From an uncultured Veillonellaceae bacterium (GTDB lineage: Bacteria > Bacillota > Negativicutes > Selenomonadales > Selenomonadaceae): a stretch of 40,791 nucleotides of DNA. The position numbers and the translations under genes are program-made. The DNA lies in the NCBI GenBank assembly GCA_900315615.1, contig OMZT01000128.1, forward strand, positions 1 to 40,791, given 5' to 3'. Below are positions 1 to 40,791 of this stretch, piece by piece (positions within the stretch are counted from its first letter, which is position 1; every line of letters begins with the position of its first letter). The notes under the pieces are model-generated. The model saw nothing but the letters and a program-made list of their open reading frames with translations, was not told where the DNA came from and searched no databases.

Positions 1-92
1 TCTTCGACCATTTTCTCGATGAAGTCTATGCTATTGAGAAATGTTCTTGATTAAAACAACTGTTCAATTTGCACTTGCAATTATCCAGGAAA

Positions 93-1217
93 TCATTTCA
101 TCTTCACGAGCTCATATTCCCTCGTGCCCATACCGATTTTTTCGGCATGTTCGAGGGTTTCTTTCCAATGCACATGAGGATTGCTATCAAGGAGATGATC
201 ATGATGGCACTTCCAATCAGGCTTGGCAAGATTATCAGACAGCTGGCTATTCGGCAGCGGAGCCGCCTTCTGACAGGCATCGACACATGCCTGGTCTAGC
301 GCTACTGGATCAAATGAAGCAAACATTCCGATGTTTGGCAGGATAGCCGCATCGTTCTCACCATGACAGTCACAGTTTGGTGAAATGTCCATAGCCAGGT
401 TTATATAGAAGCATGGTCTTCCATCAACGACCGCCTTCGCATACTCAGCCATCTTCTTATCGAGAAGCTGACCTGCATCCCACTGGACGGTCTCTATTGC
501 ATCAAAAGTGCATGCACCGATACAGCGTCCGCATCCCTTGCATATGTCCTCATGTATGTGTGCCTTATTGTTTTCATATGTTATAGCATCGGAGCCGCAT
601 TCCTTAGCGCATCTCCTACACCCACGGCATAGCTTTTCATTCACCTTCGGCTTGCCTGATGAGTGCTGCTCCATCTTGCCAGCACGGCTACCACAGCCCA
701 TTCCTATGTTCTTTATCGCACCACCGAAGCCAGTCATCTCATGCCCCTTGAAATGAGCCAGGCTGATGAATACGTCCGCGTCCATGATTGCACGGCCAAT
801 CTTAGCATTCTTTATATACTCGCCACCATTTACTGGAACTTCTACTTCGTCGGTACCTCTCAGCCCATCACCGATAATGATCTGACAGCCTGTCGTAATT
901 GTATTGAAGCCATTTATATTCGCACAATCCATATGCTCTAGCGCATTACGCCTGCTGCCAGGATAAAGCGTATTACAATCTGTCAAAAATGGTAATCCAC
1001 CCTGCTCTTTTACGAGATCTGCCACTGCCCTTGCATATCCTGGACGCAGATACGCCATATTACCAAGCTCGCCAAAGTGCATCTTTATCGCAACGAACTT
1101 GCCATCCATATTGATTTTCTTTATTCCTGCAAGCTTGCACAGTTTCTGGAGCTTCTGCATAAGATTTGTCTGCAGGTCTGTACGAAAATCAGTAAAATAT
1201 ACCTTAGATTTTTCCAT
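93..1217 (-). CDS. DUF362 domain 4Fe-4S protein
   Basis: An iron-sulfur protein of the DUF362 family, 374 residues from the chosen start. The N-terminal two thirds carries the family core, with an SLAHFKGHEMTGFGGAIKN-type segment near residues 152-170. A two-cluster ferredoxin domain follows: Cys 197, 200, 203 and 207, then Cys 226, 229, 232 and 236, each in a C-x2-C-x2-C-x3-C pattern. Electron transfer is likely; the substrate of DUF362 proteins is not established. I chose the ATG at 1217 rather than the upstream ATG at 1235 because GGAGA lies at a normal distance before it. The gene reads toward the left edge of the window. The 92 bases beyond its stop show nothing I recognise. Confidence 0.9.
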   Translation of the reverse strand: MEKSKVYFTDFRTDLQTNLMQKLQKLCKLAGIKKINMDGKFVAIKMHFGELGNMAYLRPGYARAVADLVKEQGGLPFLTDCNTLYPGSRRNALEHMDCANINGFNTITTGCQIIIGDGLRGTDEVEVPVNGGEYIKNAKIGRAIMDADVFISLAHFKGHEMTGFGGAIKNIGMGCGSRAGKMEQHSSGKPKVNEKLCRGCRRCAKECGSDAITYENNKAHIHEDICKGCGRCIGACTFDAIETVQWDAGQLLDKKMAEYAKAVVDGRPCFYINLAMDISPNCDCHGENDAAILPNIGMFASFDPVALDQACVDACQKAAPLPNSQLSDNLAKPDWKCHHDHLLDSNPHVHWKETLEHAEKIGMGTREYELVKMK

Positions 1218-1244
1218 ATTATCTTCTCCATTCATTACATACTC

Positions 1245-1418
1245 TTAATATATTATATATATAGCACAAGCAGATGACACATCCACCGAAAGCACATCGG
1301 TTATCGAAAGGCCATTGCATTTTACATCGAAAATCTCTTTTCTAAATCTCTTGCCATTGCATTCTGGACATTTCTCCTCCATATCAGGCAAGCGTTGCAC
1401 GTCGAGCGCTACATTTCA
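1245..1418 (-). pseudogene. UvrA-like fragment (remnant)
   Basis: A reading frame of 56 codons bounded by stops, too short to be a gene. It encodes a segment resembling UvrA around its second zinc-binding region: LPDMEEKCPECNGKRFRKE followed by VKCNGLSITDVLSVDV. In UvrA the matching region reads roughly LPD..V.CE.C.GKR.N.ETLEV.Y.GK.I.DVL.M.V. It has no start codon in context and none of the ATPase motifs, so it is a leftover of a uvrA or UvrA-like gene. It lies between the DUF362 gene and the esterase. The identification is by eye over about 40 residues. Confidence 0.6.
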
Positions 1419-1433
1419 GGTATCACCGGATCA

Positions 1434-2105
1434 TTAAAGATTCTCTAACACCCATTTGATTCCTTTAGCAAGACGTAGATCCGGCTCTCTGAAATGATTG
1501 CCAGGATTAAGCTCAAATATGCTTCTGACGATACGTGACACGCAATATTCATGTATTTCCTGTGTCACAGCCTTAGTTGTACAAAGCACCTTATTACGGC
1601 TATTGCTCTCTTTGTCTCCCAAGGAAAGGTAAATTGCCTTGCCGCTCTTGAAGCCATGCTCCTTCACAAAATCCCTGAAGCCAGGATACCATACAGAGCC
1701 TGATGCAGATACATATCCATCAAATGCCGTTATCGTGCATGCAGCATATATGGAGAGCATTCCAGCCATAGAATATCCTGCAAGCACCCTCGATGAAGGC
1801 GCTTCAATATGATTATCTACATCGGGTATGACCTTCTTCGTCAACCATTCGAGGTATTCATCCGCCCGCCCGGCAAATTTATCATTTTTCGTGACAACTG
1901 GCTCTGAGGGCCATGGGGACATCTCTTCATCCCAGGCAATATCTGATATCGTAACAAGATTAAAGGGCCTGATCCCAAGCTTCCTGCAATCCTCCAGCAG
2001 ACTGGCACCATTTTCTTCAAATGAGCTCACGTATACGACTGGAGCATTCTTTTCATGACACTTATATATATTTACAGTTTTTCCATTATCTTTATATGAA
2101 TCCAT
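1434..2105 (-). CDS. alpha/beta hydrolase, putative esterase
   Basis: A 223-residue alpha/beta-hydrolase of the esterase D/Fes-like type, probably cytosolic because no signal peptide is visible. The nucleophile elbow GYSMAG lies near residues 110-115 with the serine in the G-x-S-x-x-G context. A late GNHF supplies the likely catalytic histidine. The start ATG at 2105 is preceded by AAGGAGAGACGGC, a good ribosome binding site. Substrate unknown. It points away from the AEC transporter gene, so the two are divergently transcribed from the gap at 2106-2245. Confidence 0.75.
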   Translation of the reverse strand: MDSYKDNGKTVNIYKCHEKNAPVVYVSSFEENGASLLEDCRKLGIRPFNLVTISDIAWDEEMSPWPSEPVVTKNDKFAGRADEYLEWLTKKVIPDVDNHIEAPSSRVLAGYSMAGMLSIYAACTITAFDGYVSASGSVWYPGFRDFVKEHGFKSGKAIYLSLGDKESNSRNKVLCTTKAVTQEIHEYCVSRIVRSIFELNPGNHFREPDLRLAKGIKWVLENL

Positions 2106-2191
2106 GCCGTCTCTCCTTCCCTATGGATATATATTTTATTCCACGCCTGATAATTAATCTCCTTCAATTCGTCACGCCAGATTTTATAACA

Positions 2192-2220
2192 TTGCGCGTG
2201 CCGTTTTTTGTTGTTATACT
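2192..2220 (+). promoter_or_regulatory. sigma-70-type promoter for the AEC transporter gene
   Basis: TTGCGC (2192-2197) and TATACT (2215-2220) are separated by exactly 17 bases. The predicted transcript starts just before the AAAGGAGGA ribosome binding site of the next gene. Confidence 0.6.
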
Positions 2221-2245
2221 AGTATGAAGCAAAAGGAGGATACTA

Positions 2246-3199
2246 GTGGAAGATTATACACGCCTGATATTCGTGCTGACAGATCTTGTAGCACCACTTG
2301 TGATAGGATATATACTGCACCAGAAGGGAATCATCAATGAGAAGCTTATCGATAAGCTCGTACAGATAAACATCATTGGTCTTGCAACATTCCTTTCATT
2401 ACTCTCTTTTTGGGTTATGCCACTATCACCGGAACTCCTGATACTGCCATTTTTCGGTATCTTATATGTGCTTGTTCCTGGGATATTCGGCCTGCTTTTC
2501 TCACGCAGGTTCCACAATCCTCTCGATCAGGGAGCATATACAATGAGTGCTATGCTCGGCAATCTTGGCACATTAGGTGGAGTATGTGCGTTTATCCTGT
2601 TCAGTGAGACAGGCTTTGCATATACACAGATCATAGTCACATTTCAAAACATGCTCCTGGTCATCCTATGCTTCCCACTCGCGCATTATTTCGAGATGAA
2701 ACAGGTCTCGAAAAGCAGCGGACTTCATATACATTTTTCATTCAAAGAAATGTTTCTCACCAAAAATCAGCTCGCCTTAGTCGGCATGTTTGCTGGTCTT
2801 GCATTGGATATTGGAGGGATCCCACGCCCTGCTGTCTTTGCTGACATATTCCAGCTATTCGTACATGCCGGAGCGTGGATTGCCATGCTTCCAGTCGGAT
2901 GCCTTATCGACTTCAGCAGAGCAAAGCACTTTTATGAAAGTGTGTTGTCGTTGATCCCATTAAGGTTCCTTCTCACGCCTGCCGTGATCTGCCTACTGGC
3001 CCGGATCTTCTTCGATGACCATGTTCTCCTCACGTCTATGCTTGTACTCGCCACAGCCCCAACCGCTATAAATGCAGTGCTGACATGCCGCATATATAAG
3101 CTGAACGTAGATATGGCCGTCGCGTCATTCCTTTCTACTACCGCGATATATCTTGCAGCCATATTCCCGTTGATTTTTGTCTCGGCTAAGCTGCAATAA
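2246..3199 (+). CDS. AEC family transporter (auxin efflux carrier type)
   Basis: A 317-residue integral membrane protein with about ten hydrophobic segments in the auxin-efflux-carrier/malonate-permease arrangement. It starts with a DLVAPLVIGYILHQKGI segment typical of the family, and a central hydrophilic loop near residues 150-170 separates two five-helix halves. Bacterial members move small organic anions or amino-acid-like solutes; the substrate is not predictable here. The start codon is GTG or TTG-like within 8 bases of AAAGGAGGA. It is followed 17 bases later by the ThrE-type exporter, so the two are probably co-transcribed. Confidence 0.85.
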   Translation: MEDYTRLIFVLTDLVAPLVIGYILHQKGIINEKLIDKLVQINIIGLATFLSLLSFWVMPLSPELLILPFFGILYVLVPGIFGLLFSRRFHNPLDQGAYTMSAMLGNLGTLGGVCAFILFSETGFAYTQIIVTFQNMLLVILCFPLAHYFEMKQVSKSSGLHIHFSFKEMFLTKNQLALVGMFAGLALDIGGIPRPAVFADIFQLFVHAGAWIAMLPVGCLIDFSRAKHFYESVLSLIPLRFLLTPAVICLLARIFFDDHVLLTSMLVLATAPTAINAVLTCRIYKLNVDMAVASFLSTTAIYLAAIFPLIFVSAKLQ

Positions 3200-3216
3200 T
3201 AAGAAAAGGAGTCCTT

Positions 3217-4536
3217 ATGGATACAGAAACAGAGGCTGTACTGACGCAGCCGTATAAGGAAATATCATACAAGATGAATCTATTGCTGAAGACCGGGGAG
3301 TTACTGGTACGCAGCGGTGCTGACACGAGCCGCATCACAAGGAATATGCTTCGTGCCGCATCATATATGGGCATCCCAAAAAATCGGATACATTACCATA
3401 TCACATATACCACACTTATGCTGAATATCAATGATGACACACACAGCTATACTGAGTTCAGAAAATGCCAGTATCACGGCGTGAATCTTGCTGCTATCAT
3501 GGCAATAAGTAAGATGATATGGCGCGCCATGGAGGAGAATTATCCTCTTGAACGCTACGAAAAAGAACTTCTCAAGATACAGCATCAGCCTTCACCATAT
3601 CCGTTGATCATGCGTGCTGCAGGTGCAAGCTTTGCATGCGGCGGCTTCTCTATCCTGTTCGGTGCAGATTGGATTGCTTTCTTTGCAACGGCCATTGCTT
3701 CATTCATAGGATTCTTCGTGCGTGAGCTTTGCCGCCATTATGCATTCCATACGTACGCGACAACAGCCATTACAGCATTTGCCGCAAGCATGGTCGCTTG
3801 GAGCACACAATTCGTATTCCCATCATCAACACCGCTGTACCCTATGATGTCATGCTCTCTTTTCCTTATCCCTGGAATACCTATGATCAATGCCATAGAT
3901 GATATGCTGAACAACTTCATCAATGGCGGCATCATACGCCTTGTAAATGCCCTGCTTATCATTTCGTGTATGACATTTGGTATAGTACTCGCGCTTTGGA
4001 TTGGTAATGTCCACGACTTCACCACACTGCCTATACTTCCAGACAGCTTATACGCCTCTCAGGCTCTAGCCGCTCTCATCGGTTCGGTTGGATATTCTGT
4101 CATTTTCAATGTTCCCAAAAGGCTGCTTTGGGTCACGGGAATCGGCGGCATCATCGCCGTAGATCTAAAGAACCTGCTCGTCATAGAGGCAGGCATGGAC
4201 TCGGCAAGTGCGACATTCATAGCATGTGCTTTTCTCGGTATCATAACGATGCGTGCAGTACATTGGTTCCATGCACCGTCTGTTGTCCTTAACATTCCAT
4301 CTATCATACCCATGGTTCCAGGCGTATTATTTTACAGACTGCTGTTTGCGATACTGAACATCCAGGCCATTACAGGGTCAGAACTCCTGAATGGCCTAAG
4401 GAGCGGTTTTGCCGGAACGACGATAATCCTGGCGATGGCGATAGGTGTTACCGTACCATCTCTTTTCATACGCACATATATACAACGAGATGAGCTGCTA
4501 CATATCAAGAACATATTAGAGCGCAGATATCAATAA
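3217..4536 (+). CDS. threonine/serine exporter family protein (fused ThrE)
   Basis: A 439-residue membrane protein of the ThrE family. The N-terminal part (about 1-260) matches the ThrE/DUF1212 half, with a soluble start containing LLKTGELLVRSGADTSRI, then several transmembrane helices. The C-terminal part (about 280-430) matches the ThrE_2/DUF3815 half. Many Bacillota encode the halves as two proteins (YjjP/YjjB type), while here they are fused. The family exports threonine and serine using the proton gradient. AAAGGAG stands at a normal distance before the ATG. mnmA starts 15 bases downstream. Confidence 0.85.
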   Translation: MDTETEAVLTQPYKEISYKMNLLLKTGELLVRSGADTSRITRNMLRAASYMGIPKNRIHYHITYTTLMLNINDDTHSYTEFRKCQYHGVNLAAIMAISKMIWRAMEENYPLERYEKELLKIQHQPSPYPLIMRAAGASFACGGFSILFGADWIAFFATAIASFIGFFVRELCRHYAFHTYATTAITAFAASMVAWSTQFVFPSSTPLYPMMSCSLFLIPGIPMINAIDDMLNNFINGGIIRLVNALLIISCMTFGIVLALWIGNVHDFTTLPILPDSLYASQALAALIGSVGYSVIFNVPKRLLWVTGIGGIIAVDLKNLLVIEAGMDSASATFIACAFLGIITMRAVHWFHAPSVVLNIPSIIPMVPGVLFYRLLFAILNIQAITGSELLNGLRSGFAGTTIILAMAIGVTVPSLFIRTYIQRDELLHIKNILERRYQ

Positions 4537-4551
4537 ACTGGAGGAATACAT

Positions 4552-5661
4552 GTGAAAAAAGAACATACCGCCCTGATTGCAATGAGCGGCGGCGTAGATA
4601 GCTCCGTTGCAGCATATTTGATGAAAGAAGCCGGTTATGAATGTGAAGGTACTACGATGCGGCTCTTCCATAACGAGGATATCGGCATGTCCATCATGGA
4701 GCCATGCTGTTCAGCCAGTGAATCAGGTGACGCCGCGGCAGTAGCTTCAAAGCTCGGCATACCCTATGAGGTAAAAGATTTCACCCCTGCATTCAAGGAG
4801 AAAGTAATAGATAAGTTCATACATACTTACGAATCTGGCGGTACCCCGAATCCATGCATAGACTGCAATCGCTATTTGAAATTTGAGAAGCTGATGGATT
4901 TCGCTGCTGAAAAAGGTCTGTACTACGTGGTGACGGGACACTATGCGCGCATCGGATTCGACGAAGGTTCAGGCCGCTGGTATCTGCGCAAAGCCCGCAA
5001 TCTCAGCAAAGATCAAAGCTATGTGCTTTGGTCGCTCACACAGGAACAGCTGGCTCATATAAAGTTCCCTCTTGGCAAAATATCGAGCAAGGATGAGACA
5101 AGGCGCATAGCCGCCAGCCTCGGCTTCGTAAATGCACAAAAAAAAGAGAGCCAGGATATATGCTTCGTACCAGACGGTGATTATGTCAAATTCATGGAAA
5201 GCTATACTGGCCGCACTTATGGTGCCGGCAACTTCATAGATACGTCTGGCAATGTCATCGGCAGACACAAAGGTGCCGTGCATTACACGATTGGCCAACG
5301 AAAAGGATTAGGCTATGCTGCAGGTCACCCTGTATATGTATGCGCGAAATCGATGAAAGATAATACGGTAACGCTTGGAGAAGAAAGTGACCTATATTCG
5401 AGGAGCCTTACAGCGTCTGAAATCAACTGGATATCCATTCCACAGCCTGATACTCCTGTGCGCGTGCTCGCTAAGACGCGTTACCATCAACAGGAACAGC
5501 CAGCAACGGTTCATGTCATATCACCGGATGGCAGTATACGCATAGACTTTGATGAACCGCAGCGTGCGATTACCGTGGGGCAGGCGGTTGTAATGTACTC
5601 ATATGATGGAAGTGGCATCGTAATAGGTGGTGGGACGATTTCCTCTGCAATTAGGAGTTGA
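4552..5661 (+). CDS. mnmA: tRNA-specific 2-thiouridylase MnmA
   Basis: Installs the 2-thio group on wobble uridine 34 of tRNA-Lys, -Glu and -Gln, using ATP and persulfide sulfur. The PP-loop ATP motif SGGVDSS is at residues 12-18. The first catalytic cysteine is in PNPCIDCNRYLKF (Cys105) and the second in DICFVPDGDY (Cys204). GQRKGLG near 247 is also typical. Length 369 is normal. The start is GTG at 4552, seven bases after GGAGG; an overlapping ATG is out of frame. It ends a plus-strand run and is followed by a strong hairpin terminator. No cysteine desulfurase gene is adjacent. Confidence 0.95.
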   Translation: MKKEHTALIAMSGGVDSSVAAYLMKEAGYECEGTTMRLFHNEDIGMSIMEPCCSASESGDAAAVASKLGIPYEVKDFTPAFKEKVIDKFIHTYESGGTPNPCIDCNRYLKFEKLMDFAAEKGLYYVVTGHYARIGFDEGSGRWYLRKARNLSKDQSYVLWSLTQEQLAHIKFPLGKISSKDETRRIAASLGFVNAQKKESQDICFVPDGDYVKFMESYTGRTYGAGNFIDTSGNVIGRHKGAVHYTIGQRKGLGYAAGHPVYVCAKSMKDNTVTLGEESDLYSRSLTASEINWISIPQPDTPVRVLAKTRYHQQEQPATVHVISPDGSIRIDFDEPQRAITVGQAVVMYSYDGSGIVIGGGTISSAIRS

Positions 5662-5753
5662 TACGCACCTAAAACCTACTGCAGCTATCGTTATCATTGC
5701 CGCACCACATAAGGAAATTCAGCGTGTTATCCTATCCGCTCTCGTATTTCACT

Positions 5754-5810
5754 ACCACATACATAAAAACAGGCATACCATAAAGGTATGCCTGTTTTTA
5801 TGTATGTGGT
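5754..5810. terminator. bidirectional terminator, perfect 26-bp inverted repeat
   Basis: Arms 5754-5779 and 5785-5810 are exact reverse complements with a 5-base loop. An A-run and a T-run inside the arms let it act in both directions. It lies between convergent mnmA and the TSCPD gene and fits a shared terminator. Confidence 0.9.
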
Positions 5811-5822
5811 ATTATATCTAAG

Positions 5823-6086
5823 TCACAGATTCTTTTCCGCCACAAGCTCGTCCAAAGCACTTGCGAGCTGATCCGGACATGATGTAGCTTTATCACCACA
5901 TTTGATACCACGCAGGATATTTGCCACATCAGCAGCTTTCCTGCCCTTGACAAGTGCGCTCACTCCCTGTGTGTTGCCTGAGCAGCCGCCAACGAACTTC
6001 ACATCCTGTATGATGCCATTATCATCAATTGACAACTCGATTTCTCTAGAGCATGTACCCTTCGTCTTGTAACTTTTTGTAATCAT
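5823..6086 (-). CDS. TSCPD domain protein (TIGR03905 family)
   Basis: An 87-residue protein of the small TSCPD family. It carries GGCSGNTQG near residues 34-42 and the signature ATSCPDQLA near 68-76. Conserved cysteines suggest metal or cofactor binding, as in the C-terminal domain of class II ribonucleotide reductase where TSCPD was named, but no function is proven for the stand-alone form. The start ATG follows GGAGGATTATAA. It is the last gene of the aldehyde dehydrogenase-thiD-rsmH operon, 26 bases downstream of the methyltransferase. Confidence 0.85.
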   Translation of the reverse strand: MITKSYKTKGTCSREIELSIDDNGIIQDVKFVGGCSGNTQGVSALVKGRKAADVANILRGIKCGDKATSCPDQLASALDELVAEKNL

Positions 6087-6112
6087 TTATAATCCTCCAT
6101 ATAAAATATCAT

Positions 6113-7156
6113 TCAAGCTTTTACTGCCCATCTGAGCTTTGTCGAATGCGCACGTGGATTCATATGGCATTCAGTGGCCGACGGCCGTATCACTTCCTTG
6201 GCGACACGACTGTACACACCCGCTCTGTAAAAGCTTCTGAATGCCTGCTTCACGATACGATCCTCACCCGAGTGAAATGTAAGTATCGCTGCTCTGCCTG
6301 CAGGCTTTAATGCCTCTGGAAGTTTCTCCATGAATGTCTCGAGGACTTCATATTCATTATTGACATCTATCCTTACAGCCTGAAATGTTCTCGTGCATGA
6401 TTTTTTTATAGCGTCTTTCATTTCTGCTGACGGAATCTTCTTCTTCGCAAATACCCTTTCAACACATCCCCTAAGATCATATGTCGTGTTCAGCTTGCCC
6501 ATTTTCACCGAGCGCACAATCTCTCTTGCGATTTTCCTAGCCTCTGTTTCATCAGCATTATCGATCAGCATGCCTTCTATTTCATCTACAGACATCTGGC
6601 CAAGGCGCTCTGATGCAGATATGCCATGAGATGGATCCAGCCTGAGATCCAATGGGCCATCTGATTTATATGAAAACCCACGCGATGGATCATCGATCTG
6701 CATTGAGGAAACGCCGAGATCCGCAAGGATGAAATCGAACTTGCCGACCTCAGTCACGACTTTATCTATATCTGCGAAATTCATATTCCTCAGTGAAAAA
6801 ATCTTTGCATCATATCCATGACTGCGTATACGTTCCAAAGTCTTTGCGGACTCTATAGGATCTACGTCGCAGCCATAAATATGGCCTTCACCACACAATT
6901 TCTCAAGCATCTTCTCTGTATGCCCGCCATAGCCGAGTGTCGCATCAAATCCCCTTTCACCGGGTTTTATATCTAGTACCTCGAGTATCTCATTGACCAT
7001 GATCGGTATATGCATTCCAGCAGGCGTACTTCCTTTTGCGATGACATGCGCAACCGTATCACTATAGCGTTCGGGATCCAGCTCTTTATATTTTTCTTGA
7101 AAATGTCTTGGGTATTTGCCACTGTAATGGGGTCTTCTCCTGTGTCCATCAGTCAT
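6113..7156 (-). CDS. rsmH: RsmH/MraW-type rRNA methyltransferase, N-terminally extended
   Basis: An S-adenosylmethionine-dependent methyltransferase of the RsmH (MraW) family, which methylates N4 of 16S rRNA C1402. Motifs seen: HIPIMVNEIL, then FDATLGYGGHTEKML for SAM binding, FILADLGVSSMQID, RGFSYKSDGPLDLRLD, and ILTFHSGEDRIVK near the C-terminus. Classical RsmH reads FHSLEDR there. The start is ATG 7156, which overlaps the thiD stop; this gives 347 residues with about 50 extra N-terminal residues (RRRPHYSGKYPRHFQEKYKE). The frame stays open to 7330, but that part is read by thiD. It is not next to ftsL or other dcw genes. A second, orthodox rsmH may exist elsewhere. Confidence 0.85.
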   Translation of the reverse strand: MTDGHRRRPHYSGKYPRHFQEKYKELDPERYSDTVAHVIAKGSTPAGMHIPIMVNEILEVLDIKPGERGFDATLGYGGHTEKMLEKLCGEGHIYGCDVDPIESAKTLERIRSHGYDAKIFSLRNMNFADIDKVVTEVGKFDFILADLGVSSMQIDDPSRGFSYKSDGPLDLRLDPSHGISASERLGQMSVDEIEGMLIDNADETEARKIAREIVRSVKMGKLNTTYDLRGCVERVFAKKKIPSAEMKDAIKKSCTRTFQAVRIDVNNEYEVLETFMEKLPEALKPAGRAAILTFHSGEDRIVKQAFRSFYRAGVYSRVAKEVIRPSATECHMNPRAHSTKLRWAVKA

Positions 7157-7958
7157 GGCTAGTCTCCATAGCCCACATATGATCCAAAGGGCCATGTCCA
7201 TGCCCGAGGTCAAGTCCTGCACATATAGCACCTGTAAGATATTCCTTGGCTTCACGTACAGCCCGTTCCATCGCTTTGCCGCCCGCCAGTCCACATGCGA
7301 TTGCACTTGACAGCGTACAGCCAGTACCATGCGTATTAGGATTATCTATATGTTCTGCACGAAGCCAGATGATACGGCCATTATCCCAAAGGAGATCATC
7401 TGCTCTTTCTATGAAATGTCCCCCCTTCAGCATGACAGCTGTACCAGAGGCACCGATCTTCTCTGCTGCGCGAATCATGTCATCATCGCTCTTTATTTCA
7501 CGCTCTGCAAGGATTTCAGCTTCCGGAATATTCGGTGTCACGATATCTGCCAATGGAAGCAGCTTATCTATAAGTTCCCCCACAGCTTCATCCTTTAGGA
7601 GGCGGCTCCCGCTAGTCGCAACCATGACCGGATCGAGTACCACATTTGCGGGTTCATACTCACATAATTTGCTTGCGACAATATCTATTATACCGGATTC
7701 TGACAGCATTCCTATCTTTACTGCATCTGGACGGATATCCTCAAAAACCGCATCTATCTCATCTGCTACAAAGTCAGGACTGGCATCGAATATTGAGCGC
7801 ACTCCAGTCGTATTCTGTGCAGTGAGCGCCGTTATAACGCTCATACCGTACATATGTTGTGCAGCTATCGTTTTTAGATCCGCCTGTATACCAGCACCAC
7901 CGCTTGAATCAGATCCAGCAATGGTAAGTACCTTAGGCATATCACTTCTAAGCTTCAT
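7149..7958 (-). CDS. thiD: hydroxymethylpyrimidine/phosphomethylpyrimidine kinase
   Basis: Phosphorylates HMP and HMP-phosphate for thiamine synthesis and salvage; a ribokinase-fold enzyme of 269 residues, the usual size. The N-terminal VLTIAGSDSSGGAGIQADLKT segment is diagnostic. VMVATSGSRLL in the middle and HGTGCTLSSAIA near 215 (catalytic Asp/Cys-anion-hole region) are also present. The start ATG at 7958 follows AGGAGAGAGAA. It lies 14 bases after the aldehyde dehydrogenase gene and overlaps the methyltransferase start by 8 bases. No other thi gene and no TPP riboswitch was seen, so this copy may serve salvage. Confidence 0.93.
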   Translation of the reverse strand: MKLRSDMPKVLTIAGSDSSGGAGIQADLKTIAAQHMYGMSVITALTAQNTTGVRSIFDASPDFVADEIDAVFEDIRPDAVKIGMLSESGIIDIVASKLCEYEPANVVLDPVMVATSGSRLLKDEAVGELIDKLLPLADIVTPNIPEAEILAEREIKSDDDMIRAAEKIGASGTAVMLKGGHFIERADDLLWDNGRIIWLRAEHIDNPNTHGTGCTLSSAIACGLAGGKAMERAVREAKEYLTGAICAGLDLGHGHGPLDHMWAMETSHD

Positions 7959-7972
7959 TTCTCTCTCCTATA

Positions 7973-9388
7973 TCAGTGACCTGTATCAAAAAGTGCCTTC
8001 TGCTGTGTGAATTCAATCATTCCATAAACACCGCCTTCACGGCCAATACCGCTCTGTTTCCATCCTCCAAATGGTGCAGCCGTGTCACGTGGGCCATCAT
8101 TTATATATACATTGCCACTCTCGATACGCAAGGCAACATTTATTGCATCGTCCTTTGGCCCCCATACTGCGGCGTTAAGGCCGTATTTTACGTCGTTTGC
8201 AATCCTCACAGCTTCGTCAATATCATCATAGCCGATAACGCACAGGACTGGTCCAAATATCTCTTCCTGTGCTATATCCATGCCGTTATCTACATCTGTG
8301 AAGATAACAGGATCTATAAAATACCCATGTTCTGGCTCACATGGCACACTACCTGCCAAAAGTCTTGCGCCCTCCGCCAGACCGCGCTCTATATAGCTCT
8401 TGATCTTGTCAAACTGCGCTCTTGATGCAACTGGTCCAAGCTTTACAGATGGATCTGATGGATCTCCTGCAACATATTCTTTAACGATATCCTTCATCAG
8501 TTGCTCAATGGCTTCTTTATCTTTGCTCGGAACCAATATGCGTGACAGTGCCGTACATGTCTGTCCAGAATTCAGTAAGATGGTATTGAAGCAAGCTCGT
8601 ATAGCCTGCTCATAATCGTCCGATGGTAAAAGCACGCAAGGTGACTTGCCTCCAAGCTCGAGGCTTATATGCTTCACTGTACCAAGTGCCTGCCTGCTTA
8701 CCTCGACACCGCCCTTAGTTGAGCCGGTGAAGGATACCATATCTACATCAGGATGTGTAGAAAGGGCATTGCCTACCTCTCCACCACGTCCGGTCACAAA
8801 GTTGAATACACCCGCAGGAAAACCAGCCTTTTCAAAGCAATCCGCCAGTATATATGATGTCAGAGGCGTCTGCTGTGATGGCTTCAGCACGACTGTATTT
8901 CCCATAAGCAATGCAGGAACGACTTTCTGTATAACTTGTCCCAAAGGATAATTCCATGGCGTGATACACCCAATCACACCTACAGGAAAACGGTAAGTTG
9001 TAGACTGCTCCATTTTCTCAATCATCGGTACAGATGGCGCGAGATCTATATAAGAACGCACGCGCGTATACTGATATTCGCAGTGGCTCGTCCTTGCAAA
9101 TGCCTTCGGTGCCCCAAGCTCTTTTGAAATCATATCGACGAGTTCGTCTTCATAGCTTCTAAAAGCTGATAGGAAGTTCTCCATCAATGCGATACGTTCA
9201 TCGAGGGTTTTTGACGACCATGCAGGAAAAGCTGCCTTTGCTGCCTTCGCAGCCTTGTCTACATCCTCAGCATTTCCACGTGGTACACGCGCAAATTTTT
9301 CCATGGTATATGGGTTCTCTACCTCAATCCATTTCCCTGAAGCACCATCTACCCACTCACCATTGATATATAATTTATTATAATCCAT
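7973..9388 (-). CDS. aldehyde dehydrogenase family protein
   Basis: A 471-residue NAD(P)-dependent aldehyde dehydrogenase. The Rossmann/catalytic layout is complete: CITPWNYPL near 140, FTGSTKGG near 220, ELGGKSPCVLL with the general-base Glu near 245, GQTCTALSR with the nucleophilic Cys near 279, and EIFGPVLCVI near 375. Substrate cannot be read from sequence. The start ATG at 9388 is set by GGAGG seven bases before it; the frame is open 8 codons further. It is first in an operon with thiD, the methyltransferase and the TSCPD gene. Confidence 0.93.
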   Translation of the reverse strand: MDYNKLYINGEWVDGASGKWIEVENPYTMEKFARVPRGNAEDVDKAAKAAKAAFPAWSSKTLDERIALMENFLSAFRSYEDELVDMISKELGAPKAFARTSHCEYQYTRVRSYIDLAPSVPMIEKMEQSTTYRFPVGVIGCITPWNYPLGQVIQKVVPALLMGNTVVLKPSQQTPLTSYILADCFEKAGFPAGVFNFVTGRGGEVGNALSTHPDVDMVSFTGSTKGGVEVSRQALGTVKHISLELGGKSPCVLLPSDDYEQAIRACFNTILLNSGQTCTALSRILVPSKDKEAIEQLMKDIVKEYVAGDPSDPSVKLGPVASRAQFDKIKSYIERGLAEGARLLAGSVPCEPEHGYFIDPVIFTDVDNGMDIAQEEIFGPVLCVIGYDDIDEAVRIANDVKYGLNAAVWGPKDDAINVALRIESGNVYINDGPRDTAAPFGGWKQSGIGREGGVYGMIEFTQQKALFDTGH

Positions 9389-9457
9389 ACGAACAACCTC
9401 CATACCATACACCGGACCTCGTATTTATATTGGTCACCAGTTTCAAAGCCATATATA

Positions 9458-9486
9458 ATTATACATCGTACCTTGGCTTTTTTCCA
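9458..9486 (-). promoter_or_regulatory. putative promoter of the aldehyde dehydrogenase operon
   Basis: On the minus strand TGGAAA (9481-9486) and a perfect TATAAT (9458-9463) are 17 bases apart, about 70 bases before the start codon. Confidence 0.5.
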
Positions 9487-9541
9487 CGATTACGCATATT
9501 TCCGACATCATATTTCATTGCAAGCGTATCCACTCACCTAG

Positions 9542-11347
9542 CTATTGATTTGTGCTCTGGGCTTTGCCCTCAAGAGTTTCCATTGATTGCAGATGTTCTT
9601 TTATTTTCTTATCATAATAGTCAGATCTTTCTTTTGTGAAATCTTTTACGACAATCGTCGGCTTGCCGCCAAGTGTCCGGATCACGTCCTTATTCAACGC
9701 TCCTAAAATACGGCTCCGGACTTCGCGATTATCGCAATATATCGTCAGGCCATGCAGCCGCTTCACGCGGGAAAAAGCTTTCGGACTGAAGGAAATCTTA
9801 CTCGCAGTGATAAACAGCTCGCTCATCTGCTCGCAGGCGGCAAACGTCTCCGCCATACGCTCGTTAATCTTGTTGATGTTCGGAGAAAGATAGATGCGTT
9901 TCGCAAACGAATGGATACGCTGATTGAGGTTGTCTATGACTTGGTCGGCACTCTTTCCATTTCCGTTCGCATCGCGCCCATAGCGGTCGAATCCGTCCCT
10001 GTCGTAGCCATTCGCATCGTAGCCCTCGCGGTCAAATCCATCCTCGTTGTAGCCATTCGCGCGATAACCATCGTGATCGAAACCTCTCCTGTCGTAGCCG
10101 TTCACATCGTAGCCATCTGCATTGTAGCCGTCAAGGTCGTACCCATTGATGCCATTTCTCGCTTCATCGCTCGATATGCGTTTTACCATCACAAAGACAT
10201 TTTTGTTAGAAGCCTGGTCTTCGTTTTCCTGCATACTGGATTCAATCTCATGTGCGCATGCTTCATTCGCGCAATAAATCTCTAGCCGCTTGTACGGTTT
10301 TCTCCGCTTTGACAGCCATGTCATGCTGACGGAGGCGTAAGACTCCGCCTCTATGATAATCTTATTCAAGGCATACGCATCCACGATGCGCTCCATCCTT
10401 TTATCTAGTATATCGAGATTAGATTTCATGTACAGACAGGTTACGCTCGTCGAAATTATCTGCTTGTAGCTTTCGATAACCGTACATACATACCGTTCTT
10501 TCGGCTTGGCTATACCATGACGGTCGATGTCGTTACGGTCATATCCATCCCAATCATATCCATCTCTGTCATAGCCCTCTCGGTCATACCCGCTACGATC
10601 AAACCCTTTGCGGTCGAAGCCTTCTTTATCATACCCATCCCGATTGAAGCCCTCTTTGTCATATCCGCATTTGTCAAAGCCGTCCCAGGTATAGCCGTTC
10701 TCATCGTAAGCTGTCCCATTCCGGTGCCGGCCGCTCTGGTCAAACCCTCTTGCGTCATACGTTCGGCCGTCACGATCATAACCGGCTCGATTGAAGCCGC
10801 TTTCATTGAAGCCGTCGGCATCATAGCCATCATCATCGTAGAGGCTTTCCCCGTGATATCGCCCATACATATCAAAACCTTGATCATCATACTTCGTTCC
10901 ATTCTGATGGTTTCCCCGATAATCAAAGCCTTTCACGTTAATGCCATTCTGGTCAAAGCCGAAAACATCGTACCCATTGGCATCATAGAAGCTTCCGTTC
11001 TCCTGACGTCCATCGACTTTGAAACCGCGCTTATCCGTCCATGAATTTCTCTTGTGGACGCCGTATTCGTTGAATCCACGCTCCGCTGCTGTTTGCTTGA
11101 GCCTCATTTCACGGTACTCAACATACGAATCGCCTAATTTTTGAGATTCATTTTCGAGGCTTATGTGTCCGTTTTTATCATAGCCCTCCCTGTCGTAACC
11201 GTCCTTGTCATAGCCCTCTCGATCATATTTCTCCGTGCTGGACGCGGTCTGTGCTAGTGCCGTCCCCTGCGGCAAAGTATTGGGCAGGAGGCGGAGAAGG
11301 GTTTCGGTTTTTGTCTGCCACTCTTTTTCGATGTCGCTCGTGAACAT
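9542..11347 (-). CDS. pentapeptide GYD-repeat protein with duplicated domain
   Basis: A 601-residue protein I cannot assign to a named family. Much of it is five-residue repeats, G-(Y/F)-(D/N)-x-x, such as GYDREGYDRDGYDWDGYDRN. Dense blocks are at residues 41-60, 170-278 and 399-464, with a looser block at 90-168. Between and after them lie two related domains of about 80 residues (315-391 and 494-571). They share a helix with an RM pair, an RLEIYC / GLTIYC strand and a closing hydrophobic strand. The repeats are rich in Asp and Tyr and resemble D-x-D-G loops, so metal binding is conceivable. No signal peptide is visible. The ATG at 11347 has no ribosome binding site; the frame continues upstream through one UAG into the ferredoxin gene. 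Ends with UAG. Confidence 0.85.
   Translation of the reverse strand: MFTSDIEKEWQTKTETLLRLLPNTLPQGTALAQTASSTEKYDREGYDKDGYDREGYDKNGHISLENESQKLGDSYVEYREMRLKQTAAERGFNEYGVHKRNSWTDKRGFKVDGRQENGSFYDANGYDVFGFDQNGINVKGFDYRGNHQNGTKYDDQGFDMYGRYHGESLYDDDGYDADGFNESGFNRAGYDRDGRTYDARGFDQSGRHRNGTAYDENGYTWDGFDKCGYDKEGFNRDGYDKEGFDRKGFDRSGYDREGYDRDGYDWDGYDRNDIDRHGIAKPKERYVCTVIESYKQIISTSVTCLYMKSNLDILDKRMERIVDAYALNKIIIEAESYASVSMTWLSKRRKPYKRLEIYCANEACAHEIESSMQENEDQASNKNVFVMVKRISSDEARNGINGYDLDGYNADGYDVNGYDRRGFDHDGYRANGYNEDGFDREGYDANGYDRDGFDRYGRDANGNGKSADQVIDNLNQRIHSFAKRIYLSPNINKINERMAETFAACEQMSELFITASKISFSPKAFSRVKRLHGLTIYCDNREVRSRILGALNKDVIRTLGGKPTIVVKDFTKERSDYYDKKIKEHLQSMETLEGKAQSTNQ
9956..10153 (-). repeat. 15-bp tandem repeats (block 3 of the GYD protein)
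   Basis: Degenerate 15-base units encoding G-(Y/F)-(D/N)-x-x, about 13 copies between the two duplicated domains. Period and codon phase are constant. Confidence 0.9.
10514..10840 (-). repeat. 15-bp tandem repeats (block 2 of the GYD protein)
   Basis: The longest block, about 20 units of 15 bases, some spaced by short insertions (RTYDARG, RHRNGTAYDENG). The most regular stretch is at about 10520-10680. A shorter block of four units is at 11168-11227. Confidence 0.9.
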
Positions 11348-11371
11348 CTTGAGGGAACTGTCGATTTTCTC

Positions 11372-12241
11372 CTATGCGACTTCCGGGATGATGTTCTGGC
11401 ACTCATCCAAGATTTGTTCTGCCAATTTCTGCGATGCCCGCGAAATCTTGTAGCAATACTTATCAATCTCTTCTTCCGTATCATCACCAAATAAATGGCT
11501 AACGGTTCGGTATTCCGTGTGGTAGTCATCATCAATCCAACTGTCGAACCAGTCGTACGGCTCGCAGGCAGCTGCGACGCGGCTGGCGACGGCTTCGTCG
11601 AGGTACTTGAAAGACCATTCTTGGACTTTGTTATGAGTGACGCGGAAATCCGTGAAACCGTTCGGTAAATCCAGTTTATGTCCGAGAGCGCTTTCGGCCA
11701 TCGCAACGTATTCGCTGAGTCGCTTGCTCAGCAGTTGGTTCGTCTCGTAGAGATAGTTACCGGGCTCCTCAGCGTATTGCAAGAACGGCTCGAGCTTCGT
11801 CTGCTTGTAGCTGGCGGCGACTTGCTGTGCGAGCTTTTCGCGCTGCGAATACACGTTGTCCCTGAAGTCCTTCAGACCTTCACGGTCGGCAACGTCATCG
11901 TTCCGATAGATATACTGGTATTCACCGCGCCCCGGCAGGACAGGCAGGGAGTATTCCGCTTTGTTGAACGTATAGCGTGAAGCGTCCACTGGCGGCATCA
12001 CAAGTGGCTTTCGGAGCATTGCTTTAAGCTCCGCGAGGTTCACTTCATCCGCCTCGATACGGATGGCATGCTGCGGGCAGACGGCAACGAGCTGTGCTGC
12101 CTCACTATCTTGCGTGGGTGCAATTACCCCACCATTTGTTGGCACCGGACGTCCTTCTGCATCTTCTTCGATGAGTTGCCCTTGCAATGTGCAAGCACCG
12201 CACATCACGCACTTGTCATGGTCAATGATGATTTTCTTCAT
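11372..12241 (-). CDS. single-cluster 4Fe-4S ferredoxin fused to helical domain
   Basis: A 289-residue protein from the chosen start. The first 65 residues form a single-cluster ferredoxin: Cys11, Cys14, Cys17 in CVMCGAC and Cys55 in VAVCPQHAI, the C-x2-C-x2-C...C-P pattern. A proline-rich linker follows, then about 200 mostly helical, charged residues I do not recognise, including DWFDSWIDDDYH near 225. No membrane segment is visible. ATG 12241 is preferred over GTG 12250 because AAAGGATGAG is closer to normal spacing from it. The preceding gene's stop (TGA) directly touches the GTG. It ends in TAG, after which the same frame runs on into the GYD-repeat protein, so the two may once have been, or may still be, one polypeptide. 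Confidence 0.85.
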   Translation of the reverse strand: MKKIIIDHDKCVMCGACTLQGQLIEEDAEGRPVPTNGGVIAPTQDSEAAQLVAVCPQHAIRIEADEVNLAELKAMLRKPLVMPPVDASRYTFNKAEYSLPVLPGRGEYQYIYRNDDVADREGLKDFRDNVYSQREKLAQQVAASYKQTKLEPFLQYAEEPGNYLYETNQLLSKRLSEYVAMAESALGHKLDLPNGFTDFRVTHNKVQEWSFKYLDEAVASRVAAACEPYDWFDSWIDDDYHTEYRTVSHLFGDDTEEEIDKYCYKISRASQKLAEQILDECQNIIPEVA

Positions 12242-12250
12242 AAAGTTCAC

Positions 12251-13066
12251 TCATCCTTTCTGCAGCATGACGAGATACTGTTCTCCCATTGCCAGTGTCT
12301 TTTCGATTTCCTGGTGGATATTTCCATCCTCATCAAATAATGGTGTTTGCAGTATATCGTACACAGCACCAGCGAGGTTGATGCAAGTCATCAGGGCTGC
12401 GCGATCATCCCTTGAATAGCTTGCCCGGTTCGTTCCGTTCCGCTGGATGATATCCGCACTGTGGCTGATGCTCTTCAGAAAAAATACGTTGAGCTTGGCA
12501 AGTAATCCGGCATGGGCTTCTGCCTCTGTTGCGATTCCTTCCAGCACCGCCGCTTCATTCTGCATTTTTTCGCTGATAGCTGCTGCCTGGCGCTTCCGTG
12601 CACGTGCCAGCTGAACCTCGATTTCTGAATCCTTGACAATCGAGCCGATGATACCGCCATGTTTGAAGCTGAACAGCATATTGACAATGAGCTCCTTGTC
12701 CGACATCGCTGCCCCCGACACCGTTATCATGTGCTTCATCGTCGGGACGCCTTGATTTATGAGCTTGTTCCATCGCCCTTTCTGCTCTGGATCAACCTCA
12801 TCCATGTCCAACTGCATAATTTGTTGATAGATGTTCAAAAATGGCTCGATGCTGCTTTTGACAACGCCGCGCTTGCGGTTCGCGAGTTTCAGCAGGGATT
12901 TCGCTGTCTTGTCCTGCTGAATGGCAAGTTTGCGCTGCGTTTCTCCCATCTGATTCAGCGCGCGTGTCGTCATACGGCTTGCCCGCGCGTTGTTACTGTC
13001 AGCTGCCATAAGACGGTTCACGACAAATCCAACGGCTCCAGCTCCCAGAATCAACGGTAACGGCAT
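12251..13066 (-). CDS. unknown membrane-anchored helical protein
   Basis: 271 residues, not recognised. Residues 2-21 are a glycine-containing hydrophobic stretch (LPLILGAGAVGFVV) that could be a membrane anchor or a hydrophobic helix. The rest is predominantly helical and charged, with likely coiled coil around residues 30-60 and 145-175. No catalytic motif is evident. The ATG at 13066 is chosen because GGGAGG lies 8 bases before it; a GTG at 13075 overlaps that site. The gene overlaps or abuts its neighbours on both sides, so it is probably translated together with the HNH-like protein and the ferredoxin protein. Confidence 0.8.
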   Translation of the reverse strand: MPLPLILGAGAVGFVVNRLMAADSNNARASRMTTRALNQMGETQRKLAIQQDKTAKSLLKLANRKRGVVKSSIEPFLNIYQQIMQLDMDEVDPEQKGRWNKLINQGVPTMKHMITVSGAAMSDKELIVNMLFSFKHGGIIGSIVKDSEIEVQLARARKRQAAAISEKMQNEAAVLEGIATEAEAHAGLLAKLNVFFLKSISHSADIIQRNGTNRASYSRDDRAALMTCINLAGAVYDILQTPLFDEDGNIHQEIEKTLAMGEQYLVMLQKG

Positions 13067-13071
13067 GTTTC

Positions 13072-14451
13072 TCACCTCCCTTTCTTGCGAAAGTGCAATG
13101 CATTTTCATCATGATTGAAAAAGTCTGAAAATTGTTCTTCTGATGCAAACATGGTCTGCTGATGAAACAGAGACAGGATCTCATTCAGCCCATCAGCGAT
13201 GCCATTCGCATCATTTTCCAAAGAAGCATCGATGATTTGCCAGATGCCGGTTTCCGTCCACTGCGCAAATTCCGCCTGATGCTCGTCGAAAAGCATTTGA
13301 AGCTTTTCTCTCTGCGCACGCATCGCCTGCTGTGCTTCGTCCGCCAAACGGTAGAGCTCCTGCAGTTTGCGTTCCCTTGCCCGAATCTCACCTTTGTAGG
13401 AGCTATAATACTGCTTACAAACACTAATCGCCTCACCGAGAACGGAGGTCACAAGCATCGCTGCTGCTGTCCCTGCCGGTCCAGCTACCATCGTGCCAGC
13501 CACTTGCATGACATAAAGTCCCAGTCCTGTGGCTACGATATTTGCCGCAGCTTCTTCCTCGGATAGATCGCCGTCCAGATATTTCGCGACGCTGATGGAA
13601 GTCATTGCGAACATCGCCGCATAGCTCGGCACCTTTGGAAACTTCGCAGCCAAATTTGGGGCTGCCTTGCTGATGACTGCATACCCTGCTTTCTGCAAAG
13701 CTCGATTGCCCGCTTCTCCAGCCACGGCAGCGCCACCATCACGAACCGTATCCTTGATGGCTTCCTTCGTTTTCTTCTTTCCGCGCAGCACAGATACGAT
13801 ATTGAGGGCGCTGGATACCAAGAGCGCATTGGTGCCAGCTTCCACCATATCAGCTGTCGCATTACCGATTTGGCGAACAGCATCCTTATCTACTGTTTCT
13901 TGAAGAAATTGATTGGCTGTCTTGCCTTCGCTGGTTCTCTTGTCCAACGTTCCCGACAACTGGTTCTTTCCTTTCAAAACTTCTGCACTGACATACATGG
14001 AGGATTCCGACCGCGCCTGTTCGACAAGCATGTTATATGTCGTGATTGGGCTCTCTGGCTCACCCTGCATCGCGGAGGCAAAGAGGTACTCCGCATTGCT
14101 CATGGCGCGCTTTTTATTGTTGATGCGACGGGATGTCACAACGACATTCGCATCTGCATTGGTGAGCGTCCGTACGTCCTCTTTGCTCAGACGTCTTGAC
14201 TTGACATCCTCTCCGTATTTGTCAATGACTTTGGCAACCGGCGTGATATGATCCGTCTCTGCCATGTCTCGGAGGCGATGATGACTTTTTGCTCCTGCTG
14301 GCTTGTAGACCCGTTCGCCGGTGTATTCATCCGCAGCACTTTTCTTACCTACAAACGTCCGTTCACGATAGCTCGACGGGCTGATATTCCTAGCGTATAC
14401 ATCGTCAATATCCTTGCGGCCGAGTGCCGCTTTGTCTTTCGATTCATCCAT
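13072..14451 (-). CDS. HNH-like motif protein with hydrophobic glycine-rich core
   Basis: 459 residues. Residues 66-113 hold a possible HNH/endonuclease-VII-like layout: ETDHITPV (Asp67, His68, Pro71), then about 35 residues later LTNADANVVVTSRRIN and NKK, the N...N-x-x-K arrangement of many HNH proteins. Residues about 240-345 are hydrophobic and glycine/alanine-rich (AGTMVAGPAGTAAAMLVTSV), possibly membrane-inserting. Residues about 351-396 are likely coiled coil, and the tail is acidic. The start ATG at 14451 is set by AGAGGTG seven bases before it. The frame is open to 14628, but that stretch reads like an out-of-frame helix-turn-helix gene. It is first in a four-gene run and overlaps the next ribosome binding site. 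Nuclease activity is inference only. Confidence 0.8.
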   Translation of the reverse strand: MDESKDKAALGRKDIDDVYARNISPSSYRERTFVGKKSAADEYTGERVYKPAGAKSHHRLRDMAETDHITPVAKVIDKYGEDVKSRRLSKEDVRTLTNADANVVVTSRRINNKKRAMSNAEYLFASAMQGEPESPITTYNMLVEQARSESSMYVSAEVLKGKNQLSGTLDKRTSEGKTANQFLQETVDKDAVRQIGNATADMVEAGTNALLVSSALNIVSVLRGKKKTKEAIKDTVRDGGAAVAGEAGNRALQKAGYAVISKAAPNLAAKFPKVPSYAAMFAMTSISVAKYLDGDLSEEEAAANIVATGLGLYVMQVAGTMVAGPAGTAAAMLVTSVLGEAISVCKQYYSSYKGEIRARERKLQELYRLADEAQQAMRAQREKLQMLFDEHQAEFAQWTETGIWQIIDASLENDANGIADGLNEILSLFHQQTMFASEEQFSDFFNHDENALHFRKKGR

Positions 14452-14612
14452 GCCAGCACACCTCTGTCCATTTTTTTCAGAATCCGAATCGGTAGTGACA
14501 CGGACTTGTTGCCAAAGCCACATTCTACATGAGACAGATACGTCTTGTTGATACTCAATACCGCTACAAGCTCTGCTTGCGTCTGCCGTTTCAGTTTCCG
14601 AAAGCAGCCCAT
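14349..14612 (-). pseudogene. XRE-type helix-turn-helix remnant
   Basis: The frame encodes FRKLKRQTQAELVAVLSIN and then KTYLSHVECGFGNKSVSLP, a clear match to the XRE helix-turn-helix pattern (LTQ-EL---L-IS--YLS-IE-G---PS). The product would be 87 residues, but the second half overlaps the start of the HNH-like gene in another frame. The N-terminal helix is shortened. In the same frame an ATG at 14651 with GGGAGAA before it is followed by a stop after one codon, and a second TGA lies between them. This points to a decayed regulator, although a short functional repressor starting at 14612 is not excluded. Confidence 0.5.
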
Positions 14613-14681
14613 ACGCAAACCGATTCACCGCATCTGCTCACTTCATTCCATATATTTCTCCCAACTAATCCAGTCCTATAG

Positions 14682-14909
14682 CTACTTAAAGTATATCAAT
14701 TCTACGCAATCGACGAATTTACCTTCTTGGACCAACTATACGTGATACTATCAGGTTCTTCACACGTACGTATGAACGAAAAAATGGATGACGATAGTCT
14801 CATAGGCTGCGTAGTTCATGAAATGAAAGCGATTGGGGCAGTGGCACGACATGGGGAACATCCTAGTATGACCAAATCAATCATATTTTTGCTGTTTCAA
14901 AATCCCTGA
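14682..14909 (+). pseudogene. ATPase_2 family fragment (remnant)
   Basis: An open frame after TAG at 14679, with no start in context. It reads YAIDEFTFLDQLYVILSGSS and then HVRMNEKM. Archaeal-type ATPases (ATPase_2/DUF234 family) carry an IDEF Walker B and, some 30 residues later, a LILCGSS-x-x-F/M-M-E-K motif. Here the two are nearly joined, as after an internal deletion. The tail ends in TGA at 14909. I read it as a decayed gene at the edge of the island; the match is short. Confidence 0.4.
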
Positions 14910-14914
14910 TTTAT

Positions 14915-15772
14915 CTAAGGGTTTGACGAATCATTATGCTTCATAGCGTAAAATACATATTGCTGAACAATGCCAGCAGCATCGCCAAATAACGGGAATA
15001 TGTCCTGCCCACCAAAATGCTCATCTATTGCGCGCTGAATCCAGACGTCCACAGGTGCCCGCCCCGTACGCCCATAACCAAAAAGGCAGACGCAATTAGC
15101 CACTTTTTTGCCAACCCCATGTATCTCCTTCAGTTTCTCAAAAAGTGCATCGTCATCCAAGCCGCCCAATACGCTCGGGTCAAACTCACCAGATAATGTC
15201 TTGGAAACAGCATCCTCTAGATATGGTGCACGATATCCTAAGCTGCACTCGCTAAAATCGGCTATAGATGCGCCTTTTAGTTCATAAGCTGAAGGGAATG
15301 AAAAGATATCTTTTCCATCGTCTACGCATCCTAGATTGTTCCCGAATTTATAAGCCAGCCTCTCTACAGCACCACGTATAGCAGGTATACTTTTTCGCTG
15401 AGATATGATGAATGTAGCAAGCATTTCCCATGGATCCTGCCTCAGGATACGTATTCCGCGTCCACATTCACATGACTGAGTCAGGAACTCATATGCTTCG
15501 GTACTAAGATTTCCGGCTTTTGCTGACAGGTCCTCCCGTATAGAGCTGTAATCCCTTTCTATATCGAAATACATGCCCCATATATGATCCCATTCATTGC
15601 GGGTACATGATACAGAATAATGTGTCGTATCCTCTTGTCTGATCCTCAAGATATGATTCAATGTAACGAAAATCCAATCACCATCATCGAGGCGCCTTGC
15701 CCTGAAGCACTGCCCGCAGTCAGCAATGCGATCCAGATCGAAATCATCAGTTATCTCTATAATCTCTGACAT
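14915..15772 (-). CDS. ogg: 8-oxoguanine DNA glycosylase (OGG1-like, HhH-GPD)
   Basis: A base-excision glycosylase with AP-lyase chemistry, 285 residues. The N-terminal OGG domain begins with a CGQCFRARRLDDGDW segment like OGG1 (QxFRW region). The C-terminal helix-hairpin-helix reads HGVGKKVANCV with the catalytic lysine, followed by APVDVWIQRAI with the conserved aspartate. These match GVGTKVAD and VPVDVH of OGG1. ATG 15772 is used because AGGTGAC precedes it; the frame opens three codons earlier at GTG. It starts 17 bases after the phosphatase gene. Confidence 0.88.
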   Translation of the reverse strand: MSEIIEITDDFDLDRIADCGQCFRARRLDDGDWIFVTLNHILRIRQEDTTHYSVSCTRNEWDHIWGMYFDIERDYSSIREDLSAKAGNLSTEAYEFLTQSCECGRGIRILRQDPWEMLATFIISQRKSIPAIRGAVERLAYKFGNNLGCVDDGKDIFSFPSAYELKGASIADFSECSLGYRAPYLEDAVSKTLSGEFDPSVLGGLDDDALFEKLKEIHGVGKKVANCVCLFGYGRTGRAPVDVWIQRAIDEHFGGQDIFPLFGDAAGIVQQYVFYAMKHNDSSNP

Positions 15773-15789
15773 ACCAGTCACCTATACCA

Positions 15790-16503
15790 TCAATACGGAT
15801 ATGATATTGCTATCGTCTCAACCTTCTGCTCATGTTCAGCCGGAACAACGGCAAGCACAGCAACCGTCATATCATCTGCCGGCTCACCGCCATCGAGGTC
15901 AATAGCATACTCCAATATACTCTTTGCTATATAGCCGCAATCGTCTATAGGATTTGCGTGAATGATTTTCCATACATCATCAATATTGACACCACGTCCG
16001 CTATGCTTATGCCCTGCCTTGAAAAATCCGTCTGTAAACCCTGCTATCAACATACCATTCTCCTCATCTATAGGCAATGAATATGTCTCTGTATGCATAT
16101 GGCGATCTATACCTGCCGGATTTGATGAGTCATCATAGAGCGCATCGTATTCTTGTGCCGAAACCATTACAGGGCAAGGTGTATTACGACATATTTCTAT
16201 CATACCACTTCCCGTATCTACTGAAAGGATCATAAGCGAACACGGAACTTTACGCTCATGTTCTTCATATATTCGGTCGTTGATGGCGCGCATAGCTTCT
16301 TCGTTCGTTTTGCCCTCGGCTACAAGCGAAGCGGCATAGTTGACAGCCATACGGGATAAAAGCCTTGACTCTAAACCGTTACCTTGTCCATCAGCGAGTA
16401 TAACGCTGATTCCACCACCAGGACGCTCTACGGTCATGATTCCATCACTGCTATACTCCATTCCCGTCTTTCTTACACGTGCAATTTCAGTTTTTATTTC
16501 CAT
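15790..16503 (-). CDS. SpoIIE/PP2C-like serine phosphatase
   Basis: A 237-residue stand-alone phosphatase domain of the SpoIIE (PPM/PP2C) type. Metal-binding signatures seen: ILADGQGNGLESRLLS near residue 35, GFTDGFFKAG near 165 and DDMTVAVLAVVP near 215. No sensor or membrane domain is attached, so it may act with a partner kinase or anti-anti-sigma factor not present here. ATG 16503 lies 9 bases after AAAGGTG. A hairpin at 16560-16583 separates it from secF upstream. Confidence 0.82.
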   Translation of the reverse strand: MEIKTEIARVRKTGMEYSSDGIMTVERPGGGISVILADGQGNGLESRLLSRMAVNYAASLVAEGKTNEEAMRAINDRIYEEHERKVPCSLMILSVDTGSGMIEICRNTPCPVMVSAQEYDALYDDSSNPAGIDRHMHTETYSLPIDEENGMLIAGFTDGFFKAGHKHSGRGVNIDDVWKIIHANPIDDCGYIAKSILEYAIDLDGGEPADDMTVAVLAVVPAEHEQKVETIAISYPY

Positions 16504-16559
16504 ATTCAACAACACCTTTTCTATGTTTCCTGCAGTAATATAGCATTTTTATCCATGAA

Positions 16560-16583
16560 AGGCGCAGGTTTACGCCTGCGCCT
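16560..16583 (-). terminator. hairpin after secF
   Basis: Arms AGGCGCAGG and CCTGCGCCT with a six-base loop, just after the secF stop. The T-run that follows on the minus strand is short, so termination may be partial. Confidence 0.6.
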
Positions 16584-16610
16584 CTTTAGCATGGATCTTC
16601 GTCCGATATT

Positions 16611-17555
16611 TTATTTTGCTGGTTCTGCCTTAGCAGCTACCCTGGCTGCCCGTGCATTATTCTTGCGCTTATCGCTTATCTTATGGAAAATAGACCACAG
16701 CGGGCTTGCGATGAATATAGATGAATAGCATCCTGAACCAAATCCGACCAGAAGTGCGAATGCGAAATCCTTCGTCGTATCTCCGCCAAACCAATACAAT
16801 GCAAACGTCGTGAACAGAACCGTAAACACCGTATACATAGAACGGGTAAGCGTCTGCAATATACTCTTATCAGCAAGTAGCCCGATGTCTCCGCCCTTAT
16901 GGAAATGCAGCTTCATATTCTCCCTGATTCGATCGAATATGACAATCGTATCATTAATCGAATAACCGACAATGGTAAGCAATGCGGCAACGAATGAAGA
17001 ATCGACCTGCCTCTGTGTGAATGCGAAGAATGCCAGAACGACGAGTATATCATGCACCAAAGCCAAAACGGCGGCCAATCCGAAGCTGAACTCGAAACGG
17101 TATGACACATACAATATGATAAGTGCCCATGACACGACCAATGCAAGGACTGCATTCGTTATGAGCTCCCCGCCTATCGTAGCTCCTACTTTTTCCTCGC
17201 GAAGAACCTGATAGTCACCGACCTGCTCACGGAGTGTATTCATTATCTCCTTACGCTCGGTTTCTTGTAGATCAACCGTACGTATCATCACATTTTCAGA
17301 TTCCTTAATGCCACTTTCAGCACCTGAAAGCTGAATCGTGCAGTTATCAAGGCCATACTTTCCCATGACATCACGAACCTGCGTTATTGTCACCGGCTGA
17401 CCGAACTTCAAATCCATGATTGTACCGCCAGTAAAGTCGATTCCGAAGTTGAGCCCTTTGGTGAACATGCAGATAATACCAGGTATGATGACAAGCAATG
17501 ATATGATGAACCATATCTTCTTGTGCTCTATGATAGGAAACTTAGTTACTTTCAT
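16611..17555 (-). CDS. secF: protein translocase subunit SecF
   Basis: The smaller RND-type partner of SecD, which uses the proton gradient to help the Sec translocon release secreted proteins. 314 residues, with six transmembrane helices split by a periplasmic domain between the first two. Typical pieces: FGIDFTGGTIMDLKF near residue 38, GYSINDTIVIFDRIRENMK near 195 and SMYTVFTVLFTT. The start ATG 17555 follows AGGAGGTGGGCAAGC and overlaps the secD end. The next ATG upstream would lack a site. Confidence 0.95.
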   Translation of the reverse strand: MKVTKFPIIEHKKIWFIISLLVIIPGIICMFTKGLNFGIDFTGGTIMDLKFGQPVTITQVRDVMGKYGLDNCTIQLSGAESGIKESENVMIRTVDLQETERKEIMNTLREQVGDYQVLREEKVGATIGGELITNAVLALVVSWALIILYVSYRFEFSFGLAAVLALVHDILVVLAFFAFTQRQVDSSFVAALLTIVGYSINDTIVIFDRIRENMKLHFHKGGDIGLLADKSILQTLTRSMYTVFTVLFTTFALYWFGGDTTKDFAFALLVGFGSGCYSSIFIASPLWSIFHKISDKRKNNARAARVAAKAEPAK

Positions 17556-18795
17556 GCTTGCCCACCTCCTCTGCATCAATATAGAATCCATCTGCTGCAT
17601 ATGCTGATGGGCTCTTGAATATATTCGCAGCTATAAGATTCTTAAGCATGAACTGCGTAAGGGTGATTGCCGTGAACATACTAAGCAATGTTCCAAGTCC
17701 CAAGGTTATCGCAAATCCTCTTATAGATCCAGTTCCAAGGAAGAACAGGACAGCTGCCGCTATGATTGTCGTTATATTTGAGTCGAATATGGTCGTGAAT
17801 GCCCTCTTAAAGCCGGCATCCATTGAAAGCCTCAACGACTTGCCTTTACGGAATTCCTCTTTGAAATGCTCAAATATAAGGACGTTCGCATCGACTGCCA
17901 TACCAATCGACAGTATGATACCTGCTACGCCAGGCAATGTAAGCGTAGCATCGAGCATCTTCAGGCAGAAGAGCAGCATGATGACATATGCCATGAGCGC
18001 GACGTCTGCAATAAGACCGGGCAAACGATAGAACAATAACATGAACAGCAGTACGGCACCTATACCAATGACAAATGCGAACTCACTCTTATCCTTTGAA
18101 TCCTGTCCAAGTGTCGGCCCGACTGTACGCGTCTCAATGATATTGACCTTTACAGGAAGCGAACCGCTCCTGAGGAGTATAGCAAGATTATGCGCTTCCT
18201 CCAATGTACGCGATCCTGTGATTACAGCCTTTCCTCCCGTGATAGGCTCCTGCACATTCGGTGCAGTCAAGACTTCTCCATCGAGCAATATCGCTATTCT
18301 CTTTCCGACATTCTCAGATGTAAGCTTTGCGAACTTCTCCGCACCCTCGCTTGAGAATTCCAATGATACAAGGTTGCGATTCTGCTGGTCGCGCTCTTCC
18401 TTTGCATCCTTGAGGTCTGTACCGCTCATAACGGTATTGCCTTCCTCATCCTTGAATTCCAGCATTGCGGTCTTACCAATGACTGCAATAGCCTTATCCG
18501 GATCCTTGATACCTGGAAGCTCGACTATAACACGCCTTTCACCCTGACGTTGTATGATAGGCTCTGTGAGTCCCAGTTCATTGACACGCTTTTCCATTAT
18601 CTTTACCACGCGCTGCATGGCATCCTCATTTACCGTTGCTTCAGGTGTATCCTCTGCTTCCAGGACTACATGCGTACCGCCCTGGAGGTCAAGTCCCTGG
18701 CGAATAGAAAACGCAAGTGGTTTAACGAATACAAAGAATACACCCACAATAATTGCTACAGCAGCAATGAGTTTCAAGAAGCTATTTTGTCTCAC
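17542..18795 (-). CDS. secD: protein translocase subunit SecD
   Basis: The 417-residue SecD with N-terminal membrane segment, a large external domain, and five C-terminal helices. Recognised by LGLDLQGGTHVVLE-type sequence (here RQGLDLQGGTHVVLEAE), RVNELGLTEPIIQRQG, and VDANVLIFEHFKEEFRKGK in the membrane domain. It is shorter than E. coli SecD, as is normal in Bacillota. The start is GTG 18795, preceded by GGAGGG. Partner genes yajC upstream and secF downstream make the usual operon. Confidence 0.96.
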   Translation of the reverse strand: MRQNSFLKLIAAVAIIVGVFFVFVKPLAFSIRQGLDLQGGTHVVLEAEDTPEATVNEDAMQRVVKIMEKRVNELGLTEPIIQRQGERRVIVELPGIKDPDKAIAVIGKTAMLEFKDEEGNTVMSGTDLKDAKEERDQQNRNLVSLEFSSEGAEKFAKLTSENVGKRIAILLDGEVLTAPNVQEPITGGKAVITGSRTLEEAHNLAILLRSGSLPVKVNIIETRTVGPTLGQDSKDKSEFAFVIGIGAVLLFMLLFYRLPGLIADVALMAYVIMLLFCLKMLDATLTLPGVAGIILSIGMAVDANVLIFEHFKEEFRKGKSLRLSMDAGFKRAFTTIFDSNITTIIAAAVLFFLGTGSIRGFAITLGLGTLLSMFTAITLTQFMLKNLIAANIFKSPSAYAADGFYIDAEEVGKHESN

Positions 18796-18816
18796 GCTTC
18801 TTTCCCTCCTATAAAT

Positions 18817-19446
18817 TCATCTATGGCAATAAAATAAACCATCTTCTGTTACGACCGCATCCATATAGCAGTCATGCGGTTCCATTGGAACATTGTCCAC
18901 AAGCTGACCCGAAAAAGCAATTGCAGCCCGATAAGCGCCAGCAGTATCCTGTCTAAGGAATCTGTCATAAAAGCCCGCTCCTAGTCCAAGGCGTCCGCCA
19001 AACTTATCGAATGCAGCTCCCGGCACAATCACAAGATCTATCATATCGGGCTGGATGATGACTATTCGGTCTTGCCGCACGGTAGGTATCCCATATGCTC
19101 CATCCGACAAATCATCCGAACTAGAGTATTGTACTGCATTCATGATACCCTTTGAAACAATATACGGTATGACAGCACATTTCCCGGCTCCTACTATATC
19201 ATCGAGGAGCTTATGCGTGTCTACCTCTTCATCCATAGAGTAGAAACAGAACACGCATTTTGCACGCTTGAAAAAATCCGATTCGACAATGTTACTTCGG
19301 ATAGCCTCCGACGCATCCATACGTCTCTTAGGAGCTATGCCCCTACGGTATTCCAGCATGCGATTGCGCATTTCCTTCTTGGCTTTTTTCAGTTCAGTTG
19401 ATTTCACATGTGAACCAGCCATATGCACATTAGTCTTTTTTATCAT
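18817..19446 (-). CDS. 5-formyltetrahydrofolate cyclo-ligase
   Basis: Converts 5-formyl-THF to 5,10-methenyl-THF with ATP. 209 residues. The C-terminal signature VPGAAFDKFGGRLGLGAGFY is clear, and the N-terminal KKEMRNRMLEYRRGI fits the KxxxR ATP-binding start. The start is uncertain: ATG 19446 overlaps the yajC end and has no clear ribosome site, and the internal ATG at 19422 is no better. It is placed between yajC and secD, an unusual insertion in that operon, and probably translationally coupled to yajC. Confidence 0.9.
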   Translation of the reverse strand: MIKKTNVHMAGSHVKSTELKKAKKEMRNRMLEYRRGIAPKRRMDASEAIRSNIVESDFFKRAKCVFCFYSMDEEVDTHKLLDDIVGAGKCAVIPYIVSKGIMNAVQYSSSDDLSDGAYGIPTVRQDRIVIIQPDMIDLVIVPGAAFDKFGGRLGLGAGFYDRFLRQDTAGAYRAAIAFSGQLVDNVPMEPHDCYMDAVVTEDGLFYCHR

Positions 19447-19729
19447 CGGTCTGTGCGGCTTCCTGCTTGGTTATATTGATGTGAACAGCTGCACGTGAAA
19501 GCTTCAGCTGTACATCATCGGAAATCTTCAGCATCACGGTGTCATCCTCGACCTTTGTGATCTCTCCATAAATGCCTCCAACCGTCATTATGCGATCGCC
19601 GACTTCAATGCTGTCAAGCAAGCTCTGACGCTTTTTTTGCGCATTCTTTTGTGGGCGATACAGCAAAAAATAGAAAATAACGACCATCAGTAATATGGGG
19701 CCCCATACACCGAGTGACTGCATGTCCAT
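19430..19729 (-). CDS. yajC: preprotein translocase subunit YajC
   Basis: A 99-residue single-pass membrane protein of the SecDF-YajC complex. The transmembrane segment is at residues 8-24 (WGPILLMVVIFYFLLYRPQ), followed by KKRQSLLDSIEVGDRIMTVG, the family signature. The ATG at 19729 is chosen because GAGAGGAG stands before it; the frame is open six codons further. It lies between tgt and the cyclo-ligase. Confidence 0.95.
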   Translation of the reverse strand: MDMQSLGVWGPILLMVVIFYFLLYRPQKNAQKKRQSLLDSIEVGDRIMTVGGIYGEITKVEDDTVMLKISDDVQLKLSRAAVHINITKQEAAQTDDKKD

Positions 19730-19801
19730 ATAGACAACTCCTCTCATTCATGAATATATCTTCAAAATATAGTGGCTGACAATCTCAGATTACCAGCCTT
19801 A

Positions 19802-20932
<1,131 letters not shown>

Positions 20933-20951
20933 TCATCCTCCGATCTATACA

Positions 20952-23780
20952 TCACGCCATCGCTGTATCCACAGCCTTCATTGCTTCCGTCTCATTCATC
21001 AATATCTCACGTGGCTTACTTCCCGCAGGAGGTCCTACAATATGCAGTTCCTCCATCGTATCAAGGAGTCTCGCCGCACGCGTATATCCGATGCTGAACC
21101 TCCTCTGTATACCGGAGGATGATGCCTGCCCGGTCGCTAACACTGATTTAACAGCATCACGCAGTAAGGTATCCTGCTTTGTCTGGGCTTTTTTTCCTTT
21201 TTCTTCATTTTGCTCTGCTTCCTGCTCTGCAAAAGCGATGATTTCCTCGTTAGTCTCGGTCTCCTGCCCTTGGCTCTTTATGAACTCTATAAGTCGTTCA
21301 ACCTCTTCATCACTTACGAATGCGCCCTGCACTCTCAATGGCTTAAGTGCACCAATAGGTGCGAACAGCATATCACCTTTTCCAAGCAATTTTTCTGCAC
21401 CACTCATATCTAATATCGTACGGGAATCTATCTGTGAAGATACCGCGAACGATATACGTGATGGTATATTCGCTTTTATGATACCCGTAATGACATCAAC
21501 CGACGGACGCTGGGTTGCGAGCACCAAATGGATACCTGCCGCACGTGCCTTCTGAGCAAGGCGGCAAATCGCATCTTCAACGTCATGCGGAGCAACCATC
21601 ATGAGATCCGCCAGCTCATCTATGATAATGACGATTGCGGGCATCTTGTCGTCCGGCATGGCTTTATTGTATCTAGCCATATCACGGACACCCTGATTCG
21701 CAAATTTAGCATACCGTTTTTCCATTTCCTGTACAGCCCAGTTCAATACCGATGCAGCCTTACGCGCGTCGGTAACAACTGGTACCATCATATGCGGTAT
21801 ATCATTGTAATTCGAAAGCTCAACGACCTTAGGATCAATGAGTATGAACTTTACTTCATCTGGCTTAGCCTTGAATAATATACTTGTAATCAATGTGTTG
21901 ATGCAAACGGACTTTCCCGAACCTGTAGCACCTGCCACCAGTAAATGTGGCATCTTTGCCAGATCCGCGAAAATGGCCTTACCGCCTATATCGATGCCAA
22001 GTCCAACGGTCAGTTTCGACTTCGACTTTGCAAAGTTCTCATCATCGAGCACTTCGCGAAGCTGCACCCCGTCAAGCTCCTTATTCGGTACTTCAATGCC
22101 TATAGCTGCTTTCCCGGGTATGGGCTCGATTCGAACTGAAAAAGCCGCCAACGCCAGTGCGAGATCATCGGCTAGATTTGTTATCTTACTCACCTTCACA
22201 CCTGGAGCGGGCTCGACCTCATAGCGTGTAACAGCCGGTCCATGACAGACATTGATTATCCTTGCCTTCACCTTGAAATCAGACAATGTCTTTTGAAGGG
22301 TATGCGCATTCCTGGATATTTCCTGTTCCAAAGCCTCATTATGTGGCTTTGGATGATACTTCAATATATCATCGACCTTAGGCAGCACATATGGTACCAC
22401 AGGCTTCTTTACTGCTTCCTGCTGATTTTCACGCTGTCTCCGCTCATAATCATCCGATACATCATCGAACCCAGGTGTTGAAAACACGGTATTTGCTTCT
22501 GGAGCTTTGGCTAAGTGTTTTGTCCCTGATTGATCTACTACCGCATCATGTTCTTCTGTATCCTCGCCTTTTATCTCATCGACTTCTGCATTCCCTTCTA
22601 TCTGTTCATCATGTACAGGCGTTCCTATAGGTCCATCATCTGGCTCCATATCCTGATGTGCTATATCTATCGTTCCTGCATCTTCATCTGCCGCTTCGAT
22701 ATGATTGCGTGGATACTCGATACTGAACCCATATGACGTATCCTCTTCGCTGCCATCTGTGGTGTCATCAGCTGTCACATGGTCTGCAGCCAGGTCATCT
22801 GTAGCATCCTGTACCACATCGTCATCTGCCTCAGTTGTTCTTTTTTCTTCGGAACGTGCACGCTTAGCTACGTCCATCATCGACCCGGTCCAAAGGCCAT
22901 CATCATCTATTGTTTCGTATGGTGAATCCGCACCTGCAGGTACTTCCAGCGATTTTGCGGCAGCCCCATTCGTCTTTACAGCAGTCTGATCCGTAATATC
23001 GCTGAATCTGTCATCCTTCTCCTGATTATAGAAAGAAGCTTGCATTTCCTTTCTTTTCGCACGTTCATCAAGCTTTTCCTTTACGGCATCATATGCGCTC
23101 TCACCGAGCTCTGAGGCCTTTTCATATGTGAATGCCAACGATTCCTTAGCTGCATCCAGGCCATCGGCAGCAGTCCGCTCTGTCTTGCGCAGTCCCGACG
23201 CTAAAGACCATGTCGTTGCCAATAGGATTGAGCCTATAGTACCAGCCAAAAGGACAATCAGTCCTCCATCAATGCCAAACAGCTTCCTCAGTACGAGCAA
23301 AAGGCCACCGCCTATGAGTCCCCCTGCATCTGGCAGGCTTTGCGGTAATATCTCAGCTCCGGATGGTATCGTAAAATGATGATATATCGCCAAGAAGGAT
23401 ATATAAAGAGCAACGATCCCGAAGAAACGCGTAGAATATCTGAGCCCATGATGTCTAGACATATACATGAACCCGATCATCATCAGGAAAATGGCTGCGA
23501 CCCAAGAGCCTACACCCAGAAGATAGCGCAGGAAACCGGCGAAAGCACTGCCTACGAAGCCTACATTAAGTCCAAAGAGTCCGCACAGAGCAATCGCACC
23601 GAATGCGAAGAGAAACAATCCAGTGAGCTCGTACTTACGGCTTGTCACTGTCTGTATCGTGCTGCTTTTGCTCACTGCGTTCTTTTTCGTGCTTCTGCCC
23701 CGTCTTGGTTGCCTCTTCTTGCTCCTTATTTTATTGTCAGTGTCCTGAGCCTCTAATGCTGCAGCCCTTTTTCTGCCCAC
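20952..23780 (-). CDS. ftsK: FtsK/SpoIIIE DNA translocase
   Basis: A 942-residue chromosome-segregation translocase. Four transmembrane helices lie within residues about 50-200, followed by an acidic linker (about 240-450) rich in Asp and Glu. The RecA-like motor has GATGSGKSVCINTLI (Walker A) and IVIIIDELADLMM (Walker B). The C-terminal gamma domain begins LLRDAVKSVLATGQASSSG and recognises oriented KOPS/SRS sites in the family. The start is GTG 23780 with GAGAGG before it. tgt lies 25 bases downstream. Confidence 0.96.
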   Translation of the reverse strand: MGRKRAAALEAQDTDNKIRSKKRQPRRGRSTKKNAVSKSSTIQTVTSRKYELTGLFLFAFGAIALCGLFGLNVGFVGSAFAGFLRYLLGVGSWVAAIFLMMIGFMYMSRHHGLRYSTRFFGIVALYISFLAIYHHFTIPSGAEILPQSLPDAGGLIGGGLLLVLRKLFGIDGGLIVLLAGTIGSILLATTWSLASGLRKTERTAADGLDAAKESLAFTYEKASELGESAYDAVKEKLDERAKRKEMQASFYNQEKDDRFSDITDQTAVKTNGAAAKSLEVPAGADSPYETIDDDGLWTGSMMDVAKRARSEEKRTTEADDDVVQDATDDLAADHVTADDTTDGSEEDTSYGFSIEYPRNHIEAADEDAGTIDIAHQDMEPDDGPIGTPVHDEQIEGNAEVDEIKGEDTEEHDAVVDQSGTKHLAKAPEANTVFSTPGFDDVSDDYERRQRENQQEAVKKPVVPYVLPKVDDILKYHPKPHNEALEQEISRNAHTLQKTLSDFKVKARIINVCHGPAVTRYEVEPAPGVKVSKITNLADDLALALAAFSVRIEPIPGKAAIGIEVPNKELDGVQLREVLDDENFAKSKSKLTVGLGIDIGGKAIFADLAKMPHLLVAGATGSGKSVCINTLITSILFKAKPDEVKFILIDPKVVELSNYNDIPHMMVPVVTDARKAASVLNWAVQEMEKRYAKFANQGVRDMARYNKAMPDDKMPAIVIIIDELADLMMVAPHDVEDAICRLAQKARAAGIHLVLATQRPSVDVITGIIKANIPSRISFAVSSQIDSRTILDMSGAEKLLGKGDMLFAPIGALKPLRVQGAFVSDEEVERLIEFIKSQGQETETNEEIIAFAEQEAEQNEEKGKKAQTKQDTLLRDAVKSVLATGQASSSGIQRRFSIGYTRAARLLDTMEELHIVGPPAGSKPREILMNETEAMKAVDTAMA

Positions 23781-23819
23781 TCACAAAACCTCTCATTATA
23801 TCGATTTAACTCAAGGGAA

Positions 23820-24407
23820 TCATATCCCTAATGCACTTCTTGCGAGCTTATCAGCGCGCTCATTGCCTTTGATACCCGTGTGACCAGCTACCTTCCTGAA
23901 ACGAACAGCGCCACGGCGTTTCGACATGAAGTCCGCATATGCTCTTGTTGTTGGGTTATTAGCCTTCCATCTTCCCATAGCCCATTCTGATATCCCGATA
24001 TAATCATGGTAGATAACATAGTCAGTAACAGCATTCGCCTCAGCCCATTTCACTGCTTCCTCGGCCGCATTTACCTCGCCCGCAACATTACGTATGCTGG
24101 CTGCATCCTCACATGTTCCGACACCACAATCCTCATATATCAGCTTATCCGACTCGTAGACTGCCATACCCCAGCTGTACCGCCCAGTGGAATAAGATCC
24201 GTCCACATATATGGAAACTCCAGACTCATCACCAATGGATTCATCCATAGATCCATCCATGAAGCCTTCCGCTTCCTTGAGCGTAGCAAATCCCTTGTAA
24301 ACCGCGCCCTTATATCCAAGTGTTTCTCTTTTGCATTCATCCCATGTATGATAAATCCCAGGATTGCGTCCAACACGAACAGCATAAAATTTCTTTTTTT
24401 GTGCCAT
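23820..24407 (-). CDS. viroplasmin-domain ribonuclease H
   Basis: A 195-residue RNase H of the caulimovirus-viroplasmin type, which cuts RNA in RNA-DNA hybrids. The N-terminal viroplasmin/hybrid-binding domain (about 1-52) reads KKKFYAVRVGRNPGIYHTW. The RNase HI fold then shows Asp69 (YVDGSYS), Glu111 (GEVNAAEEA), Asp135 (IYHDY) and Asp186 (GNERADKLA), with HTG at 176-178. Its start lies just after the mtaD stop. A second, larger protein with the same N-terminus is at 36.3-37.9 kb. Confidence 0.92.
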   Translation of the reverse strand: MAQKKKFYAVRVGRNPGIYHTWDECKRETLGYKGAVYKGFATLKEAEGFMDGSMDESIGDESGVSIYVDGSYSTGRYSWGMAVYESDKLIYEDCGVGTCEDAASIRNVAGEVNAAEEAVKWAEANAVTDYVIYHDYIGISEWAMGRWKANNPTTRAYADFMSKRRGAVRFRKVAGHTGIKGNERADKLARSALGI

Positions 24408-24410
24408 GAT

Positions 24411-25694
24411 TCACGCCTTGCCGGTGAGTTTCATCGCGCAGAGGTTCGCTTCATACTTTATGCGCTCTTCATCGAGCGTCAAGATGTGTCTCTTTTGCAT
24501 GATGAGCTTGCCATCGACCATTACGGTATCCACTGAGCTGCTATTTGCAGCATATACGAGAAGCGACACAAGGTCATTTCTCGGATACCACTCCGCCGCA
24601 TTCATAGAATACATAACGAGGTCAGCCTTGTAGCCTGCCTCTATACGGCCAGAGTCTTTTACTCCAACGGCATCCGAGCCATACTCCGTGCCCATCTTCA
24701 ATGCTTCTGCCGCAGGAACGGCAAGCGGATCAAGTAAGAACGTCTTATGCAGCAAAGCAGCCAGTCTTACTTCCTCAAGCATATCTAAGTTGTTGTTTGA
24801 TGAAGCTCCATCCGTCCCCAGTGCAACGCAAACACCGTCCTTGAGGAGGCGTGGAATCGGCGCAGCACCACTTGCAAGCTTCATATTGCTGCCAGGATTA
24901 TGAGCGACACGAATATGATGCTTGCGTATGATCGATATATCCTCTTCATCAAGCCATACGCAATGAGCTGCAAGTGCTCCTCGCTCAAATATCCCCGTGT
25001 CCTCTACGAGCTTGAACGGACGTTTGCCATACTGCTTCTGCATATCTTCGACTTCCTGCTTCGTCTCCGACATGTGAATATGTATCTCCGCCCCTAGCTT
25101 TTCTGCTACGGAGTTGATCTTCTTCAAAAAATCAGGAGGGCATGTATATGGCGCATGTGGTGCAAACATCACAGTGATTCGGCCATCAGCAGCACCATTC
25201 CAATCATTGAAAAGGCTGACGTTCTCCTGCAATGCTTTTTCACCATTCGGATTAATGCCAATCATGCCACGTGACAGGACAGCACGCATACCAGACTGGT
25301 TGACAACCTCTGCAACACGTTCCATATATGGGCCATACATGTCTGCAAAGCACGTGGTTCCACCCTTTATCATCTCAACAGCCGCCAGTGCTGCACCCCA
25401 GTAGATATCATCCGAAACCATATTTGCCTCTGTAGGCCATATCTTCTTGGTAAGCCAATCCTGAAGCATCATATCATCAGCATAGCTCCTGAGCAATGTC
25501 ATAGACGCATGGGTATGCGCATTCACGAAACCAGGAACGATGAACATATCAGATGCATCTATGGTCTCCTCCGCCTTGAAATCATCTGGAATATCACCGA
25601 CTGCTGCTATCCTGCCGTCTTTTACTGCAATATCCTTCTTTGCATAAGACCCATCTGGAAGGAACACATATCCGTTTTTTATCAATGAATCCAA
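24411..25694 (-). CDS. mtaD: 5-methylthioadenosine/S-adenosylhomocysteine deaminase
   Basis: A 427-residue amidohydrolase of the MtaD/SAH-deaminase type, which deaminates S-adenosylhomocysteine or methylthioadenosine to the inosine form. Metal ligands: VNAHTHASMTLLR near 61, HIHMSETKQE near 216, HCVWLDEEDI near 246 and LGTDGASSNNNLDM near 294. The start is most likely TTG 25694, eight bases after AAGGAG; the GTG at 25703 overlaps that site. It lies 16 bases downstream of ahcY. Confidence 0.9.
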   Translation of the reverse strand: MDSLIKNGYVFLPDGSYAKKDIAVKDGRIAAVGDIPDDFKAEETIDASDMFIVPGFVNAHTHASMTLLRSYADDMMLQDWLTKKIWPTEANMVSDDIYWGAALAAVEMIKGGTTCFADMYGPYMERVAEVVNQSGMRAVLSRGMIGINPNGEKALQENVSLFNDWNGAADGRITVMFAPHAPYTCPPDFLKKINSVAEKLGAEIHIHMSETKQEVEDMQKQYGKRPFKLVEDTGIFERGALAAHCVWLDEEDISIIRKHHIRVAHNPGSNMKLASGAAPIPRLLKDGVCVALGTDGASSNNNLDMLEEVRLAALLHKTFLLDPLAVPAAEALKMGTEYGSDAVGVKDSGRIEAGYKADLVMYSMNAAEWYPRNDLVSLLVYAANSSSVDTVMVDGKLIMQKRHILTLDEERIKYEANLCAMKLTGKA

Positions 25695-25710
25695 ATATAA
25701 CACTCCTTAT

Positions 25711-26952
25711 TCAGTCCATTCCCAGATAAGCACGCTGCTCAGCTGACAATGTATCTATCGATACCCCCATAGAATCCAGCTTAATCTGTGCGATACGTGT
25801 ATTTATTTCATCAGGCATCAGATAAACTTTGTTCTCCATCTCATCATGATGATTCAGAAGATGCAACGCGGAGAAGAACTGCACACCAAATGACAGATCC
25901 ATGATCTCTGCCGGATGTCCATCGCCTGCAGCCAGGTTTACGAGGCGGCCCTCTGCCAAAAGGTATATCTTCTTGCCATCCTTCAGCTTGAATTCTTCTA
26001 TGTTCTTTCGTACAGTGCGGCGAGAAGCTGAGATGCTCTCAAGCTCCGGTATATTGATTTCTACATCAAAATGGCCTGAATTTGCAAGTATAGCTCCATT
26101 CTTCATACTCTCGAAATGACGCTTGCGAATGATATCCTTATCTCCTGTCAGCGTCAGGAATATATCTCCGATCTTTGCTGCCTCATCCATGGGCATTACA
26201 CGGAAACCATCAAAGACTGCCTCTACAGCTTTGATTGGGTCCACTTCGGTAATGATGACGTTTGCTCCGAGGCCTTTCGCACGCATTGCCCCGCCTTTTC
26301 CACACCAGCCATATCCAGATATAACGACGTTCTTTCCTGCAATGACAAGATTTGTCGTGCGCATGATTCCATCCCATGTAGACTGGCCAGTACCATACCT
26401 GTTATCGAATAGATACTTGCAATACGCATCGTTTGCAGCAATCATCGGGAATTCCAGCTTACCATCTTTCTCGAGTGTATGAAGCCTGTGCACGCCAGTC
26501 GTCGTTTCCTCTGATCCTCCCATGATGCCAGGCAAGAGCTCGCGTCTGGATGTATGCAACATGTTGACGAGATCTCCACCATCATCAATGACAATGTCAG
26601 GATGAATATCCAATGCCTTATTAATGAACATATCGTACTCTTCAGGAGAGCATCCATGCCATGCGAATACGTGAAGCCCATCCTCAACGAGTGCAGCCGC
26701 AACATCATCTTGTGTTGAAAGTGGATTGCTGCCAGTGATAGCGACCTCTGCCCCTGCTGCCTTCAATATCGTTGCAAGGTAAGCCGTCTTAGCCTCAAGA
26801 TGAAGTGTTATCACTATCTTTTTTCCAGCGAAAGGTTTTGTCTTCGCATACTCTTCCTTCACAGCATTCATGACAGGCATGAAATTAGCGACCCACGCGA
26901 TCTTGTCATGTCCGGATGGTGCAAGATTAATATCACGAATCATTGAATCCAT
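25711..26952 (-). CDS. ahcY: adenosylhomocysteinase
   Basis: Hydrolyses S-adenosylhomocysteine to adenosine and homocysteine with tightly bound NAD. 413 residues, the compact form common in archaea and anaerobic Bacillota, lacking the insertion of longer bacterial enzymes. The NAD site is [19 protein letters not shown] near 217. NSGHFDVEI near 290 and the C-terminal [13 protein letters not shown] are family features. The start ATG 26952 is preceded by GGGGGAA. It is first in an operon with mtaD, so two SAH-consuming enzymes are made together. Confidence 0.94.
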
Positions 26953-27021
26953 GGATAATTCCCCCTATAACGCATTACATGCTGGCACAACGTCATGTAC
27001 GCCCAAAAAGCTTGACATATT

Positions 27022-27051
27022 ATTATATCTCAGTTCTTATATAAAGAGCAA
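27022..27051 (-). promoter_or_regulatory. promoter of ahcY-mtaD
   Basis: On the minus strand TTGCTC (27046-27051) and TATAAT (27022-27027) are 18 bases apart, about 70 bases before ahcY. No SAH or SAM riboswitch was recognised in the short leader. Confidence 0.7.
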
Positions 27052-27075
27052 GTTTTTTCTCCATGCAATCTGATA

Positions 27076-27834
27076 TCAGCGTGCAAGCATGAAATCAAGT
27101 GCCGCGATGTCTGTCAAATCAGTCATAAGCGGCGTAACCGATACGAGTCCCTGTCCTGAAGCGTATACGTCCGTAGCACTCGTATTGCCCTCGTCATATA
27201 TTTCTCCCTTCATGATATACCATACAGATCCGTCAGGCTCCACATGCCTTTGAAACGCATTCTTATAATCTCGGTTGCCAACTCGTGTAAATACGATCTG
27301 TGGTCTATGTCCATTGAACGAGTCAGGGAAATTCACATTATAGAAAAATGGTTTTTTCGGCATAGCATCATTGATCAGCCTAGGAAGCATATCAGCGAAA
27401 GCACACGCAGCCTCATCCATCGTAATCTCCGAATCAGATGGAAGTGACACCGCAATAGACGATATGCCATGTAGATAACCTTCCATCGCCGCGCCAACAG
27501 TACCCGAATAAAGCACATCTGTACCAAGATTAGCCCCATGATTTATGCCCGAAATGACAACATCCGGCATAACATCTGCAATGGCTTCGAGATAAAGCTT
27601 CACACAATCTGTCGGGGTGCCATCTATCGCATATGCGCTGGCAGCAGGAAAATCCGCTCTCTCAGCGACTTTGATACGTACGTTTACTGAAAGAGCATGA
27701 GCCATGCCACTCTGTTGCCGCATCGGTGCAGCTGTAATGATTTCATGACTATGACCAAGCGCAGTTGCGAGCATCTTGATTCCATCAGCATCGATACCAT
27801 CATCATTTGAAAGCAGTATCCTCAATAAGATCAT
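27076..27834 (-). CDS. surE: 5'/3'-nucleotidase SurE
   Basis: A 252-residue metal-dependent nucleotidase that removes phosphate from nucleoside monophosphates. The start RILLSNDDGIDADGI carries the metal-binding Asp-Asp pair. PTDCVKLYLEA, VISGINHGANLGTDVLYSGTVGAA and NVNFPD are the other family signatures. ATG 27834 lies close to AGGAG; a TTG four codons later could also serve. The tRNA-Lys terminator hairpin stands just upstream. Confidence 0.95.
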   Translation of the reverse strand: MILLRILLSNDDGIDADGIKMLATALGHSHEIITAAPMRQQSGMAHALSVNVRIKVAERADFPAASAYAIDGTPTDCVKLYLEAIADVMPDVVISGINHGANLGTDVLYSGTVGAAMEGYLHGISSIAVSLPSDSEITMDEAACAFADMLPRLINDAMPKKPFFYNVNFPDSFNGHRPQIVFTRVGNRDYKNAFQRHVEPDGSVWYIMKGEIYDEGNTSATDVYASGQGLVSVTPLMTDLTDIAALDFMLAR

Positions 27835-27850
27835 CCCTCTCCTAAGCTAT

Positions 27851-27877
27851 AAAAAAAAGACTGGCACAAGCCAGCCT
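27851..27877 (-). terminator. terminator of the tRNA-Lys transcript
   Basis: On the minus strand a stem GGCTGGC/GCCAGTC with a 4-base loop is followed by eight T. It lies between the tRNA and surE. Confidence 0.85.
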
Positions 27878-27915
27878 GTATTAGAACGCGCCGCTTTCAC
27901 GGCTCTTTGCATTTC

Positions 27916-27991
27916 TGGTGACCCACCGGGGACTTGAACCCCGAACCTGCTGATTAAGAGTCAGATGCTCTACCAATTGAGCTAGTGAGTC
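27916..27991 (-). tRNA. tRNA-Lys (CUU anticodon)
   Basis: A complete cloverleaf on the minus strand. The acceptor stem is GACTCAC/GTGGGTC with one G-U pair. The D-arm is GCTC...GAGC, and the anticodon loop CTCTTAA gives anticodon CUU for lysine AAG. The T-arm is CGGGG-TTCAAGT-CCCCG. The discriminator is A, and CCA is encoded. It has its own promoter and terminator. Confidence 0.97.
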
Positions 27992-28026
27992 ACTTCATAC
28001 CATCTTGGTGGCTTCAACAATAAAAA

Positions 28027-28055
28027 ATTATAGCTGTTTCTATGACTATTGTCAA
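28027..28055 (-). promoter_or_regulatory. consensus promoter of tRNA-Lys
   Basis: TTGACA (28050-28055) and TATAAT (28027-28032), both perfect, with a 17-base spacer on the minus strand, about 35 bases before the tRNA. Confidence 0.9.
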
Positions 28056-28075
28056 GATTTTTTTTGAAATATCAT

Positions 28076-28672
28076 TCAGTCCAACAGTGTGATCTCAAGA
28101 TCTCTGCGACCGAACATCAATGCTTCCTGGTGCGTGTCAAAGGCAACATCTATGATATTGCCACGTATACCACCGCCTATATCTGCAGCTACAGCCTCAC
28201 CATAGCCGGGGATATATACGCGTGTACCGAGAGGAATGAATGATGGATCTACCGCTATGATTCCCCTCCGAAGCAGTTCACCAGTAGCAGTGCGCGGATT
28301 AAGGCCGGGATCCTGTGGGCTGTATGCAGTAGCAGAGACATATATAGTCCTGCCATGGTGTCCTGCCTGAGACTTCACGACAGGAAAGCTCTTGCCGCCC
28401 GAAAGCCTGCCATAAGTCCGCTCTCCACAGATGCCATCTACCTCCAAGCCTTCTGCAGCCTGAAAACTCTTTATTGCAGCCACCGTATTCTTCCCACAGA
28501 TACCATCTGCCACATCATTTAGATATCCCTTATCTATAAGTAATGTCTGTACATTCTTCACAAGCTCTCCACGCATTCCCTCTTTTACAGCCTGTGCATC
28601 AGCATGGCTTATGCAAACACACGCCAGGAAGAGAGAAAAAGCCGTAATAAACACCATCATCCTTCTGACCAA
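28076..28672 (-). CDS. secreted peptidoglycan-binding 3D-domain protein
   Basis: 198 residues from TTG 28672, chosen because AAGGAGG lies eight bases before it. A signal peptide (VFITAFSLFLACVCISHADA) is followed by a PG_binding_1 domain (about residues 36-92, LLIDKGYLNDVADGICGKNT). The C-terminal 3D domain begins VSATAYSPQDPG and carries its three aspartates in VDPSFIPLG, AADIGG and IIDVAF. Such proteins (YabE/MltA-like fold) are thought to cut or remodel cell-wall glycan; activity here is inferred. It follows the Mrp gene by 67 bases. Confidence 0.88.
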   Translation of the reverse strand: MVRRMMVFITAFSLFLACVCISHADAQAVKEGMRGELVKNVQTLLIDKGYLNDVADGICGKNTVAAIKSFQAAEGLEVDGICGERTYGRLSGGKSFPVVKSQAGHHGRTIYVSATAYSPQDPGLNPRTATGELLRRGIIAVDPSFIPLGTRVYIPGYGEAVAADIGGGIRGNIIDVAFDTHQEALMFGRRDLEITLLD

Positions 28673-28739
28673 ATAAGCCGCCTCCTTGTACATGACAATA
28701 TCAACTAAGCACTGATACGATGCGGATCATCAATGCTCA

Positions 28740-29612
28740 TCACATACCGAATTCTTCAGCACCAGTACGATTGTCTTTCCTATCCGGCATCTTCTGAAGA
28801 ACTTTCACCGCATCATTCAGCCAATCACCTTCAAAGGTCTCTATCTGCCCTGCATCGCATGAAGCTGCAAGCTTCGGCTCCATAGGTATGCGCGCCAGTA
28901 CCGGAAGATGATATTGATTGGCGACCTCATCTATATGGCTATCACCAAATATCTTATGTTTCTTGCCGCAGTCAGGGCACTCAAAATAAGACATATTCTC
29001 AACGAGACCAAGCACGGGAACATCCATGAGTTCAGCCATCTTCACGGCCTTTCCGACAATCATAGACACGAGTTCCTGTGGTGATGTAACAACGACTATG
29101 CCATCGACTTTTATGGACTGGAATACAGTAAGTGGTACATCTCCTGTTCCTGGAGGCATATCGATGAACAAATAATCCACATTGTTCCATATCATATCCG
29201 TCCAGAATTGCTTGACGATATTAGACAGTATCGGTCCTCTCCATATAACAGGGTCTGTATCATGCTCCAGGAAAAGATTGATGGATACGATATCTATGCC
29301 ACCAGAAGTCTTGACTGGATATGCACCAGCTGAAGTCGCACGAACCTCCCCCTTCACACCGAATATTTTCGGTATCGATGGGCCTGTAATGTCAGCATCA
29401 AGTATGCCGGTATGATATCCATGACGTGCAGTAGAGACAGCCAAAAGAGATGTAACCAGTGATTTACCCACGCCGCCCTTACCGCTCACTACACCGATAA
29501 CATGCTTTATATTGCTGAGTGGATTAAGCTTTGAAACAAGTTCCTGCTGTACGCGTTCGCCGCATCCTGCTTCCCCACACGCAGAACAATCGTGATTACA
29601 TTCTTCGCTCAT
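28740..29612 (-). CDS. Mrp/NBP35 family ATP-binding iron-sulfur carrier
   Basis: A 290-residue P-loop ATPase of the Mrp/ApbC group, which carries or assembles iron-sulfur clusters. A short Cys-rich N-terminus (CNHDCSACGEAGCGE) precedes VVSGKGGVGKSLVTSLLA (deviant Walker A), GILDADITGPSIPKIFG, FIDMPPGTGDVPLT and YFECPDCGKKHKIFG with a CxxC pair. The CxxC pair is the usual cluster-bridging site. The start ATG 29612 follows ATGAGGTC. Confidence 0.93.
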   Translation of the reverse strand: MSEECNHDCSACGEAGCGERVQQELVSKLNPLSNIKHVIGVVSGKGGVGKSLVTSLLAVSTARHGYHTGILDADITGPSIPKIFGVKGEVRATSAGAYPVKTSGGIDIVSINLFLEHDTDPVIWRGPILSNIVKQFWTDMIWNNVDYLFIDMPPGTGDVPLTVFQSIKVDGIVVVTSPQELVSMIVGKAVKMAELMDVPVLGLVENMSYFECPDCGKKHKIFGDSHIDEVANQYHLPVLARIPMEPKLAASCDAGQIETFEGDWLNDAVKVLQKMPDRKDNRTGAEEFGM

Positions 29613-29711
29613 TCTAAGACCTCATTTCCTAAAGATGAAACACGCAAGTCATGCTCACATAACAGATATTTTACTAAGAAAATAATAATATGTCAATTTC
29701 CCGGCAAAGCA

Positions 29712-29757
29712 AAACAGCCTTGCAGTCACCCTAAGGAGGGTAACTGTAAGGCTGTTT
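29712..29757. terminator. hairpin terminator after panD
   Basis: Arms of 21 bases (29712-29732 and 29737-29757) pair with two G-U-type differences and end in A-runs and T-runs. It lies between the pan operon and the Mrp gene. Confidence 0.85.
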
Positions 29758-29798
29758 CCTACCAGATACTTCTTATCTCACATCATACAGCATACGTA

Positions 29799-30182
29799 TC
29801 AAGCAATCTCACCAGCGCATTCAACTCTGCGTATCTCGCGGGCTTTATTGTTCTCATCCGCTATAACCACGACAGGCTTATATTTTGCCGCCTCTTCTTC
29901 AGTGAAGAAAGCATATGCCATGATGATCACTATGTCGCCTACCTGTGCAAGACGCGCCGCTGCTCCATTCAAGCAAATAACTCCGCTTCCACGTTCTCCT
30001 GGTATAACATACGTCTCAAGGCGGGCGCCATTATTATTATCGACTACCTGAACGCGCTCATTGGGCAGGATATGTGCTTTATCCATGAGGTCACGATCTA
30101 TCGTAATGCTGCCCATATATTGAAGATTCGCTTCGGTAACCGTAGCGCAATGTATCTTGGACTTCAGGAGATTAAGCATCAT
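29799..30182 (-). CDS. panD: aspartate 1-decarboxylase
   Basis: Makes beta-alanine from aspartate for pantothenate. 127 residues, the normal length. The pyruvoyl-forming cleavage site is Gly-Ser in YMGSITID (Ser near 25), and [19 protein letters not shown] is the substrate region with Tyr and Arg. [19 protein letters not shown] is also typical. The start overlaps the panC stop (ATGATG), so translation is probably coupled. Confidence 0.96.
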
Positions 30183-31036
30183 TTGTCTGCACCTCCAAAG
30201 ATCACATTATCAATTAGACGTGTCTTTCCTATATATACGGCAATCGCAAGTATAGAGCGTTCGTCCACTGAATCCACTGGCTCCAATGCTGGGAATGAAT
30301 ACAAGTCAACGTAGTCAATCTTCGCCTTTGGCTCAGCATCAAGTACTTCACGAGTGATCTTCTTGATCTTTTCGGCATCATGCTCTCCGTTATCATATGC
30401 CTCTTTCGCTTTTCTAAGGCTGCGTGAAAGGACAAGTGCACGCTGCTTTTCATCGGCAGACATATAAGCATTCCTAGAGCTGCGTGCCAATCCTTCCGGT
30501 TCACGCACTATAGGTACCATGTTGATATGCACAGGGATATTAAGATCGCTCACGAATCTATTTACCACAACAACCTGCTGCGCGTCCTTCTGCCCGAAGA
30601 ATGCCTCATCGGCACGGGAAAGATTCATGAGCTTCGTGACGACTGTAGCTACTCCACGGAAATGTCCCGGTCTTCTCGCACCACAGAGCTTCTTCGTAAT
30701 ATCACCATCCACGTTTACATACGTGCAGAAGCCATCAGGGTACATATCCTTGGGCTCTGGATGAAAGACCGCATCCACTGGCACGGTCTCCAATTTCTTA
30801 CAATCTTCCTCGAAACGACGTGGATATGCATCGAAATCTTCATTCGGCCCAAACTGTACAGGATTCACGAAAACAGATGCTATCACGATGTCACATTTCT
30901 CTCTTGCAGCACGCATCAATGTAAGATGTCCTTCATGCAATGCTCCCATCGTAGGCACTAGGCCAATGGTCTTTCCCGCCTTTTTCATCTTACGGCTGTA
31001 CTCTTTTAGTTCCTCTGGCTTATGAAAAATTTCCAT
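30179..31036 (-). CDS. panC: pantothenate synthetase
   Basis: Joins pantoate and beta-alanine with ATP. 285 residues from ATG 31036, which follows GAGGAGATAATG; the frame is open 13 codons further into the transporter gene. The signature [14 protein letters not shown] holds the ATP-binding HxGH motif. [28 protein letters not shown] and [12 protein letters not shown] are also typical. It sits between the BASS transporter and panD. No panB or panE is in the window. Confidence 0.96.
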
Positions 31037-31064
31037 TTGAGCATTATCTCCTCTTCTAAAATAA

Positions 31065-32012
31065 TCAGGCTTCAACTGCCTTACTCTCTGCTTCTTTTTC
31101 GTCCTTTCTCACGAAGTAGTTTGCCACAAGCGATCCTGAAATATTATGCCAAACGCTGAATATAGCTCCTGGCAAAGCTGCAGCCGGATTGAAATACATG
31201 ACCGCAAGCGATGCAGCCATACCAGAATTCTGCATACCGACCTCAATAGATACAGCACGTACTTTCTTGGGCGCAAGGCGGAACAGCTTCGCCATCATAT
31301 AGCCAAGTGCCAGTCCAGATACATTATGCAGGACAACAACGGCTGCAATAATAAGTCCCATCTCCAGGAGCTTCGAAGCACTAAGTGACACGACACAGCC
31401 GACGAGAAGGACAATCATAACGACAGATACAAACGGCATGAATCCAATGATTTTCTTGACACCATTAGCAAAGAAATGATTTGCAAGCAAGCCGAGGATA
31501 ACCGGTGCAAGCACCATCTCTGCTATAGAGATCATCATTGCCTGCAAGGATACATCAACATACGCCCCAGCGAGCCACCATGTAATAAGAGGCGTGACGA
31601 CAGGTGCCAGAAGCGTTGTTGTCATCGTCATGGAAACAGAAAGTGCCACATCTCCACGTGCAAGGTATGTTATGACATTGGATGCGGTGCCACCGGGACA
31701 CGTCCCTACTAGTATAACACCGATTGCAAGCTCTGGAGGTAAGTCGAATACTTTTGTCAGCACCCATGCCATGGCAGGCATGATAGTAAACTGAGCCAGC
31801 GCACCTATGAAGATTTCCCACGGACGCTTAAGCACCATCCTGAAGTCAGCAAATGTCAATGTCATGCCCATGCCAAACATGACGATGCCCAGCATAATGG
31901 ATACATAAGGCTTGATCCATGTCAAGGATGGCGGGTAAACTGCACCTATGACAGCCGCAAGTACAACGAATACCGCCATGTTCTTCACAGCAAAATTACA
32001 GAATTTCTTCAA
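31065..32012 (-). CDS. bile acid:sodium symporter family transporter, PanS-like
   Basis: A 315-residue membrane protein with about ten helices, of the BASS family. Recognised by MLGIVMFGMGMTLTFADF, ILVGTCPGGTASNVITYLA and EVGMQNSGMAASLA, the two crossover and sodium-site regions. Some family members (PanS of Salmonella) move ketopantoate. The position immediately before panC-panD supports a pantothenate-precursor role here, but this is inference from context. The start is TTG 32012 after GGGAGG. A leader with a terminator-like hairpin precedes it. Confidence 0.85.
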   Translation of the reverse strand: MKKFCNFAVKNMAVFVVLAAVIGAVYPPSLTWIKPYVSIMLGIVMFGMGMTLTFADFRMVLKRPWEIFIGALAQFTIMPAMAWVLTKVFDLPPELAIGVILVGTCPGGTASNVITYLARGDVALSVSMTMTTTLLAPVVTPLITWWLAGAYVDVSLQAMMISIAEMVLAPVILGLLANHFFANGVKKIIGFMPFVSVVMIVLLVGCVVSLSASKLLEMGLIIAAVVVLHNVSGLALGYMMAKLFRLAPKKVRAVSIEVGMQNSGMAASLAVMYFNPAAALPGAIFSVWHNISGSLVANYFVRKDEKEAESKAVEA

Positions 32013-32052
32013 GAAAATACCTCCCGTAATAATAATAATAAATTACCGGGCA

Positions 32053-32082
32053 AAAGAAAAGCCTTCCAGCATCCCGGAAGGC
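32053..32082 (-). terminator. terminator-like hairpin in the leader of the transporter-pan operon
   Basis: On the minus strand GCCTTCC and GGAAGGC close an 8-base loop and are followed by TTTTCTTTT, about 40 bases before the transporter start. It could end transcripts within the leader or be an attenuator. Confidence 0.65.
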
Positions 32083-32227
32083 GTACCATATCCATTATCC
32101 TTTACGGATATCGCTACACGTGGGTCACAGTCTGTATGATCTGTGCCAACAAGCTCTATCCTGTATGATCGGTCTGAATGGAAAAAAGTACAATCCATCT
32201 CTGGTATCATCTTCTGCCATCCAGTCA
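32083..32227 (-). promoter_or_regulatory. possible cis-regulatory leader of transporter-panC-panD
   Basis: About 145 bases lie between a promoter and the leader hairpin. On the minus strand the word GATCATACAG occurs twice, 29 bases apart (32161-32170 and 32132-32141). The second copy sits in the loop of a stem CACAG/CTGTG. A pan-type RNA or attenuator is possible, but I did not match a known consensus. A 64-codon frame covers the region and is not convincing as a gene. Confidence 0.35.
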
Positions 32228-32257
32228 ATAATAGCACTTTATACCATGTTTTGGCAA
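32228..32257 (-). promoter_or_regulatory. promoter of the transporter-pan operon
   Basis: TTGCCA (32252-32257) and TATTAT (32228-32233) on the minus strand with an 18-base spacer, about 215 bases before the transporter start, giving a long leader. Confidence 0.6.
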
Positions 32258-32302
32258 TAGGAATACATCTGTTTTCTTATAGCTTTTCTGCGCTATGGAT
32301 CA

Positions 32303-34342
32303 TCATTCAACATTGAATTTATGTTGCTTTTTCTGCTCTAATCCTTTCTCTTTAGGCACGCTCTCAGGCTTACTATCAGTACCAACGCTGTTGACGTTAT
32401 CATCTGTATCAGTGTCTAGGGCTTCTGCCAAAGGTTCTACGCCGCCTTTTCCAGGCTCTTCATCGACACTATCCAGCTTCTTTTTATCGTCTGATGCCAA
32501 TCCTAAGGCTTCATCATTTTCAGGCTCATCTATATTATCAAGTATCTTCATGAACTCATCGCCTGTAATGGTTTCCTTCTCATACAGGTAATCTGCAAGC
32601 CTGTTAAGTGCATCGATATTCTCACGCAATATTTTCTTCGCCTTTTCGTGCTGCTTCTTGACGAGGGCAACTACTTTTTGATCGATTTCCTGTTGTGTAG
32701 CAGGAGAGCATGCAAGTGACGTATCACCACCAAGATACTGGTTCGTCACGACCTCCATAGCAACCATATCAAAATCTTCGTTCATGCCATATCGCGTGAT
32801 CATCGAACGAGCCAGCTTCGTAGCCTGCTCAATATCATTAGATGCGCCGGTAGATATCTGTCCGAATACGACCTCTTCAGCAGCGCGTCCTCCTGTAAGC
32901 GTAGCGAGCTTATCTTCGAGTTCCTCACGCGTAACGATATATCGGTCGCCCTTCTCTACCTGCATGGTATACCCTAATGCACCAGACGTCCTCGGTATAA
33001 TCGTGATCTTCTGCACAGGTGCTGAATGGCTCTGCTTGGCAGCAACTAGTGCATGTCCTATCTCATGGTATGCGACAGTATGCTTCTCTTTATCTGAAAG
33101 TATCGCATTCTTCTTCTGATATCCCGCGATTACAACCTCGACGCTTTCCTCGAAATCTGTCTGTGTAACCTCATTACGTCCATTCCTGACTGCACGAAGT
33201 GCTCCTTCATTGATGATATTTGCCAGCTCCGCGCCGGATGCCCCTGCGGCCATACGGGCAATCGTATGGAAATCTACACCAGGGCCAATCTTCACCTTAT
33301 TTGCATGGACCTTCAAGATATCTTCTCTGCCTTTAAGATCAGGAAGTTCAACCGGAACACGCCTATCAAACCGTCCAGGTCTTAAAAGCGCAGGATCCAG
33401 TGACTCTGGACGATTGGTGGCAGCCAATATGATAACGCCATTATTCCCCTCGAATCCATCCATCTCCGTAAGCAGCTGATTCAGCGTCTGCTCGCGTTCA
33501 TCATTTCCCATCACATTGCCGTTACGCTTTTGTCCGATAGCGTCTATCTCATCGATGAACACGATACATGGGGCTTTCTCTTTCGCCTGCTTGAAGAGGT
33601 CACGCACCTTAGACGCACCCATTCCGACAAACATTTCGACGAACTCAGAACCCGCTATAGAAAAGAACGGCACATCCGCTTCGCCGGCAACAGCCTTCGC
33701 GAGCATGGTCTTACCAGTACCAGGAGGTCCGACTAGGAGCACGCCCTTTGGCATCTGCGCGCCTATCGATGAATACTTGTTCGGATTATGAAGATAATCG
33801 ACGATCTCGGACAGATTGTCCTTGGCCTCGTCCTCTCCTGCAACGTCCTTAAATAGGATTCCATTGGAAGACGGCACGTATATTTTGGCATTATTTTTTC
33901 CGCCAAGCCCGAACATCATGGAGTTATCTCCGCCCATCTTGTCCATCATACGTCGGCTGAGGAATTGTCCTATCGCAAAAAATATTAAGATTGGCAATAT
34001 CCATGCCGCGATAAACGTCAGTATAGGTGAATCTTTTTCCTTGATATCCTGCGTGAATGACACGCCTGACTCGTGCAACCTGTCTACGAGCTTCGGGTCG
34101 TCCATGATACCTGTACGGTATGTATTCCCATCGCCGTCTTTGAAGAGTATCTGATTCTCCTGAACCTCTACTTTTGAGATTTCGTTATCAGCCGTCATGT
34201 CCATGAATGTATTATAATCTACCTGCTTTATCTGCGCCTGATCAATATATGGCATTGCTATCGCATTGAATACGAGTACCACCAGCAGCGCAATTGCGTA
34301 ATAATATATCATGGGTCTCTTAGGTGATTTCACTTCTTGCAT
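32303..34342 (-). CDS. ftsH: ATP-dependent zinc metalloprotease FtsH
   Basis: A membrane-bound AAA+ protease that degrades misfolded membrane and regulatory proteins. 679 residues. Transmembrane helices are at about 11-31 and 107-127 with an external domain between. Walker A is GPPGTGKT (205-212), Walker [10 protein letters not shown] (near 263), and the second region of homology is [13 protein letters not shown]. The zinc site is HEIGH at 426-430, where most homologues have HEAGH. The last 70 residues are acidic and probably disordered. ATG 34342 is preceded by AAGGGGAGCAGG. Confidence 0.97.
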
Positions 34343-34429
34343 CGCACCTGCTCCCCTTTCAGAATCTACAAACCTTTTTCGCTGAATATATATCTAAAAC
34401 CTCTTTTACGCACGATGTAATTCATTATC

Positions 34430-34458
34430 TTGACACTATATCACCCTTACATTAAGAT
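34430..34458 (+). promoter_or_regulatory. promoter of the small membrane protein gene
   Basis: TTGACA (34430-34435) and TAAGAT (34453-34458) with a 17-base spacer, divergent from ftsH. Confidence 0.6.
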
Positions 34459-34488
34459 AGTTTATGAAGATGAATGGAGGTAATATAA

Positions 34489-34881
34489 TTGATGTCATAT
34501 ATTTTGCTTGTAATACTCATTGCCCTGACATTGCTTTTCATTATTGAGATGCATTATACGCTTAAACGATCGACTAAGACAAATGAGCTTATACAGACTT
34601 ATGTTGGAGATATGCACAATCCCGCACTTGTCGATGAAATCTGGAACTGGATATCACAAGACCGTAAACTTCGTCCCATAATAAAAAAATACGGGATGAC
34701 AAAGGATGACATCCCGTATTTCATAAACAAGCTCATGACGTGGGGTGACTTCAAGAAGGGTCGCCGTTATATACCGATATCGTCATTTTTCTTCACGACG
34801 CCACTTAAATACATGCTGAAACATCGTGATGCCGATCCGAAAAAGCTTACGATGCGCATGATGAACTTTTTCCATATCTGA
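34489..34881 (+). CDS. small single-pass membrane protein, unknown
   Basis: 130 residues, not recognised. The N-terminus (YILLVILIALTLLFIIEM) is one transmembrane helix. The rest is a basic soluble tail with a DRKLRPIIKKYGMTKDDIPYF segment and several aromatic and lysine residues. TTG 34489 is eight bases after GGAGG; the ATG that follows it directly is the alternative. It has its own promoter and is convergent with the DUF554 gene, whose stop is three bases away. Coding is supported by promoter, ribosome site and reading frame. Confidence 0.75.
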   Translation: MMSYILLVILIALTLLFIIEMHYTLKRSTKTNELIQTYVGDMHNPALVDEIWNWISQDRKLRPIIKKYGMTKDDIPYFINKLMTWGDFKKGRRYIPISSFFFTTPLKYMLKHRDADPKKLTMRMMNFFHI

Positions 34882-34884
34882 CAA

Positions 34885-35565
34885 TCATATAAAATATAAT
34901 AGAATAGGTACGATTATCAATGCGGGCAGGTAATTTATCACTTTGAACTTCGTGAGTTCAAGCATATTGAGCCCTATCGCCAATATCAACAAGCTGCCGA
35001 CAGCACTCACATGTATGATTACATCTTCTGAGACAAATGGCGCAATGCTCTCTGCCATCAAGACGATTGCCCCTTGAAAAATCAATGTGAACAACGCAGA
35101 GCCCATGACTCCGATTCCCATGGCAGAGCCCATGATGATCCCAGATACAAAATCCAGCATAGACTTCGTGTACAGCATGTTATAATCCGCTGAAAGTCCG
35201 GCGTTCAGTGACCCGACTATAACCATAGCACCTACATTCATGATGAGACAGCTCGTAACGAAAGCATTTGCTATGCGTCCGCCTTCACCCTCACCCACAT
35301 ATCTGGATGTAACATGCTCTGTAAATCTATTCACATGTCCTTCCCAGTCCATGGCTGTACCTACAGTCACGCCGATTACGCAGGAAACTATCATCAGTAT
35401 GACATCGCTCTCCGCGACTGCACCTTGCACGCCTATTATGACGGTACATAATCCCAGTGCCTTCATAACAGCATCTGATATAGCTTCTGGCATTCCACGC
35501 CTAAGCAATAGCCCTATAAGGGATCCGATAATTATTGCTGCAGTATTTATGAAAACCGCTACCAT
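34885..35565 (-). CDS. DUF554 family membrane protein
   Basis: A 226-residue protein with about seven hydrophobic segments, of the DUF554 (YdfK/YqgA-like) family. Seen at the N-terminus: INTAAIIIGSLIGLLLRRGM, with the conserved G-x-x-x-G-x-x-L-L start, and VIGVTVGTAMDWE in the middle. NMLELTKFKVINYLPALIIVP ends the protein in the usual way. Function unknown, possibly transport. It stands alone between the small membrane gene and ruvX. Confidence 0.88.
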   Translation of the reverse strand: MVAVFINTAAIIIGSLIGLLLRRGMPEAISDAVMKALGLCTVIIGVQGAVAESDVILMIVSCVIGVTVGTAMDWEGHVNRFTEHVTSRYVGEGEGGRIANAFVTSCLIMNVGAMVIVGSLNAGLSADYNMLYTKSMLDFVSGIIMGSAMGIGVMGSALFTLIFQGAIVLMAESIAPFVSEDVIIHVSAVGSLLILAIGLNMLELTKFKVINYLPALIIVPILLYFI

Positions 35566-35625
35566 ATAAAGCCCCCAAATCTCAAATCATATCAAAGGAG
35601 AAGCCCGCCCCTTCATATACCGCAG

Positions 35626-36048
35626 TCAAAGTTTCTGAGGATGTCTGTCAAGCCATCCCTGCAGGATAAAGACAGCTGCCATCTTATCGATGACCTTGCG
35701 GCGCTTCCTCCGGCTGACATCTGCACTGATCAATGATTTCTCTGCTGCAACCGTAGATAGTCGTTCATCCTGGAAAATCACTTCTGTAGCCGGTATGGCT
35801 TTCTGTATATCCTCGGCGAACTGCTTTACTATCTCGCATCGTTCTCCTTCAGTGCCATTCATATTCTTAGGATATCCGACAACAAGTCTATGTGTCTCGT
35901 ATTGTTCCATCAGTTCTCTTATGCGGGCTATATCGTCTTTTAACGTCTTACGCCGAATCGTTTCAACACCCTGAGCCGTAAGCCCAAGAAGGTCACTCAC
36001 GGCAATGCCTACTGTAGCATCCCCCACATCCAGTCCAAGCGCCCTCAT
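35626..36048 (-). CDS. ruvX: Holliday junction resolvase-like RuvX (YqgF)
   Basis: An RNase H-like nuclease of 140 residues, linked to 16S rRNA 5'-end processing and Holliday junction resolution. The start [17 protein letters not shown] holds the first metal aspartate. [14 protein letters not shown] and [15 protein letters not shown] follow, then [20 protein letters not shown] with the final aspartate. It overlaps the ireB stop by ATGA, so translation is coupled. Confidence 0.94.
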
Positions 36049-36320
36049 TTCCCAGCCATCTCCTTATGGCTGGATATATAGAAGCGCACAAGCTCTTCTA
36101 GCAGTTCATCGCGCTCTATCTTACGTATCATATTACGCGCATCATTATGACTCGTTACATATGCAGGGTCACCTGAAATAAGATAGCCCACAAGCTGATT
36201 TATTGGATTATAGCCCTTCTCCTCCATAGCGCCGCAAACGCTCTGAAGTATATTCTCGGCCTTATTTTCCTCTGCACCAAAACTGAACATCATCGTTTCA
36301 TCGCTGGTCTTGTCAATCAT
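36045..36320 (-). CDS. IreB family regulatory phosphoprotein
   Basis: A 91-residue protein of the IreB (UPF0297/YrzL) family. In Enterococcus IreB is phosphorylated by the PASTA kinase IreK and negatively controls cephalosporin resistance. The first residues DETMMFSFG hold the threonine that is phosphorylated there. [21 protein letters not shown] is the family core. ATG 36320 follows TAGGGAGG. The usual order alaS-ireB-ruvX is broken here: a RNase H protein replaces alaS. Confidence 0.93.
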
Positions 36321-36350
36321 ATATACAGCCTCCCTAAAGAGCACATATCA

Positions 36351-37949
36351 TCAATTATTATCCTGCCCTGACTGCTGGCGCTTCTTCACTCGCTGTACCG
36401 AGGACGGCGATAGCCCTACCTGAGCCGATACTGCACGAACAGAATTGCCCTCGTTCAAAAGCTCCATTATCTTCTTGACGGTCTTTTCATCTACACCGCG
36501 GCGTCCACGTTTCTTGCCGATACGCTCTGCCTCAGCATCATTGTCATGGGATGTCCTATCATTTTTACCCGCCTTCTGTTGGCTATTATTATCGCCGCCC
36601 TTCTGTGCAGGTTTACGTTTCGGCTTTGCTTCGGCATTACTCTTTACATGATCTTTTGCTTTCATTATCCCATGCTCAGCTGTATGTGCCTCAGACGCAT
36701 CATCATCCACACTCTTGGCAGTTTCATCATTCTTACGGCGTATACGCCTACGTGTACTCTGCTTATTCGGCCTTTCCAAATTCTTTTTTTCGGAGGCCGT
36801 CATTTCCTGCCTGCCACTTTCTGTCACTTCTGCCTTATCTGAAAGAGTCACCCCGACAGCTGCCCTGGTCTTACTGCTATTACTTTCCATATTTTCGGAT
36901 GAATTTTCCATATCTGCTTCAGGCACCGACGCATGCTGAGCCGGCTCTGCTTCTATATCCTTCTTGCTGTTTTTTAGTGTCTGCAGTTCTTTCTCGAGCT
37001 CAGCAATTTTCTTTTCAAGATCCTTTGCCTCTCGTCCGAGGCCTATCAGCTTCGTATTCTCAGCGATCTGCTTCTCTACCTCTTCCTTAGCGACACGATC
37101 ACAGAGCTCATTGCGTGTAATCCCAGTATGGCTTGAGACATGTGTAGGCCAGACACGATGCTTTTGCACCAATATATTCAATCTCTGCCACAGTCCCAAT
37201 AGCTCTGGCTTGTTCTGGAACTGCTTCCATCCATCTTCTTCCCATTCGATGAACTGTTCCTGCTGTATAGCATTCACGATCGGCATACAGTCCGTATACA
37301 GGTAAACATTGGATGGATCCTTGATTGACTGAAGTGATCGTACTAGTGCCATAAGCTCCATATTAAGACTCGTCGTATCATTCTTAGAACCGCGAAGTAC
37401 ATATCCTGTATCTGTGCCACGTTTCATTACGACAGCCGCATACCCACCGACACCGGTACTCCAGCGTTCATAGCTCTTGCATGAGCCATCCGTATATACG
37501 ACATACTCCGGTATCTGACACAATCTGCGCGGATGATTCTCATGCTTGTCGTTGACTTCAGCAAGCATGCCCGTATCATCAACTTCAGAAAGTGGGACAG
37601 CATCACTCGCTTCTATCGTAATATCTACATCAGTTATTTTGGTGTCATCTTCCGAGTTACCTTTCCCATCGCTTCCTGCATTTGAGGACGGCGCCTTCAC
37701 GCCATTATTTGATGTTTTGGACTGCTTCTGCCTTCCTTGTGACTCAGGCGCTTCCTCAGCCGCTTTACGGCATTCATCTGTCAATTCATATGTTACGCCA
37801 TCCATATATTCTTCTGCCGAACCGAGATTATTAAAAGACTTCATCTCAAAATTCGAGTATCCCTTTATCTGCTTATGTGCTTCCTCTAAATTAATATATA
37901 TACCCGGAACGATACCGCTCCTCACCGCATAAAATTTTCTTGATGCCAT
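36351..37949 (-). CDS. viroplasmin-RNase H-helix-turn-helix fusion protein
   Basis: 532 residues from ATG 37949, where the viroplasmin domain begins (ASRKFYAVRSGIVPGIY, about 1-52). A low-complexity linker follows. The RNase HI domain is at about 148-290, with Asp154 (YTDGSC), Glu198 (NMELMAL), Asp220 (LYTDCM) and Asp284 (ELCDRVAKE); HTG lies at 274-276. A short coiled coil (about 305-335), a long Lys/Ser-rich basic region (about 340-485) and a C-terminal homeodomain-like helix-turn-helix (487-532, SVRAVSAQVGLSPSSVQRVK) complete it. The frame is open to 38048 without a better start. The combination suggests a nuclease tethered to DNA. It is first in a run with ireB and ruvX. Confidence 0.85.
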   Translation of the reverse strand: MASRKFYAVRSGIVPGIYINLEEAHKQIKGYSNFEMKSFNNLGSAEEYMDGVTYELTDECRKAAEEAPESQGRQKQSKTSNNGVKAPSSNAGSDGKGNSEDDTKITDVDITIEASDAVPLSEVDDTGMLAEVNDKHENHPRRLCQIPEYVVYTDGSCKSYERWSTGVGGYAAVVMKRGTDTGYVLRGSKNDTTSLNMELMALVRSLQSIKDPSNVYLYTDCMPIVNAIQQEQFIEWEEDGWKQFQNKPELLGLWQRLNILVQKHRVWPTHVSSHTGITRNELCDRVAKEEVEKQIAENTKLIGLGREAKDLEKKIAELEKELQTLKNSKKDIEAEPAQHASVPEADMENSSENMESNSSKTRAAVGVTLSDKAEVTESGRQEMTASEKKNLERPNKQSTRRRIRRKNDETAKSVDDDASEAHTAEHGIMKAKDHVKSNAEAKPKRKPAQKGGDNNSQQKAGKNDRTSHDNDAEAERIGKKRGRRGVDEKTVKKIMELLNEGNSVRAVSAQVGLSPSSVQRVKKRQQSGQDNN

Positions 37950-38279
37950 ATAATCTAATCTCTGCCGTTTAAACATAGAACAAGATTGGACATTTTCCAT
38001 CGAATGAAAATCACCAAACACCGCATGTACTTCATTAAGAAGTTCCAAACACGCGCTGTACCAGATATCAAATAAGATTTCTGTGCAAACATCCTTCTCG
38101 ACTATATTTGCAGAGGCAGCAGTTTTGTCACCCTTTCTTACTTAGTTTTATCTTTCAAGTACAGGCGCCTCCGCTCTCTCCTGAACTTTTCTATACTGGA
38201 AACGACTCCGTATTGTTATTTATATACTGACTTATATTATACTACTTTTCCACATTTGACTCTACAGTCTCTTATCCCT
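37950..38279 (-). promoter_or_regulatory. 330-base upstream region of the RNase H-HTH gene, possibly structured
   Basis: No gene is recognised here. On the minus strand a TATAAT-type box is at 38236-38241 without a clear -35. Downstream of it, GCGGAGGC (38167-38174) can pair with GCCTCTGC (38110-38117), enclosing a second stem TACTT/AAGTA (38057-38061 region shifted to 38139-38161). This could be a leader RNA fold, but I matched no known riboswitch. The RNase H frame stays open through part of it without a start codon. Confidence 0.35.
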
Positions 38280-39680
38280 TCATATCTTTCCTGCCCCGCC
38301 TCTATCATTCATGAAATATAACGTCTCATTCAAAAAAGATAATGCCGTCTTCTCGGACATCTTAGCGTGCTTATCCATAAGAAGTGTGTTGTACATATCG
38401 CTCAGACTGGACGCATTCATCTTTGCAGATGTGTCATTACCCTCAATCACATACTCGATGATATCGCATGCCTTCCTGTCAGCGTCCGCAAGCGCTTCAA
38501 AATAATTCAGCTGTCTGTAGCACTCTGCTATATCTGCCTCTGGCAGCCTGTTCCATAATACATCAGCTGCATGCTTCATATCCGTCACATCATTACGCAC
38601 ACGTGCAAGCATCAGTTTGGCACTGACCTTGTCACCAGACTTAGCTGCTCGAAACACCCCATCTATATGTGCACGCATTTCTGGTGCATCCTGCAATCCC
38701 GCGTCCGCCCATTCATTATGCATCAGTCTTGAGTGTACCGCAAACGTCCTCATCTCATCGGCAATGTCACCATATCTCTCACTAATCGTCTCCGAAAAGG
38801 CCCTTTCCGCATCATACGTCTTTGGAGATGCAACGTATTTCGCTCCCGTACCAATCGCAATCTTTGAAAGCGACTCCGCCGACATCGGATTGAAAAGCAA
38901 GAGTGGAACATCATCCAAACGCACCGGGAGGCCCTCTATCGGTCCTAATGCGAGCTTTTCCTGCATATAATCATTTGCCGGATAGTTCCACCATATACCT
39001 ACCGGTCTATCATACATTTTTGATACACTCTCTAAGTCTTTGCTGTCAATGCTCTGACATACAACCCCCTTGCCCGTATAGAGGACAATATTCTCCTTAT
39101 CGAGCTTGGAAGCAATCTGTCCCGTGTACCCATCTGGATCCATACACGCACTATAATACTCAGTCGGTACTATGATGAGTGGAGCTATGTCATTATGCCG
39201 CTTCACGAAATTTTCGTCAACGCCATGTACGAATGCTGCTTGCTCATGAGCATCTTTTGATTTTATATCATCAAAGAATACCGCAAACCTTTTGATGCCA
39301 ATGCCATACATGGCTTCTAGCTTGTTGACAGCCGCTTCAATATCATTCTCCATACTCATCTCAGCAAGGTCGTTTCCCGGTGAGACTGCATATACGAAAT
39401 CAATACCAAGTTCTGCTGCACGCCTCGAGAGCTCGTTCAGACGTCCCATCTGCTCGGCCGGATACGGATCACGCCACCTTGAGCGATGGTACACGTCGTC
39501 CTTGGGAGCATAGACATATACGGATAATCCATTATCATGCATGAATTGCATCATGTCAAGCCTTTCAGCATGTGTCCACGGGCGGCCATAGAATCCCTCA
39601 ACGATTCCTGCCCTATTGCATTGTACAGAAGCAGGCAATAAGAGAACGGCCAGTAATACAAACAGGAATATACGTCTCAA
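38280..39680 (-). CDS. GH84 beta-N-acetylglucosaminidase-like protein
   Basis: A 466-residue secreted or membrane-attached glycosidase of the GH84 type (hyaluronidase/O-GlcNAcase family). A signal peptide (FLFVLLAVLLLPASVQ) is followed by Cys21, which could be a weak lipobox. The barrel begins IVEGFYGRPWTHAERLDMM, then YVYAPKDDVYHRSRWRDPYP. The catalytic Asp pair is FFDDIK (137-138). The C-terminal 170 residues are helical. Likely substrate is GlcNAc- or MurNAc-containing glycan. The start is TTG 39680 after GAGGGAAT. It is divergent from the recombinase gene. Confidence 0.88.
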   Translation of the reverse strand: MRRIFLFVLLAVLLLPASVQCNRAGIVEGFYGRPWTHAERLDMMQFMHDNGLSVYVYAPKDDVYHRSRWRDPYPAEQMGRLNELSRRAAELGIDFVYAVSPGNDLAEMSMENDIEAAVNKLEAMYGIGIKRFAVFFDDIKSKDAHEQAAFVHGVDENFVKRHNDIAPLIIVPTEYYSACMDPDGYTGQIASKLDKENIVLYTGKGVVCQSIDSKDLESVSKMYDRPVGIWWNYPANDYMQEKLALGPIEGLPVRLDDVPLLLFNPMSAESLSKIAIGTGAKYVASPKTYDAERAFSETISERYGDIADEMRTFAVHSRLMHNEWADAGLQDAPEMRAHIDGVFRAAKSGDKVSAKLMLARVRNDVTDMKHAADVLWNRLPEADIAECYRQLNYFEALADADRKACDIIEYVIEGNDTSAKMNASSLSDMYNTLLMDKHAKMSEKTALSFLNETLYFMNDRGGAGKI

Positions 39681-39708
39681 TTTTATTCCCTCCCGTAGAA
39701 AAAAAGTG

Positions 39709-39714
39709 TATAAT
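39709..39714 (+). promoter_or_regulatory. -10 box of the recombinase gene
   Basis: A perfect TATAAT. No good -35 is seen. It would start transcription at about 39721, giving a leader of only about 15 bases that just contains GGAGG. Confidence 0.45.
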
Positions 39715-39735
39715 ATGATTCGGAGGATGGATGAT

Positions 39736-40740
39736 ATGAATACTCATGATATATCAAATAATCAGGATGATAATTTCTTGCTCCTGCGCAACCAGCGAGT
39801 TGAAGGGAACAGAAAGCTGACAGATAAAAGCAAGGCACGCATGCGCCATTCAAGAGCAAGTAACACGCTGAAGGCATATCATGCCGACTGGAAAGATTTC
39901 ACTGACTGGTGCGACTGGAAATCGGTACGTTCTCTGCCAGCCGAGCCAGAAACCATAACAAACTACATAAACGATCTAGCTGATGATGCAAAGGCTAATA
40001 CCGTAGCACGTCGCGTAACGGCAATATCGGAAAACCATATAGCTGCCGGCTTCATCGGAGACCGCAACCCAGCAAAAGCCAGCATGGTACGTGATGCATT
40101 ATCTGCCATACGCCGTGAAAAAGGCACATTCCAGCAAGGCAAGGCTCCTATACTTCTCGAGACATTATACCAGATTGCTTTATGTTTCGGAGATGATATA
40201 CAAAGCTTACGTGACAGGGCGGTAATAATGCTTGGCTTTGCAGGAGCATTCAGGCGTTCAGAGCTAGCACGGATACAGTATGATGAGCTTACATTCACCA
40301 AACAAGGTATGATCGTATTCGTGCCACGCGCCAAAGGCGACCAGCTTGGAAAAGGCAGTGAAATCGCGATTCCCTATGCACCCGACAATGCTGTTTGCGC
40401 CGTAAGTGCTACAAAGAACTGGCTTGATGCCTCTGGCATCACCGCAGGGCCGATATTCCGTCCGTTCAAATCCAATATGGAACTGCGTAACACACAGCTT
40501 TCCGATAAATCCATAGCACTCATCGTCAAGAAATATGCCGAGCTCGCGGGCTTCGACCCTAAGTATTTCGCGGGGCACAGCCTCCGCAGAGGATTTGCGA
40601 CGAGCGCAGCGCAGCATGACGTAGATACCCTCACGATCATGAAACAAACGCGGCATAAATCCGAAAAGATGGTACATCGTTATATCGAGCAGGGAAACCT
40701 TTTCCGCAACAATGCACTAACGAAAATGTATCACGACTAA
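39736..40740 (+). CDS. tyrosine recombinase/integrase
   Basis: A 334-residue site-specific recombinase. The N-terminal SAM-like core-binding domain (about 38-125) reads SNTLKAYHADWKDFTDWC. The catalytic domain shows Arg173 (GAFRRSEL), Lys200 (VPRAKGDQ), His281 and Arg284 (HSLRRGFAT), His307 (TRHKS) and Tyr316 (VHRYIEQ), the full R-K-H-R-H-Y set. ATG 39736 is nine bases after GGAGG; the ATG at 39727 touches that site. No excisionase, cargo genes or attachment repeats were recognised before the window ends 51 bases later. It could belong to a mobile element to the right or act as a resident recombinase. Confidence 0.92.
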   Translation: MNTHDISNNQDDNFLLLRNQRVEGNRKLTDKSKARMRHSRASNTLKAYHADWKDFTDWCDWKSVRSLPAEPETITNYINDLADDAKANTVARRVTAISENHIAAGFIGDRNPAKASMVRDALSAIRREKGTFQQGKAPILLETLYQIALCFGDDIQSLRDRAVIMLGFAGAFRRSELARIQYDELTFTKQGMIVFVPRAKGDQLGKGSEIAIPYAPDNAVCAVSATKNWLDASGITAGPIFRPFKSNMELRNTQLSDKSIALIVKKYAELAGFDPKYFAGHSLRRGFATSAAQHDVDTLTIMKQTRHKSEKMVHRYIEQGNLFRNNALTKMYHD

Positions 40741-40791
40741 ACAATACACATTCATTTTACAACGTAAATGCATGCGCCGCAAGAAGAAAAA

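Follow-up and report, generated by a model that had tools for sequence, protein, structure and literature searches.

The DNA analysed here, hereafter called the window, is a stretch of 40,791 nucleotides that makes up one whole contig of a 1.97-Mb genome in 188 contigs. On its minus strand lies an operon of three genes, A, B and C, encoding an HNH/hydrophobic protein, a helical protein and a [4Fe-4S] protein, respectively. Gene A (13072..14451; 459 aa) specifies an N-terminal HNH-like domain, followed by a helical region with a hydrophobic hairpin and by a conserved C-terminal domain, and gene B (12251..13066; ~271 aa) specifies a helical partner. The first part of gene C (11372..12241) contains a single [4Fe-4S] ferredoxin domain and a C2 domain of unknown fold, and runs up to an in-frame amber codon; the remainder (9542..11371) contains the rest of a conserved C-terminal helix, arrays of GYD pentapeptide repeats and a duplicated domain, the copies of which match each other in pairwise comparison (E=3e-4). 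The starts of A (ATG 14451), B (ATG 13066) and C (ATG 12241) are backed by homologues. A preliminary description of the locus had proposed four genes that overlap or abut. Its four minus-strand open reading frames are found at about the positions it gave, A and B overlap by 4 nt and B abuts C, but its third and fourth genes form a single frame, so that the locus is an operon of three genes rather than four. Its remark that the operon has a codon pattern of its own is borne out as well: GC3 is 0.54-0.62 in the operon and 0.38-0.51 in 28 other genes of the window, and the composition is therefore correctly called foreign.

The ferredoxin domain of C is detected by the Pfam family Fer4_15 (PF13459) with an E-value of 1.8e-7 and a score of 32.2 bits, against a gathering score of 22.4. 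The cluster ligands, C-x2-C-x2-C ... CP, are encoded at 12077..12211 (minus strand) and occupy the columns C14, C17, C20, C58 and P59, all of which are invariant in an alignment of 18 C sequences. Basically, C resembles other single 4Fe-4S ferredoxin domains of this family in that it keeps all four cluster cysteines and the CP motif, but it differs in that the domain is fused to the C2 domain. Elsewhere, the C2 domain is fused C-terminally to a Ser/Thr protein kinase (L134, 7218-8669, and L135, 6398-8032, both on the minus strand), and in L134 a gene for a dynamin-type GTPase (Dynamin_N, E=2e-11) lies near the kinase-C2 gene.

The amber codon (TAG, 11372..11374, minus strand) separates C from its C-terminal tail, which the preliminary description had taken for a separate fourth member, a GYD-repeat protein. 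The stop at 11374-11372 and the ATG at 11347 are in the same frame with 24 nt between them and no further stop, and the readthrough residues, '...EVA[TAG]EKIDSSLKMFTSDIEKEWQTKTETLLRLL', give a gap-free alignment with the C-terminal helix found in relatives, such as 'KFCERELDRFHKEIEQEWFDKINYLLHEI'. Since the amber lies inside a helix that is conserved and read through in the relatives, the ferredoxin and GYD reading frames constitute one split gene, and the separate fourth member is dropped in favour of a GYD tail on C. The C proteins of relatives are about 335 aa long and some carry other fused tails, namely, Sel1-like repeats (L066), another repeat (L064) and a further domain (L074), which indicates that the GYD part is a lineage-specific tail. 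The G[YF][DN]xx pentapeptides form two arrays (10532..11215 and 9980..10144, minus strand) with 33 units in all, in which codon positions 1 and 2 are largely fixed and position 3 is free. Because the codons are free only at the third position, the tail was under selection at the protein level, and the amber is therefore recent, suppressed or an assembly error. It is quite improbable, in our estimate, that the GYD part is instead an independent fourth gene starting at ATG 11347, or that a deliberate readthrough of the amber yields two forms of C. The tail does have an open frame of 601 codons with an ATG, and an AGGAG overlaps the TAG; however, this AGGAG is ~20 nt from the ATG, which exceeds the usual spacing of a ribosome site, the supposed protein opens with residues that complete the helix conserved in relatives, other C proteins carry different tails at this place (L064, L066 and L074), and elsewhere no separate GYD gene is found beside A and B. 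Note that the GYD repeats were rejected as a marker of the system, because such repeats occur in unrelated proteins of the class: G[FY][DN]xx repeats were seen in other genomes at L098 (5697-11789), L099 (7564-8121), L100 (6053-9478) and L101 (3-1847), and by sequence reading the repeat proteins of L098 and L100 adjoin LemA-like and zinc-ribbon genes.

The HNH-like motif of A, AETDHITPVAKV...NADANVVVTSRRINNKKRAMSN, is encoded at 14095..14262 on the minus strand and is common to relatives; residues 64-119 of the protein read AETDHITPV...NADANVVVTSRRINNKKRAMSN. Eight A proteins (that of the window and those of L060, L062, L063, L064, L065, L068 and L070) carry a DH...N...NxxK motif, and with it the DH...N...N(H) catalytic motif of HNH endonucleases; seven of the eight have DHxxP, and the remaining one, L070, has DHINA. 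In a Pfam search the A protein of the window itself matched no HNH-type family, and GmrSD_C matched three of its relatives (best E=9e-8). Together, the motif and these three matches back the suggestion in the preliminary description that A is a possible nuclease, which we treat as a predicted one. An AlphaFold2 model of A has pLDDT values mostly of 80-93 over the HNH part and is poor in the middle. When this model was compared with the PDB using Foldseek, the best matches were the HNH domains of NmeCas9, at a weak E-value of about 0.5, and the GmrSD-family protein BrxU ranked below them; these matches are consistent with an HNH fold, although they are not proof of one. A thus resembles GmrSD_C and Cas9-type HNH nucleases in its DHxxP...N...NxxK motif, in the Pfam matches of its relatives and in its top Foldseek matches, but it contains neither the GmrSD N-terminal domain nor guide-RNA machinery, and the fold match is statistically weak. 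As far as the sequences go, A has an HNH-type motif ahead of a hydrophobic, helical domain, this domain being what stays constant in the family, and C is a single [4Fe-4S] ferredoxin domain with a partner domain, to which extra C-terminal modules are added in some genomes. In the related A proteins of L055-L059, L061 and L069 the HNH part is absent and the rest of A is kept. That these proteins retain the C-terminal part of A, together with B and C, argues that the constant core may be the A/B complex, with the HNH domain as a swappable effector.

For B, the structure model (pLDDT 73) contains two long helices of 74 and 51 residues. The preliminary description had assigned a membrane anchor to this protein, which appears weak: there is a single segment near the N-terminus, and it is marginal (mean Kyte-Doolittle value 1.66), and the hydrophobic hairpin of the operon sits in A, at about residues 305-345. 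An alpha-pore-forming-toxin fold was considered for B and found no support, as a fold search with the model returned no PDB match at E<0.001. In addition, a sequence search of the PDB with A and B profiles gave matches at chance level only.

Among the 381 genomes of the class, B is found in 40 and C in 22, and the order A-B-C recurs in about 20 genomes from at least five families. In the neighbourhoods that we fetched, the three genes share one strand and keep their order, and the gaps between them range from -52 to +41 nt. In one of these loci (L069), C was placed by the C search although an overlapping reading frame had masked it in ORF picking; in another (L073), a Sel1-like gene stands third in place of C; and four (L066, L067, L071 and L072) are limited by contig ends or broken A genes. 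The flanks, on the other hand, differ between genomes: no gene family other than A, B, C, an XRE regulator and a small gene for a zinc-ribbon protein occurs in more than four of 21 loci, and the next best shared non-regulator cluster occurs in 4/21. The conserved order in about 20 genomes of at least five families identifies the cassette as a genuine, patchy unit, and it is self-contained. The preliminary description had called it an accessory cassette, and the conserved order, patchy occurrence, genome-specific flanks and foreign composition all agree with this; it had also asked whether homologues stay adjacent in unrelated genomes, and adjacency, rather than a lack of co-occurrence, was found. 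In a scan of named organisms the B protein of the window gave no match, and the C protein of a relative recovered metagenome-assembled genomes of Selenomonadaceae/Selenomonadales, several of them from ruminants. Neither the window proteins, in searches of phage, plasmid and viral-contig records, nor a relative of C, in a search of this kind, had relatives there.

Regulators of the XRE or WYL type lie upstream of A or B in several loci, with WYL regulators on plasmids. In five Selenomonadaceae-type loci (L055, L056, L059, L061 and L008), a small zinc-ribbon protein (NCPHCGRKL...) is encoded between the XRE regulator and A. In the window, the regulator upstream of A is an XRE-type (HTH_3) remnant at the start region of A (14481..14639, minus strand), which is interrupted by a TGA (14625-14627) at a codon that specifies Cys or Tyr in relatives, and which has lost its C-terminus. 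It matches the regulator of L058 (tblastn, E=1e-15) and also that of L061, and an intact relative is recognised as HTH_3 at E=4e-13. The statement that the operon is flanked by decayed genes accordingly holds for the upstream side and fails for the downstream side, where an aldehyde dehydrogenase gene is intact (Pfam E=2e-154); the next gene upstream beyond the remnant is also intact (OGG_N, E=5e-20). The regulator pseudogene and the amber in C imply that this copy of the operon may be partly inactive. A stronger form of this view, that the copy is decaying, no longer functions and has ceased to produce the GYD part, is plausible, although we lean somewhat against it. In its favour are the XRE pseudogene, the position of the amber in the conserved C-terminal helix, and the broken genes of relatives, namely, a frameshifted C in L056, a B in pieces in L074 and a split A in L072, which in themselves suggest frequent inactivation. 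However, A and B of the window are intact, the frame stays open for the 601 codons past the amber, and constraint at the protein level is seen in the repeats. Two other features of the window were noted: a gene of the phage-integrase family (PF00589, E=4e-18; 39616-40740, plus strand), which lies a long way from the operon at the right contig end, and an RNase H gene with a Cauli_VI domain at the N-terminus and a tail of the HTH type (36351-38048, minus strand), which is either an unusual fusion or an ORF extension.

Comparison of profiles places the operon in a wider family. Using hhalign, profiles of the ferredoxin clade match those of a second clade, A'B', with E=3e-46 for A and 5e-33 for B; homologous, adjacent A and B subunits are thus a feature common to the cassette and to PDC-M09, a two-gene system predicted in PADLOC. 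The PADLOC model PDC-M09B matches 13 of 24 A proteins (best 5e-18) and PDC-M09A matches 10 of 26 B proteins (best 1e-35). Differences exist, however: against the PADLOC models, the A protein of the window has no PDC-M09B match and hits only PDC-M40B and LeoBC, B has no PDC-M09A match and has lost the glycine-rich hydrophobic hairpin of B', PDLC04407 has no match in the genome of the window, and the third gene encodes a ferredoxin-C2 protein rather than a CxxCxxCC protein. The likeness to PDC-M40 is confined to the HNH half of A, which matches PDC-M40B at 8e-7 over 122 of 547 positions, whereas B has no PDC-M40A match. The third gene of A'B' operons often encodes a CxxCxxCC (YkgJ-type) protein (PF03692, E=6e-9), an arrangement also seen on plasmids of Klebsiella, Duffyella and Massilia. 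A C-terminal extension is common to the ferredoxin protein of L074 and the CxxCxxCC proteins of L143 and L137 (E=4e-6 and 5e-5 in pairwise comparison, with a z of about 9 against shuffled sequences), which is the best evidence that both metal proteins do the same job. On the Klebsiella and Duffyella plasmids (L148 and L150), A' and B' are annotated as 'cob(I)alamin/cobalamin adenosyltransferase' and 'chemotaxis protein' and a YkgJ family protein comes next; an HNH-like DH motif is present in these A' proteins, and the annotations of A' and B' look wrong.

What is established at the level of sequence is the operon, the HNH motif, the Fe-S ligands and the exchange of the third gene. Our tentative interpretation, which we hold at a little under even confidence, is that the cassette is a ferredoxin-type subtype of a system consisting of A', B' and a metal protein, corresponding to the PADLOC candidate PDC-M09 with an HNH part like that of PDC-M40B, and that it serves HNH- and membrane-based defence or stress response with the metal-cluster protein as sensor. 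In such a system, A and B would form a silent, restrained complex that is probably associated with the membrane, and C, or its CxxCxxCC counterpart, would report the state of an Fe-S cluster or a ligand to this complex. Infection, or redox or iron stress, would disturb the signal from C and release A-B, upon which the HNH domain could cut DNA, the hydrophobic hairpin could damage the membrane, or both, so that the phage or the cell is stopped. A narrower version, namely, an immune system in which a [4Fe-4S] ferredoxin-like or CxxCxxCC trigger restrains or fires a membrane-linked HNH nuclease and infection is sensed through the iron-sulfur or redox state, seems to us unlikely.

The one pointer to phage defence, which is a prediction, is the candidate status of the family in PADLOC. 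A literature search found no paper naming PDC-M09 and no published function for any family member, and two other PADLOC PDC candidates showed no activity when assayed (PMC12409345), which calls for caution with such predictions. The preliminary description had proposed looking for homologues in defence islands, and no enrichment was demonstrated in the neighbourhoods: defence-type genes (HsdR, PDC-M38A/AbiLi-like, AbiLi-like, PDC-S01 and HerA) occur in 5 of 20 loci, counted over ten hand-picked proteins, and this is not shown to exceed the control of 17 random stretches of the same genomes, where PDC-S01, mad3, DEDDh and a CRISPR locus were also matched. An AAA ATPase gene (AbiLi/AriA/PDC-M38A-like) with a small partner gene was observed beside A-B-C in L071 (11757-13569, minus strand) and L065 (12898-14575, plus strand). 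A module for stress response rather than phage defence must also be considered, in which a membrane-associated A/B under a metal or redox sensor is kin to Ter-type (TerB, vWA, PP2C) systems and the HNH variants serve, under stress, to process DNA or to bring about controlled death. TerB (PF05099) adjoins A'B' in L106, and by sequence reading TerB-like genes lie in L137, L142 and L144 and TerB-like, vWA-like and phosphatase-like genes in L136; a Ser/Thr kinase stands beside A'B' in L145 and, as noted above, forms one protein with the C2 domain in each of L134 and L135; and the third protein has metal-ligand cysteines in both clades. We nevertheless regard this as somewhat unlikely, since a patchy distribution with frequently broken copies is seen more typically in conflict systems, a system that purely senses stress leaves little room for an HNH nuclease, and both matching families were put forward by the authors of PADLOC as defence candidates. 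Far less probable is a membrane-remodelling system akin to the split dynamins LeoB/LeoC of E. coli (PMC4159319). Several A and B proteins match PADLOC LeoBC and LeoB weakly (best 5e-5), but these matches are confined to hydrophobic helical stretches, and the model of B lacks a PDB fold match at the threshold given above. Membership in LeoBC was rejected because the operon has no GTPase, no such family being found in A, B or C.

Returning to the subtype of PDC-M09 that we tentatively propose, what was known so far is a two-gene family that extends far beyond this phylum and is listed in PADLOC as a candidate only. The new element is the third part, a metal-cluster protein that comes in two unrelated forms and has an accessory domain common to some members, and the annotation of the split gene C is corrected at the same time. 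This makes a hypothesis testable for the family, namely, that the state of an Fe-S cluster or metal would control the HNH effector.
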